64,000 nucleotides of DNA. Origin: Psychromonas ossibalaenae ATCC BAA-1528. Its GTDB lineage: Bacteria > Pseudomonadota > Gammaproteobacteria > Enterobacterales > Psychromonadaceae. Shown here piece by piece: positions 1 through 64,000 of this stretch; position 1 is the stretch's first letter; every line of letters starts with the position of its first letter. The stretch covers positions 1-64,000 of the forward strand of contig NZ_KB906986.1 of the NCBI RefSeq assembly GCF_000381745.1, given 5' to 3'. Made by a program: the position numbers and the translations under genes. The notes under the pieces were generated by a model. The model was not told the origin of the DNA, did no database searches, and worked only from the letters and a program-made list of their open reading frames with translations.

Positions 1-281
1 CACTTTATAAAGTCTACCCGCCGGAAGAAGCGCGAAGAATACTTAACAAACTGGAATTTCATTACACTCCGAAGCATGCCAGCTGGCTGAATATGGCGGA
101 AATAGAGATTGGAGTTATGAGTAAACAGTGTCTGGACAGGCGCATACCGGACATGGATACATTAAAACGGGAGTTATCCGCTTGGGCGCTTAAACGCAAT
201 GAGAAAAAAGAAACGATAAACTGGATGTTCGATGTAGATGCAGCACGTTCAAAACTAACAAAGCGTACGGCAAACTTATAA
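1..281 (+). mobile_element. IS630-family transposase, C-terminal end (cut by window edge)
   Basis: The open frame already runs at the left edge (first full codon at base 3) and ends at 281. The visible 92 residues contain YTPKHASWLNMAEIE, the region holding the last acidic residue of the DDE catalytic triad in IS630-type transposases, followed by a basic tail (RSKLTKRTANL). Only the C-terminal part is present, so whether the gene is intact cannot be judged. IS630 elements insert at TA and duplicate it, which matters because the small repeats elsewhere in this window are also flanked by TA. No clear right-hand inverted repeat was identified downstream. Confidence 0.85.
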
Positions 282-473
282 AGTCAACTAATAAAAATTA
301 ATTGGAAAAGGCACTAGTTACATCAATTAATGCCTTGCTAGTATTGGTTTTTCCTGCGCCTAAAACTGACCATTTAGTTAATCAGTTTGGTATAACTATC
401 AGGGTGGTGAAGTGTATGTATCCCCCCTGCTCCGAGTGAAAATTCAAACTCGCGGCAGCCCCGTCTATGCATT

Positions 474-490
474 CCCACGCAGAGCATGGG
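474..490. repeat. REP-like hairpin
   Basis: CCCACGC-AGA-GCATGGG forms a 7-bp stem (one G-T pair) with a 3-base loop, preceded by GCATT. This arrangement resembles the short REP-type palindromes scattered through many proteobacterial genomes. It lies in the gap between the IS630 end and the acyltransferase stop codon, and could also help end transcription of the acyltransferase on the minus strand, though no T-run follows. Confidence 0.4.
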
Positions 491-532
491 CTCATACGTA
501 GGGGTGAAGTATTCTGTGTAGGAACGAGATGT

Positions 533-1561
533 TTATCTGAAAAGGAATTTTCGCAGAGGTGTTTTTTCAACTAATTTAACAAAGGCTAGTGAACAGATGA
601 CGGTGCCGAAGAATAACACCCCGTCTCTTGTTAATCCGCTTACTGCAGACATTCCGGCAATATTATAAAAAACAATCGCAATAGACAGGTGACAGACATA
701 GATCGGCAGGATGCTTTTACTTAACCAGTAAGTTAGCGGATGATCACCCAGCAGAGGTTTTGCTAATAACAATAAAAACAGACCGCTTGCCCATAACGGC
801 GTAAACAGTAAAAAATCATGACTGGAAAATGCCACCTCCTTAGTAAATAACCAGTAGGCTTCAGCAAAATGTCCAAGCAGGCCTGCAGACAACATCAGTA
901 AAGCAGACTGAGCGGATAATCTAAATTCAAATCTTCTAATTTCAAAACCAACAGCCACCATCAGTAAACTGAAAAACGGCCCGTTACGCGTTAAAAAGGG
1001 AGAGCCGATTTCAGTAACTGATGCGTAGCTGCCGGCTAATACACCATATATATACAATAAGACGGCTGCGGGTAATAACAGTTTCAGCAGCTTAAAGTGA
1101 ACAAATAAACCTGTCATAACAACAGCAATGATCAGTGCCGGTAAAAACCATAAATGCACTAAACCGCCCTCTAAAAATGAATTAAGCGGTGTTTTTAATA
1201 AAAAGCTCCAGTAAGCCTGGCGTTCACCAAGATAACCCAGCTCCATCACGTTTTTTAAATTAGCAGGCAGTATCAGGCATATTGCACTCCACACCAGCCA
1301 TACTTTTAACAACGGTGCATTATAACGACGCATCACGGCCAGTGGTGAGCCCATCAGCTTCGGCTGGATTAAAAAACCCGCTAATAAAAAGAAAAACGGC
1401 ACGGCAAAACGGCTGAGCTGATTAACAATATCAGCCAGCCAGGCATGGCCGTTTATAATCGGTGCATCAATAAATAATCGCGTATGGATAGCAATAACGG
1501 CAGCCATGGCAATAACACGCATAAACTCGAGACTGGCAATTCTGGCAGGATAGGTTTTCAT
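533..1561 (-). CDS. Acyltransferase 3 family inner-membrane protein
   Basis: The product (342 residues) begins with the family hallmark ASLEFMRVIAMAAVIAIHTR: the R and H near the first membrane helix are the conserved pair of acyltransferase-3 proteins (OafA/WecH type). About ten hydrophobic segments follow. These enzymes move acyl groups across or at the inner membrane onto sugars, lipids or peptidoglycan; the substrate here cannot be told. An upstream TTG at 1570 is in frame, but the ATG at 1561 is the better start. No polysaccharide genes are adjacent, so it appears to stand alone. Confidence 0.85.
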   Translation of the reverse strand: MKTYPARIASLEFMRVIAMAAVIAIHTRLFIDAPIINGHAWLADIVNQLSRFAVPFFFLLAGFLIQPKLMGSPLAVMRRYNAPLLKVWLVWSAICLILPANLKNVMELGYLGERQAYWSFLLKTPLNSFLEGGLVHLWFLPALIIAVVMTGLFVHFKLLKLLLPAAVLLYIYGVLAGSYASVTEIGSPFLTRNGPFFSLLMVAVGFEIRRFEFRLSAQSALLMLSAGLLGHFAEAYWLFTKEVAFSSHDFLLFTPLWASGLFLLLLAKPLLGDHPLTYWLSKSILPIYVCHLSIAIVFYNIAGMSAVSGLTRDGVLFFGTVICSLAFVKLVEKTPLRKFLFR

Positions 1562-2099
1562 TTTTCTCAACTACAGGTTAGGGAAATAATCATGTTGTTT
1601 CATTACACGGCATTCCTTTGCCAGCAGGAAAAATAGCAGAAAGCAGTACTTCTGATAGCGTTAAAAGATAAAAAACGGCAGTCACTCAAAAAATAATACT
1701 TTGAAACAAAACTTTCCTTGTAAACAGCTGAATTATCAGAGCAGCTAGGCTCGAACAACAAAGCAAACAACCATGACCAAAGAACAAACGGTCATTGATA
1801 TTTTAATGCCAAAATCACACAAAACCACACAAAACCACACAAAGTTAACAGCACCACAACACATAGGCTCACAAAAACCTGTCACGCATTGATTATAAAG
1901 AGGAAAAGTTTTTGTTTTTGACATATTAGTAATAAAAGCTTGCCCGCTAGTCGATTGTGTCAACCATGCCTGTAAATCTATACTTAAATAGAATGAATAG
2001 TGCTTTATTTTACAGGGGGATACATTTGCTTTGGAAGGGTAAGAGATTAACAGAAGGGTTTGCTGTCTCGGTAGATAATATTTAAGGATAAATAAGCAA
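1562..2099. other. Intergenic region between divergent genes
   Basis: This 538-base gap separates the acyltransferase (minus) from the diguanylate cyclase (plus) and should hold both promoters. It is AT-rich and contains the 10-base tandem repeat at 1811-1843. A 72-codon minus-strand frame here is low-complexity and lacks a recognisable family, so it is not called. Confidence 0.5.
1811..1843. repeat. 10-base tandem repeat (AAAAYCACAC x3)
   Basis: Three consecutive 10-base units, AAAATCACAC then AAAACCACAC twice, followed by AAA. A period of 10 places the A-runs on one face of the helix. A related 10-base repeat of GTGA plus T6 occurs at 28271-28321. Both sit in upstream regions of divergent genes. 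Confidence 0.8.
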
Positions 2100-3707
2100 A
2101 TGACGAATACAGTTAATTACACAAGAGCAGACCTAACCAAGAAAAAACGTAAACAAGGTATCGTTTATGTTTCTCTGCTGTTTGTGTTTCTGATTTTAGT
2201 GATTACTGTTATTTATGCCTTCATACATGAACAGATTGACCATGACCGCGAAGTTAAACAGTACGCTGAACTCGCTAATATCCAGACTAAGGTGATCGCA
2301 GAACTAAGCTCTGTCGGAGCAGACCTCATCTATTATTCCCATAGCGCTCTTGCCGTTGCAGTCCTTTCATCACAAGACCAGGCAGCCCAAAGTTATCTGA
2401 CATCCCTGATGCATAAAATCAGCTCACACCAAAAGCGTTATGATCAAATCCGCCTTTTTGATACACAGGGAAATGAGATCATTCGTCTTAATCAAGACTC
2501 TAACTTATCTCCAATACAAGTCCCTCAATCAAGATTACAAAACAAAAGGGAACGTTACTATTTCAAAAATGTGCTGCGTCTGCTGCCGGGACAAATTTAT
2601 ACCTCGCAGTTTGATCTCAATAAAGAACAGGGCAAGATCCAGTATCCAGTTAAACCTATGATTCGTTATGCAGCTCCTGTCCATTCAGAAAGTGGTGAAT
2701 TACTCGGCGCAGGTATTATTAATTATAACGGCAGCCAGATTTTGAAAATAATAACGGATCTTAATGTTCATCAAGGCGATCAGGTTTTTCTTATCAATGA
2801 GGACGGGTATTACTTAAAAGGCACTGAAGCGAAGAAAGAATGGGGATTTATGTTCCCTGACGATAAACAGTACCGATTCTCCGATGAGCATCCGCAGGTA
2901 TGGCAGGCAATGCAGGAAAAAGACAAGGGTCTGGCCTCTAATCAAAGTGGTGAATATTATTTCACTCAGTTCTACTTATCCCCTTCTGCATCATTTAATG
3001 TGGTTAACAGCGAGCGGGTTTTTCTGGTGATGCATGTTCCTGAGCATATTCTTCATGATGAACATGCACTGTTGATCAAAGGTATCGCCATTGGTTCGCT
3101 GTTTATTTTGCCTATGCTTTCACTATTGGGCTGGATACTGGCAGGCTCTCAGGTAGAACGAGTATGGTTATTTAAAAAACTACATTTTGAAGCTCACCAT
3201 GATGCATTAACCGGACTGTATAACCGGAAAGCAATTGTTGATTACCTTGAAAAAAATATAAGCATCAGTCGGCGCAGAAATTTTCCTTTAGCAGTCGGCT
3301 TTATTGATGTTAATGATTTGAAAAAGACCAATGATCAGCTGGGACATGATGCGGGAGATGCACTGATAAAAGGTGTTGCTTCAGTCATTACGCAGACAAT
3401 TCGCGAGTCTGATTTTGCTGCGCGTTTAGGAGGCGATGAGTTTCTTATTGTATTTGTGGACTGCAGCGCTGCTAATGCAAACAAGATTATGGAACGCATG
3501 CAGTCTGAATGCGGCTCTTTAGGTCTGAAACAAACTGGTAGAGAATGGAGTATAAGCCAAGGTGCGGCTGAACTTCTGGATGCACAGGATAATGCAGAAA
3601 AAATGATTGAAAGAGCCGATAGCGCTATGTATATACACAAAGCACAGCAGAAATTTACAGCACAGCAGAAACAAAAAGCACAGAAGAAGCGGCTGCAGAC
3701 AGCCTGA
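2100..3707 (+). CDS. Membrane diguanylate cyclase with periplasmic Cache-like sensor
   Basis: This 535-residue protein makes c-di-GMP from two GTP. Residues about 20-42 and 330-350 are membrane helices enclosing a roughly 285-residue periplasmic region with Cache-domain character (DQIRLFDTQGNEIIRLN, AAPVHSESGELLGAGIINY). The C-terminal GGDEF domain has an intact active site (GGDEF, residues 444-448) and an intact inhibitory I-site RESD five residues before it, so product feedback is expected. The tail is rich in K and Q. An AAGGA lies upstream of the ATG at 2100. The ligand sensed is unknown. It is monocistronic. Confidence 0.93.
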   Translation: MTNTVNYTRADLTKKKRKQGIVYVSLLFVFLILVITVIYAFIHEQIDHDREVKQYAELANIQTKVIAELSSVGADLIYYSHSALAVAVLSSQDQAAQSYLTSLMHKISSHQKRYDQIRLFDTQGNEIIRLNQDSNLSPIQVPQSRLQNKRERYYFKNVLRLLPGQIYTSQFDLNKEQGKIQYPVKPMIRYAAPVHSESGELLGAGIINYNGSQILKIITDLNVHQGDQVFLINEDGYYLKGTEAKKEWGFMFPDDKQYRFSDEHPQVWQAMQEKDKGLASNQSGEYYFTQFYLSPSASFNVVNSERVFLVMHVPEHILHDEHALLIKGIAIGSLFILPMLSLLGWILAGSQVERVWLFKKLHFEAHHDALTGLYNRKAIVDYLEKNISISRRRNFPLAVGFIDVNDLKKTNDQLGHDAGDALIKGVASVITQTIRESDFAARLGGDEFLIVFVDCSAANANKIMERMQSECGSLGLKQTGREWSISQGAAELLDAQDNAEKMIERADSAMYIHKAQQKFTAQQKQKAQKKRLQTA

Positions 3708-3951
3708 TGCTATTCTGCACAAATATCTCTAGTTCGAATTCAGATCAGAGCGACTGCAGTGATCATAAATCTATATATTCCCAACAAGGTAAAACCTTCA
3801 CCAAGCAGATAACTTATTAGTAACTTTATATTAACCTGACACTTTAAAATTGCTATCATTGCGCTCTATGTGGAATTGCTAACTATTTGATGTTATTTAC
3901 AATATTCAGGGCTAGTTTACTTTCTGTTTTATCCGCTTTTTGGAGTATTTC

Positions 3952-5139
3952 ATGTCTACTGAAATTATCATGTTAGGAATGGCCGCATTAGTTGTGGTCG
4001 GAATTTTACTGCATCACCCGTCAAGAACTTTCGGCATCCCTTCTCTGCTTATCTTTATGGGTGTAGGACTCGCGCTGGGTAACGGCGAGTTTAATTTTGT
4101 TTATGATAATCTCAATAAAACAGCCTGGGTCGGCGGACTGGCACTCAATATTATTGTATTTGTCGGCGGCCTGAACACCTGCAATGATAAGATTAAAGCG
4201 GCCTTTAAAGAAGGCGGTGTGCTTGCTTCCTTTGGAGTGATTTTTACTACCCTGTTTTTTGCACTGATTATTTACCAGCTGCTCGATTTTAATTTTATTA
4301 CCTGTCTGCTGTTTGCCGCCGTTGTTTCCTCTACCGATGCGGCCGCCGTATTTTCAATACTTGAATCTAAAAAGCTCAAGCTCAAAGAGCAGACCGACAG
4401 CGTATTAGAATTTGAATCGGCAACCAATGATCCGGTCGCCATGCTGCTGGTAATATTCCTGACAGAAATGGCTTTATCTTCAACGCAGACAATACCTGCA
4501 CATGACATTGCACTAAGTTTAATAACGCAGATCGGCGTGGCTGTGGTGATTGGTCTTGTGGTTGGAAAAATCACCGTCTGGCTGCTCAATAAAATTCAGC
4601 TCTCTGAATACGGACTGATCCCGGTTTTTATTCTTGCCTGTTTTATTATTTCAACCTACGGCGCAGAGATGCTCGGCGGCAATATACTGCTAGCCTCTTA
4701 TATCTCAGGTGTGATGATCGGCAACGGCATCAAACGCGGCCAGCAGGTTAACAAACACTTTTTCAATAGTCTTTCCTGGCTGGCGCAGGCACTGATGTTT
4801 ATCGTGTTAGGTCTGCAGATTTTCCCGCAGTCATTAATCACTATTTTCTGGGCTTCGGTATTACCCGCACTGCTGCTGATATTTGCCGCCAGACCTTTAG
4901 CGGTGCAGATCTGCTACCTGCCCTTTATCAAATCCAGCTGGCGAAAACGTCTGTTTATCTCTTTAATCGGATTAAAAGGCGCGACACCTATTGTATTTGC
5001 ACTTATTCCAGCCGCAGCCGGCGTACCGGGTGCAATCGATATTCTGCACATGGTTTTCTTTATTGTTCTGTTTTCGGTTGTATTACAAGGCGGTGCAATT
5101 GCCCCGTTAGCCAACCGTCTGCGCTTAAATGATGGTTAA
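3952..5139 (+). CDS. CPA1-family cation/proton antiporter (NhaP2-like, no C-terminal RCK region)
   Basis: A 395-residue protein with about 12 membrane helices. The motifs SSTDAAAVFSIL and ESATNDPVAMLL are the conserved ion-binding segments of CPA1 exchangers, and the sequence resembles NhaP2/CvrA-type K+/H+ antiporters. E. coli NhaP2 is near 580 residues because of cytoplasmic regulatory domains; those are absent here, as the protein stops right after the last helix. The start is set at ATG 3952 because GGAG lies 6 bases before it; an in-frame TTG at 3940 overlaps that ribosome site. It probably extrudes K+ or Na+ for pH and ion balance. Confidence 0.88.
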   Translation: MSTEIIMLGMAALVVVGILLHHPSRTFGIPSLLIFMGVGLALGNGEFNFVYDNLNKTAWVGGLALNIIVFVGGLNTCNDKIKAAFKEGGVLASFGVIFTTLFFALIIYQLLDFNFITCLLFAAVVSSTDAAAVFSILESKKLKLKEQTDSVLEFESATNDPVAMLLVIFLTEMALSSTQTIPAHDIALSLITQIGVAVVIGLVVGKITVWLLNKIQLSEYGLIPVFILACFIISTYGAEMLGGNILLASYISGVMIGNGIKRGQQVNKHFFNSLSWLAQALMFIVLGLQIFPQSLITIFWASVLPALLLIFAARPLAVQICYLPFIKSSWRKRLFISLIGLKGATPIVFALIPAAAGVPGAIDILHMVFFIVLFSVVLQGGAIAPLANRLRLNDG

Positions 5140-5491
5140 TCAGTGAAAGGGATTAATCTAATTTACAAAATACAACTGTCATAATTGAGTACGCCGCCTG
5201 CACTTTAACAATGTCTTTATTTTTGCAGGCACAGCCTTCCCTGATCCTGACATACAGCCATAACCGCTTGATAACCGTAAATTATGTAAACTTGTAATCC
5301 GCTGCTGTTTATTTTGCTAGATTCTTTTCTAATGCAGGTCAATTAACTTAATTTGTTCACTCGTAAATTTACAACTACATTAATTATAAAGCCTGTAATG
5401 GCTGAACAGCACAGCAAAAACATAATTCCTGCTCCAGCCTGTAGTTCAGGGATAATTAAAGACCCGAATGTAGAGGTTTTAAAGGATATAC
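5140..5491. other. Intergenic region between two antiporter genes
   Basis: A 352-base gap between the NhaP-like and Kef-like genes. No convincing hairpin terminator or repeat was found. Its length suggests the second antiporter has its own promoter. An 87-codon frame that runs into the next gene in another frame is treated as chance. Confidence 0.5.
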
Positions 5492-7090
5492 ATGGAATCA
5501 GTTCTGCTTATCATTTTCATCTCCTTAGCTATAGCAAGCATCTTAAATCTCGTGCTGAAAAAGTTTTCGGTATCGCATATTATCGGCTACATAATTACCG
5601 GCACAATTATCAGTAATATCTTTGCTTTCGGCAGTGAAAATCTGAAGTCATTAGCATTGATCGGGGAGTTCGGCATCGTCTTTCTTATGTTTACCATAGG
5701 GTTAGAAATGTCATTTTCTAAACTGAAAAAAATGAAAGAAATTATCTTTATTAACGGCTTTATACAGGTGGCTTTAAGCTCCGCAGTTATTTACTGCATC
5801 TCCTATTATCTGTTTGCTCTCGACCTCACTTCATCAATTATTATTGCGCTGGCCTTCAGTTTATCATCTACGGCTATCGTCTTAAGTTATCTGAAACAGT
5901 CAAAAGATATTCTTACTCCTTACGGTAAAAAATCCGCCGCTGTTTTAATTTTTCAAGATCTGGCCGTTATCCCTATTTTACTGTTGATCAGTTTTTTATC
6001 CCGAAATGATTTGTCACTCAGCGATGTGCTGCTGAAAACATTTATTTCGGCCGCCGTGGTCATTATTTTTATGTTCACCCTGGGTAAAAAGATAATAGAA
6101 GGGTTACTGCAGCTTTCATCCCGCGCAAAACTGCAGGAATTATTCGTCGCCTCGGTATTAACCATTGTGCTCGGCGCTGCGTTATTAGCACATAAAATGG
6201 GCTTTACCTATTCTTTAGGGGCTTTTATTGCGGGAATGATCATTGCTGAAACGACTTTTCATATCAAAGTAGAGTCGGATATTTCTTCCTATAAGGATCT
6301 GTTATTAGGCGCTTTTTTCTTTTCAATCGGCACTAAAATAGATGTCTATTATTTTATAACGCACTTATACCAAGTCTTCAGCGTATTAATTTTTGCCATG
6401 CTGATAAAAGCACTGATTATCTATTTTCTAATCAGATATAAATCCAATAAGAGTGACTCGCTTAAATCTGCTGTTGCACTGTGTCAGATCGGCGAGTTTT
6501 CCTTTGCCGTTTTTTCACTTGCTCTCAGCGAGAATCTACTTCCCGAAGATCTTGGCGGTTTTCTTATTTTAGTAACGGTTTTATCTATGATAGTAACGCC
6601 GTTTATGGTCAATAATATTTATAAAATAGCGTCTGTATTTGCGGTTGAGTTTTTTGAATCCAATAAAATAACGAAGATCGACACTAGCCGTCATACGGTG
6701 ATCTGCGGCTTTGCAACGGTCGGACGAATAGCCGCCCGGCAGCTGCTGAAACAGAGGGTTAACTTTTTGGTTATTTCCAATAATTTACAACACGTACTAG
6801 TCGCCAGAAAACGCGGTTATCACGCCTATTTCGGACATTTCGAAAAATTACCGGTACTGGAGTCTCTCAATATCGAGCAGTCATCAAGTATTATTCTTAC
6901 AGTTAACAACATACGCACTAAAAGAATGATCTGCGAAGCGGTACTCGATTATTACCCGCAGGCAAATCTAGTGGTAAAAATTAATACCCATCAGGAACGG
7001 CACGCCTTCGCTGATCTCGCGATTAACTCATTTGTTCATTCCGAGCATGAAACGGCGCTGTTATTAGTAAAAAAAAGCCAGGACAAATAA
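5492..7090 (+). CDS. CPA2-family cation/proton antiporter with RCK (TrkA-N) domain, Kef-like
   Basis: The 532-residue product has about 12 membrane helices (to about residue 385) with SSTAIVLSYL and FQDLAVIPILLL, the CPA2 ion-path signatures. A cytoplasmic RCK/TrkA-N Rossmann domain starts at HTVICGFATVGRIAARQLL. The usual GxGxxG nucleotide-binding loop reads GFATVG, with Ala in place of the middle Gly, so nucleotide control may be altered. It resembles KefB/KefC but is shorter (532 versus about 600) and lacks an adjacent KefF/KefG quinone reductase, so glutathione gating should not be assumed. It directly follows another antiporter gene. Confidence 0.87.
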   Translation: MESVLLIIFISLAIASILNLVLKKFSVSHIIGYIITGTIISNIFAFGSENLKSLALIGEFGIVFLMFTIGLEMSFSKLKKMKEIIFINGFIQVALSSAVIYCISYYLFALDLTSSIIIALAFSLSSTAIVLSYLKQSKDILTPYGKKSAAVLIFQDLAVIPILLLISFLSRNDLSLSDVLLKTFISAAVVIIFMFTLGKKIIEGLLQLSSRAKLQELFVASVLTIVLGAALLAHKMGFTYSLGAFIAGMIIAETTFHIKVESDISSYKDLLLGAFFFSIGTKIDVYYFITHLYQVFSVLIFAMLIKALIIYFLIRYKSNKSDSLKSAVALCQIGEFSFAVFSLALSENLLPEDLGGFLILVTVLSMIVTPFMVNNIYKIASVFAVEFFESNKITKIDTSRHTVICGFATVGRIAARQLLKQRVNFLVISNNLQHVLVARKRGYHAYFGHFEKLPVLESLNIEQSSSIILTVNNIRTKRMICEAVLDYYPQANLVVKINTHQERHAFADLAINSFVHSEHETALLLVKKSQDK

Positions 7091-7281
7091 CCCGTCTCTG
7101 TTTTTTGGCCCCCTTTATAACTTACCCTTCCTGCATCTCATCCTAAAGTATGAGTTTTTTCATGCCGATGGAGCATAGCCGTCACTACCTTAATGCCGCT
7201 ATCATAACCCTGGTAAATTAATCCTAGTTCAGACAAATAACAGGGCTGATAAGTCTATCAGCTGACTATAAGAGGTTAACT

Positions 7282-8802
7282 ATGATCTATGCAAATCCAG
7301 GCAGTGCAGACTCTATCGTTACATTTAAAGCAAAATATGAAAACTTTATCGGCGGACAATGGGTTGCGCCCGTAAAAGGTAATTACTTTGAAAATACAAC
7401 ACCGGTAACCGGCGAAGTTATCTGTCAGATTCCCCGCTCCAGCGCTGAAGATGTCAACTTAGCACTTGATGCTGCCCATGCTGCCAAAGATGCCTGGGGA
7501 CGCAGCTCCGTGCAGGAACGCTCAAATATTTTACTGAAAATAGCGGAGCGTATTGATGCCAACCTTGAACTTCTTGCTGTTGCCGAAACCTGGGATAACG
7601 GTAAACCGGTTCGTGAAACACTGGCGGCCGACCTGCCTTTAAGCTCAGATCACTTCCGCTATTACGCCGGCTGTATTCGTGCGCAGGAAGGCACATTATC
7701 ACAGATCGATAACGATACGGTGGCTTATCATTTTCATGAACCTCTTGGTGTTGTCGGACAGATTATTCCATGGAATTTTCCGTTATTAATGGCGGCCTGG
7801 AAACTGGCACCTGCCTTAGCAGCCGGTAACTGTATTGTTTTAAAACCTGCCGAACAAACACCCGCCAGTATTTTAGTGCTGATGGAATTAATCGCTGACC
7901 TGCTGCCCGCCGGTGTGTTAAATATTGTCAACGGTTACGGTAAAGAAGCCGGCGAAGCCTTAGCCACCAGCACACGTATTGCTAAAATAGCCTTTACCGG
8001 TTCAACACTGGTTGGCGAGCACATATTAAAATGCGCAGCAGAGAATATGATCCCCTCTACCGTTGAACTCGGCGGTAAGTCAGCCAATGTGTTTTTCAGT
8101 GATATCACCCAGCATGAGGATGATTACCTGGATAAATGTGCCGAAGGTTTTGCACTGGGATTTTTCAACCAGGGAGAAGTCTGTACCTGCCCTTCCCGTG
8201 CTTTGATTCAGGAAAGTATTTTTGATCAGTTTATGGAAAAAGTGATTGAAAAGGCAAAAAACATTGTCCGCGGCAATCCGCTGGACAGCGCGACTATGGT
8301 CGGTGCTCAAGCATCCAAACAGCAGTTTGACAAAATCATGAATTATCTGGATATCGGCATGACAGAAGGCGCTAAAGTACTGACCGGCGGCAGTAAAGAG
8401 ATCCTCGATGACACACTCAATGACGGTTTTTACATCCAGCCGACTATTATGCAGGGTGATAACTCTATGCGGATTTTCCAGGAAGAGATCTTCGGACCGG
8501 TTGTCGCGGTAACCACCTTTAAAGATGAAGCCGAAGCGCTGGAAATTGCCAACGATAGTGCTTACGGTTTAGGCGCAGGCGTCTGGACACGTGATGCTAA
8601 CCTGGCACACCGGATGGGGCGCGGTATTCAGGCAGGCCGCGTGTGGACTAACTGTTACCATTTATACCCGGCGCATGCAGCTTTCGGTGGATATAAAGCA
8701 TCAGGAATCGGCCGCGAAACACATAAGATGATGCTGGATCATTATCAGCAGACTAAAAATCTATTAGTCAGCTACAGCACCTCACCGCTTGGTTTCTTTT
8801 AA
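7282..8802 (+). CDS. NAD+-dependent aldehyde dehydrogenase, ExaC/AldB/AcoD type
   Basis: A 506-residue cytoplasmic ALDH of normal length. Visible motifs are the cofactor segments [14 protein letters not shown] and FTGSTLVGE, the general-base loop [11 protein letters not shown] and the catalytic cysteine in [12 protein letters not shown]. The sequence type ([25 protein letters not shown]) is that of acetaldehyde dehydrogenases such as Pseudomonas ExaC and E. coli AldB, which oxidise acetaldehyde to acetate. The ATG at 7282 has AAGAGG 6 bases upstream. A strong hairpin follows. The next genes (FIST sensor, hybrid kinase, NarL-type regulator) match regulators known around exa genes in Pseudomonas, so they may control it. 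Confidence 0.93.
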
Positions 8803-8815
8803 CTAATAGCCCGTA

Positions 8816-8844
8816 AAGGGCTTCACAATAAATGTGAAGCCCTT
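8816..8844 (+). terminator. Hairpin after aldehyde dehydrogenase
   Basis: A perfect 12-bp stem (AAGGGCTTCACA / TGTGAAGCCCTT) with a 5-base loop, 14 bases after the dehydrogenase stop. It is followed by AAAACCC rather than a T-run, so termination on the plus strand may be imperfect. Confidence 0.7.
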
Positions 8845-8960
8845 AAAACCCTAAAATCCCCCTTCTGCCACGTTTTCCATGCTGCATATTTGTTATTGTT
8901 TTGTCACAAACTTTTGAAATTTACATTTCCAGCATCTATTCAAAAAAACCAGGGTGAAGC

Positions 8961-10124
8961 ATGACAAACATTAAAACCATCACTGCGCTCAGCAGCTTAA
9001 GCGAAACACAACAAGCCAGTGAAGAGATATATCAGCAGCTTAATCATGACGATATTGGTTTTATTCTTTTTTACTGCTCCTCGACCTACTCATTACCCGC
9101 TTTAGCATCAGCAATGCAGGTTTTATTCAGCGGCATCAAGGTAGTCGGCTGCACGACTGCCGGCGAGGTTAGCAGCGCAGGTAACCAGGAACATTCGATT
9201 GTCGCGGTCGGGTTTTCCTCAAACTATTTTTCTATCAGCGCAGAATTAATTAAATCGATGGCCGGATTTGATCTGCTTGATGCGCAGAAAACCATTAATA
9301 GACTCAGTGAACAGTGCGCCTCAAAAGAATTAACCACCATTAAAGACAACACTTTTTTACTGACTTTACTCGACGGACTGTCTTTTGAAGAAGAACACTT
9401 TCTAGCGGCTTTAAACTCGGCGGCGGCCGGCATCCCGCACTTTGGCGGTTCTGCAGGCGCTGATGATAATCTCAGCAAGACCCATGTCTATTATAACGGT
9501 CAGTTTCTGCAGCAGGCTGCCGTTGTTATTATGGTCAACAGTACCTGTCCCTTTGAAGTATTCAATTGTCATCATATAAAACAGCCCGCTGAAAAGTTAG
9601 TGGTTACCGCGGTTGATGCGCAGAGCCGAACCGTATATGAACTCAATGCTGAACCCGCAGCAGCGGAATATGCGCGTCTGTTAAACCTTGAAGTGAAGGA
9701 TCTCTGCCCGAAAGTTTTTTCACTTAATCCACTGGCAGTGAAAGTGGGCGGTCAATATTATGTCCGCTCGATTCAGAAGGTAAATGAAGCAGATTTGAGC
9801 TTAACCTTTTACTGCGCCGTTGACCTCGGTATTGTCCTGACTGCTGTAGAGATGGACGATATTCTGCATTCTTTGTCCGCTAAGCTTGTTGATATTTCCC
9901 AGCGTTACGGCAATCCGGAACTGGTGCTTGCCTGTGACTGTGTTTTAAGGCGCCTGGAAATTGAGCATAAAAATTTAAACAATAAAGTTCAAGTTTTAAA
10001 CAGTGAATACAAAATAGCCGGCTTTAATACCTATGGCGAACATATTAACGGCATCCACCTTAATCAAACGTTTACCGGTGTTTACATCGCGGGAGGCAAT
10101 GATGCTGTTAAGCGAGGAAAATAA
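8961..10124 (+). CDS. FIST-domain sensor protein, NosP-like
   Basis: The 387-residue cytoplasmic protein is built of FIST_N (about 25-215; FSGIKVVGCTTAGEVSSAG) and FIST_C (about 220-370; DLCPKVFSLNPLAVK). FIST proteins of this layout in Pseudomonas, Vibrio and Shewanella include NosP, a haem protein that senses nitric oxide and inhibits a partner kinase. The 3' end overlaps the start of a hybrid histidine kinase by 23 bases, the same partnership. The role as NO sensor is inferred from family and context; no haem ligand can be proven from sequence alone. AGGGTGAAGC precedes the ATG. Confidence 0.85.
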   Translation: MTNIKTITALSSLSETQQASEEIYQQLNHDDIGFILFYCSSTYSLPALASAMQVLFSGIKVVGCTTAGEVSSAGNQEHSIVAVGFSSNYFSISAELIKSMAGFDLLDAQKTINRLSEQCASKELTTIKDNTFLLTLLDGLSFEEEHFLAALNSAAAGIPHFGGSAGADDNLSKTHVYYNGQFLQQAAVVIMVNSTCPFEVFNCHHIKQPAEKLVVTAVDAQSRTVYELNAEPAAAEYARLLNLEVKDLCPKVFSLNPLAVKVGGQYYVRSIQKVNEADLSLTFYCAVDLGIVLTAVEMDDILHSLSAKLVDISQRYGNPELVLACDCVLRRLEIEHKNLNNKVQVLNSEYKIAGFNTYGEHINGIHLNQTFTGVYIAGGNDAVKRGK

Positions 10125-12630
10125 ACAGCTGAAACTTCACAATGCCAAACTATTGAAAATTAATAAGGCACTAATGCGGCGCGTTGAAGAAGGTGGCAAC
10201 CAGTCGGCACCCTATGCCGCTTTTGAGCATTCAGTGCATTTAGCCGAACAGGTCAGAGAGAAAACCCATACCCTCAATGAAACTCTTTCACAGCTGGAGC
10301 GCAGCAACCGACAGTTAATAACATTTAAACAGCGCTTTACTGATGCCATAGAAAGCATTTCTGAAGCATTCGTTTTATTAGACTGTGACGGACAAATTAT
10401 CCTGCAGAACAGTAATTTTGAAGCCTTTCTGCACACATCGAATCTGCCCTCAGACACTGTACTCAATCTTAAAGCGCTGACTGAAAAAAATCAGAAAACC
10501 AACAAGATGCATAAATACCGGAGGCTGACAAAACCGGTTTACCAGCTGCCCGACGGACGCTGGTTCCAGCTTAACGAACGCAGCACTGTCGAAGGCGGAC
10601 GGGTTTTGCTCTATACCGATATCAGCGCATTAAAAGAAGCGGAAACAGCACGTTACGAACAGGCAATGGCACAGAAATCACTGCAGCTTCAGAGTCTGGT
10701 GGATAATTTATCTCAGGGCGTGGTGCTGTTTAACAGCCAACAACAGATTGAAGTCTGGAACAGCCGTTTTGTACAGCTCAGTCAGTTAACCGTGCAGCAG
10801 CTGCGCACTCATCCCGGCTTATCAGATCTTCAAACATTAACCGATCTGGATCTGCGCACCCAGCCGAGTTTGAGCAGTGACTCTTATATGCAGACCTTAA
10901 ACAGCGGCGTAGTACTGGAGATAAGAGTTCACCAGCTCCGTGACGGTAAAATAATTAAAACCTACACAGATATTACCGAGCGCCACCGCTACGCACAGTC
11001 TCTGCAGGAAAATGAACGCCGTCTGCGTCTGATTACCGATAACGTACCGGCCATGATTGCTTATATCGGCGCTGATCTTAAGTTTGAATTTACCAATCAG
11101 GTTTATATTGACTGGTACGGCAGCAGGGCTCGGGGACTTGATATTGCAGCGCTGGATAAAAGTCTTAATTATAAACAGCTCCAGCCCTTTGTTAAACGCG
11201 CTCTAAACGGTGAAAGTGTCAGTTTTGAAAGTAAAGAAATAAACCGCTCTGGTGAACTGAATTATCTACTTAAGTCCTATGTCCCTAATCTTGACGGCAG
11301 CGGCAGAGTATTGGGTTTTTTTGTATTAATTCGAGACATTACCGAGCGTAGGATAAATGCGTTAGCCCTGCAGAAAGCCCATGATCAGCTGGAAATCAGA
11401 GTTGTTGAGCGCACTTCACAGCTGCAGAGCCTAAACCAGAAACTGATCGACGAAGTTGAAGAGCGCCGTCAGGCACAAACTGATTTACAGGCGGCAACCA
11501 GAGAAGCTGAACTGGCTAATTTCTCTAAAACAAAATTTCTAGCGGCGGTCAGTCACGACCTGCTGCAGCCGCTTAATGCAGCGCAGCTGTTCACCAGTTC
11601 AATCGTTGAACACTCTCTTAATGATCACTTAAGGCCCTTAGTTAACTCGGTCAGCAGCTCGCTTAATGATTTAGAAAACCTGATCTGCACACTGGTTGAT
11701 ATATCCAAGCTGGATGCGGGCGTAGTGATAGCAGATAAAAGTACCTTTAAACTCTCCGAGTTACTGGATAACTTAGCCAATGAGTATCAGCAGCAGAGCC
11801 ATCTTTACGATGTGCAGTTACGCTACGTTGCCTGCTCTCGTCTGGTATACAGCGACAGTGTTTTGTTAGCACGTATACTGCGTAATCTTTTATCTAATGC
11901 CTTCCGATATACCGACAAAGGTAAAGTACTGCTCGGCTGCCGTCGCGCAGGTAATAATATCTGTATCGAAGTATGGGACAACGGCGCTGGTATTGAACAG
12001 GATCAGCAGAGCGAAATATTTAAAGAATTTAAACGTCTGAAATCATCACGCAGCGCATTCAGCAACGGTCTTGGTCTGGGGCTGGCAATTGTTGACAAAA
12101 TATCCAAGGTACTTGAACATCCGGTTAAGGTATCATCAACACTCGGAAAAGGTTCGCTGTTTTCAGTGACTGTACCGCTCGCCGCTAACACTCATTTACC
12201 CGAAGCCGCGGCACCGCTTAATCCGATTTTAACTAAGACTGAGTTAGCTGGACGTAAAATCTGGCTGATTGATAACGATCTTAATATCTGTGCCGCCATG
12301 AAACAGCTGCTGGAAACCTGGCACTGCTCAATCATCACCGCGGGAAGCCTTGCAGATTTACAAGCGCAGGTGGATATCTACAATGATCATACGGATATTT
12401 TAATCGTTGATTATCATCTCGATGACGGAATTAACGGCGTGGATGTCGCAGAGCAGGTTATTCACCTGCGCGGCTCGCCTTTACCGGTATTGATGATCAC
12501 CGCCAATTACAATAAATCCTTGAAAAACGAAATTAAAGAGCAGGGTTTACTGCTGTTAAATAAACCGGTGAAAGCGATAAAATTGAAAACCTCCATGCTG
12601 CACTTATTAAATAAACAACCAGACACTTAA
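10102..12630 (+). CDS. PAS-rich hybrid sensor histidine kinase (NahK/ErcS'-like)
   Basis: An 842-residue soluble kinase: an N-terminal coiled coil (to about 90), three PAS-like regions (about 75-185, 195-300, 310-430), a coiled coil, HisKA with SHDLLQPLNAAQ (His485), HATPase with NLLSNAFRYT, DNGAGI and GLGLGLAIV, and a receiver domain with LIVDYHL (Asp770). No membrane helix is seen. The start is the second of two adjacent ATGs (10102) because GGGAGG ends 5 bases before it; a longer in-frame start at 10033 lies inside the FIST gene. Overlap with the FIST gene implies translational coupling. The partner regulator is encoded convergently. Confidence 0.92.
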   Translation: MLLSEENKQLKLHNAKLLKINKALMRRVEEGGNQSAPYAAFEHSVHLAEQVREKTHTLNETLSQLERSNRQLITFKQRFTDAIESISEAFVLLDCDGQIILQNSNFEAFLHTSNLPSDTVLNLKALTEKNQKTNKMHKYRRLTKPVYQLPDGRWFQLNERSTVEGGRVLLYTDISALKEAETARYEQAMAQKSLQLQSLVDNLSQGVVLFNSQQQIEVWNSRFVQLSQLTVQQLRTHPGLSDLQTLTDLDLRTQPSLSSDSYMQTLNSGVVLEIRVHQLRDGKIIKTYTDITERHRYAQSLQENERRLRLITDNVPAMIAYIGADLKFEFTNQVYIDWYGSRARGLDIAALDKSLNYKQLQPFVKRALNGESVSFESKEINRSGELNYLLKSYVPNLDGSGRVLGFFVLIRDITERRINALALQKAHDQLEIRVVERTSQLQSLNQKLIDEVEERRQAQTDLQAATREAELANFSKTKFLAAVSHDLLQPLNAAQLFTSSIVEHSLNDHLRPLVNSVSSSLNDLENLICTLVDISKLDAGVVIADKSTFKLSELLDNLANEYQQQSHLYDVQLRYVACSRLVYSDSVLLARILRNLLSNAFRYTDKGKVLLGCRRAGNNICIEVWDNGAGIEQDQQSEIFKEFKRLKSSRSAFSNGLGLGLAIVDKISKVLEHPVKVSSTLGKGSLFSVTVPLAANTHLPEAAAPLNPILTKTELAGRKIWLIDNDLNICAAMKQLLETWHCSIITAGSLADLQAQVDIYNDHTDILIVDYHLDDGINGVDVAEQVIHLRGSPLPVLMITANYNKSLKNEIKEQGLLLLNKPVKAIKLKTSMLHLLNKQPDT

Positions 12631-13283
12631 GATTTAAGATGCTGACTAAAATCAATATCCGCGCAGCCGAGTACAACCTTAACCCGGTTAGAAGCCCCCA
12701 GTTTTTTCAGAATTGAGGAAACATGGCTTTTAACCGTAGCCTCTGAAATATGCAGATTAAAAGCAATCTGCTTATTTGCTTCTCCCTGCGACAGGTTTTT
12801 CAGTACCACCAGTTCACGGCGGGTCAGGGTCGCGATCTTGTCCGCTGAAACGACAAATTCATTATTTGATTTTGAACCTTCCGGCAGACGCATTATATCA
12901 GCCGGCAGATAAACATTACCCGCAAAAACACTTTCAAGTGCTTCAACAATGCACTCTTTAGAAGACGACTTTGCAATAAATCCTACCGCACCGTAGGAGA
13001 GTGTCTGTAATATTGTCTGCTTATCGCGCTCTGCCGAAATAATCACCACAGGTATTGTCGGGCATTCATTACGCAGCGCTAATAATCCCTGCAGTCCCGA
13101 CATACCGGGCATATTCAGATCTAACAGAATCAGGTCAAGATCATCATGGTGCTTAACAAGTTCAAGTGTCGATTCAATATCTTCTGTCTGCTCTACGGCC
13201 GAGCCGGCAAAGCTTACAGCAATAATACCGGCGATCGCATCTCTAAACAAAGGGTGATCATCAGCAACTAAAATTTTATACAT
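12627..13283 (-). CDS. NarL/LuxR-type response regulator
   Basis: A 218-residue two-domain regulator. The receiver has DD8-9, phosphoacceptor Asp55 (LILLDLNMPG) and the conserved Lys in IAKSSS; the C-terminal LuxR helix-turn-helix reads LTRRELVVLKNLSQGEANKQIA...EATVKSHVSSILKKL. It faces the hybrid kinase gene, and the two stop codons overlap in one TTAA (12627-12630). It is the likely output regulator of the FIST-kinase pair; EraR/ErbR/AgmR of the Pseudomonas ethanol-oxidation cluster are regulators of the same class. Whether it controls the aldehyde dehydrogenase is inference. Confidence 0.92.
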   Translation of the reverse strand: MYKILVADDHPLFRDAIAGIIAVSFAGSAVEQTEDIESTLELVKHHDDLDLILLDLNMPGMSGLQGLLALRNECPTIPVVIISAERDKQTILQTLSYGAVGFIAKSSSKECIVEALESVFAGNVYLPADIMRLPEGSKSNNEFVVSADKIATLTRRELVVLKNLSQGEANKQIAFNLHISEATVKSHVSSILKKLGASNRVKVVLGCADIDFSQHLKS

Positions 13284-13481
13284 AACAATGGCTTCTGCGT
13301 AACAAATAACCCAGGCAGTTTACCCGCTGCCAATAAACTCTACTACCAGTTGTTAAAAGAGCTGCGGGCTTTGCCGCAGTTTGTATATATATTTCCCCAG
13401 CAGTCAATAGACAGCGTTAAAGAAGCTATTATTTAACGAATAAACATTTTTATGTTAGTTGTATACTTCTATGGATGTACT

Positions 13482-14297
13482 ATGGATAAACTGTTTAGTC
13501 CCAAAATATCTTTAACTCGGCTTTTTCTGGTATTTGTGTTGGTAAGCAGTTCTGTGTCCTCAGAACAACCCACATTAAAAGCAATCGGCCATCATGACTA
13601 TGCGCCCTGGAACTGGGAAAAAGACGACCAGATTGTCGGGGCGGCAGCTGAAATTACCGCAGTTCTTTTTAAAAAGGCCGGTGCCAACGTAGATTTAAGG
13701 TATCTCGGGCCATGGAAAAGAGGACAGGGGTTTGTTGAACACGGTGTAGCCGATATTAATATCTGCGCATTTATGAATGAACAGAGAAAAGCCTATTCCG
13801 TTTTTATAGAAACTCCGATGGGGTTTATAGAGCAGGCCCTGTTTGTCAAAAAAGGCAGAGAGTTTACTTTCGACACATGGTCAGACTTAAAAGATAAAAA
13901 AATCGCGCTGCTGTTTGGTGTCAGCTTAGGCACTAAGTTTGACGAGTTTTTAAACAGCAGCACAAAAGTATTCAGAGCAGACAGTTATCAACTGCTGTTC
14001 AGACAGTTAAAATCGGAGCGCATTGATGCTGTCGTTATCGGCCGCAATTCTGGACAGGCAATACTGGAAGCCTATGGATTTGCAGAAGATATCCGCAGTT
14101 TACCCACTCCCGTATTAACCGGAAAACTGTATATCTCAATGTCCAAAAAATCTGACTATCTACATCTGCTGCCGTTAGTTGAAAAGCAGATACAGCAGGA
14201 AGGTTATTATCAATGGGTTGATAAACTGCTGGATAAATATACTTATATTTACCAGAGTGACTACAAATCAGCAGACAGCATAGAAAAAAAACTGTAA
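13482..14297 (+). CDS. Periplasmic solute-binding protein, SBP_bac_3-like
   Basis: About 271 residues with an N-terminal signal peptide (hydrophobic run after KISLTRLF, likely cleavage near SSSVSSEQ). The body has the family-3 binding-protein layout: an opening strand with DYAPWNWEKDDQIVGAAAEI, KRGQGFVEHGVADI, then SDLKDKKIALLFGVSLGT and SERIDAVVI. ATG 13482 is chosen because it puts the signal peptide at the terminus; an in-frame ATG at 13452 adds ten unlikely residues. No permease or ATPase gene is adjacent, so it is an orphan that may serve a distant transporter or a sensor. Confidence 0.85.
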   Translation: MDKLFSPKISLTRLFLVFVLVSSSVSSEQPTLKAIGHHDYAPWNWEKDDQIVGAAAEITAVLFKKAGANVDLRYLGPWKRGQGFVEHGVADINICAFMNEQRKAYSVFIETPMGFIEQALFVKKGREFTFDTWSDLKDKKIALLFGVSLGTKFDEFLNSSTKVFRADSYQLLFRQLKSERIDAVVIGRNSGQAILEAYGFAEDIRSLPTPVLTGKLYISMSKKSDYLHLLPLVEKQIQQEGYYQWVDKLLDKYTYIYQSDYKSADSIEKKL

Positions 14298-14339
14298 TGA
14301 CCACTTTAAAACAGCGGCACTCACCCGATTTAAGACGGC

Positions 14340-14735
14340 TTACTTATCAATAACAGTCACTTTATGCCCTTTGTCAGCTATATAGAAAACGATTATCTTA
14401 GCCGGCTCTGTGCCGCTGTTTTCGCCATAGTGAGACGTATTTACCAGCTCAACAAGGCTGTCACCCGCTTTCATATTTAACACTTTATCACCGCTGTAAA
14501 CGGTCAAAGTTCCGCTTAATAATACACCGGCATTAATGACCGGGTGCTGATGCAGAGGAAGTTTTTCACCCGGTGCAATAACGATTTCCTTAATAGTCAC
14601 TTCGGGTTGAGTCAGCGTATAAGCCGGCAGGTTTGTCCCGTCCCATGACTTAGTACTTTTAACTAAATCGACAGACGTCGCGGCGCTGACACTTAATGAA
14701 GCAAACAGCAGAGCTGTAAAAAGCAGTTTTAACAT
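14340..14735 (-). CDS. Exported cupin-domain protein
   Basis: A 131-residue protein with a clear signal peptide (MLKLLFTALLFASLSVSAA). The rest is a single cupin barrel: PGEKLPLHQHPVINAGVLLSG supplies the first metal motif (H-x-H) and SLVELVNTSHYGENSG the second (His). It probably binds a divalent metal in the periplasm; its substrate is unknown. It has its own upstream region and ends opposite the binding protein gene. Confidence 0.85.
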   Translation of the reverse strand: MLKLLFTALLFASLSVSAATSVDLVKSTKSWDGTNLPAYTLTQPEVTIKEIVIAPGEKLPLHQHPVINAGVLLSGTLTVYSGDKVLNMKAGDSLVELVNTSHYGENSGTEPAKIIVFYIADKGHKVTVIDK

Positions 14736-14864
14736 AAAAGTTCCTGTTATTAAGAATTAACAATAAGTATGACGGGCTGAATAAACTTCTTACAGAATAT
14801 CAGAAAAAAGAACCCTACATGTAACAAAAATGTTAATTTGAATTTTAATAAGAAAAGTTAAAGC

Positions 14865-15545
14865 CTATTGGTAATGATCAATAAAGAACTTTAATGCATC
14901 TACATCAATAACAGATATTTCTGCGCCGTTTTTTTCAACCAGACCTTTATCAATAAGATCTTTGACCACTCGCCGGTAAACTCGGCTTGTGGTACCGAAA
15001 CGCTCAGCCTCCATACATACTTTATCAAAGCTGCCGAGCATGACACTGCTTTGACTGCGATGCCATAGATCATAAGCGATATTGTAGGTGATGGAGTGCA
15101 GAAGACGATGGGTGTAGATATCCAGCGAGTCCTGATAATCTGCCGCTAATGCACAAGAAAAAAACAGATGAAAATCCGGCCGTTTCGTCAATAACTTAGT
15201 TAACTCTTTGAGGCAGATAACATCCACCTGCATACCTTCAGCCGCGACCACATTCCATTGACAGACAGTATCCGTGAAGTATTCCATTTCCCCAAAAATA
15301 TGATGATCACATTCCACTTCGCCTAACTGAAAACACCGCCCGTTAACCGCAGCAATATTCATCGATACCCGGCCGACAGATACCAGATACAGATGTTTTA
15401 GTACCTGCCCCTGGCTCAGAATATCTTCACCCGCCTGAAAATACTGACTATGGCTCTGACACAAATAAAAGGCTTCTTTAAATTCAGGATACAAGGTATT
15501 CAGATGACTGGAAAAACGGCTTTGGGAATAGGGTTTCAGCTGCAT
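14865..15545 (-). CDS. Crp/Fnr-family regulator, YeiL-like
   Basis: A 226-residue protein with an N-terminal cyclic-nucleotide-type jelly roll (about 25-125; GEDILSQGQVLKHLYLVSVGRVS) and a C-terminal winged helix (RFGTTSRVYRRVVKDLIDKGLVEKN). It lacks the four-Cys FNR cluster pattern. The arrangement and C-terminus resemble YeiL of E. coli, which lies near nucleoside-salvage genes. Here the next genes on the same strand are a nucleoside phosphorylase and PnuC, so control of salvage is a reasonable guess. An intrinsic terminator at 15657-15683 separates it from that operon. Confidence 0.83.
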   Translation of the reverse strand: MQLKPYSQSRFSSHLNTLYPEFKEAFYLCQSHSQYFQAGEDILSQGQVLKHLYLVSVGRVSMNIAAVNGRCFQLGEVECDHHIFGEMEYFTDTVCQWNVVAAEGMQVDVICLKELTKLLTKRPDFHLFFSCALAADYQDSLDIYTHRLLHSITYNIAYDLWHRSQSSVMLGSFDKVCMEAERFGTTSRVYRRVVKDLIDKGLVEKNGAEISVIDVDALKFFIDHYQ

Positions 15546-15656
15546 AATTTATACTTTTCGGCAAAATACTAACGAAGATAATAACAGCTGCATGCTAACT
15601 AATCATCACTAGCGGGGCAATAGCTTAACTGTAAAACTCCGCGATTAAACCTGATT

Positions 15657-15683
15657 GTAAAAAGCCCGGCTAAAGAACCGGGC
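15657..15683 (-). terminator. Intrinsic terminator of the pnuC-phosphorylase operon
   Basis: Read on the minus strand: GCCCGG, 8-base loop, CCGGGC, then TTTTTAC. It begins about 20 bases after the phosphorylase stop codon and separates that operon from the Crp-family gene. Confidence 0.82.
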
Positions 15684-15705
15684 CTGTATCACAAACAATT
15701 AGCCG

Positions 15706-16437
15706 TTACAGCTGACAGCTCAACGCATGCAGCGCCGCTTCAGCAGCTGTTTTTTCTCCCTGCATCATAGCCTGGTCTGCATCCACATACTGACTTATCC
15801 CTTCCTGGACATCCTGCTGATATAAAACAACATTATTAAGAATGCTGGCAATACGCAGGCCGCGCAGTTTACCTACGGTAAATAAAGCAGAGGTTTCCAT
15901 ATCTGCACCTAGCACCCCTTTCTGACTCCAGTGCTCACATATCTGTGCTTCATTATCGGTATAAAAACTGTCGTTAGAACGCACAATACCGAAGTGAGCA
16001 GTAATATTGTGCGTGCTAAGGTACTGTTCAATGCCCGCCGTTAGATGCCGATCGGCATAAGCTGGAAATTCAGCACTGACATAAGCCTTAGAGCCGCCCT
16101 CATCACGCACCGCAGCTTCAGCAACAATCAGTTCACCTAATCCGATATTGTCCTGCAGAGCGCCGGCAGAGCCTACCCGCACAATATAATGTGCACCGCA
16201 TAAATGCAGCTCTTCAAGCGCAATAATTGCGGAAGGCGCCCCGATACCTGTGCTGCACACAGTGACAGCTTTGCCCTGATAATAACCGTTAATTAACCGG
16301 TATTCACGGTTATCCGATATAAGTTTCGCATCATCAAGCAGTTCAGCAATGCGGTTAACCCGGTCAGGTTCACCGCAGACAATAACCCGGGGCGCAACCT
16401 GAGCTGCGCAAACGTTAATATGAGGCTGTTTACTCAT
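15706..16437 (-). CDS. Nucleoside phosphorylase (PNP/UDP family)
   Basis: A 243-residue phosphorylase that splits nucleosides with phosphate into base and (deoxy)ribose-1-phosphate. Family signatures are ICGEPDRV (phosphate loop), VCSTGIGAPSAIIALEEL, VRVGSAGAL and GADMETSALFTVGKLRG (the ME of the sugar site). It overlaps pnuC by four bases (ATGA), so the two are co-translated: PnuC imports a nucleoside-like compound and this enzyme probably cleaves it. It resembles uridine phosphorylase more than trimeric PNP, but the base preference cannot be read from sequence. Confidence 0.88.
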   Translation of the reverse strand: MSKQPHINVCAAQVAPRVIVCGEPDRVNRIAELLDDAKLISDNREYRLINGYYQGKAVTVCSTGIGAPSAIIALEELHLCGAHYIVRVGSAGALQDNIGLGELIVAEAAVRDEGGSKAYVSAEFPAYADRHLTAGIEQYLSTHNITAHFGIVRSNDSFYTDNEAQICEHWSQKGVLGADMETSALFTVGKLRGLRIASILNNVVLYQQDVQEGISQYVDADQAMMQGEKTAAEAALHALSCQL

Positions 16438-17186
16438 GCTGTTTTGGCCTCCGCACTGTCCGCTGATGCTGTTTTTACAACAGGGTTATGACTGGCCGTA
16501 TTCATCCACTGGCGGGTACCGTTAGCGGCAATAATCATCAGAATCGCATATTCAATAGACAAGGCATATACGCCCTGCGCAGCATAAATACCTACGCTGA
16601 TAACATTAATAACCACCCACAGGATCCAGTTTTCGACATATTTTCGTGTCATCAGGATCTGCGCTACGACTGACAGCACCGTCATCACAGAATCCCAGAA
16701 CGGAAATGCATCCGGCGATAACTCCGGCCGGGCAAGCCCTGCCCCAAAGATATTCATGGTATCCACAGCAACATTTGCCAGTACTAAGAAAACCGGATCG
16801 ATATAAACAGTCATCAGCGCAATGGCCAGCACACTTACAGCAGCAGTAAATGCGACTTTCTGTTTACTCATCCAGCGTACAGTCAGCTTATCACCGTCTG
16901 CAGAAACGGGTCTTGTCCATGCGTACCAGCCGTACAGATTCGCACAGAAGAAAAACAGCTGCAGCAGCAGGATTCCATAAAGCTGGATCTGATAAAAAAT
17001 AACCGCAAACAGTGTGACATTAATCAGACCAAACAGATAGTTGATGGTTTTTTCCTGACTGGCATTCCAGATACACAGCAGACCAAAAACAGTGCCGACC
17101 GCCTCAATCCACGACATAGCGTAGCCGTCACCGATAGGAATATTCACTAAGGTATTATTAATATCGAACCAGGTTAAGATATCCAT
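16434..17186 (-). CDS. pnuC: PnuC-family nucleoside/vitamin facilitator
   Basis: A 250-residue membrane protein with 7-8 helices and the PnuC core (GTVFGLLCIWNASQEKTINYLFGLINVTLF; WILWVVINVISVGIYAAQG). PnuC carriers take up nicotinamide riboside; relatives move thiamine, riboflavin or deoxynucleosides. Coupling to a nucleoside phosphorylase favours a nucleoside substrate here, which might not be nicotinamide riboside. Of two ATGs three codons apart, the second (17186) has AAGGA at 6-base spacing and is preferred. A 325-bp MITE sits only about 30 bases upstream, inside the expected promoter or leader. Confidence 0.86.
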   Translation of the reverse strand: MDILTWFDINNTLVNIPIGDGYAMSWIEAVGTVFGLLCIWNASQEKTINYLFGLINVTLFAVIFYQIQLYGILLLQLFFFCANLYGWYAWTRPVSADGDKLTVRWMSKQKVAFTAAVSVLAIALMTVYIDPVFLVLANVAVDTMNIFGAGLARPELSPDAFPFWDSVMTVLSVVAQILMTRKYVENWILWVVINVISVGIYAAQGVYALSIEYAILMIIAANGTRQWMNTASHNPVVKTASADSAEAKTA

Positions 17187-17218
17187 TTTCATTCCTTTTA
17201 TAGATTTTTAAAGTTATA

Positions 17219-17543
17219 TACCCGTTATCATTCAAGATGCAAAAATCGACAAGTCGTAAGGTGAACAGGTTCTAGGCGTGAAGGTGAAGATCTAACGGAT
17301 TAAATCGAGACTTCATAACAACGAAAATGTTTACCTTACGGCTTGCCCTGCGGGTCGCCAGCTCGAAAACCAATACTGCGCTGCAACATTTGATAAGGAC
17401 TAGCCATTTAAGGATTAAAGTCTTTATTTTAATCCTACCGACAGAGGATTAACGTAGTTAATCGCTCGAAAGGTCATCATGTTGCGCCTTGTCTTAGTGT
17501 CCGAGCTGGCGACTGATAAATGCATTTTGATTGATAACGGGTA
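17219..17543. repeat. MITE-like repeat, copy 1 (325 bp, longest)
   Basis: Ends read TACCCGTTATCATTCAAG and, inverted, TTTTGATTGATAACGGGTA, giving inverted ends of about 25 bp with a few mismatches. The interior is shared with the copies at 37964 and 42203 (for example GGTTCTAGGCGTGAAGGTGA with 37964). It carries about 64 extra bases near 17405-17470 that the 37964 copy lacks. A TA precedes it; TG follows, perhaps a mutated TA. It codes for nothing credible and lies just upstream of pnuC. Confidence 0.9.
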
Positions 17544-17667
17544 TGTCTATTGTAATAAAAGCAGTATTTACTAATGAGGACTTTTGTCCGCCTGCACTCG
17601 ATGCGAGTCAAAGTTCAGCAGAGAAAATAGAAAAATACAATGAGGGAGTAAACAAAGGAGAATTTAC

Positions 17668-17706
17668 GGCCGCCCGAATCTTTAAATGTACAAAGTTCGG
17701 GTGGCC
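17668..17706 (-). terminator. Hairpin downstream of DUF3581 gene
   Basis: GGCCGCCCGAA (17668-17678) pairs with TTCGGGTGGCC (17696-17706) in an 11-bp stem with one G-T, and the loop can extend the stem with CTTT/AAAG. It lies 30 bases past the stop of the minus-strand DUF3581 gene. No T-run follows on the minus strand. Confidence 0.55.
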
Positions 17707-17736
17707 ATATTTATTATAAGGTGCTGCTAATCGGGC

Positions 17737-18441
17737 TTAAAACGCAGAACGGCGCGCTTCATAAGCATCTGAGAAAGCGGTAATAGACTCATGATCGTAA
17801 GGTTTTAAACCAGCCACTACCATTTTTTTAATACCTCGGCCGATCGACTTTTCACCGTCATTGATGGCAAAATGTAGAAAGTTGTTCGCACGCTTCGGCT
17901 CTACTTCAAAAAGTGAATCTGCCAGTTCAACATTTACCGGCGCTTCTAGTGCCAGTTCATCAAACTCAAAACTCATGCTGTTGTACATTACTAACGGGCG
18001 GGCCGGATTAAACATAACATTATGTTTTTTCATCAGCGGCATCAGTAAAGTCGGGAAGTTTTGTCCAGAGAAAACCACGTAGTTTTGAATTAACGACTCG
18101 ATCAGCGCAGGATCATGGCTGGTCTTGCCCTTTTTATTAATTTCTAGGACACTTTTTCCCTGCTCATTGGTAATGACGATATGCTCACCATCTGCTTCAG
18201 GAAAAACTAAGCCGATATTATCACCAACCATATTGGTAAAAGTGAAGCTCATTGACTCACTAACCCCGTATTCATTTAATGCTAGCGAAAACAATAAGTC
18301 ACCAGGTACACAGAAACGTTTGTTCTCAGGATCATGAATAGGGTTAAAATCACGACATTCCTGTTTCGCAAAGGTACTTGCTTGCGCAGCAGAAATGCGC
18401 ACAAGGTTGTTTTGTTTTGTGTAATAAGATTCTAATAACAT
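17737..18441 (-). CDS. DUF3581-family protein with hot-dog-like N-terminus
   Basis: A 234-residue soluble protein of the kind annotated as DUF3581 in Vibrio, Shewanella and Psychromonas. No enzyme function is established. The N-terminal piece CRDFNPIHDPENKRFCVPGDLLFSLAL recalls the MaoC-type hot-dog motif (D-x-NPIH-D ... G-x-L), and a second similar half (NSMSFEFDELALEAPVNVELAD) would fit a double hot-dog fold as in hydratases or thioesterases. That is a structural guess. It is monocistronic. Confidence 0.7.
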   Translation of the reverse strand: MLLESYYTKQNNLVRISAAQASTFAKQECRDFNPIHDPENKRFCVPGDLLFSLALNEYGVSESMSFTFTNMVGDNIGLVFPEADGEHIVITNEQGKSVLEINKKGKTSHDPALIESLIQNYVVFSGQNFPTLLMPLMKKHNVMFNPARPLVMYNSMSFEFDELALEAPVNVELADSLFEVEPKRANNFLHFAINDGEKSIGRGIKKMVVAGLKPYDHESITAFSDAYEARRSAF

Positions 18442-18629
18442 CGAAGTTCTCTTAAATATGGGACAAATAAAAAAAGCAGATTATAAGGAAAAAATATAAA
18501 AATGATATCACTTAGCGATTTTTTCTCTCCGCCCGCAGGATTTTATTCACCACTGTCTGCATAAGTATTTGAAATATCTACCCCCTTAAACTGTATAAAC
18601 CTTATTTTATTTTGCAGCAAAGGTTGTTA

Positions 18630-18655
18630 AACCCGTTATCAGTCAAAATGCATTT
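18630..18655. repeat. Solo end fragment of the MITE family
   Basis: AACCCGTTATCAGTCAAAATGCATTT matches, inverted, the right end of the copies at 17219 and 37964 over about 25 bases. Nothing else of the element follows, so this is a decayed or abortive fragment in the gap upstream of the lipoprotein gene. Confidence 0.7.
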
Positions 18656-18858
18656 AACAGTACGTAATTTGCCCGTTCACGCAAACTATTAAACAAAAAG
18701 AAACCACTTTCCGCTCTAAAAATCATTACTAGATATAGATTTCCACTCAACATCTGCCGTTACTCCGCCAAATAAAACAGCTTAGCACACACCTGACAAA
18801 AACAAGCAAATACAACAAGTTAGATTGGACACACAGACTTAAAACAACTTTCCTTCAC

Positions 18859-18888
18859 CTCAAGAAAGGTGAATTCACCTATCTTGAG
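18859..18888. promoter_or_regulatory. 30-bp dyad upstream of lipoprotein gene (candidate operator)
   Basis: CTCAAGA (18859-18865) and TCTTGAG (18882-18888) flank a perfect 12-bp palindrome GGTGAATTCACC (18868-18879), with two unpaired bases on each side. It lies 86 bases before the lipoprotein ATG in an otherwise gene-free 530-base gap. The size and nesting fit a dimeric regulator site. A natural candidate binder is the ToxR/CadC-like protein encoded downstream, but this is inference. Confidence 0.55.
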
Positions 18889-18973
18889 TTTTCTAGTTCA
18901 ACAGGCTTAGTTAGGATGACCTCGAAATTTATTAACTCGGATTAAAACCGAACTACCAGCAGGACTCTTATTT

Positions 18974-19990
18974 ATGAAAAAATCGATTATCGCACTCAGT
19001 GTTATTTTAGGCGCAGCGCAGCTGAGCGGTTGTAATTCTTCAGATGAAATCAAAGCTGAAATCAAAAAGCAGCTTGGCTTCTCTATGGAAGACGGTGCTC
19101 AAGAAATCAAAAGCGGTTATTTACCGTTCCGCTTTGCGGTTGTTAACGGCCGTGAAGATGACGTTACAGTTAAAATGCATTATAAAGTAGAGGCGAATGC
19201 TAATCAGATAAGCCAGGATTTAACGCAAATAACTAACCTCAATAAGCTTATCCGTAACGAAGTCCTTGATATCGAAATTATTGATGACATGATAATCGGA
19301 GAGGATTACAGTATTCAGGTTCGCCCTGAAAACATTAAAAAAGATTTTGAGCTGACTATTAATGAAGGCCTGCTAGCTAATAACGACAAGTGGAGCACCC
19401 TATTCAACCAGACACAAAGTGATTTTAGTTATTATGTCGTACTGCATGAAGAAACAGATCACCCCACTGAAACCACTCATTCACCGGTAGTGAAAATGGC
19501 AGTTAAAAAAGCCGATTTGAAAAAATCGACAGCGGGTTTTATTAACCGCATTTCTACCAGCAACTTCTCTGCTGCAGACAGTAATATCTGTGTTATTGCT
19601 TCAACAAACAAAGGTAACACTCTAATTTCTGCAGATCTTCCCTACAACAGCAGCAGTGCAATGTTTGCTATGGATAAAGTACTCAACACGGATCAGCAGG
19701 ACTATCGCTTTATTATTGTTGCAAACGCAAGTATGCAGGAGCTTGAAGAGCATAATCAGGATAAATTAAGCAATTCAGAAATGGACTATGCACAGCAGCA
19801 CTGCCGGATCAACGGCAAAAGCGACAAGGAAAACTACTGGGTTGCTGTATCTGATGAAAAGATAGAAGATATGCCGGAAGAAAATTTAGCAATTATTTTA
19901 TCGGTTGACCACAGCGAAGGAAAAAGAGAGCTGGCAGTTGACGGTATTGAACTGCCAAGCCTGAAATGGGAAAAAGAAACCTGGAAATAA
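18974..19990 (+). CDS. Lipoprotein of unknown function
   Basis: A 338-residue protein with a lipoprotein signal (MKKSIIALSVILGAAQLSGC; lipobox LSGC, Cys20). Ser-Ser-Asp follow the Cys, so Lol sorting to the outer membrane is plausible. The mature part is acidic, with beta-rich stretches and no domain I recognise. AGGA lies 9 bases before the ATG. It converges on a ToxR/CadC-like membrane regulator, and tandem terminators separate them. The dyad at 18859-18888 suggests regulated expression. Confidence 0.75.
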   Translation: MKKSIIALSVILGAAQLSGCNSSDEIKAEIKKQLGFSMEDGAQEIKSGYLPFRFAVVNGREDDVTVKMHYKVEANANQISQDLTQITNLNKLIRNEVLDIEIIDDMIIGEDYSIQVRPENIKKDFELTINEGLLANNDKWSTLFNQTQSDFSYYVVLHEETDHPTETTHSPVVKMAVKKADLKKSTAGFINRISTSNFSAADSNICVIASTNKGNTLISADLPYNSSSAMFAMDKVLNTDQQDYRFIIVANASMQELEEHNQDKLSNSEMDYAQQHCRINGKSDKENYWVAVSDEKIEDMPEENLAIILSVDHSEGKRELAVDGIELPSLKWEKETWK

Positions 19991-20006
19991 TTCCTTTGTA
20001 GTTTTG

Positions 20007-20036
20007 GGCCGAGCACCCATCACGGCCTTTTTTTTT
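20007..20036 (+). terminator. Intrinsic terminator 1 after lipoprotein gene
   Basis: GGCCG ... CGGCC stem (20007-20011 / 20023-20027) followed by nine T. It starts 17 bases after the stop codon. Confidence 0.8.
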
Positions 20037-20092
20037 ACTGTCACGATTAAACTTTCCCACCGGTACAAGAGATGATTTCTTGTTACTGCTTT

Positions 20093-20120
20093 GGCCGTGG
20101 TACCCGCCACGGTCCTTTTT
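20093..20120 (+). terminator. Intrinsic terminator 2 after lipoprotein gene
   Basis: GGCCGTGG (20093-20100), loop TACCCG, CCACGGTCC (one bulged base), then five T. It is similar in sequence to the terminator 80 bases upstream, suggesting a tandem duplication. Confidence 0.75.
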
Positions 20121-20152
20121 GTATAAACACAGATAAACCTCTGTTTGAACCG

Positions 20153-21562
20153 CTATTCTGCTGCAGCCTCCACTAAATAACGGCTGATTCGACCTTTTGC
20201 ATTTTTAGGTTTACGCACGGACCTTCCCTGCTTTTTATCTAAAAAATATTTCAATGCCAGCTTATGAGCCGGCATTGAAACCGCCCCAATCAAACCTAAC
20301 TGCTGCTCTGCTTGTACATAATTACCTGATAAAGCATTAGCCGTAGCTCGTCCTAAACACACTTCATTAAGCTTCAATGGATAAGCTTCTTCAAACCAGT
20401 ATATCGCGCTGTCTAACGCGGCCGGTTCCTTATCAACCATATAGGACTCCATTTTATACCAGGCCATAGCCGCTTTCACTAAAGGGCAGTCAACCGTACA
20501 GGCTTCCAAAGAGTCAGAGAGCATTTTTTCTGTGGTCGGGTGAAAAGCGGCGGCTTCAGTATAAACATAAGCAACCAGCTGCATACGGTAACGCGCTATA
20601 GCCGGGCTCGGCGCTTGTTTAGCAATACGAATCGCTTCCGCGATGGCTTTGTCTCTGCCGGGACCGTCTTCACTTAACTTTGAAGTGAGTTTGATGATTA
20701 AATCATCAAGCTCTTCATCTAAGGTTTCCATTGACAGGTTATTAATATCCAGCAGCTGTTCTTCACCGGATTCATTGATAGTTAAAAACAGTTTAACCTG
20801 ATCACCGCTGTAACGCAGTAAAGGCTGAATTCTAATATCAATATCCGCAGCTTGCGGTGTGCTTTTATTGGGGCAGACATTCGCCATTTTTAACTTGCTG
20901 CAGTCGAAAAACACCTGCTGCCCGGTCTCCTTCAAGGTACCTTTTAAAGCTGCGTACAGATAACCGGTAATCGCATAGGAAAGCGGATCTGCCGGCAGCT
21001 CTCCCTGTTTACTTAAAACTGGTGCAGGATAAATCATCACCACAGCCGGCTTTTTAGGCCATAAGGTGATCATCAGCGTCACGACCACTGCAGCAGCAAT
21101 AATCACTGCTGCAGGTTTGACAAACCATGATTTTTTATTAACCACCGGCAGCGGATCTGTCTGTTCACTTTCACAGACGATTTGATTGTTAGACTCTAAT
21201 GAAACAGCCGGCTGTGCAGAAGGGCTATCTTTAGTCAGCACACCAACAAAGCGGTATCCTTGACGCGGCACGGTTTTTATTACCTGTGGGGATTTATGAT
21301 CCTCTCCAAGAAACTTGCGCAGTTTACTGATCGACTGGTTAAGGGAATTCTGCGTTACCACTACGCCGGGCCACACCTGCTCAAAAATCTCTTCTCGAGA
21401 TACGACTTGCTCCTGATTCACCACCAGGATCTCCAGCAGCAGCATAAGCTGCGGTTCTATTCGTTCAGCGCTTTCTAAACTTATCGTGTTGTGCACAGGA
21501 TCAACCAGTATACGGTTGTTAATCCAGTATTTGTTACATTTAAAATCGATTGGCTGGTGCAT
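20153..21562 (-). CDS. ToxR/CadC-like membrane-bound transcription regulator
   Basis: A 469-residue protein. Residues about 10-110 are an OmpR-type winged helix (ELILV..., SREEIFEQVWPGVVVTQNSLNQSISKLRKFL; IKTVPRQGYRFVG). One membrane helix follows (about 148-166, AAVIIAAAVVVTLMITLW), then a periplasmic domain of about 300 residues with helical, TPR-like character near the end and several Cys. CadC and ToxR have the same order: DNA-binding inside, sensor outside, no phosphorylation. The signal is unknown. The convergent lipoprotein is a possible target. Confidence 0.88.
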   Translation of the reverse strand: MHQPIDFKCNKYWINNRILVDPVHNTISLESAERIEPQLMLLLEILVVNQEQVVSREEIFEQVWPGVVVTQNSLNQSISKLRKFLGEDHKSPQVIKTVPRQGYRFVGVLTKDSPSAQPAVSLESNNQIVCESEQTDPLPVVNKKSWFVKPAAVIIAAAVVVTLMITLWPKKPAVVMIYPAPVLSKQGELPADPLSYAITGYLYAALKGTLKETGQQVFFDCSKLKMANVCPNKSTPQAADIDIRIQPLLRYSGDQVKLFLTINESGEEQLLDINNLSMETLDEELDDLIIKLTSKLSEDGPGRDKAIAEAIRIAKQAPSPAIARYRMQLVAYVYTEAAAFHPTTEKMLSDSLEACTVDCPLVKAAMAWYKMESYMVDKEPAALDSAIYWFEEAYPLKLNEVCLGRATANALSGNYVQAEQQLGLIGAVSMPAHKLALKYFLDKKQGRSVRKPKNAKGRISRYLVEAAAE

Positions 21563-21739
21563 AAATAAAGTCTAATTTTGATAAATGGAAGCACTGTTAA
21601 ATCATCATGAGTCAAAAGAGCATGCGCTTAAATCCTAGCATAGTTTTTTTTCTTACTGCACATCATTCATAAAGGCTTGATATTATTCTAATATTACTGA
21701 TAAAAACAGCCCAGCACAGCACCTTTTATTACCTGTGAC

Positions 21740-22636
21740 CTAGTCAGAAAACTGACTGTTTTTATTCACTGCATTTAAAGTGAAATCAACAAAACGTTTA
21801 TTAGCAACGGACAAATAACCGTCCCTTCGCCAGGCCATAGCTAGATCCAGATGCACTGCTGGTACAAACGGGATGCCTTGTATATCCGGTTCGACGTCTG
21901 TAACTAACTCTAATAAAGCAGTGATCGCAAATTCATTTTTAACAATATTTAAAATCATTGCTAGCAGATTAGTTTCAAAAGAATACTGCGCCGTACAGTG
22001 ATGTCGCTGACATAACTCGTCAATAACAGCACGGTGGAAATACCCCGCTTTAAACATAACCAGTTCATGGTCAAAAAAGGTCTGACAGTCAATCTGCTTA
22101 CGCACCGCTAAAGGATGATTTTGACCCACAGCAGCCACCATCTGCGAAGTAATTAAATGCTTTGCCTGTAGTTCATCGGGCACATTTTCATTAATAATAA
22201 TACCTAAGTCCAGCTCTCCGCTGAGCAGAAGATCTTTAATCGTCTGCGTCCCCGATTCCACAATGCTCAGGTTTAGATGCGGATGCTGAAACTTAAACGC
22301 CATTAATATTTCAGGAAAAAAATAGGTTCCCATCATGCTCGGGATACCGATTTTCACTTCTCCCTTTTCAAGCCCGCGCAGTTCATCCACGGCAGTCTGG
22401 GCATCGGCCATTTTATTGAGAATGATTTTCGCATGGCTCAGCAAAACCTGCCCTTCTTTAGTAACCGATACCCCTTTACGGCTGCGGTACAGTAAAGTTA
22501 CACCGAGCTTTTGTTCAAATTTAGACATGGAAATGCTTAAGGCTGACTGCGCAATATTCAAGGATGCAGCAGCTTTTGTATAACTGCCATGCTCAACAAC
22601 AGAGACAAAATAATGTAGGTTCTTAGAATTAAGCAT
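21740..22636 (-). CDS. LysR-family transcription regulator
   Basis: A 298-residue LTTR of normal length. The N-terminal helix-turn-helix is clear (LHYFVSVVEHGSYTKAAASLNIAQSALSISMSKFEQKLGVTLLYR), followed by the two-lobed effector domain (VKIGIPSMMGTYFFPEILMAF). It is divergent from an MFS exporter gene with about 95 bases between starts, the usual layout in which the LysR protein controls its neighbour. Confidence 0.93.
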   Translation of the reverse strand: MLNSKNLHYFVSVVEHGSYTKAAASLNIAQSALSISMSKFEQKLGVTLLYRSRKGVSVTKEGQVLLSHAKIILNKMADAQTAVDELRGLEKGEVKIGIPSMMGTYFFPEILMAFKFQHPHLNLSIVESGTQTIKDLLLSGELDLGIIINENVPDELQAKHLITSQMVAAVGQNHPLAVRKQIDCQTFFDHELVMFKAGYFHRAVIDELCQRHHCTAQYSFETNLLAMILNIVKNEFAITALLELVTDVEPDIQGIPFVPAVHLDLAMAWRRDGYLSVANKRFVDFTLNAVNKNSQFSD

Positions 22637-22731
22637 ATGTAAAATATATACCCGAGATAAGTTTAATATATTTTCAATACTACCATTTAATCGCTAACCT
22701 ATTATTAAAAAGTCAGCAGCGGATCTCAAAA

Positions 22732-23928
22732 ATGATTAAATTACATTCAGCCCCATATAAACGCGTGACTGTCGGCCTCGGGTTAGGCTCATTTTTAGTA
22801 TTTTGTAACCTCTATTATTTTCAGCCGTTACTGCCCTTTTTCATGCATACATTTAATGCCACAGAAATACAGGTAAACTGGCTGTTCTCTATTACGACAC
22901 TGGCTGTGGCGGCCGCGCTTATCCCCTGGGCGATTATTTCTGAAATTTACGGACGCCGTCTGGTGATGTTATGCAGTTTAGTGTTAATCCCGATTATTAA
23001 TTTCCTTATGTTTTTTAGTCAGGATTTATCCGACCTGCTTGTGCTGCGCTTTTTACTGGGCATTTCTCTGGCAGGATTTATTGCCGTCGCCGTCGCTTAT
23101 ATGGCAGATGAGTTTGAGCCCCAGGCTTTATTAATTGCGGTCGGCGGCTATATCAGCGCCAATTCGCTAGGCGGTATTCTAGGACGAATATACGGCGGGG
23201 TAATGACCGATTTTATCGGCTTAAAGTGGACAATATTAAGCATGTCTGTTTTAAGCTTCACGGCACTGCTTTTTATCTTACCGCGGATCAGCCGGCAGAA
23301 GCACTTCACTCCGCAAAAGGGACGTTTTTTACATCATAACAGACAGCTTCTTACTCATATGCGTACACCCAAAATATTGCTGGCAACGATTATCGGCGGC
23401 TTAAATTTTGCGATGTTTATCAATATCTATACTGTGATGGCCTTTAAATTATCATCGCCCCCCTTGTCACTGCCTGCAAGTATCACGTCTCTGATTTTTT
23501 TATGTTATTTAGCCGGCACATTGTCGGCGAAACTAAGCGGACGCTGGACAAAAAAATACAGCACGACTTCGGGCATACTGGCAGCTCTAGGTGTGTGTTT
23601 CAGCGCCATCATAATTATGTCACTGCAGAGTTTATTTTCGATTGTGCTGGGGCTGCTGCTGCTCAGCGGCGGCGCATTTTTTACCCACTCTCTGGCTTAT
23701 GGTTTTGTCGGGCGAAATGCACTGCACGGAAAATCTACCGCAACCGCGCTGTATCTGGTGATGTATTACTGCGGCGGCAGCCTGGGCGGGTTTGTACTGA
23801 TATCCTGCTGGCAGTCAGGGGGCTGGCCGATGGTCTTTGCAGCCTGTGCTTTCACTTATTTAATCATGGCGGCACTGACTGTTTATTTAAGCCGGAAAAC
23901 ACAGGTTATCAAGACACAATATGCTTAA
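22732..23928 (+). CDS. MFS transporter (YnfM-like, DHA1 type)
   Basis: A 398-residue permease with about 12 membrane helices in two six-helix halves. The loop 2-3 motif appears as SEIYGRRLVML. The opening YFQPLLPFFMHTFNATEIQVNWLFSITTLAVA resembles the YnfM/arabinose-efflux branch of MFS exporters. The substrate cannot be inferred; control by the divergent LysR gene is likely. Confidence 0.88.
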   Translation: MIKLHSAPYKRVTVGLGLGSFLVFCNLYYFQPLLPFFMHTFNATEIQVNWLFSITTLAVAAALIPWAIISEIYGRRLVMLCSLVLIPIINFLMFFSQDLSDLLVLRFLLGISLAGFIAVAVAYMADEFEPQALLIAVGGYISANSLGGILGRIYGGVMTDFIGLKWTILSMSVLSFTALLFILPRISRQKHFTPQKGRFLHHNRQLLTHMRTPKILLATIIGGLNFAMFINIYTVMAFKLSSPPLSLPASITSLIFLCYLAGTLSAKLSGRWTKKYSTTSGILAALGVCFSAIIIMSLQSLFSIVLGLLLLSGGAFFTHSLAYGFVGRNALHGKSTATALYLVMYYCGGSLGGFVLISCWQSGGWPMVFAACAFTYLIMAALTVYLSRKTQVIKTQYA

Positions 23929-23934
23929 AGATAA

Positions 23935-24339
23935 TTAACGCCCTAAAAGCTCTACCTGCTGTCGTTCCAGCTCTGTCAAAGCACCATAAAAACGCGGGTA
24001 AGGCCAGCCGTAACCCCAGCGGAAACTGGTTGGTAAAAACGGTGTACCGCCGACTCTAACTCCCAAAAGCATTAATAAAGCAACTTCAGGCTCCCCGACT
24101 TTAGTGACACAGCGTTTCAAAGCCTTATCGGAGTCTATCCGCTGCTGGTAAGTCCCGCCCTTCCAGTAGTCATAATCATGAATTTCACAACATGAAAGCC
24201 ATAATTTATTCTGCTCTATTGTTCCGTCAGGAAATGCACTGCAGCCGTCACTGGTAAACGGCGCGAGGGTGTCCGCATGAACGAAAGGCAGTCCCAGCAC
24301 TAACAACAGCAGGGGAATTATCTTATTTAATCTTGTCAT
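23935..24339 (-). CDS. Exported phospholipase A2-like protein
   Basis: A 134-residue protein with a signal peptide (MTRLNKIIPLLLLVLGLPFVHA). The segment SCCEIHDYDYWKGGTYQQRIDSDKALKRC carries the CCxxHD active-site pattern of the phospholipase A2 fold, where His and Asp form the catalytic dyad, followed by a second Asp (DSDKAL) at about the expected distance. The DGCSAFPDG loop may be the calcium loop. It would act in the periplasm or outside. Activity is not proven. The tail faces the MFS gene 6 bases from its stop. Confidence 0.65.
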   Translation of the reverse strand: MTRLNKIIPLLLLVLGLPFVHADTLAPFTSDGCSAFPDGTIEQNKLWLSCCEIHDYDYWKGGTYQQRIDSDKALKRCVTKVGEPEVALLMLLGVRVGGTPFLPTSFRWGYGWPYPRFYGALTELERQQVELLGR

Positions 24340-24372
24340 AATACCTGCACTACCTGTTAAACCGTCGATGCC

Positions 24373-24795
24373 CTAATCTAATATTTTGTGCATCGATAAA
24401 TGCACAATACCGGCTTCCATAAACTCTTCACCAAAGGGGATAAAACCTAGTTTTGTATAAAAATCGACTGCTTGTTTTTGTGCCCCAAGATAAACTCGCT
24501 GATAGCCCTGTTCAGCGGCAGCATCAATTAATGACAGCACAATCTTAGCACCCAGCCCCTGACCTCTATAATCACGCAGCACAGCAATACGCCCGATATG
24601 TCCGTCTTCTAACATGCGTCCGGTAGCGGCGGCTTGACCGTCAACAAACAGCAGAGCATGCAGGGCAGACTGATCGTTGCCGTCAAATTCAATCTCGGCA
24701 TCTATCCCCTGCTCTTTAATAAAAACAGTTTCTCTAATGAAACGAATAGCGTGTTTGTTTTCACTGTCAAATGCGACATTTTTTACTGCTGACAT
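24373..24795 (-). CDS. GNAT-family N-acetyltransferase, YjcF/ElaA-like
   Basis: A 140-residue single GNAT domain. The acetyl-CoA loop reads RDYRGQGLGAKI, preceded by GHIGRIAVL; the N-terminus IRETVFIKEQGIDAEIEFDG is typical of the YjcF-type subgroup. The acceptor substrate is unknown. It lies just upstream of the phospholipase-like gene on the same strand (33 bases apart) and may be co-transcribed with it. Confidence 0.85.
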   Translation of the reverse strand: MSAVKNVAFDSENKHAIRFIRETVFIKEQGIDAEIEFDGNDQSALHALLFVDGQAAATGRMLEDGHIGRIAVLRDYRGQGLGAKIVLSLIDAAAEQGYQRVYLGAQKQAVDFYTKLGFIPFGEEFMEAGIVHLSMHKILD

Positions 24796-25220
24796 TATTT
24801 AACCTTGTGGTGAATCAGGCCGGACAATTCCAGCTGCTGATTAAAAATTCATTTTAGAAGCGGCTGTCTATTGGATTTGCAGCAATGTGCTAAGCCTTTT
24901 ACCTGGAATTTTTTATACCGGCAGCACAGTACTTCTTGTTTAGACTTTACTATGTTTAATCTGCGATTCAAACCCGCAATTATATTCTGAACTGTAAATA
25001 TCCGCAGTTGATAAGCATCTGCAAAGCACAATTCCAGCTTATATAAACAGGCTTGATTGAACTGAATAATGACATTCAGCAGCTTGTTAATAGAGTAATG
25101 AACAGCGCGCCTTATTACCGTGGAATTTTAAATATGATTTACTAACTGTTTGGCGATATTCTGAAACGCGGGGTTAATTGAGACTTACGATAAGCGTTTG
25201 TATAGCGGCACTTTTAATAA
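24796..25220. other. Gene-free region
   Basis: About 425 bases between the GNAT start and the terminator of the GH19-like gene. AT-rich. A 60-codon minus-strand frame has no recognisable features and is not called. No repeat of the window's known families was found here. Confidence 0.5.
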
Positions 25221-25253
25221 AAATGCCGGTCAGCTATAAACTGACCGGCATTT
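25221..25253. terminator. Strong hairpin after the GH19-like gene
   Basis: AAATGCCGGTCAG pairs with CTGACCGGCATTT (13 bp, loop CTATAAA). On the minus strand it is followed by TTATTAAAA and lies 31 bases beyond the GH19-like stop codon, fitting a terminator for that gene. Confidence 0.8.
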
Positions 25254-25284
25254 TCCGGGAATAATAATTTACTCCTGCAAAGTT

Positions 25285-28116
25285 TTACTGCGGGTTAAGA
25301 CCTAATGATTCTAAGACTAACTTGAAGTTAGCACGGCGATCTTCAATGGCATGAACATCACCACTTACAGGGCAGGTAGAATCCGGGCAGCCGCGGTTAA
25401 CGATACCAGATACATCATCAACAAATTCATTACCTACCAGACCACCGTCTACATACTTTTTAAGTTCATCGTAGTAGTCCCAGTCTGCATATTGACCACC
25501 TTCATCATCGTATGCCTGTACTGAATTAACCCAGAAAAACAGACCTGCAATCCATTTGATCTCCTTATTCTCTTCCGAGCTGCAGATCAGCCCTGGATTT
25601 GAACATAAATCTAAATCGGCGTATAACGGGCTCTCCGGCGGCGCTTCAACGGTAAGACCATCAACCTTTTTACCTATCAGGTCAGGATCAACGTGTGAAC
25701 GACCTACGAAGTGGTTAAGCGTACCAAAGTTTTGACGACCTGTGGTTTGAATAACACCACGTCCCCACCAGCCGCAGCCTTCAACACTTGCTTCTGCTTC
25801 ACCTGGGTGACCGTCCCAGATAAATTTACCTGCCTTTTGACCAACATAGACTTCACATTCATCACGTTCATAAGCCTGCTTAGAGCTATCTATACCTGTC
25901 GGTGGAGTACCACACCAACCATCACTATGAGACCAGCGGCCAACTTTACCGTCAATAAGCAGGCCCTGCTCTTCCAGTACTGCATCAGGAGCAACAAACA
26001 GAGGAGCTGGAGCGCCGTACCATTCAGCATGGGTCAGTGCAGTCTGTTCCATCTTATTATCGCGAGGACAAGAGTAAGCATGGTCTTTACCTGATACAGG
26101 GTTAACACCATAATCTGCATATTTCTGACCTAACTGACCACAACTTGCTGTCATTGTGTAGGTTGCTGGTGCGCCGTAGTCAGTATGAGACCAGTTATTT
26201 TCGTCACAGGCATTGAAACGAATTGTTTCCTGCATACTTTGTGATAAAAACGCAGCAATAGCGACTTTGGCGTATAGCGTATTCGTTGCATCATCAGCAT
26301 TTTCATCGATTAACCAGAACGTATCACCAGCGACACCCACATTGTGCATTGAGTTTAAGCCGGTTAAAAAATCAGCCCAGTTATAGATTGTTGACGGGAT
26401 CCACTTTAAATCTGGCGTTTCATAAAGGAAAACTTCATTATCCATAACTGTTTCAGCATCTTCTAAGTCTTTGTTCAGTGACTCAATGCTTGTTAACGGA
26501 ACCTCATCCATAGGCTGACCTACATAATACAGCGGCACTTTAGCGTTGTCGTAGCGATCAATTTTAGCTTCTAAATCCATCGTATTAGTATCGAACAAAA
26601 TAGCAAAAATGTTGCTGTGAGCCGCTTTACGTAGATTGCTCTCACCGGCAGTATTACCCATAAAGTAACCTGCAGCCTGATCCGTTGGAATATTAGACAA
26701 CATTGCAGGCGCCTTAGCGTGGTCTGTCACTTGTTTCACGTATTCCAAAGCGTTATGCCACTGGCCGCTTGTTAAAGCATCAGAATCACTGGACTTAGAG
26801 AACGCAATAAAATCAGCTTCTGATTCACCTTTATAAAGCTCGAAGCTGCTAAGCAGGTCAGCCGTTGCTTTAGAGGCAGCATCCCATACAGACTGTCTGC
26901 CTGAGTGAGTGTCAAAAGCAAAATCACCAATACTTAAAGACCAGCCGAAAACAGCCTTAGGCGCAAGCGTAGACAAGACTAAGTTCTGAGCTTGAGCCCA
27001 GCCTTGCGCATTATCGGTTAATGCATTGATCTCGCTGCTGTCGATTTGTTGACCTGTGTTAATTAACGCTTGAGTTAAAGCACGTTTAACTTCAATACTG
27101 CCCAAAGACGCGCCTTTATCAGCCGTTATATTATCAAGCACATCAGTGCTGATGATGACTGTTTTTTGCTTGGCCTTAGTCGCAGCTGTAATCAGTTCTT
27201 CGAAAGACTCTGTTAATAGATCATAATCAGACAGGTCTTCGCTGTTGATAGTCTCTACCGTCACCATCTTAGGCGCATCTGAAGACGGGCTGGCAGCAAC
27301 AAAGTCACTCGGCCAGCGGTGAAGGGACAAATTAACCGGATCACTCGGATTTGGTAAAGACAGCAGCGCTGCTTCACCAGGCGCTGTGCCATCACAGTTC
27401 AAATGATGCTCCCAGTCACTTGAACTACCAGGCACCTCCTGCGTCCAGCTTTTAGCTTTATGAGCGATGTTTTCATGAACCATGATATCGCCAGCATCAG
27501 CATAACTAGGCTTACCTTCCCAGTCAGTTTGAGTCCAGTCAGGATAAACATTAAAATCTGCACAGAGTGCACCTGGGTCTGGCGTTGGCTCTGATTCTGG
27601 CTCAGGTTCTGGCTCTGGCTCTGGCTCTGGAATCGGGTCAACACCTGGATCTGGTTCTTCACCCGGCTCTGATGTACCATCCGGACAGTCTACTTCATCC
27701 CAAAACCAAGAAGTGCCGTTTGGTGTTTCCCATACTCCCGGGTTGTTTTTAGCGATATAGCACTCATTCTTATAAGAAACCATATCGCCATTTTCGACTT
27801 TTGTTTATCCAGGGATAAACGGAATGACATCCCCGCCAGCAGGCGGCTCTCCAGGAGTACCAGGACAGTCTACTTCATCCCAGAACCATGAAGCACTTGC
27901 ACTTGGTGTTTCCCATACTCCCGGATTGTTTTTCGCGATGTAGCACTCATTATCATAAGAGACCATATCACCATTTTCGACTTTTGTTTCTCCAGGAACA
28001 AACGGTGTAACTTGCTCCCCGGCAGCAAAAACATTCGAGCTGACCGATAATGTCAGCGTCGAAGAAAACAAAGCAACCGAGACTGCTTTTTTTACCTGAC
28101 TAACCTTAAAACTCAT
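25285..28116 (-). pseudogene. Secreted GH19/chitin-binding protein split by one nonsense codon
   Basis: Read through, the frame spans 943 codons with a single TAA at 27805-27807. The order is: signal peptide (MSFKVSQVKKAVSVALFSS...VFAA); chitin-binding repeat 1 (ENGDMVSYDNECYIAKNN, WETP, WFWDEVDC); the TAA; near-identical repeat 2; an acidic Pro-Glu linker; a third chitin-binding-like module (VYPDWTQTDWEGKPSY); about 400 residues unassigned; and a C-terminal GH19-type catalytic region with FLSQSMQETI (candidate acid Glu) and GWWGRGVIQTTGRQNFG. Repeat 1 has GGA-GAA-ACA where repeat 2 has GGA-TAA-ACA, so one G-to-T change made the stop. A restart at 27783 would lack the signal peptide. It is a recent pseudogene, a readthrough case or a sequencing error. 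Confidence 0.8.
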
Positions 28117-28268
28117 ACCTAATCCTTACCTTTAAAGACTATATTATTACAACTTAAAATGTTTATATCCGCGCTTCTATGCTTATATTACGGCTTAAAT
28201 TGACTTCAAAAAACACACAATTACCCAACATGACACACTAAACTACCACCCAATAGGTAGCCCAAATC

Positions 28269-28334
28269 TGTGTTTTTTGTGATTTTTTGTGATTTTTTGT
28301 GATTTTTTGTGATTTTTTGTGCAAAAAACACACG
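28269..28334. repeat. Phased T6 tandem repeat inside an inverted repeat
   Basis: GTGATTTTTT-type units recur every 10 bases, about five times, over 28271-28321. They are bounded by CTGTGTTTTTTG on the left and CAAAAAACACACG on the right, which pair over about 12 bp. A-tracts spaced one helical turn apart bend DNA strongly. The site lies upstream of the minus-strand GH19-like gene (start 28116) and between it and a plus-strand gene. Confidence 0.85.
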
Positions 28335-28458
28335 CAGAAAAAAACAACTACAACTATCATTTTAAAATCAACAATCTAAATAAAACAGGTGATTAATAAC
28401 AGTAAATCTGCTTGCTCGTATTTAAGCGGGACAATCAATAACAAAGGCACTTAACGGT

Positions 28459-28511
28459 GGCAGAACAAAGCCGGAATAATCATGTTATGCTCACTCCGGC
28501 TTTGTTCTGCC
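28459..28511. promoter_or_regulatory. Perfect 17-bp inverted repeat
   Basis: GGCAGAACAAAGCCGGA (28459-28475) and TCCGGCTTTGTTCTGCC (28495-28511) are exact inverted copies with a 19-base spacer. No T-run follows on either strand and no gene ends here, so an ordinary terminator is unlikely. It lies 128 bases before the start of the binding-protein gene. It could be an operator, a structured leader or part of a small RNA. Confidence 0.5.
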
Positions 28512-28638
28512 GTATAAATCAACACTTCAATCATAATAAGATGCTATGGTTATAGGGTATATTTTCGCTAGTGGTCAGCGTCTGTTTTGTCTAAGCCCAA
28601 TTTTCCTCTTAACGGCCGGCCTTTACATTGGGATATTT

Positions 28639-29442
28639 ATGTTACCGAAAAATATCTTAACTTCTTACTTACTAATGCTGACCTGCTTTGTCTTTTCTGC
28701 ACAGCTGCGTGCAGAGCAAGTCTCTATCGGTATTAGTTTTTCAATCCCCCCCTGGGTAATCAAAGAAACTGAAACTGGATTAGAACTGGACATACTTAAA
28801 GAGGCACTTTCAGTTAAAGGCCACACCATAAAAGCAAACTATCTGCCCCTGGCAAGAGCTTTTGAATCATTTGATTCAGGTCTGGTTGATGCGGTGATTA
28901 ATGTTAAAAAAGGCATGGTAAAAGGCTTTTATTCGGATCTGGTGGTCAGTTTTCAAAATTGTGCAATAAGCTTAACCGGCAGCAAATTTGTTATTAATGA
29001 CATTAATGACCTGCAGGACAAACGTATCGTTGCTTTTCAAAGGGCATCAACAATATTGGGGCAGGACTTCAACGCAATGACACGGAAAAATACACGCTAT
29101 AGAGAGGTTTCAGATCAGTCACTGCAGGTAAAACAGCTTTTTAAAAATCGGGTGGATGTGGTTATTTCGGAAAGGAATATTTTTAAGTATTTTCATAACC
29201 AGTCACAACAGGAGTCCCTAGCCGGTGAATCTGTCTTCGTAATCACTGCCGCAGACCTAAAACAGCAGGTTCAGTATCACTGTATATTTCCGCCTTCGCA
29301 TTACCACTATGCATTCACTTCTGAAAAAATCCGCGATGATTTTAATTACGGTTTAAAAACCATACGGGAAAACGGCCTGTACAACAAAATATTCTCTGAT
29401 TATGCAGGCACAATAGAAACAACTCCAACTCCACAGCCCTGA
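28639..29442 (+). CDS. Periplasmic solute-binding protein, SBP_bac_3-like
   Basis: About 267 residues from ATG 28639. The signal peptide follows (MLPKNILTSYLLMLTCFVFSAQLRA), then the two-lobe binding fold: GISFSIPPWVIKETETGLELDILKEAL, LARAFESFDSGLVDAVIN, INDLQDKRIVAFQRAS, VKQLFKNRVDVVIS. An in-frame ATG at 28546 would bury the signal peptide behind 31 residues and is rejected. No transport genes are adjacent. Two Cys (FQNCAIS, YHCIF) may form a disulphide. Confidence 0.85.
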   Translation: MLPKNILTSYLLMLTCFVFSAQLRAEQVSIGISFSIPPWVIKETETGLELDILKEALSVKGHTIKANYLPLARAFESFDSGLVDAVINVKKGMVKGFYSDLVVSFQNCAISLTGSKFVINDINDLQDKRIVAFQRASTILGQDFNAMTRKNTRYREVSDQSLQVKQLFKNRVDVVISERNIFKYFHNQSQQESLAGESVFVITAADLKQQVQYHCIFPPSHYHYAFTSEKIRDDFNYGLKTIRENGLYNKIFSDYAGTIETTPTPQP

Positions 29443-29485
29443 ACCAGCGCCCTTAGAAGACGGAAAAATACGCCCGTAGAAAGCC

Positions 29486-29521
29486 GCATCATACTCTGCT
29501 GTGACCAGCAAAATATGATGC
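29486..29521 (-). terminator. Imperfect hairpin after cpdB
   Basis: GCATCATACTCTGCTG (29486-29501) pairs with CAGCAAAATATGATGC (29506-29521) with two mismatches and a 4-base loop, 10 bases beyond the cpdB stop. The minus-strand tail is not a clean T-run. Confidence 0.5.
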
Positions 29522-29530
29522 GCTATGTTG

Positions 29531-31588
29531 TTATTTTCCTTTTGGCGGCGCTGTTAAATCAATTTTGTAAATAGCAAAACCGAGTTCATCAACAGCCACT
29601 TTTTCCATATTTCTCTGCTTGAACTGTTCAATGAATTCAGCAGCTTTTTCTGTGTTTTGTGTTTCAAAACGAACATCCAGCGCTGTATCAGTATCAATCG
29701 TTTTAAAACTCCAGTTATGATCAGCTTCCGTAGTCACCTGCCCTTTAGCCGCGGTTTGTGCAGTGATGTAATTTGACAATACGCTGCGGTTTTCATCCGG
29801 CAGTTCCAGCACAACATGATCAAACCCGGTACCAGCAAAACTGCCTCCGAATGCACGGTAGTTGTTCACCCCGACCAGAAACTCCATCGCAGCCAGCTTA
29901 TCACCCGTGTACTGCGTACCGTCTTCAGCTGTATAAGTTAGGCCTGAAATACGTTCAGCTCCTTCATTACCAGGAACCAGCGTACAGCTGCTGTCGAACT
30001 TATTCGGCTGAGTAACATCAATCTGATAAGTGACACCGTCAATAACGTCATAGTTATAAGTCGGATGACCGGCATAATTGATTAACGCCTGCGGCTTACT
30101 GCTGCCGGGATCAATCTGGTTAAACTGGTTGGCACTGCATTCCAGCCAGTCTTTAACCTCAGCACCTGTCGCTTTTACTACTACCATAGTATTCGGGTAA
30201 AGATATAAATCGGCGGCATTTTTATAAGTTAGCTGACCTTTATCAACCTGCACGTATTGATCCGCATCACTTGATGTACCGTGACGGCCGCCGGCTTTAA
30301 ATGGAGCCGCGGCAGACAAGACCGGTAAATATTTCAGTGCCGGGATATTAGCAACCTGCTCTTTGACTTTATCGATTTGCGCATCAGCAACGATCTGCAC
30401 CGTAGGGTCGTCCTGAACCAGCGTTAGGAAGCTGTACATATTACCCGATGCTTTACCAATAGGCTGGGAAACAAACTTAAGCGTTTCCTGATGTTCCGTT
30501 TTGACCGCATCACGCAGGTCCTGATCCGCTTCAACAAGCGGTTTATCTTTAAAGATCGGACGCGCTTCTGAGTGCGAATCAACTACTGACCAGTTACCCT
30601 CTTTCAGTTCTACTTTAAGATCAATAACCCCCAGGTTATCACCCCAGCGGCCCGGCATAACAGCAGCCACACCGTTTAAAGTACCTTTTTCAATATCTGC
30701 ATTGGGTATATCAGCATATTTTTGCGCCGGGAAAATAGAGTGGCTGTGGCCGAACATAATTGCGTCAATACCATCCACCAGACTTAATGCATAAGTTGCA
30801 TTTTCTGCATTGATTTCACCTGGATTTTCCGGCGTTCCTATACCAGAATGCGGAATTGCAATAATGATATCTGCCCCTTGCGCTTTCATCTCAGGTATAA
30901 ATTTATTGGCACTTGCAATGATGTCATCTGCACGTACTTTGCCTTCTAAATGTTTTTTATCCCATTGAAGAATCTGCGGCGGCACAAAACCAATATAACC
31001 GATTTTCATCGTGTGCTTATTACCATCAGTATCAACGACTTGTTTTTCCTGAATCAGGTAAGGTGTAAATAAGTTATCACCACGTTCCAGGCCGTTCCAG
31101 CACTCTGAACTGTCACAATAAACGTTTGCATTAATATAAGGGAACTGCGCGCCGGACAGTGCTTTTTCCAGAAATTCTAACCCATAGTTGAACTCATGAT
31201 TACCGATATTACCCACGGCATAGTTCAGGGTGTTCATTACCTTGTAGGCTGGATGAATATCGCCTTGAGCAACACCTAGATCTTTGTTGTACTGATCAGC
31301 AACATAGTCTGCCATTGGACTGCCCTGAAGCAGATCACCGTTATCCACTAAAACAAAGTTATCACTCTCTGCACCTGCAGCGCGGATCAGACTCGCGGTA
31401 CGTGTCAGGCCGATAGTCGGATCTTCTTTGCCGCTGTAATAATTAAAATCCATAATGTTGGCGTGCAGATCCGTAGTTTCCAGGATTCGCAGATCAACCT
31501 GTACTGCTTCTTTATCACTATTCACACTGCATGCAGACAAGCCTAGTGTAGATGCAATAACCACTGCTAAAACTTTTTTATTAAACAT
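29531..31588 (-). CDS. cpdB: 2',3'-cyclic-nucleotide 2'-phosphodiesterase / 3'-nucleotidase
   Basis: From ATG 31588 the product is 685 residues, with a lipoprotein-type signal (FNKKVLAVVIASTLGLSAC, lipobox LSAC) instead of the usual cleaved peptide. The metallophosphatase domain has all metal motifs: ETTDLHANIMDFNYY, VDNGDLLQGSPMADY, GNIGNHEFNYG and MFGHSHSIFP. The 5'-nucleotidase C-terminal domain follows (about 380-630). CpdB degrades 2',3'-cyclic nucleotides and 3'-nucleotides to nucleosides, feeding salvage routes such as the PnuC system in this window. Start chosen by AAGAGA 9 bases upstream; the longer frame from 31639 hides the signal. Confidence 0.93.
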   Translation of the reverse strand: MFNKKVLAVVIASTLGLSACSVNSDKEAVQVDLRILETTDLHANIMDFNYYSGKEDPTIGLTRTASLIRAAGAESDNFVLVDNGDLLQGSPMADYVADQYNKDLGVAQGDIHPAYKVMNTLNYAVGNIGNHEFNYGLEFLEKALSGAQFPYINANVYCDSSECWNGLERGDNLFTPYLIQEKQVVDTDGNKHTMKIGYIGFVPPQILQWDKKHLEGKVRADDIIASANKFIPEMKAQGADIIIAIPHSGIGTPENPGEINAENATYALSLVDGIDAIMFGHSHSIFPAQKYADIPNADIEKGTLNGVAAVMPGRWGDNLGVIDLKVELKEGNWSVVDSHSEARPIFKDKPLVEADQDLRDAVKTEHQETLKFVSQPIGKASGNMYSFLTLVQDDPTVQIVADAQIDKVKEQVANIPALKYLPVLSAAAPFKAGGRHGTSSDADQYVQVDKGQLTYKNAADLYLYPNTMVVVKATGAEVKDWLECSANQFNQIDPGSSKPQALINYAGHPTYNYDVIDGVTYQIDVTQPNKFDSSCTLVPGNEGAERISGLTYTAEDGTQYTGDKLAAMEFLVGVNNYRAFGGSFAGTGFDHVVLELPDENRSVLSNYITAQTAAKGQVTTEADHNWSFKTIDTDTALDVRFETQNTEKAAEFIEQFKQRNMEKVAVDELGFAIYKIDLTAPPKGK

Positions 31589-31774
31589 ATCAATCATTCT
31601 CTTATTAATTAAAATTGAAAAATAATCACTCGCGATCATTTCTCAAATAGGTATACCCGTTTAAGTCTGCATGTGTTCTGCTTAATGCTTCGTGTGCTAA
31701 TCCTTTGACCCATTTCAGTAGAAAGAGAAATGATCACAAACTCAACTGGTGTGTATTTACTGTCGATGAAATAA

Positions 31775-31820
31775 CTAAGCCGCTTGGAAATACCTATTAT
31801 GGTATTTCCAAGCGGCTTAG
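31775..31820 (-). terminator. 20-bp perfect hairpin after small candidate gene
   Basis: CTAAGCCGCTTGGAAATACC (31775-31794) and its exact inverse (31801-31820) are separated by TATTAT. On the minus strand it follows the 32-codon frame by 33 bases and is trailed by TTATTTC. No annotated gene otherwise ends here, so this hairpin most likely closes the small minus-strand transcript. Confidence 0.65.
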
Positions 31821-31853
31821 TGACTGACAGAAAATTTTCAGTAGCAACAGTTC

Positions 31854-31952
31854 CTATTTTACGATGCGCCGGGTATTAACCAGACGACATACGGTTTCTT
31901 TAAACGTCCAATAGAGAAACGGCAAAATACTGCGGGATAATTCGTGTTTCAT
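31854..31952 (-). CDS. Candidate small protein (32 residues) or sRNA gene
   Basis: A short frame starts at ATG 31952 and encodes 32 residues, opening MKHELSRSILPFLYWTFKE and ending in a basic tail (RLVNTRRIVK). It lies between a sigma-70 promoter (31993-32022) and a 20-bp hairpin (31775-31820), making a compact unit of about 210 bases. A GAGGGA is 15 bases before the ATG, too far to be convincing; an in-frame TTG lies nearer it. The middle is hydrophobic and aromatic, fitting a membrane-peripheral peptide. The alternative is a non-coding small RNA. Confidence 0.4.
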   Translation of the reverse strand: MKHELSRSILPFLYWTFKETVCRLVNTRRIVK

Positions 31953-31992
31953 ATGATATAAGCACAATCCCTCTCTCTGGATCTGTATTTTG

Positions 31993-32022
31993 ATTAAATC
32001 ATACCCGCAGATCTTAAGTCAA
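31993..32022 (-). promoter_or_regulatory. Sigma-70 promoter of the small candidate gene
   Basis: On the minus strand: -35 TTGACT, 18-base spacer, extended -10 TGA-TTTAAT. Transcription would start near 31986, leaving about 35 bases of leader before the ATG at 31952. Confidence 0.55.
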
Positions 32023-32192
32023 TTTATTCTAAAAAATCATACAAAAAATTCATATTCAGTTGTCTGATAGGATACTTTTTTAAAGCACAGCAGCTATTTA
32101 CCATCTAATCCGCAATGGTATATGATGACTCTTTTCTAAATCATTAAAAAAAGACAGGTACCAGTTAACAGTGCCGCCGGAGAAAACAATAA

Positions 32193-33017
32193 GTGAAAAT
32201 AATTAACGGTCTTAAGAACATCATCGATAGTTTTGATACCTTTATTCTGGATCAATGGGGCGTGCTGCATAACGGCGGCGACGCTTTTGAACAAGCGGTT
32301 GAAACACTGGAATTTCTACAAAAGCATAATAAAAAAGTGGTGATTTTGTCTAACAGCGGCAATACCCACCACTTTTCTTACGCCCGTTTACAGGACTCTG
32401 GAATTCGTCGGGACTTATATATCGACGTATTAACATCCGGGGATCATATGCGCCATAATTTTAACTCCGGAAAATTTAAGCATCTCGGGACAAAGCCTCT
32501 GTTTTTCACCTGGGAAGAAAGCACAACTGTACTTGAAGAGTGCGGCTTAACCAGTACACCTGTTGAAGATGCATCATTTGTGCTTTGTTATGGGATCAGC
32601 CGTCCCGGTGTTGCCGACTATATGGATGATCTTAAAGCCGCCCGCGCACGTAATCTTGAGTTAGTGGTCAGTAATCCAGACCTTGTTGCAATGACGCCTG
32701 AGGGCTCATTAAAAATGTGTCCGGGCTCCATTGCCAAAGCCTATCAGGATATGGGCGGTATCGTACACTGGCACGGTAAACCGCAGCCGGATATCTACGC
32801 AATGTGCAGAGAACTAGTCGGCGGATGGGAGAACGCGATAGCCGTAGGTGACAGCATGGAACACGATATGGCCGGTGCGGATAATGCAGGAATATCAAGC
32901 CTGTTTATTACTAGCGGCATTCATGCACAAGAGATCACTGATCAGCAGAGTATTAATGATTTAAGCGCTAAATATGCGGTTAATCCCAGCTTTTATATAA
33001 ACTGGTTTAAAGTTTAA
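32193..33017 (+). CDS. HAD-superfamily class IIA hydrolase (TIGR01459-like)
   Basis: A 274-residue phosphatase-like protein. HAD motif I is DTFILDQWGVLHNGG (nucleophile Asp and the +2 Asp replaced by Gln-Trp context typical of this subgroup), motif II VVILSNSGN, motif III Lys in HWHGKPQPD and motif IV AVGDSMEHDMAGADNAG. The class IIA cap lies between motifs II and III. The start is GTG 32193 with GGAG about 11 bases upstream. Relatives include NagD/PGP-type phosphatases, but this subgroup's substrate is not established. Confidence 0.85.
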   Translation: MKIINGLKNIIDSFDTFILDQWGVLHNGGDAFEQAVETLEFLQKHNKKVVILSNSGNTHHFSYARLQDSGIRRDLYIDVLTSGDHMRHNFNSGKFKHLGTKPLFFTWEESTTVLEECGLTSTPVEDASFVLCYGISRPGVADYMDDLKAARARNLELVVSNPDLVAMTPEGSLKMCPGSIAKAYQDMGGIVHWHGKPQPDIYAMCRELVGGWENAIAVGDSMEHDMAGADNAGISSLFITSGIHAQEITDQQSINDLSAKYAVNPSFYINWFKV

Positions 33018-33194
33018 ATTGAACACTAAAAGCGATGGTCGGTGATCACCGCTTTTATCCCCTGCAGTTAGACTTCTTCCATTAATCGTTTTACTTCACT
33101 TCCCCGAACTGCCAGATTAAAACGGCTCAAACATTGCTTTAAAATACTATCAGGTTACAATTCAACTGTGTATTTAAACAGTAACCAAAAAATC

Positions 33195-33860
33195 ATGTCA
33201 TTTAATAAACCGATAAAACCAGCTGAAGATATTGACAGCGTACGCAGATCAGCCTTCTGGCATTTAGGCCGCCGTGACCATAGTGAAAAAGAGTTACGCG
33301 AAAAAATCGCCCGTAAAACCGATAATCAGCAATGGATCGAAACGGTGATAAACGAATGTCTTGAAAATAATTATTTAAATGACAATCGTTTTGTAGAAAA
33401 TTTTATCCGCAGTGCACAAAATAAAGGTTTTGGTATTAACCGGATTAAACGAGATCTGCAGCGTAAAGGCATCGACGCAGGTGATCTGGCGAACACCTTT
33501 GAAAGCAGTGTATATGATTATGTAAACGGTGCAGTAACACTATTGTCAGGCAAATATAACAAGCGTCTTGCTAATCAACACCTAAAACAAAAAGCAATGG
33601 CTTTTCTGCAGGGTAAAGGCCACGATTTTAATGATATATTCAGCGCTATTGAAATACATAATGAAGCTTATCCAGAAGAAGAGCGTGTTGATATCAACGA
33701 AGCGGCCCAGCTCCTGTTTCGTAAATTTAAGACTGAAATTGTAGAACGAAAACAGCACGATAAAGCGATGCGATTTTTGTTATCGAGAGGTTATACATTC
33801 AGTGATGCCCAGGATGCAGTTAAAGAATTTAATAAACAGATGCATGAATCTGACCAGTAA
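33195..33860 (+). CDS. RecX-family protein with an extra repeat region
   Basis: A protein of 221 residues from ATG 33195 (an in-frame GTG at 33168 adds nine). The first half is RecX-like: SAFWHLGRRDHSEKELREKIARK, CLENNYLNDNRFVENFIRSAQNKGFGINRIKRDLQRKGI. RecX is usually about 150 residues with three three-helix repeats; here further similar units follow (QHLKQKAMAFLQGKGHDFNDI; KQHDKAMRFLLSRGYTFSDAQDAV). RecX binds and restrains RecA filaments. It sits 29 bases before radA rather than beside recA, suggesting a recombination role linked to RadA. No good ribosome site supports either start. Confidence 0.75.
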   Translation: MSFNKPIKPAEDIDSVRRSAFWHLGRRDHSEKELREKIARKTDNQQWIETVINECLENNYLNDNRFVENFIRSAQNKGFGINRIKRDLQRKGIDAGDLANTFESSVYDYVNGAVTLLSGKYNKRLANQHLKQKAMAFLQGKGHDFNDIFSAIEIHNEAYPEEERVDINEAAQLLFRKFKTEIVERKQHDKAMRFLLSRGYTFSDAQDAVKEFNKQMHESDQ

Positions 33861-33889
33861 ATAATATAGACAAGCAGCAGGATAAAGTA

Positions 33890-35302
33890 ATGGCCAAGGT
33901 AAAAACAAAAATCGCATATGTATGCAGTGAATGTGGTGCAGATTATAAAAAATGGCAGGGTCAATGTGCCGAATGTAAATCATGGAATACCGTCACAGAA
34001 TTTAGAGAAGCATCAACGACAACAAAATCGGTAAATGCTGCTGTAAACCGTGCTAAAGCAGGTGGCTATGCTGGTGTATTGAGCAGCGGCGTACAGCGGA
34101 TTTCCGGCGTGCAGGTTGAGAATGCAGCTCGTGTAACAACCGGATTGTCTGAACTGGACCGTGTGTTAGGCGGCGGTATCACGCTGGGTTCAGTGGTACT
34201 TATCAGCGGCGACCCGGGCTCAGGCAAAACCACCCTGCTCACCAAAGTGGCCGAAGTCATGTCGCAGTCTATGTCTACCCTCTATGTGACCGCCGAAGAA
34301 AGTCTCAGCCAGTGGGCGAAACGCGGCATTGAACGCTTAAAGCTCAACTTTAATGAAGATAACTTTTTATTATCAGATACCGATAGTGTTGAAGATATTG
34401 TTGATCAGTGCGTCGAAAATAACGTCAAGTTTCTAATTGCCGATTCAATCCAGGCGTTTGAATCAAATGCTGTGGACGGCTCTGCCGGCGGCGTAACACA
34501 AGTAAAAACCTGTGCCAAAATCTTAAACAGATTATGTAAGCAGCACGGTATTACCCTGATTCTAGTTGGTCAGGTGAATAAAAACTCGCAGATGGCCGGC
34601 CCTCAGACCTTAAAACATATTATTGATACGGCTATTCATATTGAAGTGAATGATGCTTCGGTGCGTATTTTACGTGCTGATAAAAACCGTTTCGGCGATA
34701 CGGAGCAGGTGGGCATTTTTCAAATGACCGAAAAGGGAATGCACTCGGTTGATAACCCGAGCCGCCTTTTCCTTTCCGGCAGTGAAGAACATTTTGAAGG
34801 CTCCGCGATCTCGGTGATCAAAGACGGCGCGCGCAACCTGCTGATTGAGATTCAGGCATTAGCGACCGAGGTAGAAGGCGAAAAATCTATCCGCAACTGT
34901 ATCGGTGTTTCCTACAGCCGTTTATCTCTTATTACCGCAGTACTGAAAAAGCACGGCGGCATTCCCACCTATTACGATATCAATATCAGTCTGGTCGGCG
35001 GCCTGAAAATGGCCGATTCAGAAACATCGACAGATATGGCGGTAACGGCAGCCTTGCTCAGCTCCATTAACTCCAGACCGCTGCCGGAAGATTCAGTGTT
35101 TATCGGCGAACTGGCTCTGACCGGCGAATTACGTCAGATACCGCAGATTGTGCCGCGTGTGCGCGAAGCATTAAGCCATGGTAAAAAACAAATCTATATT
35201 CCAGCGGTGGCTTATCATAAATCGATGCAGCAGTTTGTTAAAGCGGATCAGTCTGTTATCCCGCTTAAAAACGTTAAGGATTTAATTGAAGCGTTGAATT
35301 AA
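33890..35302 (+). CDS. radA: DNA recombination/repair ATPase RadA (Sms)
   Basis: A 470-residue RadA, close to the usual length. An N-terminal four-Cys zinc finger (YVCSECGADYKKWQGQCAECKSW) leads into a RecA-like ATPase with Walker A GDPGSGKTT and the RadA-specific KNRFG motif (DKNRFGDTEQ). The C-terminal Lon-protease-like domain (about 290-465) ends the protein. RadA drives branch migration and fork-restart steps of homologous recombination. It follows a RecX-like gene in the same direction and ends in a hairpin terminator. Confidence 0.96.
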   Translation: MAKVKTKIAYVCSECGADYKKWQGQCAECKSWNTVTEFREASTTTKSVNAAVNRAKAGGYAGVLSSGVQRISGVQVENAARVTTGLSELDRVLGGGITLGSVVLISGDPGSGKTTLLTKVAEVMSQSMSTLYVTAEESLSQWAKRGIERLKLNFNEDNFLLSDTDSVEDIVDQCVENNVKFLIADSIQAFESNAVDGSAGGVTQVKTCAKILNRLCKQHGITLILVGQVNKNSQMAGPQTLKHIIDTAIHIEVNDASVRILRADKNRFGDTEQVGIFQMTEKGMHSVDNPSRLFLSGSEEHFEGSAISVIKDGARNLLIEIQALATEVEGEKSIRNCIGVSYSRLSLITAVLKKHGGIPTYYDINISLVGGLKMADSETSTDMAVTAALLSSINSRPLPEDSVFIGELALTGELRQIPQIVPRVREALSHGKKQIYIPAVAYHKSMQQFVKADQSVIPLKNVKDLIEALN

Positions 35303-35313
35303 GAAATCTCCAC

Positions 35314-35336
35314 AAGGCGCCATGCACGGCGCCTTT
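35314..35336 (+). terminator. Terminator after radA
   Basis: AAGGCGCC, loop ATGCAC, GGCGCCTT and a short T-rich tail, 11 bases past the radA stop. Confidence 0.72.
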
Positions 35337-35586
35337 AATTCTCAGGCCATTGAATTTAAAGGGTATAACCTGTAGGTCCATTCTTTTGTCGAAATATTTT
35401 ACAAAGCCATAAAAACATAATGAACTGATTTATAAGCGATTAAATATAAAATAGTGCTTAACCTGCTGAAATCACACTGCATAACTATTATAAAAATTTA
35501 CAGTTGTACTACTTATAAATATACCCCACATTAAAAACATCCTTCAATCAACTTTAATGAATTGATTTTAAACAACTTAATGCTAA

Positions 35587-35603
35587 TGGCCTGATGTTTG
35601 CTT
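35587..35603 (+). promoter_or_regulatory. Sigma-54 promoter of PEP-CTERM gene
   Basis: TGGCCTGATGTTTGCTT matches the -24/-12 consensus TGGCnnn-N4-TTGC exactly, with GG and GC ten bases apart. It is 58 bases before the ATG at 35662. An AATCAA/TTGATT inverted pair at 35546-35567 is a possible activator site. PEP-CTERM genes in other bacteria are known to be driven by RpoN with the PrsK/PrsR pair. Confidence 0.72.
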
Positions 35604-35661
35604 CAGTTAACAGATTAGCATTGCAGGTTGCAGTGCTTATGCATAAGTAGGAGTTTAACTG

Positions 35662-36294
35662 ATGAACAAGAAACTACATATAGCAGCAGGTTTAGCATTG
35701 TCATTTGCTATTAGTAACAGCCAGGCAATTGTTATCACAGATATGGTGGGTGACGTTGATTGTTTAGGCGGCGCGATTGTCTGCGGAGCAACCTCATTTA
35801 CTGGTTCTTTTGACAACAGGTCTCCAGCAGAACTTGCAGCCACTGACGGCGCTCAGCATACTGACTATGCGACCGGACCGTATGGCACTTGGTTAGGTAA
35901 TCCGACTTTTAACCACAGCTATTCAGTTTTCAGCAGCATTGCCTCAGCAACATGGGAAGTTGGTGTCGGTGGTGTACAAAGCCAAAACGATAGACTGTAT
36001 TTAGACGGAGCACTGTTTGCAAGCGGCGCGCAGATCCCTGAACAAGGCTCTAATGGTTATGGTATTTTAAGTTACGCGCTGACCGGCGCTTCACTGATAG
36101 CTTTGCTTGACGGCAACGGCTCATTTAGATTCAATCTCAATTCTAATGACAGTGGTGAGCCTGTGGTATTTGACTACAGCAAACTCACCATTACAGGTAC
36201 TCTTCGTGACGGTGAAGTACCAGAGCCTGCGGCGGCTGCACTTTTAGCCTTAGGTTTATTAGGCTTTGCTTTAACAAGACGCAGAAGAACTTAA
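35662..36294 (+). CDS. PEP-CTERM sorting-signal protein
   Basis: A 210-residue secreted protein: signal peptide (MNKKLHIAAGLALSFAISNSQA), a Gly/Ser/Asn-rich beta-type body, and the C-terminal tripartite signal VPEPAAAALLALGLLG + FALTRRRR. The signal directs cleavage and anchoring by an exosortase (EpsH family), usually in strains making exopolysaccharide. No exosortase is in this window, so the enzyme must be elsewhere. AGGAG lies 9 bases upstream of ATG 35662, and a sigma-54 promoter precedes it. The body resembles no domain I can name. Confidence 0.9.
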   Translation: MNKKLHIAAGLALSFAISNSQAIVITDMVGDVDCLGGAIVCGATSFTGSFDNRSPAELAATDGAQHTDYATGPYGTWLGNPTFNHSYSVFSSIASATWEVGVGGVQSQNDRLYLDGALFASGAQIPEQGSNGYGILSYALTGASLIALLDGNGSFRFNLNSNDSGEPVVFDYSKLTITGTLRDGEVPEPAAAALLALGLLGFALTRRRRT

Positions 36295-36304
36295 TCACTG
36301 CCAT

Positions 36305-36329
36305 GTGGGAGTTCGCTCCCACTTTTTTT
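36305..36329 (+). terminator. Terminator after PEP-CTERM gene
   Basis: GTGGGAG-TTCG-CTCCCAC followed by seven T: a 7-bp stem with a stable TTCG tetraloop. Confidence 0.93.
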
Positions 36330-36497
36330 GTCCGCCTTCTAGCTGTTTATTAAAATGTCCGATATGTCACGCCCGCATTGATTATTTAAAAATCCCCTTT
36401 GCCAGTCAAAAACAAAAAATCATGAAATAAGCAGTCATAATAGTGCCGCAAAAATACGCTATTATACTCACTTCAATTTTCATAAAGAGCTTAAAAC

Positions 36498-37442
36498 ATG
36501 TTAGCGAACACGACTCTTAAATCTGCTTACAAAATTTTGGCTGCGGCAGCCCTGCTTCTTTCACCATCATTATCGGCACTGGACTTAAATAATGCCGTAA
36601 AAGGACAGGTCTTTGAGGTTAAATTAAAAGACTTATTACCTACCCAGCCTTCCGTCGGCTTTGATCAGATATACTATAAACTAGGCCGCTTTGAGCAGGA
36701 TCTTAAAAAACAGCTCGATGAAATTTGTGAAACAAACGGTCAAAAAGGAATTAAACAGTTCAATATCAATTCACAGGCGGATCTGCCCGGCTCTTTTAAA
36801 TGCAGAAAACCTGTCGGCAGCCGTATAGACGAAATGAAAACCGTTGTGATCGCACCGGATAATCATTTGTATTTAACAGACGGGCATCACACCTTAAATA
36901 CTTTCTGGCATATGCCCGGAGGCGGTCAAAATTTTGCACTACATGTGCTGATTAAAAATGATTATCGAAACCTTAACTCGATGGATAGTTTCTGGCAGGC
37001 GATGAAAACAGATAAAAATATCTGGTTATTTGACAGCGAAAACAAACCGCTAGATTTTTCTGAACTGCCGCAGTCATTAGGTTTAATAAACTTCTCCGAT
37101 GATGTCTATCGTTCGATGATGTATTTCACCCGCGACACAGCATGGGAAAAACCTAAACATCCTATCCCGTTTTTAGAGTTTTACTGGGGGCAGAGTTTAC
37201 GCAGTAATATTAACTTAAGCAGTTATGACTTGTTGTCCATGCAGGGTTATCTGAAAGCGGTTAAGGACAGCAGTGCCACCTTATTATCCCTTAATGATAC
37301 AAATTTATCCGGCTCCGGCAGATCTGTGCAGCAGATGGGCCTGCTTGAGAAATTTAATCACAAAGCATTTGATAAATTAAGCAGCAGAAAGAGTAAATTA
37401 AACTATATGCTGGTTTATAAAACGGCATTAAACACAAAATAG
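36498..37442 (+). CDS. Exported ParB-like (ParBc_2) protein
   Basis: A 314-residue protein with a signal peptide (ILAAAALLLSPSLSALD). The following region (GQVFEVKLKDLLPTQPSVGFDQIYYKLGRF ... NHLYLTDGHHTLNTFWHM) matches the ParB-like putative nuclease family (ParBc_2), where the DGHH motif is the conserved core. Export sets it apart from cytoplasmic ParB partition proteins, so it is unlikely to bind chromosomal DNA; related families use this fold for nucleotide-dependent or kinase-like chemistry. The function is unknown. It is monocistronic. Confidence 0.75.
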   Translation: MLANTTLKSAYKILAAAALLLSPSLSALDLNNAVKGQVFEVKLKDLLPTQPSVGFDQIYYKLGRFEQDLKKQLDEICETNGQKGIKQFNINSQADLPGSFKCRKPVGSRIDEMKTVVIAPDNHLYLTDGHHTLNTFWHMPGGGQNFALHVLIKNDYRNLNSMDSFWQAMKTDKNIWLFDSENKPLDFSELPQSLGLINFSDDVYRSMMYFTRDTAWEKPKHPIPFLEFYWGQSLRSNINLSSYDLLSMQGYLKAVKDSSATLLSLNDTNLSGSGRSVQQMGLLEKFNHKAFDKLSSRKSKLNYMLVYKTALNTK

Positions 37443-37458
37443 TTATACGCAGAGCTTA

Positions 37459-38496
37459 TTACTGCGACGGATCATATTCGATGCCGTATTTCTTTAATAA
37501 AATCAAGTATTCAGGCGTTTTCTTAAAATCACTCAGAGCTTCAGCAAAGCGCTGTGCCAGCGCTTCTCCGGCACGAGCTTTTGAAAATGCAATATACTGC
37601 GAAATACCCGGTTGATAAGGTTTCAGATAAGCAATTTTATTTGCTATTCCCTGTCTATGCGCAAAGTAACGGATCCTGTCGATATGACCTATTCCGATAT
37701 CAAATCGACCGGACAGCAGCCTCTTTAACAATATTACCTCATCTTTAGCGCCTTCATCTTTCTGCAGCCAGTCTGCCCGATCAAAATATTCCCCATAGCT
37801 GTAACCGCTTATTCCCCCTATCCTGAATCTGGTGCAGATCGCCGTCATACTGAAACCTGTGCTTTGCACTTTTTAAAACAAAAAATCCGTTATTTACTAC
37901 GCTCAAAATATTCCTATTATCAAAAATAGCAAACTCTTCGCGTTGTGCTGTTTTTCCGATATATACCCGTTATCATTCAAGATGCAAAAATCAGCAAGTC
38001 GTGAGGTAAACAGGTTCTAGGCGTGAAGGTGAAGATCTAACGGGTTAAATCGAGACTTCGCAACAACGAATATGTTTGCCTAACGGCTTGCCCCGTGGGT
38101 CGCGAGCTCGAAAACCAATACTGCGTTACAACATTCGATAAGGACTAGCCATTGTCATCATGTTGCGCCTTGCCTTAGTGTCCGAGCTCGCGACTGATAA
38201 ATGCATTTTGATTGGTAACGGGTATAGGTAATCGCATCCGCCTCACCATTTTTCATCATACGTATCGCTCTTTTCCAGGGCACACTGATAAATTCAATCT
38301 TTATTTTTAATATACCCGCTATCGTGTAAATAATATCAATATGAAGCCCGGTCATCTTATTGTCGGAAGTTATGATTTCTTGCGGAGGATTACTCCTGGC
38401 GGATCTAACGATCAGTAACGATTCCTGCTTTTCGGCATATACTCTCTGACCTAGCGCCAGCACAATCAATATGAAGGTAATGAAAATATTTTTCAT
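37459..38496 (-). pseudogene. Periplasmic solute-binding protein, disrupted by a MITE and a frameshift
   Basis: The 5' part (38496 downward) encodes a signal peptide (MKNIFITFILIVLALGQRVYA) and the first lobe (GLHIDIIYTIAGILKIKIEFISVPWKRAIRMMKNGEADAIT). The MITE at 37964-38224 interrupts it there. Deleting the element plus one TA joins ...GEADAITY to IGKTAQREEFAIFDNRN in frame, continuing to about DGDLHQI. Near 37821-37830 the frame then shifts by one base into RIGGISGYSYGEYFDRADWLQKDEG, which runs to the normal end (LLKKYGIEYDPSQ). So two independent lesions exist, and the gene is dead. Confidence 0.9.
37964..38224. repeat. MITE-like repeat, copy 2 (261 bp), inside a gene
   Basis: Ends TACCCGTTATCATTCAAG and TTTTGATTGGTAACGGGTA, with TA on both sides (37962-37963 and 38225-38226). 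Removing the element and one TA restores the interrupted reading frame, so these ends and the 2-bp duplication are well supported. It lacks about 64 internal bases present in copy 1. Confidence 0.93.
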
Positions 38497-38721
38497 ATAA
38501 CCTCCCTATGTACCAATAATATAAGCCGTCAGCGGTAAAACGCCGATATCTGTGCACAAGTATGGATATACGGCTGTGTTTTTACCACATTAAAACGGCC
38601 GTTATTTCCATATAAAACGTATTCGTCACCTGAAAACAGACTAAAAAAACGGGAAAGAAAAAGATACAAACACTAAGGGGAACTGCCCGTTTTACCTTTG
38701 ATAAAAAGTTACTGCTTTGCT

Positions 38722-40380
38722 TTAATGGGAGTAAATACAATTCTTACCGCTTTTTTTAGCCTTATATAAGGCTTTATCTGCTTTCTCAAGCAGCTCCGCA
38801 CTGTTTAAGTTTTCCTGATAACAGCCGCCGGCAATACCAATGCTCATGGTAACGTGCGCAGCAGCGCTGTTTCCCTCATGCGTTATGTTTAAAGCGTTAA
38901 CTTTAGCAAGCACCTCCGCCGCCATTTTCTGCGCCCCATCAGGTGTCGTATTAGGTAAAATAAACAGAAATTCTTCACCGCCGTAGCGGGCAATAAAATC
39001 AGTAGAGCGCCTTTTACTGTGCAATAGTGCGGCGCTTACCTGTTTCAGACAATCATCTCCAGCTAAATGGCCGTAAATATCGTTGTACCTTTTAAAATAG
39101 TCAATATCCATTATCAACACCGCCAGAGGTCCTTGGTTTCTCGCAGCAGTCTGTAATTCCTGCTCCAGCCTCTGATCTAAAGCACGCCGGTTATACAAGC
39201 CCGTTAGTCCGTCAGTTAAAGAGAGATCCCGTAATATCTGCTTCTGCTCTTCGATTTCGGCGGCAAAGATATTAAATGCTTTCGCCATATCGGAAATTTC
39301 GTCGTTACCGCTGACATCGAATTCGATCTTATCACCTTTAAGCCGCGCAATAACCTGCCTGTTAAGTAAAACAACACGTTCAACAAAACGCCTTTTAATG
39401 AAATAAATAACAGAAAAAAGAACAAATAAAACAAATAACGAAACGACATTCATTAGTTTTGTTTCAGCGTCCGTCGCCTCAATTATCGCATTTGTATCGG
39501 CAACTACGGTCTCATTAATCTGATAAGACTTAAATTCGGCTACGCGGGAAAAATCATCAAGCAGATTTTTCAAAAAATGCTCCCGTCCAATAACACGCCC
39601 GTTAATACGAAGCTGCATAATTTTCAACTGCAGCAGGCCGTTTTCGGCAAACATCAGCTGACGCAGCTGGTCAGTTAAAGATTCAGCGCTTGTCCGGCTG
39701 GACAGCGGCAGCAAAAGAATATCTTTTTCGAGTAATGCTATTTTATTTTCAGCCTGACGAAAAACCTGCCTTACTTCCTGTAGTCTGAGCTTTATTAATG
39801 TTTTACTGGCTAAGGTTATCATCTCTGAATACGCAGACGTCCAGATTGTACCGGCTGAATTTCTATTTACTTGCGGTGATAAACTGAACATTTTTTCATG
39901 AAGTGTATACATGCTGCTTTGAGCTTCTATTATCTGCTCCTGTATAGTTAATTTATGCTGCACCAGCTGCTGTAAACTAAAAAATTCACTACTGATTACA
40001 TTCAGTTGAGTGCTCAAATAAACATTACTATCCTGTTCATTTATCTGCTTTTGAATACTCTGCACTTTATTTTCAATGCTTTGTTTTACAATCCGCAGCG
40101 TTACATCATTACCGGAAAAAGCCAGACGGCTGCTTAAATGCAGCAGCTCATTTATCTGGTTGTGCAGGTTCCTGGAGTAAGTGATCTCTGGAAAAGAGTC
40201 TTCCGTGATCTGTACTAAAATAGACTGAAAACTACCCAGGCGGTAATGTGATAAAGTCATCGCGCTTATAAATAAAAAAACAATGCTTATAAATGCGGTG
40301 CTGATAACAGCAGCAAGAGAGCATCGACGCCCGCGGGACGAGTGTGAAAGCTGCTGGGGTATTTTTTTTCTGCTGTTCAT
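38722..40380 (-). CDS. Membrane diguanylate cyclase with HAMP-like linker
   Basis: A 552-residue protein with two membrane helices (about 22-45 and 312-332) around a helical periplasmic region, a HAMP-like linker (FDVSGNDEISDMAKAFNIFAAEIEEQ) and a GGDEF domain starting at LTDGLTGLYNRRALD. The active site is GGEEF (about residue 465), a functional variant, with an intact I-site RSTD five residues before. Its ATG overlaps the stop of the upstream nucleotidase-like gene by four bases, so the two are co-translated; the periplasmic nucleotidase-like protein is a likely input to this cyclase. Confidence 0.93.
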   Translation of the reverse strand: MNSRKKIPQQLSHSSRGRRCSLAAVISTAFISIVFLFISAMTLSHYRLGSFQSILVQITEDSFPEITYSRNLHNQINELLHLSSRLAFSGNDVTLRIVKQSIENKVQSIQKQINEQDSNVYLSTQLNVISSEFFSLQQLVQHKLTIQEQIIEAQSSMYTLHEKMFSLSPQVNRNSAGTIWTSAYSEMITLASKTLIKLRLQEVRQVFRQAENKIALLEKDILLLPLSSRTSAESLTDQLRQLMFAENGLLQLKIMQLRINGRVIGREHFLKNLLDDFSRVAEFKSYQINETVVADTNAIIEATDAETKLMNVVSLFVLFVLFSVIYFIKRRFVERVVLLNRQVIARLKGDKIEFDVSGNDEISDMAKAFNIFAAEIEEQKQILRDLSLTDGLTGLYNRRALDQRLEQELQTAARNQGPLAVLIMDIDYFKRYNDIYGHLAGDDCLKQVSAALLHSKRRSTDFIARYGGEEFLFILPNTTPDGAQKMAAEVLAKVNALNITHEGNSAAAHVTMSIGIAGGCYQENLNSAELLEKADKALYKAKKSGKNCIYSH

Positions 40381-41882
40381 GGCTGACCCGCAGGTTGTTT
40401 AGCAATATCTAACATTCTAGATTCTATTTTAGGCGAAATACTGTTTGTTAAACGTAGTTCGTTAATCAGTATATCTGACAGCAGTTTTGACATCTGCTGA
40501 TTATAGGTAAGCGGTACATTATGTTTAAACCGCTGATAACCATCACCGCCATTGGCAAGGTAAGATGAAGTCGCCAGCTTATAGCGCTTTAACGGCAGCA
40601 GCGGGCTGTCACTAATCTCCACAGAAACAACGCGGTCACCAGCTGCTGCTTGAGAATTGTAAACAACTTTCATACCCGAGATCTGTGGGAAGCGGCCTTT
40701 GGCATTTTTTATTTGTGAAAAACCATTTTCTAATACCGCTATTAACTGCATTCCTGTCACTTCTAATAAAACCACGGTATCACGGTAAGGAAGCATTTTA
40801 ACAATATCTCTTCTACTAATTTGAGTGTTTTTAGGATAAAAACTGTTGCCTCGAACTGCGCCGCCGTTAAGCAGTGCAATATCAGCCCCGCTGTGCTTTT
40901 TCATTAAATCGGTTACTAAATTACCTAAGGCATTTTCGGTTGTTCGTAAACTTAGCGACGACGTATCTATATCTGTACTGGTGACGCCGATTATTTCATC
41001 CAGCAGTAAATTTAAACGGCTGCTGTAATTGTCTATCTGACGCTGCACAATAGAGTTTTTAGGGTACGACAAAAGTTTCTCTGCCTGCCACTGCACCGTT
41101 AGTGTCTGCACTTGTTTTGTATGCCAGCTCAGTTCAATAACTGCCGCCTGAGAAGTTTCAGGCAAAAATACCTGTTTAGGATGCTCCTGCACCTTTTCAG
41201 CAGTCAACAGACCGGTTTCACTATCATTTCGTAACACCAGATCTACCGTACCATTTTTTAAATAATCAACGCAGTTAAGCTCAGTGCCTCGATAATGCAT
41301 GATAATAAGATCTGCTCCCAGAGCGCGTAATTTTTTCGCCTTGGCGGCAATTATAAAATTCGGATCTTTTACACTGCTGCGTGTTAGGTTATAGGTTTCA
41401 AGTACCTCCTCATCCATTAGCGATATAAAACCCAGTTTATATTTACCCTGCTGAATCATTACTGAATCCAGTACTCCATCAAGGTTCTGCTGTGTAGATA
41501 TTTGTGCAGTATTACTCTGCACAATAGGAAAAGCAGCCTCATAGGTACGCAGTGACAACTCATCTTCAGAAAAAGCGAAATCTCCATTGCTGGCAGCCAT
41601 TACGTCAGGCTCTATGCTGTTCAGCAGATCAATAATATGAGTGCCGTGGTCAAAGGAGGATAAGATACTTGGAAAAAGGCTGTTACCGCCAAAAACAAAA
41701 AAAGTTGGAATCGGCTTTGCTCTATGAATTTCTAATAGCGATGCTAACTCCGCGTAACCGCCTTTATCGCGGCTCTCTATTTCAGTGAGCCCGGCAGTAA
41801 ATATCAGATTAGCTTTTTCAGCAGCCGCATAAGCATTATTTATGCACAGCAAAGCGATAATTAGAAAAATAATTTTGAGCAT
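40377..41882 (-). CDS. Exported 5'-nucleotidase-like protein lacking metal ligands
   Basis: A 501-residue protein with a signal peptide (MLKIIFLIIALLCINNAYA). The overall order is that of UshA/CpdB-type nucleotidases: a metallophosphatase half and a 5'-nucleotidase C-terminal half (NALGNLVTDLMKKHSGADIALLNGGAVRG; YLANGGDGYQRF) that is well kept. In the first half the catalytic motifs are gone: the DxH strand reads IFTAGLTEIESR, the GDxxQG loop reads FGGNSLFPS, GNHEFD reads SNGDFAF, and GHSH reads RNDSE. It is therefore probably not a phosphatase but may bind nucleotides. The four-base overlap with a cyclase gene suggests a periplasmic sensing partner. Confidence 0.83.
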   Translation of the reverse strand: MLKIIFLIIALLCINNAYAAAEKANLIFTAGLTEIESRDKGGYAELASLLEIHRAKPIPTFFVFGGNSLFPSILSSFDHGTHIIDLLNSIEPDVMAASNGDFAFSEDELSLRTYEAAFPIVQSNTAQISTQQNLDGVLDSVMIQQGKYKLGFISLMDEEVLETYNLTRSSVKDPNFIIAAKAKKLRALGADLIIMHYRGTELNCVDYLKNGTVDLVLRNDSETGLLTAEKVQEHPKQVFLPETSQAAVIELSWHTKQVQTLTVQWQAEKLLSYPKNSIVQRQIDNYSSRLNLLLDEIIGVTSTDIDTSSLSLRTTENALGNLVTDLMKKHSGADIALLNGGAVRGNSFYPKNTQISRRDIVKMLPYRDTVVLLEVTGMQLIAVLENGFSQIKNAKGRFPQISGMKVVYNSQAAAGDRVVSVEISDSPLLPLKRYKLATSSYLANGGDGYQRFKHNVPLTYNQQMSKLLSDILINELRLTNSISPKIESRMLDIAKQPAGQP

Positions 41883-42137
41883 GATCGTTGACGCCGTTAT
41901 TGCCTGAGCTGCTTACCCTGTGTTTATTAGTCTGCAAAATGAACAGAATTAAAGACAAACAGCATACCCTGTTGAACAAAAATGACCATTTGATTAATCA
42001 TTTATCATTTGAATACAAGTAGAAGATCACTTAATAGGATCAGTATAGTCATGAAACGGCTAATTAAGGAGATTGCCACTGTCTGAAATACAGCCATTAG
42101 AGTCGGTCGGAGGGGGATCAGAAAACAGCGTCTGTTC

Positions 42138-42166
42138 CCTATCCGGCGCTTTATGCGCCGGATAGG
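42138..42166. terminator. Hairpin in the gap before the MITE
   Basis: CCTATCCGGCGC, loop TTTAT, GCGCCGGATAGG: a perfect 12-bp stem followed on the plus strand by ATTTTC. No plus-strand gene ends just before it, and the minus-strand permease ends beyond the MITE at 42471, so its owner is unclear; it may once have ended the ABC operon before the MITE arrived. Confidence 0.55.
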
Positions 42167-42202
42167 ATTTTCACTAGCGCGAAAATAGTGAACGGATATA
42201 TA

Positions 42203-42461
42203 TACCCATGTTACTTCAAGATGCAAAATCAGCAAGCCAAATTGTACTTAGATGCCAGGCATAAAATTGAAGTATAGTTGTTCTACATTGAGACTTTATA
42301 ACGACGCAGATGAGTGTTATTTGGCTTGCCCTGCGGGGGATCAGCTCAAAAACCAGTATCGCGTTACAGCATTCAATAAGGGATCACCATTACCCTCATG
42401 CTGTGCCTTATTCTGGTCTTCGAGCTGAGTCCTGATAAAGCACCTTGAGGTATCATGGGTA
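42203..42461. repeat. MITE-like repeat, copy 3 (259 bp, diverged)
   Basis: Ends TACCCATGTTACTTCAAG and GGTATCATGGGTA with TA on both sides. The internal order matches copies 1 and 2 (GATGCAAAATCAGCAAG, TTGAGACTT, GGCTTGCCCTGCGGG, CAGCTC, GAGCTGAGTCCTGATAAA) but about a quarter of positions differ, so it is a separate subfamily. It ends nine bases from the ABC permease stop codon. Confidence 0.85.
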
Positions 42462-42470
42462 TAGCTCCCC

Positions 42471-43283
42471 CTATTTTCTTAATAACAGGCTAACTATTAA
42501 ACACAGGCTGCCAAGCAGGTAAGCACCTAAGCAGGATAACCAGCCAACCTGCACAAACACCATTAAAGGCTGCTGTGCCGTCAGCAGCGCCATCGGCATT
42601 GAGCTGATGTCACGGATGAAATCGGCCAGACTTGTAAATGTAAAAACATAGGTACTAACTAGCTTAAGCGTATAAGCTCCCACTACAACCACCAGCAACG
42701 GGGAATTGCTGACCTGCGAAACAGCCAGAAGCAGACAAGCCAGCGGCAGCAGCGCTAAGCTGACCAGAATCATTTTTGCCATAAACATTAACCAGCTAAG
42801 TAATACCCCGAAAAATGAAACTTCTCCCAGCAGACTAATTAAATCCTGACCATTAGTTAATGAAATAAACCACAGTAACAGCTCCGCACTTAGTACCAGA
42901 AGCGAACAGATCAGCGGAATTAAAATCAATGCAAAACCCAGTTTAACGACATGGGTCTGCAGATCAGATACCGGCATACTGCGCCAGAACATCAGACTGC
43001 CCTCCTGACGTTCTTTACGGAATGTTTTAGCCAGATACATTATTGATAACAACAGAGAAACAGCACCAGCACCAAAAGCTATGACCCTGCTAAGTCCCTG
43101 CGCAAAGTCAGGCGCATCATTCCCCTGATAATTAAACTGCAGTGACATATTACTAATAGAGTCAGTATTTAGTACTATCGAGCCCAATATCAATAACCCG
43201 AAAACCAGTAAAAACAGCGGTAAACGTGTCACAATTTTATGTTCAAGCAGCTCTTTTTCAAGCATAAAAAAACTAGGATGCAT
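42471..43283 (-). CDS. ABC-2-type permease subunit
   Basis: A 270-residue membrane protein with six predicted helices in the ABC-2 arrangement (long first loop after LPLFLLVFGLLILGSIVL, then FGAGAVSLLLSIMYLAKTFRKERQEGSLMFWRSMPVS, the cytoplasmic coupling segment). Its start shares one base with the stop of the ATPase gene (TAATG), so it is the third member of the GntR-ATPase-permease operon. The likely role is export or envelope-stress protection as in YtrABC-type systems; the substrate is unknown. Confidence 0.87.
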   Translation of the reverse strand: MHPSFFMLEKELLEHKIVTRLPLFLLVFGLLILGSIVLNTDSISNMSLQFNYQGNDAPDFAQGLSRVIAFGAGAVSLLLSIMYLAKTFRKERQEGSLMFWRSMPVSDLQTHVVKLGFALILIPLICSLLVLSAELLLWFISLTNGQDLISLLGEVSFFGVLLSWLMFMAKMILVSLALLPLACLLLAVSQVSNSPLLVVVVGAYTLKLVSTYVFTFTSLADFIRDISSMPMALLTAQQPLMVFVQVGWLSCLGAYLLGSLCLIVSLLLRK

Positions 43284-44137
43284 TAGACGCCCTCCTTTTG
43301 AAGTGCAATAAATATTTCCTGAAGATTTGGATTTATAATTTCACCCAGGCCTTCTGCCTGTGAGCGGTACTGACTTTTAAGCAGCCATTTAGTACTGCCG
43401 AGACCGGCTTGAGAAGAAATAGGCGACATCTGCTTAATGACTTCCTGATGCTGATGCAAAGCATCAACAATGAAATACTGCGCATGCAGCGAATCCATAT
43501 CGCCCTGCAGCACAACCTTTCCCTGCTTGAGCATTAGTACATCGGTAAGCAGGTGTTCAATTTCATTTACTTCATGACTGGCGATAATCAGAGCGCGTTC
43601 ACCATCATGAAACCATTCGATAAGATGACGATAAAAAGTATCACGATAAATAAGATCTAAACCTAAAGTCGGTTCATCGAGAATTAATACCTTAGTATCA
43701 GTGGCAATGATGATAGACAGGTGCAGCTGTACCTTCATGCCCTTAGATAAAGCACTTATTTTTTTAGACAATGCTATCTGCGTACTGCTCAGCAGCTGTT
43801 TAGCTTTACTGATATCAAAACTCGGGTGCACACCGCTGGTGTAACGTAAAATCTGTGCAACTGTCATCCACTCTGGTAATACATTCACATCCGAAATATA
43901 GGCCAGATTAGACATTAACTGAGCACGCTGACTGACCGGGTTTAAGCCGCAGACCCGGATTTCACCCTGATGACTCAGTGATCCCAGAAGCGCTCCGATC
44001 AGCGAGGATTTCCCCGCCCCATTATGACCTAACAGGCCCAGCACCTGCCCTGCCTGCAGTTCAAACGAAACATCTTTAACCGCCGTGGTCGACTGGTACT
44101 TTTTAGTGATATGTGCAGCGCTGACTAATGTGCTCAT
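43283..44137 (-). CDS. ABC transporter ATPase (YtrB/NatA-like)
   Basis: A 284-residue ATPase with Walker A GLLGHNGAGKSS, signature LSKGMKVQLHL (variant of LSGGQ), Walker B KVLILDEPTLGLD and the switch His in IIASHEVNE. It overlaps the GntR gene by four bases and touches the permease gene. Single-ATPase plus single-permease units behind a short GntR protein are typical of YtrA-regulated exporters that respond to envelope stress or antibiotics. Confidence 0.93.
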   Translation of the reverse strand: MSTLVSAAHITKKYQSTTAVKDVSFELQAGQVLGLLGHNGAGKSSLIGALLGSLSHQGEIRVCGLNPVSQRAQLMSNLAYISDVNVLPEWMTVAQILRYTSGVHPSFDISKAKQLLSSTQIALSKKISALSKGMKVQLHLSIIIATDTKVLILDEPTLGLDLIYRDTFYRHLIEWFHDGERALIIASHEVNEIEHLLTDVLMLKQGKVVLQGDMDSLHAQYFIVDALHQHQEVIKQMSPISSQAGLGSTKWLLKSQYRSQAEGLGEIINPNLQEIFIALQKEGV

Positions 44138-44505
44138 CTGTTTTCCTCAATTTGTTTTTCTAACTCTTCAATAAAATCCTGCACAGGCATATCAATACGT
44201 TTAAGCATCTGTGCAATGTTTACAATATCCCGGGTTAAAAACAGCTGTTTTTGTTCCATTTTCAATTTTTCAGCAGCACCGGGTAAAACAAACATGCCCT
44301 GACCGCGTTTTTTCTCAATTAAGTTTTTATCAACCAGGAGCTGATAAGCCTTCATAACAGTCTGGTGATTAATTTTCATATCTGCTGCAACGGCTCTTAC
44401 CGAAGGTAATGCACAGCCCTCCTGCCACACTCCAAGCAGGATCTGCTCTTCAATCAACTCTTTTATCTGATGAAATATGGGTTGTTTATCATTCCAGTCG
44501 CTCAT
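44134..44505 (-). CDS. GntR-family regulator, YtrA subfamily
   Basis: A 123-residue protein: winged helix (PIFHQIKELIEEQILLGVWQEGCALPSVRAVAADMKINHQTVMKAYQLLVDKNLIEKKRGQGMFV) followed by only two short helices, the hallmark of the YtrA subfamily, which lacks the larger effector domain. It heads the operon with the ABC ATPase and permease. A perfect 13-bp inverted repeat ten bases before its start codon is the expected autorepressor site. Confidence 0.92.
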   Translation of the reverse strand: MSDWNDKQPIFHQIKELIEEQILLGVWQEGCALPSVRAVAADMKINHQTVMKAYQLLVDKNLIEKKRGQGMFVLPGAAEKLKMEQKQLFLTRDIVNIAQMLKRIDMPVQDFIEELEKQIEENR

Positions 44506-44514
44506 ACGGACCCT

Positions 44515-44548
44515 GTTATGGTGTTATGCCTATGTATAACACCATAAC
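44515..44548 (-). promoter_or_regulatory. GntR operator overlapping the operon promoter
   Basis: GTTATGGTGTTAT (44515-44527) and its exact inverse ATAACACCATAAC (44536-44548) with an 8-base spacer. On the minus strand TTGCAT is followed after 17 bases by TATGGT, placing the -10 box inside the outer arm of the palindrome. Binding here would block RNA polymerase and repress gntR and the ABC genes. Confidence 0.82.
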
Positions 44549-44668
44549 TCTGAGAGCCGCTAGATGCAAGTTTTACAGACAGTTTAAGGAGCTAGATAAT
44601 GGAATGAGCGATTAAAAGCATGCTTGCAAATAAAGAGTATCGTAAAGATTATTTCTCTATTTTATGGT

Positions 44669-44721
44669 CATTTGGGCATTTGGGCATTTGGGCATTTGGG
44701 CATTTGGGCATTTGGGCATTT
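44669..44721. repeat. 8-base tandem repeat (CATTTGGG x6.6)
   Basis: Six full CATTTGGG units plus CATTT, identical throughout. It lies in the gap between the GH3 stop and the GntR operator, about 120 bases upstream of the gntR promoter. Identical short units of this kind change copy number by slippage, so length is likely to vary between strains. Confidence 0.92.
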
Positions 44722-44812
44722 TACTTTAAATAAAGGATAACAAAATGAAGGAGTTAGGCTGGAATTATCAGGTTCATAAATAAGCTGTCAACATGGACAA
44801 ACGCAGCTGTTC

Positions 44813-44833
44813 AACACAGCTGCATTTGTACAT
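44813..44833 (-). terminator. Hairpin downstream of GH3 gene
   Basis: GCAGCTGT, loop TCAAC, ACAGCTGC; on the minus strand followed by GTTTGT. It lies 108 bases past the GH3 stop codon. A weak terminator is likely. Confidence 0.5.
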
Positions 44834-44940
44834 TTTCAAGAAAAAACTGGTCTTTGGTTAAATTAACATTTTCAATTTTGTATCTAAAACCAGTCAGGGA
44901 TACATTGCAGTAGCTCAGATTAGCGCTGTTTAAGTCACTG

Positions 44941-47658
44941 CTAAAGTTTTAGATCATCACACGATACTGCATCTAAAGCTTCATCAACTGATTTAGGCAC
45001 AAATCGAATTTTACCTAAGTTAAACTCAATCGCGGATGTTGAGTCAGAGTGCAGTAATAATGCGGTATCCAACATGCTGAATTCCATTCCCTCTTGTGCA
45101 AAACACGCCAGCGGAATTTTAATCGTCCGCCAGTTTGCCGCGCTAGGATCCTCTAGAGGCTCTGGTAATACATTAGCAATATCAACTTCACCTAAACACG
45201 GCCAGCCGCAATGCATTGCCAGCTTCAGCTCTTCCGGCGCCTGAGTTTTCATATCAATATCAAACTGCAGCGTCGATTCAGCATTCAGGTAAGGCATCTG
45301 ATCTGTACCTTTCTGATCATTCGTCTGGAAATAAATCTGACTCGCCCGTTCACCGACAAAGTTTACATTTAATGCATCCTGCTGATGCTCATAATTGATC
45401 GGGTTGGTAATCAATGTATCGATACTTGTTTCACTGCCGTTAGAAATTTCAACCGGCGCCCAGCCAGTTGTGTCCCCTGCCAATCGACCGGTAAATTGAC
45501 CGTTACCCTGGGCACCGAAAACTTCCAGGGGATCTGTTGCGACGCCCGTACTCGGCTCATCCTGCCCGCAGCCGTAGTCACGCGGATCCAGAGGTAAATT
45601 ATTGAGATCTGCTTCTGAAGCACCTTCTGCACTGTTTTCACCATAGGATAAACCGTAGCCGTAAGGGAACAACGGCTGATGCTCTCCAGCAATATCCTGC
45701 TCTGTTTGCGGTGTCTGATAATCTTCAATATTTGGTGCATGACGGTTAATGCTGGTAGAGCATTTTAGTTTCGGCCATGAGTATGAAAGACGTCCAGTGA
45801 AATCTCGGCCGTTTTTATTAAATAAGACATCGGTAATACCACCGGCTTCAGTCCCCGGCAGCCAGGCGGCAACAAAGGCATCAGACTGATTAATCTCTTC
45901 ATTCACATATAACGGACGCCCGGAGTAAAAGACTGAAACCACTTTTAATCCGCCCTCTTTAAGCGTATTAATGGTATCCAGATCTTCACCATAATGCGAT
46001 TTTATGCTTGCATATTCGAGTGTCTGGGTTGCTTTAATATCCCCCATCATCTCTGCATAAGGATCTTCTCCCATCACCACAATCGCTATGGTATCTGCCG
46101 TTGCCTGATTGATATCGGTAATAACGTTTTCTTCACCAAGCTCCTCCTGCAGTGCCATAATCAGGGTTTGTGCGCCGGGAAAGTCTTTCTCTATTTCGTT
46201 TTCAGTCCCCTGCCAGGTTAATGTCCAGCCGCCGGTCTGTTTCTGAATATCATTAGCGGCACTGCCTGTGACCAAGTATTTTTGTCCTTTTTGCAGAGGC
46301 AGAATATTATTATCATTTTTCAGCAGCACCAGAGACTGACTAACGGCTTCTCTTGCAATCGCTCGATGTTCTGGGGCTCCCAGTAAATCCACATCACCAG
46401 CATTGGCACGTAAGGTCGGCTGCGGTTTCTCCCATAAATTGGCACGCATTTTTACACGTAATATACGGGTTACAGCATCATCAATACGCTCCATGGGTAT
46501 AATTCCTTCGTTAACCTGCGCAATGACATTATGATAAAAAGCCTGCCAGTCAGCACGCGCCGTCACCATAAATACATCATTACCGGCATTAACCGCTTCT
46601 GGACAATCACCACCTGTACAACCGTTTATCTCAGTATGACCATTCCAGTCTGTGACGATAATACCATCAAAACCCATTTTTTCTTTTAACACGTCATTTA
46701 ACAGATACTTACTGCCGTGGATTTTGTAATTGTAATCACCAGTTCCATTTTGATCATAGTTAGCCTCATCATGCCAGGAGTTAAATGAAGTCATCACAAC
46801 CTGCGCACCGGCATCTAAACCTGAGAAATAACCTGTGGCATGGATATTGCGCAGATATTCTTCTGTATAATGAGTTTCACCACGATCCACCCCGTCCAGT
46901 GTACCGCCGTCACCAACCCAGTGTTTTACATTGGAAATAACATGATTTTCCGTTTTAATGCCGTTTATCCCACCTTGCAAACCCGTTACCATACGTCCCG
47001 CGTATTCATGAATAATTTCAGGATCTTCAGAGTAACCTTCATAAACACGGCCCCATCGGTAATCACGTGGAGAAGCGACCGTTGGTGCAAATGTCCAGTC
47101 CAGTCCCGTGGCAACTATTTCGCTTGCCGTTGCTTTACCTATCTGCTCAATCAAGTCGGGGTTATCAGCTGCACCTAAACCAATATTGTGTGGAAATACC
47201 GTTGCTTTAAAAACATTATTATGACCGTGTACAGCATCAGTCGCCCAGATAAAGGGAATATCAAAACCACGATCAGCAAATGCCTCTTTTAAAGCCAGCC
47301 AGTATTTATCGGATTCTTTTGCCCAGTCTTCCGCCGTTGCATACTTATCTTCATTCGGCCAGCCGCCGCCGCCGTTAAGCAGTGAACCAAGTTTGTATTG
47401 TTTAGCTTCCTGCGGTGTTACTTCACGCAGATCCGGCTGAACCATCTGTCCGACTTTTTCTTCCAGTGTCATCTGTGCCAGTATGCTCTGTACCTTAGAT
47501 TCAATGTCTGCATCTTCAGTGATAACGCTGTTAATAACCGGCCAGTCAGCAAAATACGGTAAAGTTGATTCAGGTATGACAGGTTTTACAGACTCGGAAC
47601 TACATCCAGCCAAAGAAATGGCAATAACACATGAAAGCATAGTCTTTTTAAAGTGCAT
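44941..47658 (-). CDS. GH3 beta-glucosidase / glucan glucohydrolase lipoprotein
   Basis: A 905-residue protein with a lipoprotein signal (MLSCVIAISLAGC). The GH3 (alpha/beta)8 domain begins near EKVGQMVQPDLREV and carries the nucleophile Asp in IIVTDWNGH; the substrate Lys-His pair is in VISNVKHWVGDGGT and the Arg-Trp-Gly segment in RDYRWGRVYEGYSEDP. The GH3 C-terminal domain follows (about 440-640), then a C-terminal galactose-binding-like module (about 700-890). The plan matches exo-1,3/1,4-beta-glucanases such as ExoP of Pseudoalteromonas. It should act at the outer membrane on laminarin- or cellulose-type oligosaccharides, giving glucose. Confidence 0.92.
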   Translation of the reverse strand: MHFKKTMLSCVIAISLAGCSSESVKPVIPESTLPYFADWPVINSVITEDADIESKVQSILAQMTLEEKVGQMVQPDLREVTPQEAKQYKLGSLLNGGGGWPNEDKYATAEDWAKESDKYWLALKEAFADRGFDIPFIWATDAVHGHNNVFKATVFPHNIGLGAADNPDLIEQIGKATASEIVATGLDWTFAPTVASPRDYRWGRVYEGYSEDPEIIHEYAGRMVTGLQGGINGIKTENHVISNVKHWVGDGGTLDGVDRGETHYTEEYLRNIHATGYFSGLDAGAQVVMTSFNSWHDEANYDQNGTGDYNYKIHGSKYLLNDVLKEKMGFDGIIVTDWNGHTEINGCTGGDCPEAVNAGNDVFMVTARADWQAFYHNVIAQVNEGIIPMERIDDAVTRILRVKMRANLWEKPQPTLRANAGDVDLLGAPEHRAIAREAVSQSLVLLKNDNNILPLQKGQKYLVTGSAANDIQKQTGGWTLTWQGTENEIEKDFPGAQTLIMALQEELGEENVITDINQATADTIAIVVMGEDPYAEMMGDIKATQTLEYASIKSHYGEDLDTINTLKEGGLKVVSVFYSGRPLYVNEEINQSDAFVAAWLPGTEAGGITDVLFNKNGRDFTGRLSYSWPKLKCSTSINRHAPNIEDYQTPQTEQDIAGEHQPLFPYGYGLSYGENSAEGASEADLNNLPLDPRDYGCGQDEPSTGVATDPLEVFGAQGNGQFTGRLAGDTTGWAPVEISNGSETSIDTLITNPINYEHQQDALNVNFVGERASQIYFQTNDQKGTDQMPYLNAESTLQFDIDMKTQAPEELKLAMHCGWPCLGEVDIANVLPEPLEDPSAANWRTIKIPLACFAQEGMEFSMLDTALLLHSDSTSAIEFNLGKIRFVPKSVDEALDAVSCDDLKL

Positions 47659-47932
47659 CAGTACATCCTAATATTATTTATATTAATGAGTTATGAATTT
47701 AAATTACTTATACCCACAGCAAATTAATATAAAAACACAGCTTGGGCATGGATATATAATAACCAATGTAACCGGTTTCATCTGTGACAGTGAGCACTAA
47801 AAGAGATCCTAAAAGCAACAGTTTGTAACACTAAAGAAACAAAGCGTCAGCAGTTAGTAACAATGTGTAAAGAAAGGTAGGGATATTCATGCAATCGTAA
47901 AAACTTAACAGCAGAGGAATTAATAACCATAT

Positions 47933-48022
47933 ATATGGCCGTTATCATTCTAGATGCAAAAACCGGCAAGTAGTAAGATGATCAAGTTCTAGGCGTGAAG
48001 GTGAAAATATAACGGGTTTAGA
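47933..48022. repeat. MITE-like repeat, copy 4 (left end only)
   Basis: About 90 bases match the left part of copies 1 and 2 (CCGTTATCATTCTAGATGCA, GTTCTAGGCGTGAAGGTGA, TAACGGGTTTA) with point changes, including TATGGCCG for TATACCCG at the end. The rest of the element is missing. It lies downstream of the HBM kinase gene. Confidence 0.82.
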
Positions 48023-48049
48023 CAGGATCTACAAAAAAGATGCCAGGAT

Positions 48050-48095
48050 TTCTGCTGCTGAAAAAATAGAACCTTATATTTTCTCAACAGCAGAA
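48050..48095 (-). terminator. Hairpin after the kinase / HD-GYP operon
   Basis: TTCTGCTGCTGAAAAAAT (48050-48067) pairs with ATTTTCTCAACAGCAGAA (48078-48095) in an 18-bp stem with two mismatches and a 10-base loop. It begins 14 bases beyond the kinase stop. Confidence 0.6.
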
Positions 48096-48108
48096 GCTTT
48101 CAATGTAA

Positions 48109-51100
48109 CTAATTGATAACATTTGGTTTTATTAACAATAGCGCCTCATCAAAATCAAAGTCTTCCAGTGCTGTTTCTAACTGAGTAAATTCATCTTCTG
48201 TCAAACCAATTAGCCCAGCATTAGACAAGCTGTTCACTATACTTAATGCCTGCGTATCATCATGTTCAATTTTAGTGATTAAATCATTCAGCATAGCAGT
48301 ATCAACAGCATGCTCTACCTGATGATCCTGCTTCAACGTCTGCTGTTCGCAATTTTGTACAAAAAACTCATTCAGCGCAGTTGTTATAGCCGCTAATTGT
48401 GCCTGTATAAAAACAGTGTGTTCAGACAACTGCTTAATATTCATTGTTGTCTCATTTAACTCCAGCTCTTCACAAAGCTTATGCAGTGATTTAGCACCTA
48501 TGGTGCCGGAAACTCCTTTAAGAGTATGAATATAACGCCCCCTGTTCTGCCCGGAACCTGCCAGACTACTTTTTACTTGTGTCTGATCTAAATAAGTTTC
48601 ACTGAAACGTTTCAGTAGTTTGAGGTACAGCTGCACATTACCGTTAGCAGTATTGAGTCCGGCTTTTGTATCTACTGCGCCTATAACTGGTAAATTTTCC
48701 GAGGGCTGTGCTTCAGAGTTTACGCGGCGTATTTCAGGATTCGCCGGTACCACCCACTGCGCTAGTGTTTTAAACATACAGGGAACATCGATAGGTTTAG
48801 CAATAAGATCGTTCATACCCGAAACAAGCGCTTTTTCCCGATCTTTTTCCATTACATTAGCCGTCATGGCAATAATCGGGATCTTTGTATCACCCAGTTT
48901 ACGGCGAATATGCTCGGTCGCTTCATAACCATCCATCAGCGGCATCTGACAGTCCATTAATATGCCGTCAAAAGTATACTCTCCATATATTTTAACGGCC
49001 TCAAGACCGTTTTCAGCTATGCTCACATAAATCTGCTGGCTTTCTAATAACTCTTTCGCAAGTTCCTGATTAATATCGTTGTCTTCTACCAGCAGAATAT
49101 GTGCACCGGCAAGTTTTGCGGTACTTTCCTGCAGACTGTGCTGACTGAGATCATCGCGGCTGATACGCCCGCTCTCCAGACCGTAAGTATTGATAACCGC
49201 ATCAAACAGATGAGAAGAGGTTACCGGTTTATCTAAAATGGTTTTGACCTGCAGTTTTCTCCAGCTCAGCGCATCCGCGAGATCTTCACGGCCATAAGCT
49301 GTTAACATTATAATATTAGGCCGTTTAGCTGCCGGTCGTGTCTGCTCAATAGACTCAACCAGATCCACTCCATCTTTGCCCGGCATCTTCCAGTCAACAA
49401 TAAGCAGATCAAAGGGGCTGTCAGACTGATCAGCCTGCTGCATTGCAGAGAGTGCATCATCGGCACTGTTAACAGCCAGCGCTTCAAATTTCAGCGACTG
49501 CAGAATTTCTGTCACAATCAGCCTCGCACTGGAGTTATCATCAACCACCAGCACTTTCAGTTCGTTTAATGCAGGTGGAATAACAACCGGCTCCTGCTTA
49601 AGCACAGTGCTGCACTGCAGCTGCGCGGTAAAGGCAAACACAGATCCTTTATTAATTTCGCTGCTGACCGTGATTTCTCCTCCCATTAGTGAACAGAGAT
49701 TTTTACTTATTGCTAGACCTAAGCCTGTGCCGCCGTATTTACGAGTGGTAGAACTGTCTGCCTGGGTAAATTTATTAAACAACTTATCGGCCTGCTCCTG
49801 TGTCATACCGATACCGCTGTCGGACACTTCAAACTGCAGGGTGATCTGATCCTGGCGTTGTGCGGCGACAGAGATATGAATTTTAATCTCCCCCTTTTCG
49901 GTAAACTTCACCGCATTGTTGCTTAAATTTACCAGAATCTGGCTAAGTCTCAGCGGATCGCCGATCAGTGCTGAAGGTACATTTTCATCAATATGAATCA
50001 GCAGTTCTAAGCCTCTTTCTGACGCCCGTAGTCCAACTAGGCTGGTGATATTGTCGAGCACAGTTTCAAGGTGAAAATCGATGTTTTCAATATCAAGTTT
50101 ACCGGCCTCAATTTTTGAGAAGTCAAGAATGTCATTAATCAGCCCCAGCAGGGAGTCAGCAGACAGCTTAACTTTGTTTATATAATTGCGCTGCGCTTTA
50201 TTTAAATCCGTTTTCAGTGCCAGATAACTCATGCCGATAATGGCATTCATCGGCGTTCGTATTTCATGGCTCATATTAGCCAGGAAATCTGATTTGGCTA
50301 GATTTGCAGCATCAGCCTCATCACGGGCATCAGCTAACTTATCCGCAAATTTCTGCAGTGCGCTATGGGATTTACTGGTCAGCACAACCAGCAGAATCAC
50401 GGTAAGAATAAAGAATATGCCGCCGAATGCGAGGTAACCGGACAAGCTGCTTGATGACTGAAAATCGCTCAACTTCTTGTCACGGACTGCTGATATGGCT
50501 TTATCGGCCTGGGAGACAGATGAGTGCATCTGCTGCGTTACCTTATCGGATAACAGGTTCACTGCGACTAACTGCTCAAAGCTGTCTAGGTAGGCCTGAA
50601 CTCTAGATTCAAGCTGCATAAAAGCCTTCTTGTCATTCTCTGCAGTTAACTTGTTATACAGCAGTCTGCCCTCCTGCAGAGCCTCACCAAGACGCAGCGC
50701 GACCTGCTGCGCATAAAAGGTGCGCATCTGCGGGGTATTGGCTAAAACAAAATCTCTATCTAACAGACCTGCATCATTAATACTGCTTTCCAGCTTAAAC
50801 AAAGCTTTAGAGGTAAGCATACGATCTGCCGAGAGCATCTGAACCTGAGACAGATCTGACTGGACTTTGTTGAGCAAAATATGCTCACTATCCCTTAATG
50901 ACAGAGAAGCAGCAGAAAAATCTTTGCCGGCGCGGGTCAGCTGAGCAGTAATTGACTGCTGCAGACGTGGATTTGTCTGCCCGCGCAGCTGCGTAAAACT
51001 AACATGGAAACGGTTTTTAGCCTGATTGATGCTGTGCAGCAGTGAACGGCTGTGCGCATCCTTAATTGAGTTATCGAGCTGTTTAAGCAGTGTCGAAATT

Positions 51101-51747
51101 GAATTGAGCTCGCGGATAGTCTGGTTATAGGTTTTCGGCAGCTGCGTCAGCTGGAAATCTTTGGCATTACTTTGCGCGTTAGCAGTAAGTGAAACCAGTT
51201 TCTGAACTTGTCCACTATTGGCGCTAACTGCCATCATTAACTCTTTGTGCAGTTCAATTTTAAGGGTATCAGAGTCGAGACGCCGCTGCTGCCCTTTTTG
51301 AATCGTCTGTGCATGCACTAAGGCAGAAGCCGAGGTCTCAGCCATGGTTTTTCTAATCTGCAGACTCTGCTGCTTAAGCTGATAATATTGTTCAGCACCA
51401 GTTTGGTAATTTTTTAGCGCCTGCTCTGCCGCCCCGCTGTTGTCCTGCTCTAAGGAAAACTGCATCGCTAAAGAGAGCGCTAATGCAGTTTCTTTTTTGG
51501 CGGCAGCAGCCGACTCGCCACTGTTATCACGGCTATAGGTCAGCTGATATAAACGAGCGCGGTCCAGCGCCATAACCAGCTGACTGCTGAGAGCATAACT
51601 GTCAACGGCAGAAAAGCGGTTATTTAAACTGTTCCAGCCTGCAGTTCCCGCCGTGATCAACATCAGCATCGCAATGCAGAAACCGATTAAAATCTTTTTC
51701 GAATCACTAACATATGACTCGCTTCTATTCCCTGAAAGCTGCGGCAT
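48109..51747 (-). CDS. HBM-type hybrid sensor histidine kinase with two receivers and HPt
   Basis: A 1212-residue inner-membrane kinase. Two membrane helices (about 18-40 and 432-455) bracket a long all-helical periplasmic region of the HBM class. Then come HisKA ([22 protein letters not shown]), HATPase ([28 protein letters not shown]), receiver 1 ([13 protein letters not shown]), receiver 2 ([16 protein letters not shown]) and an HPt domain ([14 protein letters not shown]). It carries a full phosphorelay. The gene lies 36 bases after a REC-HD-GYP gene in one operon, so the kinase probably phosphorylates that receiver and thereby tunes c-di-GMP breakdown. Confidence 0.93.
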
Positions 51748-51783
51748 TATGACCTCATTGTTTTGCGTGTAAGTACTGTCCGG

Positions 51784-52815
51784 CTAGTCCGTAAATGATG
51801 CTTTTATTGTTAGAATATTGTCCAGCTGACTGATAAATAACGGCACAAGCACAGGATCAAAATGCACTCCGGCCAGCTCTTCGATTAGACAAACCGCTTT
51901 TTCAACGGGCCAGGCTTCTTTATAGGGGCGCGTACTGGTAAGTGCATCAAAAACATCTGCTATGGCAACGATACGGGCAGACAGTGGTATTTCTTCCCCC
52001 GCAAGGCCGTTAGGGTAACCGCTGCCGTCCCATTTTTCATGATGGCACAGCGCTATTTCCTGAGCCAGCTGTAGAATTTCTGATTCATTATCATCGAGAA
52101 TATTTGCCCCGAACTGAGCGTGCTGCTGCATAATGTGCCATTCATCGGCATCAAGTTTACCCGGTTTACCAAGGATATAGTCTGGAATACCTATCTTGCC
52201 GATATCATGCATAGGAGCCGCATTAAATAGCAAATCCACCCAGTCTCTGCTGACATCTAACTGCTCAGCCAGTACTTTTGCGTAATGACTCATGCGCACG
52301 ACATGCATGCCGGTTTCGTTATCTTTATATTCAGCGGCGCGCCCCAGTTTGCGGATAATTTCAAAACGGCTTTCTTCAAGCTGCCGGGTACGATCTCTAA
52401 CCTGTACGGCAAGCGCTTTATTCTGATCATATAATGCAATTTGTGTACGCACACGGGCTTTTACAATTGCCGGGCTTACCGGCTTAGTGATGTAGTCAAC
52501 GGCGCCAAGCTCAAAGCCTTTCTGCTCATCCACTTCCTGTGCTTTTGCGGTAACAAAAACAACCGGAATACCTGCCGTAACAGGGCTGGATTTTAACGCC
52601 TGACAAACCTCGTAACCGTCCATCTCCGGCATCATAATATCTAATAAGATTAGATCTGGTTTGGGCGTTGAATTAGCAATTTTAAGAGCCTTCTGCCCTG
52701 TTTTAGCCGCTTTAACGGTGAATTCATCCGCTAAAATACCGGATAAAACATGAATATTCTCAGGAATATCATCAACAACTAAAATTACAGGTTTTTGTTC
52801 ACTTAGATCTGTCAT
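51784..52815 (-). CDS. REC-HD-GYP c-di-GMP phosphodiesterase
   Basis: A 343-residue response regulator. The receiver has DD15-16, phosphoacceptor Asp59 (DLILLDIMMPEMDG) and the conserved Lys in YITKPVS. A coiled linker leads to an HD-GYP domain with HDIGKIGIPDYILGKPGKL, HAQFGANIL, CHHEKWDGSGYPNGL and IADVFDALTS, all metal and GYP residues present. It should hydrolyse c-di-GMP when phosphorylated. It is the first gene of an operon with the HBM hybrid kinase. Confidence 0.95.
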   Translation of the reverse strand: MTDLSEQKPVILVVDDIPENIHVLSGILADEFTVKAAKTGQKALKIANSTPKPDLILLDIMMPEMDGYEVCQALKSSPVTAGIPVVFVTAKAQEVDEQKGFELGAVDYITKPVSPAIVKARVRTQIALYDQNKALAVQVRDRTRQLEESRFEIIRKLGRAAEYKDNETGMHVVRMSHYAKVLAEQLDVSRDWVDLLFNAAPMHDIGKIGIPDYILGKPGKLDADEWHIMQQHAQFGANILDDNESEILQLAQEIALCHHEKWDGSGYPNGLAGEEIPLSARIVAIADVFDALTSTRPYKEAWPVEKAVCLIEELAGVHFDPVLVPLFISQLDNILTIKASFTD

Positions 52816-52961
52816 TGGTCCCTCAATTTCAGTTTAATGTATTGGAAGTAAAGCATTAACAGTATTATAAATGAAGTTGCAACAAAGCATAACTTTAATA
52901 TGAATATGTGAGACTGGGATTATATAAAGTTAATCTATTGTCTGTTTGAGGCTGGGCGGCT

Positions 52962-52989
52962 AAGGCGCGGGAGGCGAGTCCCCTGCCTT
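52962..52989 (-). terminator. Hairpin after the 436-residue unknown gene
   Basis: AAGGC-GC-GGG ... CCC-CT-GCCTT forms an 8-bp stem with a central 2x2 internal loop, 10 bases past the stop codon at 52999. No good T-run on the minus strand. Confidence 0.45.
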
Positions 52990-52998
52990 GTTATAATA

Positions 52999-54309
52999 TT
53001 AAGATTCAATCTGTTTACGGAAAAACTGCACCATCTCATTTCGGGTATTAAGGTGTTTAAGATGGAAAATATCCATCGGGAAAAGCAGCTCGATAACCCC
53101 GGTATCAAAAAGGCGTTTTACTTCATACTCATTATGCGCAACATCCTGCTGATACATATAGTTTAACCAGGTCTGATTGGTGTGAATAATAAACTCCACA
53201 CGCATACCGCCTAAACGTGCAAAAAACTTCATCATCGCGGTTTTCTCACTCGAGCCGACTGCCCGTCCGCGATACACGGTATGCTCAACTAAAGTGTCCG
53301 AAATATCTTCCAGCACCATCAGTGAGTCAGCTTTAGAAGCACTGCGGGTTAGATGCTTCTGAAAAGCTTTAACATCACTCACCGAATCCAGTACCGCCAT
53401 CAGTCCTAATTCATCATCCACGGCAACAGCCGGGTTTTTCTGATTTTTTCTTAACAGTTTTAATACTTTCGCTTCCGGCGGTTTCTTTCTTATAGAGACA
53501 TAAATAGGTGTTTTTCTGATGCCGACATTAAAACTACGACGTTTAAGCAGAGTTAACTTGTTGTCCCTTGCAGGCTGCACTAATTTAGCCTGCTTAGGCG
53601 TTAATACGCTTACAGCAGTACAGCGGTAGTCCTGTTCACTGTGGGTTGAGTGCAGGTAAACCGGATCCAGCTCGCCTATTTTTAGATTCGGACTCCACAC
53701 ATAACCGTTTAAAAACTCCAAAAAAGTCGAAAACTTATTTTCAATATCCGTTTCACGTTCGCGCTGATCGATACTGCCGGCCAGAGTCATTAAAATCAGT
53801 TTACGGCGTGCTTCAAAGCGTGCTTTTTTATGATAATCATCGTTAAACATAATCAATAACAGTTCAACGGGATTATTGGTAACTTCTATTTCATTAGTAG
53901 CTTCAACATGTGAAGCATAGGGGGAAAGAATTTTATCGGTAATTGAATGGATAACCGCATCTGCAGTGCGCGCATATTCATCAACACGGCTGCTTATCTC
54001 ATTCAAATTACCGTCAATGCCGAACATATTACCTAACAGCCGCAGCGCTCGATCACTACGCTGCCGGCGCAGAGCTTTATCAACAATCAGGGATTGAATC
54101 TGACTAATACAATCCACACCTAAAAACTCAAATATCTGACGGCGCAGCGCGCGGTACTTAGTAATATTATTAGGATCCTTGTGCAGGTCTTTTATCCATT
54201 GCCGGGTCTGCACAGAAAAACAACCGGCATGCAGCGGGTCGTCAGTAACGGCAAAAGGGCCATGCTGCTGAAGAGAAGTAAAAACACTATTTGGAGAAAG
54301 AACCGACAT
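52999..54309 (-). CDS. Conserved-looking protein of unknown function
   Basis: A 436-residue soluble protein from ATG 54309, preferred because AGGTGG lies 4 bases before it; the in-frame TTG at 54327 is less likely. The first half is helical (QTRQWIKDLHKDPNNITKYRALRRQIFEFL; RALRLLGNMFGIDGN). The second half is alpha/beta with AVAVDDELGLMAVLDSVSDVKAFQKHL and GGMRVEFIIHTNQTWLNYMY, which distantly recall the core of RelA/SpoT-like nucleotidyltransferases; I cannot confirm that. It has no signal peptide or membrane helix. A minimal 52-bp MITE lies just upstream. Confidence 0.7.
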   Translation of the reverse strand: MSVLSPNSVFTSLQQHGPFAVTDDPLHAGCFSVQTRQWIKDLHKDPNNITKYRALRRQIFEFLGVDCISQIQSLIVDKALRRQRSDRALRLLGNMFGIDGNLNEISSRVDEYARTADAVIHSITDKILSPYASHVEATNEIEVTNNPVELLLIMFNDDYHKKARFEARRKLILMTLAGSIDQRERETDIENKFSTFLEFLNGYVWSPNLKIGELDPVYLHSTHSEQDYRCTAVSVLTPKQAKLVQPARDNKLTLLKRRSFNVGIRKTPIYVSIRKKPPEAKVLKLLRKNQKNPAVAVDDELGLMAVLDSVSDVKAFQKHLTRSASKADSLMVLEDISDTLVEHTVYRGRAVGSSEKTAMMKFFARLGGMRVEFIIHTNQTWLNYMYQQDVAHNEYEVKRLFDTGVIELLFPMDIFHLKHLNTRNEMVQFFRKQIES

Positions 54310-54330
54310 AAAACCACCTAAAAACAAATA

Positions 54331-54382
54331 TACCCAAACTACTTGAATATGCAGATTCCTGCATATTCAAGCAGTTTGGGTA
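54331..54382. repeat. Minimal 52-bp palindromic element of the TACCC family
   Basis: TACCCAAACTACTTGAATAT at the left is mirrored by ATATTCAAGCAGTTTGGGTA at the right with one mismatch, leaving almost no interior. TA flanks both sides (54329-54330 and 54383-54384). It lies between the VOC gene and the start of the 436-residue gene, within 22 bases of the latter's ATG, so it is probably in its leader. Confidence 0.85.
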
Positions 54383-54452
54383 TAACAGTGCCTGTGCACC
54401 ATTTAATAGAAGAAAATATACACTAATACACAGCCTGAAGTTAATTTTACTT

Positions 54453-54884
54453 TTAATCACCACCTGCCGTTCTAATCGACATCGGGTGATCTTCATTTAA
54501 CTGCAGTAAATCCCATAGGTTGCCGTAAAGATCCTCAAATACTGCCACGGTTCCATAATCCTGCTCTTTAGGCGGTCTGATAAACTTAATACCTTCTGAC
54601 AGCATACGCTTATAATCACGCCAGAAGTCATCGGTATTCAAAAACAGAAAAACGCGTCCGCCGGACTGATTGCCGATAAAGTCATGCTGCTCCGGCTTCG
54701 ATGCACGAGCGAGTAACAGGCTGACTCCTTTTGAACCAGGAGGAGAAACAACAACCCAGCGTTTGTCCTGCTCCGGCTGGTAAGTATCTTCCAGCAGTTC
54801 AAACTTCAACTTATTGACATAAAAATCAATAGCTTCATCATAATCCTTGACCACTAACGCAATATGCACGATTGACTGCTTCAT
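54453..54884 (-). CDS. VOC/glyoxalase-superfamily protein
   Basis: A 143-residue protein with two beta-alpha-beta-beta-beta units. Candidate metal ligands are His7 (IVHIALVVKDYDEAIDFYVN), and Glu near AVFEDLYGNLWDLLQ. The pattern is that of small VOC proteins annotated as glyoxalase or antibiotic-resistance-like; the substrate cannot be told. It has its own start and is separated from the next gene by the 52-bp palindrome. Confidence 0.85.
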   Translation of the reverse strand: MKQSIVHIALVVKDYDEAIDFYVNKLKFELLEDTYQPEQDKRWVVVSPPGSKGVSLLLARASKPEQHDFIGNQSGGRVFLFLNTDDFWRDYKRMLSEGIKFIRPPKEQDYGTVAVFEDLYGNLWDLLQLNEDHPMSIRTAGGD

Positions 54885-55027
54885 TATTATCCTTGAAATG
54901 AGAGGGGAACTTATGCGCCGTAAACACTAGAGTTCAGCGACTAAAAAAGATATCAGTTACTGCGAGGCGCATAGAGTGAAATAAGAAGGTAAATATAACG
55001 CGATGCCGTTTTTACTGCACTAAAAAT

Positions 55028-55897
55028 TTAACCTGATAAATGATTACGATACTGTTTAGGGGTGATGCCAAGAAGCTTTTTAAAGCAGCGTCCCATATGA
55101 CTTTGATTAGAAAAACCGCACTGCAGCGCGATATCAGCAAGCGACAGCCTGGTTGTTGAAGCAAGCAGTTTTACCTGTTTAATTCGAACTGTGGTTATAT
55201 ATTCCTGCGGCGTCTGCGCCATATTTTCTTTAAACATACGGCAGAAGTGATACTCACTTAACTGCGCGGCAGCCGCTAATTCAGCAAGAAATATCTGCCG
55301 ATGAGAATACGTATGGATATAATCACAAACCTGCGCCAGCACTGTCGGCGCTAAGCCGCCTTTCACTGTATCGGTAAATTTAGCAGCCCCTAAATTCTGC
55401 AGCATGGTAACTAAAATTGTATTAGTCACCTGCTCCATTAACATGTGATTATTAGTATCACACCAGTCGCTGTTAACCATTTGATGGCGGAACATTGATT
55501 CTAATCCGCTGTTTTCGGCAAAGGTAAGCTCGGGTAATGAAAGTCTGCGCGGATCTATATCAAAAGTTTTCAAAGCTAATTGTTTTAAATAATTATCATC
55601 AAAATAGAGGTGCATAAACTGCTGCGGACGACCAAGCTGCCAGTGACTTTCACTGTCTTTAGGCATCAGACAAAAACGTCCCGGCGCACCATAACCAGAG
55701 CGAATATCCGTTCTGTGGGTTTCAAACCCGCCGCTGAGATACATGCTTAATGTATGCTGTTTGTCGTTAGCATAAAATAACCGCTCATGATCATTCTGAT
55801 AATGCGCCCACGCTAACCCGCCGTTTAAGGATTTTTGCCGGAAACAGACCTTACTCGACTGTTCAAAGCTGATATCTTTTCCCTGTTTATCCTTCAT
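55028..55897 (-). CDS. AraC-family transcription regulator
   Basis: A 289-residue regulator. The N-terminal half is a cupin-like sensor (about 20-150) and the C-terminal half has both AraC helix-turn-helix motifs (IFLAELAAAAQLSEYHFCRMFKENMAQTPQEYITTVRI; LADIALQCGFSNQSHMGRCFKKLLGITPKQYR). The start is set at 55897, where AAGGA lies 11 bases upstream; the longer frame to 56083 would overlap the divergent EamA gene and has a non-homologous-looking extension. It likely controls that exporter. Confidence 0.9.
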   Translation of the reverse strand: MKDKQGKDISFEQSSKVCFRQKSLNGGLAWAHYQNDHERLFYANDKQHTLSMYLSGGFETHRTDIRSGYGAPGRFCLMPKDSESHWQLGRPQQFMHLYFDDNYLKQLALKTFDIDPRRLSLPELTFAENSGLESMFRHQMVNSDWCDTNNHMLMEQVTNTILVTMLQNLGAAKFTDTVKGGLAPTVLAQVCDYIHTYSHRQIFLAELAAAAQLSEYHFCRMFKENMAQTPQEYITTVRIKQVKLLASTTRLSLADIALQCGFSNQSHMGRCFKKLLGITPKQYRNHLSG

Positions 55898-56073
55898 CAA
55901 TATGCACATCCTTTTATAACACTTATTAATAAGCCTAACCGTTAACAGCAGACCGCTCAAGAAATCAGAAAATAAAAGCGCAATATCGTGATAGTTTTGC
56001 AAAGTTCGTGACAGAAGCCTTTCGCCGTACAGACAATAATAGTGTGGTAAGAAGTGTTCAATAAGGAGATAAA

Positions 56074-57012
56074 ATGTCTGCACTATTATATTTTGTAATG
56101 ATCTTAACCTGGGGCTTTTCCTGGATAGCTATCAAATGGCAGCATGGTCCCGTGCCGATGGAGGTCTCGATATTCTACCGCTTTGCAATTGCTGCCTGTC
56201 TTATGTTTATCGGCGGCTGGTATTTAAAAAAACTGCAGAAAACCAACCGCCGTCAACATCTGTTTTTTGCTCTGCAGGGATTGTGTTTATTCTGTTGTAA
56301 TTTTATCGCGTTTTACAGCTCCACAAGTTATATCGCCAGCGGCCTGACTGCAGTGGTAATGGCCACAGCCCCTATTTTCAATGCTGTGCATGGTAAATTA
56401 TTTTATAAAACGCCGACTAGTCAGAACTTTTGGCTTGGTGTTGCAGTCGGACTTACTGGTATTAGCCTGCTGTTTGCCGGAGACCTGCTGCAGACAGACT
56501 GGTCAGTACAAGTATTGATAGGCTTAGCTTATGCGCTGGCTGGTACCTGGTGTTTCTCAATTGGAAATATGATCAGTATTCGTAACAGCCGCGGCAGTAT
56601 TCAGCCCTTTACTGCTACCAGTTATGCCATGCTGTACGGCTGCATCGCTTTATTTTCTTTAATTACTTTCAAAGGGCTGGCCTTTGAAATCAGCATCAGC
56701 CCTCTGTACTTAGGCAGTTTATTCTATTTAGCAGTGCCGGCATCAGTGATTGGGTTTACCGTTTACCTAGTTTTAGTTGACCGCATCGGAGCCAACAGCG
56801 CCGCATATCTGTTAGTTATTACCCCCATTGTTGCGCTGCTGGTATCGAGTGTTTATGAAGATTATCAATGGACAACATACTCAAGTGTCGGTCTGCTGTC
56901 TGCAGTATTGGGCAGCTTTTTAACCCAGTACAAAAAACCGCTGTTTTCTCTGTTTAATCGAACTAAAGTGACAGCCGAAAAATCAGAAAAGGAATCTGTA
57001 CTGGGAAATTAA
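56074..57012 (+). CDS. EamA/DMT-family transporter
   Basis: A 312-residue protein with ten membrane helices in two EamA repeats (LTWGFSWIAIKWQHGPVPMEVSIFYRF; LIGLAYALAGTWCFSIGNMIS). DMT proteins of this type export amino acids or metabolites. AAGGAG lies 6 bases before the ATG at 56074. It is divergent from an AraC regulator, which probably controls it. The last 20 residues form a charged cytoplasmic tail. Confidence 0.9.
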   Translation: MSALLYFVMILTWGFSWIAIKWQHGPVPMEVSIFYRFAIAACLMFIGGWYLKKLQKTNRRQHLFFALQGLCLFCCNFIAFYSSTSYIASGLTAVVMATAPIFNAVHGKLFYKTPTSQNFWLGVAVGLTGISLLFAGDLLQTDWSVQVLIGLAYALAGTWCFSIGNMISIRNSRGSIQPFTATSYAMLYGCIALFSLITFKGLAFEISISPLYLGSLFYLAVPASVIGFTVYLVLVDRIGANSAAYLLVITPIVALLVSSVYEDYQWTTYSSVGLLSAVLGSFLTQYKKPLFSLFNRTKVTAEKSEKESVLGN

Positions 57013-57031
57013 AAGTGGAATGGGACGAGTT

Positions 57032-57249
57032 ATACCAATCCGCTTAATATTATGAACTCTTTTAGGGAATGAAGCTTCTGCCTCTACTCATACCATTCCG
57101 CATAATTAAATGGCCTGAAATTACGAAGGGAAAATTAATGATAGTAAGGCGTTTGATTGAGCAATAGCCGGCTATTGAGATTGAAGACAACGAAGCTATC
57201 GTTAATTTTAACCAGTAAGACTGATCAGATATTTATACAGATTGGTATC
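57032..57249. repeat. Second repeat type, ends ATACCAATC / GATTGGTAT
   Basis: The ends ATACCAATC (from 57032) and GATTGGTAT (to 57248) are exact inverse copies about 217 bases apart in a gene-free stretch. A second internal pair, AAAATTAATGATAG and CTATCGTTAATTTT, also inverts (one mismatch). It codes for nothing credible. It has the form of a MITE but belongs to a different family from the TACCC elements; only one copy is in this window. Confidence 0.55.
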
Positions 57250-57287
57250 AGTATTACGCAGTTAAAACCGCACTTCCAAATAAAAAC

Positions 57288-57319
57288 AAAAAAAGGCTTA
57301 CAGATAACTGCAAGCCTTT
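57288..57319 (-). terminator. Terminator after hexokinase gene
   Basis: On the minus strand: AAAGGCTT-G-CAG, loop TTAT, CTG-T-AAGCCTTT, then a T-run. It begins 23 bases past the hexokinase stop. Confidence 0.85.
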
Positions 57320-57341
57320 CTAACTAACTGATTTAGAAAAC

Positions 57342-58637
57342 TTATCCAACAAGGCCAGCAATTGCACTGCCGATAACCGGCGCATTTTCTACTTCAATCG
57401 TTTTAAAGTAGTAACCGCGGCTGTTAAGCAGGTCGCTAAGGTAAGCTTCACACTTAGCACGTAAACCATGCAGTTTATGGTAGGTCGAGCCGTCAACATT
57501 AATACATACCGGATATAAAGGACTGCGTCCTGCATCTCCTTTAACAACAGCGGCTGCGATATTAACTGCGGTTAATTTTGCAGAGCGGTCAATCAGATCA
57601 AGTACCAGGTAATATAATATTTCACGATCCGCTTCGAGAATGGCATCACTGCAGAACGGCGCAACGACATTAAACGGGTTTTCAAGAAACAGACTTAAAT
57701 CAGCAGTTTCCAAACAGTTTAAAGCACTAATTTCAGCAGCTGCAGATTCAGAGAACAAACCGTCTTTGGCAGCCTGCTTGATTCCTTCAAGAGCAACTTC
57801 ACCAAGATAGCGGCCGGAAATCATCTTTTCAAAAATGTAAGCGCCAGGGTTTGCCGTTGATGCATCAAACTGTTTATCAATAATACCCTGCGGACATTTA
57901 TTGAAATTACCAGACTCAACATTAATAACCTGCGCTCCGTCAACAGATTCAATCTTATCAATATTACGGTTACTTTCAACATACGCGGTATTTGTACCGG
58001 TTCCAAGAATAAATCCGATATAACCGTCACATCTGCGTTGTTCGCCAACCGCTTTACCGGCAAGAAGCGCAGCCACGGTATCATTTAACAGTACCAGTTT
58101 TTTGCCTTTGTGCCCTCTTTCTGCCAGCGCTTCAAGAAGACCTGCACCAATGTATTCTCCTACAACTTCAGGCACTTTTACTTCTTTGGTCCAGCACAGC
58201 AGTTTTCCATCTTTTTCAGGAGAAATCTCCGTCGGGTAGGAAAAACAAAAACCAATTGAATCAGACTTATTGATAACCGGCTCAAGATAATCACAAAGGG
58301 CTGTATAGAATTCCTCTCTGCTTAATTCATGTGCAATACCCGGCATCTGGTATTTCTTAAAATGTTCAATATCCACACGGCCATGTTCGTCAAATGACGC
58401 AGTACAAACACGTAAATTAGTACCGCCGGCATCCAGAACAATGACCGGTTTATTAGCCGGCACTGAAGAATCAGCACTTACGTAGGATGCAATCATTGCC
58501 AGAGATGAGTCATTTCCAGCTAAACCGTCACGCATCTCAGAACAGAAATCATCAAGCATGGCATCGGCATCAATTCCACTTGCAGACATTTCATTCTTTT
58601 TTAAAAAACTATCAACTTTACTCTTTGTAACTAACAT
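57342..58637 (-). CDS. Hexokinase of the eukaryotic type
   Basis: A 431-residue sugar kinase. It has the hexokinase-family order: phosphate-1 loop VIVLDAGGTNLRVCTASF, sugar site SIGFCFSYPTEISPEKDGKLLCWTKEV, catalytic Asp in LVLLNDTVAALLAG, phosphate-2 loop GFILGTGTNTAYVE, and a C-terminal VNVDGSTYH-like adenosine segment. Most gammaproteobacteria use bacterial glucokinases (ROK or GlcK), so this type is unusual; similar proteins are known in some Firmicutes and spirochaetes. It would phosphorylate glucose or mannose in the cytosol. AAAGGA lies 8 bases before the ATG. It is monocistronic. Confidence 0.85.
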   Translation of the reverse strand: MLVTKSKVDSFLKKNEMSASGIDADAMLDDFCSEMRDGLAGNDSSLAMIASYVSADSSVPANKPVIVLDAGGTNLRVCTASFDEHGRVDIEHFKKYQMPGIAHELSREEFYTALCDYLEPVINKSDSIGFCFSYPTEISPEKDGKLLCWTKEVKVPEVVGEYIGAGLLEALAERGHKGKKLVLLNDTVAALLAGKAVGEQRRCDGYIGFILGTGTNTAYVESNRNIDKIESVDGAQVINVESGNFNKCPQGIIDKQFDASTANPGAYIFEKMISGRYLGEVALEGIKQAAKDGLFSESAAAEISALNCLETADLSLFLENPFNVVAPFCSDAILEADREILYYLVLDLIDRSAKLTAVNIAAAVVKGDAGRSPLYPVCINVDGSTYHKLHGLRAKCEAYLSDLLNSRGYYFKTIEVENAPVIGSAIAGLVG

Positions 58638-59149
58638 AACTTGGATCCTTTATAATTTACCTAATAATGATTCTAAATTCGTAATTAAAAGTTTCTTTGC
58701 AGAGGCATTCTCGACACAAAAAAATGTCAAAATGCAGGACATCCGTTTTCCCCCATAATACAGTTTCACTAATTTTATCTGAGACAAGGCGAAATTAATA
58801 CTCCGATAATCAACAAGGTCATAAAAATATTCAATACAATTAAATAGTTATGATTCTTATTCTTATCTGATTTAAAAAACGGTCATTTTATACATTAAAC
58901 AAAAAGCTCATCCTGTCCATATTTTGTTTCGTTACCCAGTTCTGCGTGGAATTCACATGTTCAGCAGCATGTTAAACACAAGCTGTTAAGAGGCAGAGCA
59001 GAGCACAGGAATGAGGAATTCTTGCGCATATTTTCCCTGATAAAATAACTGTTTAATTAATTTTTATGAAATCTACTGCAGTATTTGCTAAAATCTTTTC
59101 TGCGACATAAATACACAAGACAGAGCGAAAGTGCTCTAAATGAGGATTA
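58638..59149. other. Intergenic region between hexokinase and BCCT genes
   Basis: A 512-base gap between divergent genes; both promoters must lie here. It is AT-rich. I saw no repeat of the window's families, no long hairpin and no credible small gene. Confidence 0.5.
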
Positions 59150-60727
59150 ATGAGTTTAAATAAGGATAAATACAGTATAGATAACACCGATTATACTGTC
59201 GGGCAGGATAACGTTCAAAAATGGGGATTTGATGTACACAACCCGGTTTTTGGTATCAGTGCAGGTTTAATTGCCATTTTTTTAATTGCCATTTTGGTCG
59301 TTGAGCCGCAGACATCTAAAGCCGCATTAGATGGTTTAAAAGGGCAGATTATTGATACATTTGACGGCTTATTTATGTGGTCTGCAAATATTTTTGTCAT
59401 CTTCTGTCTGGGGCTGGCCGTATCACCTTACGGAAAAATTCGCTTAGGCGGCGATGATGCAGAAGCTGATTATTCAACGCTTTCATGGGTAGCTATGCTG
59501 TTTGCAGCCGGCATGGGCATAGGTTTAATGTTCTGGGGAGTTGCAGAGCCCGTCGCGTATTATACCGGCTGGTATGAAACGCCGCTTAATGTGGCAGCGA
59601 ATACACCGGAAGCTGCTCAGCTTGCTCTCGGAGCAACAATGTTCCACTGGGGACTGCACCCTTGGGCTATTTATGGCGTGGTGGCATTATCATTAGCCTT
59701 TTTTGCCTATAACAAAGGCCTGCCGCTTTCGATGCGTTCTATCTTTTATCCTATTTTGGGAGATCGCACCTGGGGATGGGCAGGACATGTCGTCGATATT
59801 CTAGCGGTATTAGCAACCCTGTTTGGTCTTGCAACATCATTAGGTTTAGGGGCACAACAAGCGGCCAGTGGTTTCCAGCATGTATTTGGAATTGCAGGCG
59901 ACCTTCCCCTGCAGGTAGGCATTATTGTGGTGGTTACTCTGCTTGCGGTTGTCTCTGTTATTCGCGGCCTTGAAGGCGGTGTTAAAGTCATTAGTAACAT
60001 TAATATGTTACTTGCTATTGTATTGGTGGTATTTGTTGCGCTGGTTACTTTTGCGGTTTCGATGGGCACCATTCCAACAACGATAATGGCTTATGCTGAA
60101 AATATTATCCCTTTAAGCAATCCAATCGGCCGTGAAGATCAAACTTGGATGCACGGCTGGACAGTCGTCTACTGGGCATGGTGGATTTCATGGTCACCAT
60201 TTGTTGGTATGTTTATAGCGCGTATCTCTCGCGGCCGTACTGTACGTGAATTTATTACCGCAGTATTAATTGTACCGACCGCAGTAACTGTATTGTGGAT
60301 GTCAGTTTTCGGTGGTGTCGCTATTGACCAGATCATTAATAATGTCGGTACATTAGGCTCTGAAGGTTTGACAGATGTTCCTCTTGCCATGTTCCAGATG
60401 TTTGATGCACTACCACTAGGCAGCTTATTATCCATGCTTGCTGTATTACTGGTGCTGGTTTTCTTTATTACCTCTTCAGATTCCGGTTCACTGGTAATAG
60501 ACAGCATTACCGCAGGCGGTAAAGTTGACGCTCCTATTCCACAGCGTGTTTTTTGGGCTGCAATCGAGGGCGCTATCGCAGCAGCTTTACTCTGGATTGG
60601 CGGCACCGAGGCGATTCAAGCGTTACAAGCAGGAACTATTTCTACTGCCCTGCCCTTTACCATTATTTTATTAATAATGTGTGTAAGCTTGTTAATGGGC
60701 ATGCGCACAGAAAAGCATAGAAAATAG
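59150..60727 (+). CDS. BCCT-family transporter (betaine/choline/carnitine type)
   Basis: A 525-residue carrier with 12 membrane helices. The BCCT substrate-site segment is clear (YWAWWISWSPFVGMFIARISRGRTVREF), as is the Gly-rich helix AAGMGIGLMFWGVAEP. These proteins import compatible solutes with Na+ or H+, fitting a marine lifestyle, though a few carry other quaternary amines. The C-terminal tail is short, so BetP-style osmosensing through a long tail is not expected. GAGGA precedes the ATG at 59150. It is monocistronic, with a bidirectional terminator behind it. Confidence 0.93.
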   Translation: MSLNKDKYSIDNTDYTVGQDNVQKWGFDVHNPVFGISAGLIAIFLIAILVVEPQTSKAALDGLKGQIIDTFDGLFMWSANIFVIFCLGLAVSPYGKIRLGGDDAEADYSTLSWVAMLFAAGMGIGLMFWGVAEPVAYYTGWYETPLNVAANTPEAAQLALGATMFHWGLHPWAIYGVVALSLAFFAYNKGLPLSMRSIFYPILGDRTWGWAGHVVDILAVLATLFGLATSLGLGAQQAASGFQHVFGIAGDLPLQVGIIVVVTLLAVVSVIRGLEGGVKVISNINMLLAIVLVVFVALVTFAVSMGTIPTTIMAYAENIIPLSNPIGREDQTWMHGWTVVYWAWWISWSPFVGMFIARISRGRTVREFITAVLIVPTAVTVLWMSVFGGVAIDQIINNVGTLGSEGLTDVPLAMFQMFDALPLGSLLSMLAVLLVLVFFITSSDSGSLVIDSITAGGKVDAPIPQRVFWAAIEGAIAAALLWIGGTEAIQALQAGTISTALPFTIILLIMCVSLLMGMRTEKHRK

Positions 60728-60750
60728 GTTTAATAAACGTTAAATAAATT

Positions 60751-60783
60751 AAAAGCCGATTGATTAATAATCAATCGGCTTTT
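60751..60783. terminator. Bidirectional terminator between BCCT and exonuclease genes
   Basis: AAAAGCCGATTGATT and AATCAATCGGCTTTT form a perfect 15-bp stem with a 3-base loop; T-runs follow on both strands. It serves the BCCT gene on the plus strand and the DnaQ-like gene on the minus strand. Confidence 0.93.
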
Positions 60784-60799
60784 TTATTTTCTTATTTCA

Positions 60800-61516
60800 T
60801 CACAACCACAGTTTTTTAATAGCGGTATCAGGGCTGAAATGATGCCTAATCTGCGCCTGTAATAACTCCGCAGTTGCAATAGCATCAGTTAACGCATCGT
60901 GAGGTTGATAAGTAGGTAAGCTGTAACGTAAACGGCTGTTTGCAAGACGGATTGATTCAGATCGCCTACCCTTAAGCCAGTTAATAATCCCCTGCGAATG
61001 GGTCCGCTGGATATCGGCCTCAATCTGCATGGTATCAACAACAGGAAAGACAATACCTTCATTAATCAGAGCACGTAAATTTCGATCAAAAAAATCCCGC
61101 TCGATGCGGCGATAATGAACCACCACCACTTTCCCAGCAAGTTCGTCTAAAAGACGCTCCAGAATACGCCGTAAATCAGGTGCATCTTCCAAGTCCGAGT
61201 GGGTGATACCATGAATAATAATCGAGTCTTCTTTTAAATTATCCTGCGGATTGATATACCAGCTTTTGGCTTTCCGGCAAAAAATTCGTTGTAAATTAAA
61301 GGGTACCAGGCCGATACTGATGATGCTGTTCTGCTGCGAATCTAAGCCGGTAGTTTCAAAATCAAGTGCTACAAAATCAATATCACTTAATTTAGTTTCA
61401 TCATGATAAGTGCCGGTGTTATAAAACTTCTGTAGACGCAGATCTTTACTTTCCTTCGCTTTTACATGTAAAAAAGCATCCCAGTTTAAGATCTCTTTAT
61501 TAGTAAAATTATGCAT
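60800..61516 (-). CDS. DnaQ-like 3'-5' exonuclease
   Basis: A 238-residue DEDDh-type exonuclease: ExoI motif VALDFETTGLD, ExoII around HGITHSDLED and VVHYRRIERDFFDR, ExoIII HDALTDAIATAELL with the catalytic His. It resembles the epsilon-subunit fold but has an N-terminal extension (about 45 residues) and is not the polymerase proofreading subunit by context. It lies ten bases after the cNMP/CBS/DUF294 gene in a two-gene operon, an arrangement that recurs in marine gammaproteobacteria. Its nucleic-acid target is unknown. Confidence 0.9.
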   Translation of the reverse strand: MHNFTNKEILNWDAFLHVKAKESKDLRLQKFYNTGTYHDETKLSDIDFVALDFETTGLDSQQNSIISIGLVPFNLQRIFCRKAKSWYINPQDNLKEDSIIIHGITHSDLEDAPDLRRILERLLDELAGKVVVVHYRRIERDFFDRNLRALINEGIVFPVVDTMQIEADIQRTHSQGIINWLKGRRSESIRLANSRLRYSLPTYQPHDALTDAIATAELLQAQIRHHFSPDTAIKKLWL

Positions 61517-61526
61517 TCATTAACCT

Positions 61527-63404
61527 TTAAAGTTTGTTGGCACTATAACGATATTTCAAAAAGTTCTGTGCATTGCTCAAAACCAGAAAGGCATCCTTAA
61601 GATTACGTCTTTCAAAATCAGACATATTTTCAGGCTCGATATTATTATCCGGCTCAATTTCAGACTCAATATCTAATGCCTGATGGCGCAGACGCACCAG
61701 AGAGATGAGCTCCATAGCATGCTGCAGATCTGCTCCTTTGGATTTTGGCAGAATGCCCGCCTCAATAATATCTTCTAAGCGGTCAAATGAATTTTGTGAC
61801 TGGGAACCAATGGCGAGTGCGTGTACCCGGATCAGATCCGCCAATGGGGCTGTACCACGGCGTTTTAAATTAATCGAGTTGTTATGGCGTCCGTCATTTT
61901 CCATCACGAAATCTTTAAAGAATCCCAATGGGGGTTTGCGGTTAAGCGCGTTACGCGCCAGGCAGGCTAAAAAGCGGTTATTTTTTCTGGCCCTACGCAG
62001 AATAAAGCCATTTAGCTGTTCTGCCCATTTTACCCGGCCGTAAACGCCAGTAAGATCAAAGAAAATAGAACTGTTTAATAAAGCCTGCGGGTTGGGGTTA
62101 TCTATCCAGTCTGCAAAACAATCTTCCCACTGCGACTGAGTTTTACGATACTCCGGATTGGTTGCCATAATATCTCCGGTGCAGTAACTATAACCACAGG
62201 CGGCCAGGCCGTCGCAGACAAAACTGGCTAGTTTTTCAAAATATTCACCATGTTGACTGACTTCATAACTGTTATCGAGAATAAAAGCATTGTCCTGATC
62301 CGTGACTATCAGCTGCTCATCACGTGCCATTGAGCCAAGCGCTAAAAAACAGTAAGGGACTGGCGGCGGGCCGAATTTCTCTTCTGCGAGTTCTAATAAC
62401 CGCTGTTTAAAGCTGCGGCCGATTTCCGAAATTGCGCGGCCCACCATATGAGAATTGGCATCTTCATTAACCATACGTACAAAACAGTCTTTTAACTGCG
62501 TAGAGAGAAGGACTAAATCCTCTGTACTCTGCTGCTGAAAAATACTGCTTACAAATAACAGACTATTTTGAGATTCATAGCGGATAATGTCAGAGACTTC
62601 AATCAAACCAATGGGTTGTTTATTTTTAAGAATAGGCAGATGGTGAACATTATAACGAAGCATGATCAGCATCGCTTCAAAGATATAAGCGTTATGGTCC
62701 AGTGAGATTAACTCGGTCGACATCACTTCAGAAACTGGATTATCAACACTTAATCCCGATGCGATCACTTTAGCACAGAGGTCATGCTCAGTAATAATAC
62801 CAACAAAACTGTTACCCTGTTGATCGTCTACATCCGGATCAGTAATCAGTGCTGCGGAGATATTTTCTTCCGCCATTATCTGCGCAACAGACTGAATAGA
62901 ACTGCTGTTAGCAAGCATCAGCGGTTCCCGCGTCAGCAGGGTTTTCACTTTGGAAGTCGTCAGCGCATTGGCATCATCACTTTTACTTTCTACCGCTTGT
63001 TTTAAGCGGGTACTGTCTTCTGCCTCAACAAAGTCAGCAAAATCCTCATAACGCTCACACAAATCATTAAAAATGAACTCAGGAATACAATATAAAAGCG
63101 TATCCTTTACTGCTTTAGCAGGAAAACGCACTTTATTGCGGGTCAGCAGCCCCATCTGTCCGAATAACTTCCCCTGGTCTAGGCGGTTATAAAGATCACC
63201 ATTACGGCGGTATATCTCCACCACCCCACTGCGTATCATATACAGATCATGAATTTTATCACCAAAATCAATAATGCGGCTGTCAGCCCGGTAGTAAGAT
63301 ATTTCAACACTTCGTGTCACTTCAAGTAATGCTTCTGCCGGAAGTTGATCAAAAGGGGCATACTGGCTGATAAAATCTTGAATTTCTAGTAGTTCGACTT
63401 CCAT
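61527..63404 (-). CDS. cNMP-binding / CBS-pair / DUF294 nucleotidyltransferase-like protein
   Basis: A 625-residue cytoplasmic protein. The order is a cyclic-nucleotide-type jelly roll (about 15-125; FGDKIHDLYMIRSGVVEIYRRNGD), two CBS motifs (about 155-285; VAQIMAEENISAALITD, SEVMSTELISLDHNAY), a GlnD-like nucleotidyltransferase domain (about 310-455; FLALGSMARDEQLIVTDQDNAFILD, with the G-S and D-x-D pattern) and a DUF294 C-terminal substrate-binding domain. The plan suggests a signal-gated nucleotidyl transfer, but no target is known. It is in one operon with a DnaQ-like exonuclease. Confidence 0.9.
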   Translation of the reverse strand: MEVELLEIQDFISQYAPFDQLPAEALLEVTRSVEISYYRADSRIIDFGDKIHDLYMIRSGVVEIYRRNGDLYNRLDQGKLFGQMGLLTRNKVRFPAKAVKDTLLYCIPEFIFNDLCERYEDFADFVEAEDSTRLKQAVESKSDDANALTTSKVKTLLTREPLMLANSSSIQSVAQIMAEENISAALITDPDVDDQQGNSFVGIITEHDLCAKVIASGLSVDNPVSEVMSTELISLDHNAYIFEAMLIMLRYNVHHLPILKNKQPIGLIEVSDIIRYESQNSLLFVSSIFQQQSTEDLVLLSTQLKDCFVRMVNEDANSHMVGRAISEIGRSFKQRLLELAEEKFGPPPVPYCFLALGSMARDEQLIVTDQDNAFILDNSYEVSQHGEYFEKLASFVCDGLAACGYSYCTGDIMATNPEYRKTQSQWEDCFADWIDNPNPQALLNSSIFFDLTGVYGRVKWAEQLNGFILRRARKNNRFLACLARNALNRKPPLGFFKDFVMENDGRHNNSINLKRRGTAPLADLIRVHALAIGSQSQNSFDRLEDIIEAGILPKSKGADLQHAMELISLVRLRHQALDIESEIEPDNNIEPENMSDFERRNLKDAFLVLSNAQNFLKYRYSANKL

Positions 63405-63645
63405 TATTCCCTCGATTAGTGAGATAAAAAATAGTTTGATTTACAGCTATATTACACGTGTTGCTAGCAATGCCAATCATTAAGCGTTGTATTTATTCGA
63501 CGGAAAAATCAATAGGAACAATACGTTGATTATTCCGTAAGTGATTTAGCAAAGTCACAACACCATTATACAAACGAAAAATCAAACAGGAACCAATTTA
63601 AAGCCCCCTTAGCCTCTTCGACAAACAATCAATCAAAATTTTTAG
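63405..63645. other. Intergenic region upstream of the FliA-type promoter
   Basis: About 240 AT-rich bases between the start of the DUF294 gene and the sigma-28 promoter. No repeat, hairpin or credible small gene was seen. The promoter of the DUF294-exonuclease operon must lie here. Confidence 0.45.
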
Positions 63646-63672
63646 TCAAGAATAAATCACATCGGCCGATAT
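63646..63672 (+). promoter_or_regulatory. Sigma-28 (FliA) promoter
   Basis: TCAAG (63646-63650), a 14-base spacer, then GCCGATAT (63665-63672). This matches the FliA consensus of polar-flagellate gammaproteobacteria (TCAAG-N14-GCCGATA) in sequence and spacing. The ATG at 63708 follows about 35 bases later. Confidence 0.8.
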
Positions 63673-63707
63673 GGTAAATAATCACCATTATCTGCGAAGG
63701 CGGCATC

Positions 63708-64000
63708 ATGCGTATTAGTGACTCTAACATTCAACTATGGTCCAACAGCGGTAAAAAAATAGAGACTCAGCAGGAAACACAACAACGTACCCTGTCCGTA
63801 GAGGCACCAGAAACACAAATTAATAATATTGGTTCACAACTGACATTAAACCAGACCTATAGCGCTCGTTATCTGGCAAAAAAGCAGCTGGAAAGTCAAA
63901 GCATTAGTGAAGTCACATCTGCAGATAAAAATGAAAAAACTAAAATAACCAATGAGCAGGCTGTTAACGAGGTGGTTTCCGGACTTCTTAATAAGCAGGT
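63708..64000 (+). CDS. Unknown protein, N-terminal part (cut by window edge), putative flagellar regulon
   Basis: The frame is open from ATG 63708 to the right edge (97 codons seen). GAAGG lies 7 bases upstream of the ATG. The visible part is polar and rich in Q, S, T and N (opening MRISDSNIQLWSNSGKK), with no signal peptide or membrane helix and no domain I recognise; it is likely disordered here. The sigma-28 promoter in front argues that it is expressed late in flagellar assembly with motility or chemotaxis genes. The rest of the gene is needed to say more. Confidence 0.7.
   Translation, partial: MRISDSNIQLWSNSGKKIETQQETQQRTLSVEAPETQINNIGSQLTLNQTYSARYLAKKQLESQSISEVTSADKNEKTKITNEQAVNEVVSGLLNKQ

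Follow-up and report, generated by a model that had tools for sequence, protein, structure and literature searches.

A secreted nucleotidase-fold protein lacking most of its metal ligands is paired with a membrane diguanylate cyclase in Psychromonas ossibalaenae and its relatives

Two overlapping genes in the window, the 64,000-nucleotide stretch of P. ossibalaenae DNA analysed here, encode a secreted protein of the 5'-nucleotidase fold and a membrane diguanylate cyclase (DGC). The pair is real, conserved and undescribed as far as the literature was searched, and it is read here as a periplasmic receptor steering a membrane c-di-GMP enzyme. The two genes stand together in nearly every relative found, the nucleotidase-like protein has lost its metal ligands and kept its pocket residues, and its partner carries the cyclase and I-site signatures. 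Given the loss of the metal site, the kept pocket and the near-constant DGC neighbour, the two genes probably encode an undescribed sensor that reads something extracellular, perhaps nucleotides released from dying cells. We consider it reasonably probable that the two proteins form a transmembrane sensor, in which the putative pseudo-nucleotidase would bind a nucleotide-like ligand and so gate c-di-GMP synthesis by the DGC.

The features of the pair are collected in Table 1. The coordinates and the four-base overlap given for the two genes in the preliminary description were correct, and the genes may be translationally coupled through the ATGA shared by start and stop. The closest named relatives in the genome set are Psychromonas aquimarina (orthologue at 82% identity) and a Psychromonas MAG (72%). 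Promoter-like sites between positions 38300 and 42600 were at chance level (nine seen versus 10.3 expected). A defence system was considered and rejected, as PADLOC gave no match for either window protein. Chance or assembly error was ruled out, since the gene pair recurs across many independent genomes.

Table 1. Features of the gene pair; nucleotide positions are those of the window, residues those of the protein named
Feature	Position	Strand	Basis
Secreted putative pseudo-nucleotidase, 501 aa	40377..41882	-	ORF and Pfam
Membrane DGC, 552 aa	38722..40380	-	ORF and Pfam
ATGA start/stop overlap of both genes	40377..40380	-	ORF coordinates
Pseudo-nucleotidase: signal peptide	residues ~1-21		read by eye
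Pseudo-nucleotidase: metallophosphatase-like domain, predicted dead, then linker helix	residues ~22-275		
Pseudo-nucleotidase: 5_nucleotid_C domain, then C-terminal helix	residues 298-453		
DGC: TM1	residues ~28-50		hydropathy scan
DGC: all-helical periplasmic domain	residues ~51-307		AF2
DGC: TM2	residues ~308-330		hydropathy scan
DGC: HAMP-like region	residues 340-378		
DGC: GGDEF domain with GGEEF and RxxD I-site	residues 388-547		
Sensor segment in profile A4 (periplasmic domain and parts of both membrane helices)	39421..40248	-	

Relatives of the nucleotidase-like protein were sampled by profile searches. With a four-sequence profile and a threshold of E<=1e-40, 18 genomes were matched among 394 from the order. 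The profile made from 18 sequences (A2) found 49 members in the 246 genomes of family f7, where three of the 52 genomes that matched at E<=1e-30 were discarded (G267, G825 and G851, scoring 130-147 bits); it also matched five of nine genomes in family f16 and one of 12 in family f10. Within the genus of the window, a full-length copy is present in three of 24 genomes, its own included. The resulting 58 loci (3 + 49 + 5 + 1) span four families of a single order, and each was examined together with its flanks. G940 has a second copy (L184, 304 bits), a solo paralogue without a cyclase that stands outside the 58 and the tree described below. The profile cut was set at 250 bits. Since 19 metal-bearing proteins from other classes exceed it (270-369 bits against the family profile), score alone cannot define the clade; the tree separates them.

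The two-domain fold of the 5'-nucleotidase (UshA/CD73) family is present in the window protein. Its sole Pfam domain is 5_nucleotid_C (PF02872, E 5.4e-39), and no Pfam metallophosphatase domain was found in it at E<=0.1. Among the 18 family members scanned, all carried PF02872, and the sole additional match was DUF3164 in one member. When the window protein is aligned with nucleotidases of related genomes, the seven metal-ligand positions are occupied by G31, T33, N67, N99, G100, R198 and D220. Of the seven ligands only N99 is kept, which is the N in GNHE; for the His of the TH motif the alignment is ambiguous locally, with H196 lying two residues off. The 58 family proteins keep none (20 proteins), one (37) or two (1) of the seven. 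As a yardstick, 27 paralogues keep seven (25), six (1) or five (1), although the intactness of GNHE there is partly built in, because these proteins were selected through the GN.E motif. Relatives chosen without the motif keep seven (10) or six (4) ligands among the 14 from the class scan, and seven (3), six (17) or five (2) among the 22 from the phylum scan. As all 58 relatives share it, the loss is neither a sequencing error nor private decay; decay of a single gene is also ruled out by the pocket, which was kept in proteins without the metal site. The preliminary description had stated that the protein lost its metal-binding motifs and retained its C-terminal nucleotide-binding domain, and both statements hold for the window protein and its relatives alike. 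The secreted protein is best described as a putative non-catalytic pseudoenzyme of the nucleotidase fold. It might still act as an enzyme through other residues or another metal site, with its product or the depletion of its substrate informing the DGC; the first position of DxH remains D in at least 27 of the 58, and sister proteins are already DxY. Yet no member keeps more than two of the seven ligands, and we regard residual catalysis as very unlikely.

The nucleotide pocket has fared differently from the metal site. In CD73 six residues contact the ligand, and six aligned positions of the family are presumably equivalent to CD73 R354, N390, R395, F417, F500 and D506 (a correspondence taken from alignments). 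In the 58 proteins these positions hold Arg (58), Asn (58), Arg (57, with one Lys), an aromatic residue (58), an aromatic residue (58) and Asp (58). The 27 paralogues have Arg in 23, Asn in 22, Arg in 27, Phe in 27, Phe or Tyr in 27 and Asp in 27. Such a pocket might instead serve a periplasmic sensor whose ligand is not a simple nucleotide or nucleoside; nucleotide sugars, cyclic dinucleotides and dinucleotides resembling NAD are examples. The NCBIfam names given to live proteins of the superfamily refer to UDP-sugars, NAD and cyclic nucleotides, and E. coli CpdB is reported to have cyclic diadenylate phosphodiesterase activity (PMC4905662); however, nothing in the analysis points to a particular larger ligand, and such an identity appears distinctly unlikely.

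The metal-intact relatives place the loss within the family history. In the class sample (369 genomes) no match beyond the order exceeded 192 bits. In the phylum sample (190 genomes) matches came from G099 of the same order and from 23 genomes belonging to other classes, of which 19 scored 270-369 bits. Stretches around the hits were fetched from 19 phylum genomes and G099, 20 in all, with G1003, G1013, G1059 and G1115 left out. A tree of 122 proteins places the 58 in a single clade nested among metal-bearing proteins, with FastTree support of 0.88 for the 58 and 1.0 for the 58 plus the five nearest outgroup proteins. Their nearest relatives are nucleotidases of other proteobacterial classes, mostly of the DxY variant (L188-L206). 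In contrast to the family, these proteins keep five to seven of the seven ligands. No GGDEF domain was found in the 20 fetched stretches, some of which were ended by contig ends, nor in the short flanks (about 1.5 kb per side) of 28 paralogue loci. Among the metal-intact outgroup proteins, the one exception in the stretches examined is L074 (G714, same class), a metal-bearing protein whose gene follows a GGDEF-EAL gene at a distance of 175 bases, in what looks like a separate adjacency. Because the 58 are one clade amid metal-bearing proteins, the metal site was most likely lost once, together with the link to the DGC. Orthologues with intact metal motifs and no GGDEF link, which the preliminary description had named as evidence against its proposal, occur solely as the outgroup of the 58-member clade.

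A search for the same gene pair in other genomes had also been proposed, and it found the pair widely, which supports the preliminary interpretation in part: in all but one of the 58 loci (57) the gene immediately downstream encodes a GGDEF protein. The automatic scan placed a same-strand GGDEF protein there in 53, and L119, L127, L131 and L139 are also paired, the longest-ORF rule having put starts too far upstream. A frame-independent scan detected a GGDEF domain in 56 of the 57 loci besides the window, L067 being the one without. The next gene in L067 encodes 289 aa, matches positions 90-319 only of the DGC profile (E 4e-4) and, read by eye, ends after the second membrane helix, leaving a sensor-like membrane half. 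When L182 was searched by tblastn with sensor and GGDEF queries, no GGDEF came up and none of the sensor matches was convincing (best E 0.48, elsewhere), so that the weak profile match is what identifies the L067 partner as a sensor. The partner in L068 is a larger, more distant GGDEF protein (645 aa, 156 bits). In the 53 automatic pairs the intergenic distance ranges from -59 to +94; 41 pairs overlap, 18 of them by exactly four bases. Around the first 18 loci, flanking genes are common within some lineages and different between lineages, and the pair stays together.

Occurrence of the two proteins also coincides. Sensor searches covered the order, that is, the order sample and family f7. In f7, where 50 of 246 genomes matched and a 26-bit fragment (G766) was dropped, pseudo-nucleotidase and sensor occur in an identical set of 49 genomes, most of them outside the sensor profile. 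In the order sample, sensor profile A4 (16 sequences) matched 16 of 388 genomes, all nucleotidase-positive; as these are the profile's own members, the new point is that no other sampled genome has the sensor. G112 and G166, which are nucleotidase-positive and have a diverged or sensor-only partner, are absent among the A4 matches listed. Co-transcription alone, with no functional contact, is barely credible as an explanation: the interaction is read from sequence rather than observed directly, but 57 of the 58 loci, spread over four families and set in flanks that vary by lineage, keep the two genes adjacent, and occurrence matches in the 49 f7 genomes.

Conservation within the family is strongest at residues 60-129, the former metal region, with a mean majority frequency of 0.77 versus 0.56 for residues 300-459. 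Newly fixed residues there include G65, G66, S68, P71, D78, G80, H82, D85 and N88, and KRE replaces NHE in 42 of the 58 proteins. This pattern looks like a new job rather than decay, and because conservation peaks there and not in the nucleotide domain, the functional site may sit in the 60-129 region. Pairwise distances over 56 pairs (L068 was left out) gave a raw correlation of 0.83 between the N-domain and the sensor, a value reached by none of 2000 partner shuffles. Partial correlations were 0.38 for N-domain and sensor, 0.26 for C-domain and sensor, 0.19 for N-domain and GGDEF, and 0.03 for C-domain and GGDEF; such distance correlations carry species history, of which shuffles and partial correlation remove only part. 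Co-variation of the N-domain with the sensor is thus suggested, on weaker evidence than the pairing itself. The conservation peak, and the fact that the N-domain tracks the sensor best among the cross-protein pairs, would also suit a ligand-independent periplasmic partner, an inhibitor of the DGC or a scaffold, with the pocket kept for structure. Against this, 57 to 58 of the 58 proteins, their metal site gone, still have the six pocket residues, a retention no lower than that of the metal-intact paralogues, and a scaffold has no obvious need for them. A partner of this kind is an improbable alternative, but one that carries some weight.

The partner in the window has a GGDEF domain (Pfam E 9.5e-51) without EAL, and a HAMP match below the Pfam cut-off (21 of 25 bits). 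GGEEF and the RxxD inhibitory site are present in all 57 cyclase partners, and by these signatures the cyclase half looks intact. In the AF2 model (pLDDT 85.7, pTM 0.47) the region from TM1 to TM2 consists of seven serial helices. TorS_sensor_domain (PF21689) was the Pfam family matched by most sensors, that is, by three of 16 segments at E<=1 (best 5.5e-5), the window sensor having no match. AimR (two of 16, best 0.041) and Rab_bind (one of 16, 7e-4) come next, at a similar rank, and have the look of helical noise. In an uncontrolled hhalign comparison, a profile built from eight TorS sensors matched the sensor profile from its first residue on, across 106 columns (E 3e-5, probability 73). 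Scanning G000, G053, G062 and G081 with PF21689 at 1e-5 missed the sensors of the pair in these genomes, and a sequence search of solved structures with the sensor profile gave chance-level matches only. In a fold comparison with the whole DGC, the GGDEF domain occupied the entire list, and TorS and other helical sensors were not assessable there. The evidence is therefore suggestive of a sensor that is weakly TorS-like as a family, short of proven membership.

The two-protein sensor that we favour would work as follows. A secreted protein of the nucleotidase fold, having lost hydrolysis, would admit a nucleotide- or nucleoside-type ligand to its intact C-terminal pocket. Live 5'-nucleotidases undergo a domain rotation, and the ligand would likewise shift the arrangement of the domains. 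The conserved N-terminal face would dock on the TorS-like helical periplasmic domain of the DGC, and the HAMP-like linker would relay the switch to c-di-GMP synthesis. Ligand class, physical contact, sign of control and an output in biofilm formation or motility all belong to the part of this scheme that we infer. A more specific version, plausible though we stop short of calling it probable, is a dedicated receptor for extracellular nucleotides: an enzyme of the CD73/UshA fold would have been converted once and paired with a TorS-like DGC, its domain motion being reused as the signal, so that marine bacteria would read nucleotides from lysed cells or the turnover of extracellular DNA in deciding between attachment and swimming. 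For many diguanylate cyclases the input is not known. The pair would offer a concrete input class for a DGC, together with a partner gene present wherever the sensor was found, and, if the reading is true, a clean example of an enzyme turned receptor.

The preliminary description knew of no system of exactly this kind, and likewise no description was found in the literature, searched through titles and abstract openings with subscription papers mostly outside. As nucleotide sensors, the available text of a review from 2022 on inputs to c-di-GMP signalling gives degenerate GGDEF, cyclic-nucleotide-binding and GAF domains, and its main text nowhere uses the word nucleotidase (PMC8846402). The accessible text of a Pseudoalteromonas biofilm proteome mentions nucleotidases and no such pair (PMC12153261). 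The closest working analogue is NspS-MbaA of Vibrio cholerae, in which a soluble periplasmic ligand-binding protein likewise controls a membrane c-di-GMP enzyme (PMC8967002). As in that system, a secreted putative receptor and a membrane c-di-GMP enzyme are encoded side by side, in 57 of the 58 loci. NspS is polyamine-binding and of the solute-binding kind, whereas the receptor here is a putatively dead nucleotidase, with PF02872 rather than a solute-binding protein in 18 of 18 members; MbaA has both GGDEF and EAL, whereas the window partner has no EAL. The pair is best read as NspS-MbaA-like with a new kind of receptor.

With UshA, CD73 and NadN the protein shares the whole two-domain fold and the residues of the C-terminal pocket; unlike them, it is a pseudo-nucleotidase without the metal site, and its gene is paired with a DGC gene. 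TorT has a periplasmic-binding-protein fold and not a nucleotidase fold. Like the pair, the TorT-TorS system has a periplasmic sensor made of helices throughout, and the profiles of the two sensors are weakly similar; it differs in that TorS is a histidine kinase, whereas the sensor here is on a DGC. The input of TorS is listed as TorT and TMAO (PMC8534201), and as TorS works with the periplasmic TorT, a secreted partner would fit this DGC. Separately from the pair, the genome of the window holds a TorS-type protein of its own (G000:C25).

The membrane partner of the pseudo-nucleotidase is a sensor-like half lacking the GGDEF domain at one of the 58 loci (L067). A solo paralogue of the pseudo-nucleotidase, the second copy in its genome (L184, outside the 58), was found with no diguanylate cyclase gene within a 6.2 kb stretch around it, and its metal motifs were judged by eye to be absent. 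Metal motifs are present in a nucleotidase (L074) whose genome belongs to the same class but to another order, and a GGDEF-EAL gene lies upstream of it. In a further nucleotidase paralogue in the window genome, a 520-aa ORF on the minus strand (L002, G000:C47), the first metal motif reads D-E instead of D-H.

Downstream of the diguanylate cyclase gene is a family-3 solute-binding protein gene that appears broken. A separate ORF, which gave no match in the Pfam search, may be its remainder, and no ORF resembling the apparently broken gene was found at the corresponding place in Psychromonas aquimarina. The start of the ParBc_2 protein resembles an export signal by eye. The inverted repeat sits between the pseudo-nucleotidase gene and the ABC-transporter genes.

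Features in the window and at related loci
Feature	Location	Strand	Basis or detail
210-aa protein, C-terminus like a PEP-CTERM sorting tag	window 35662-36294	+	by eye
314-aa protein, ParBc_2 domain (putative ParB-like nuclease)	window 36498-37442	+	E 2.9e-38
Apparently broken solute-binding protein gene	window 37459-38496	-	
N-terminal part	window 38158-38496	-	SBP_bac_3 (Pfam)
Separate ORF	window 37459-37869	-	
Perfect inverted repeat	window 42138-42166		12 bp, loop 5 bases
Sensor-like membrane half	L067 4174-5043	-	
Solo paralogue, genome G940	L184 3182-4639	+	
GGDEF-EAL gene	L074 42-1292	+	
Nucleotidase with metal motifs	L074 1468-2976	+
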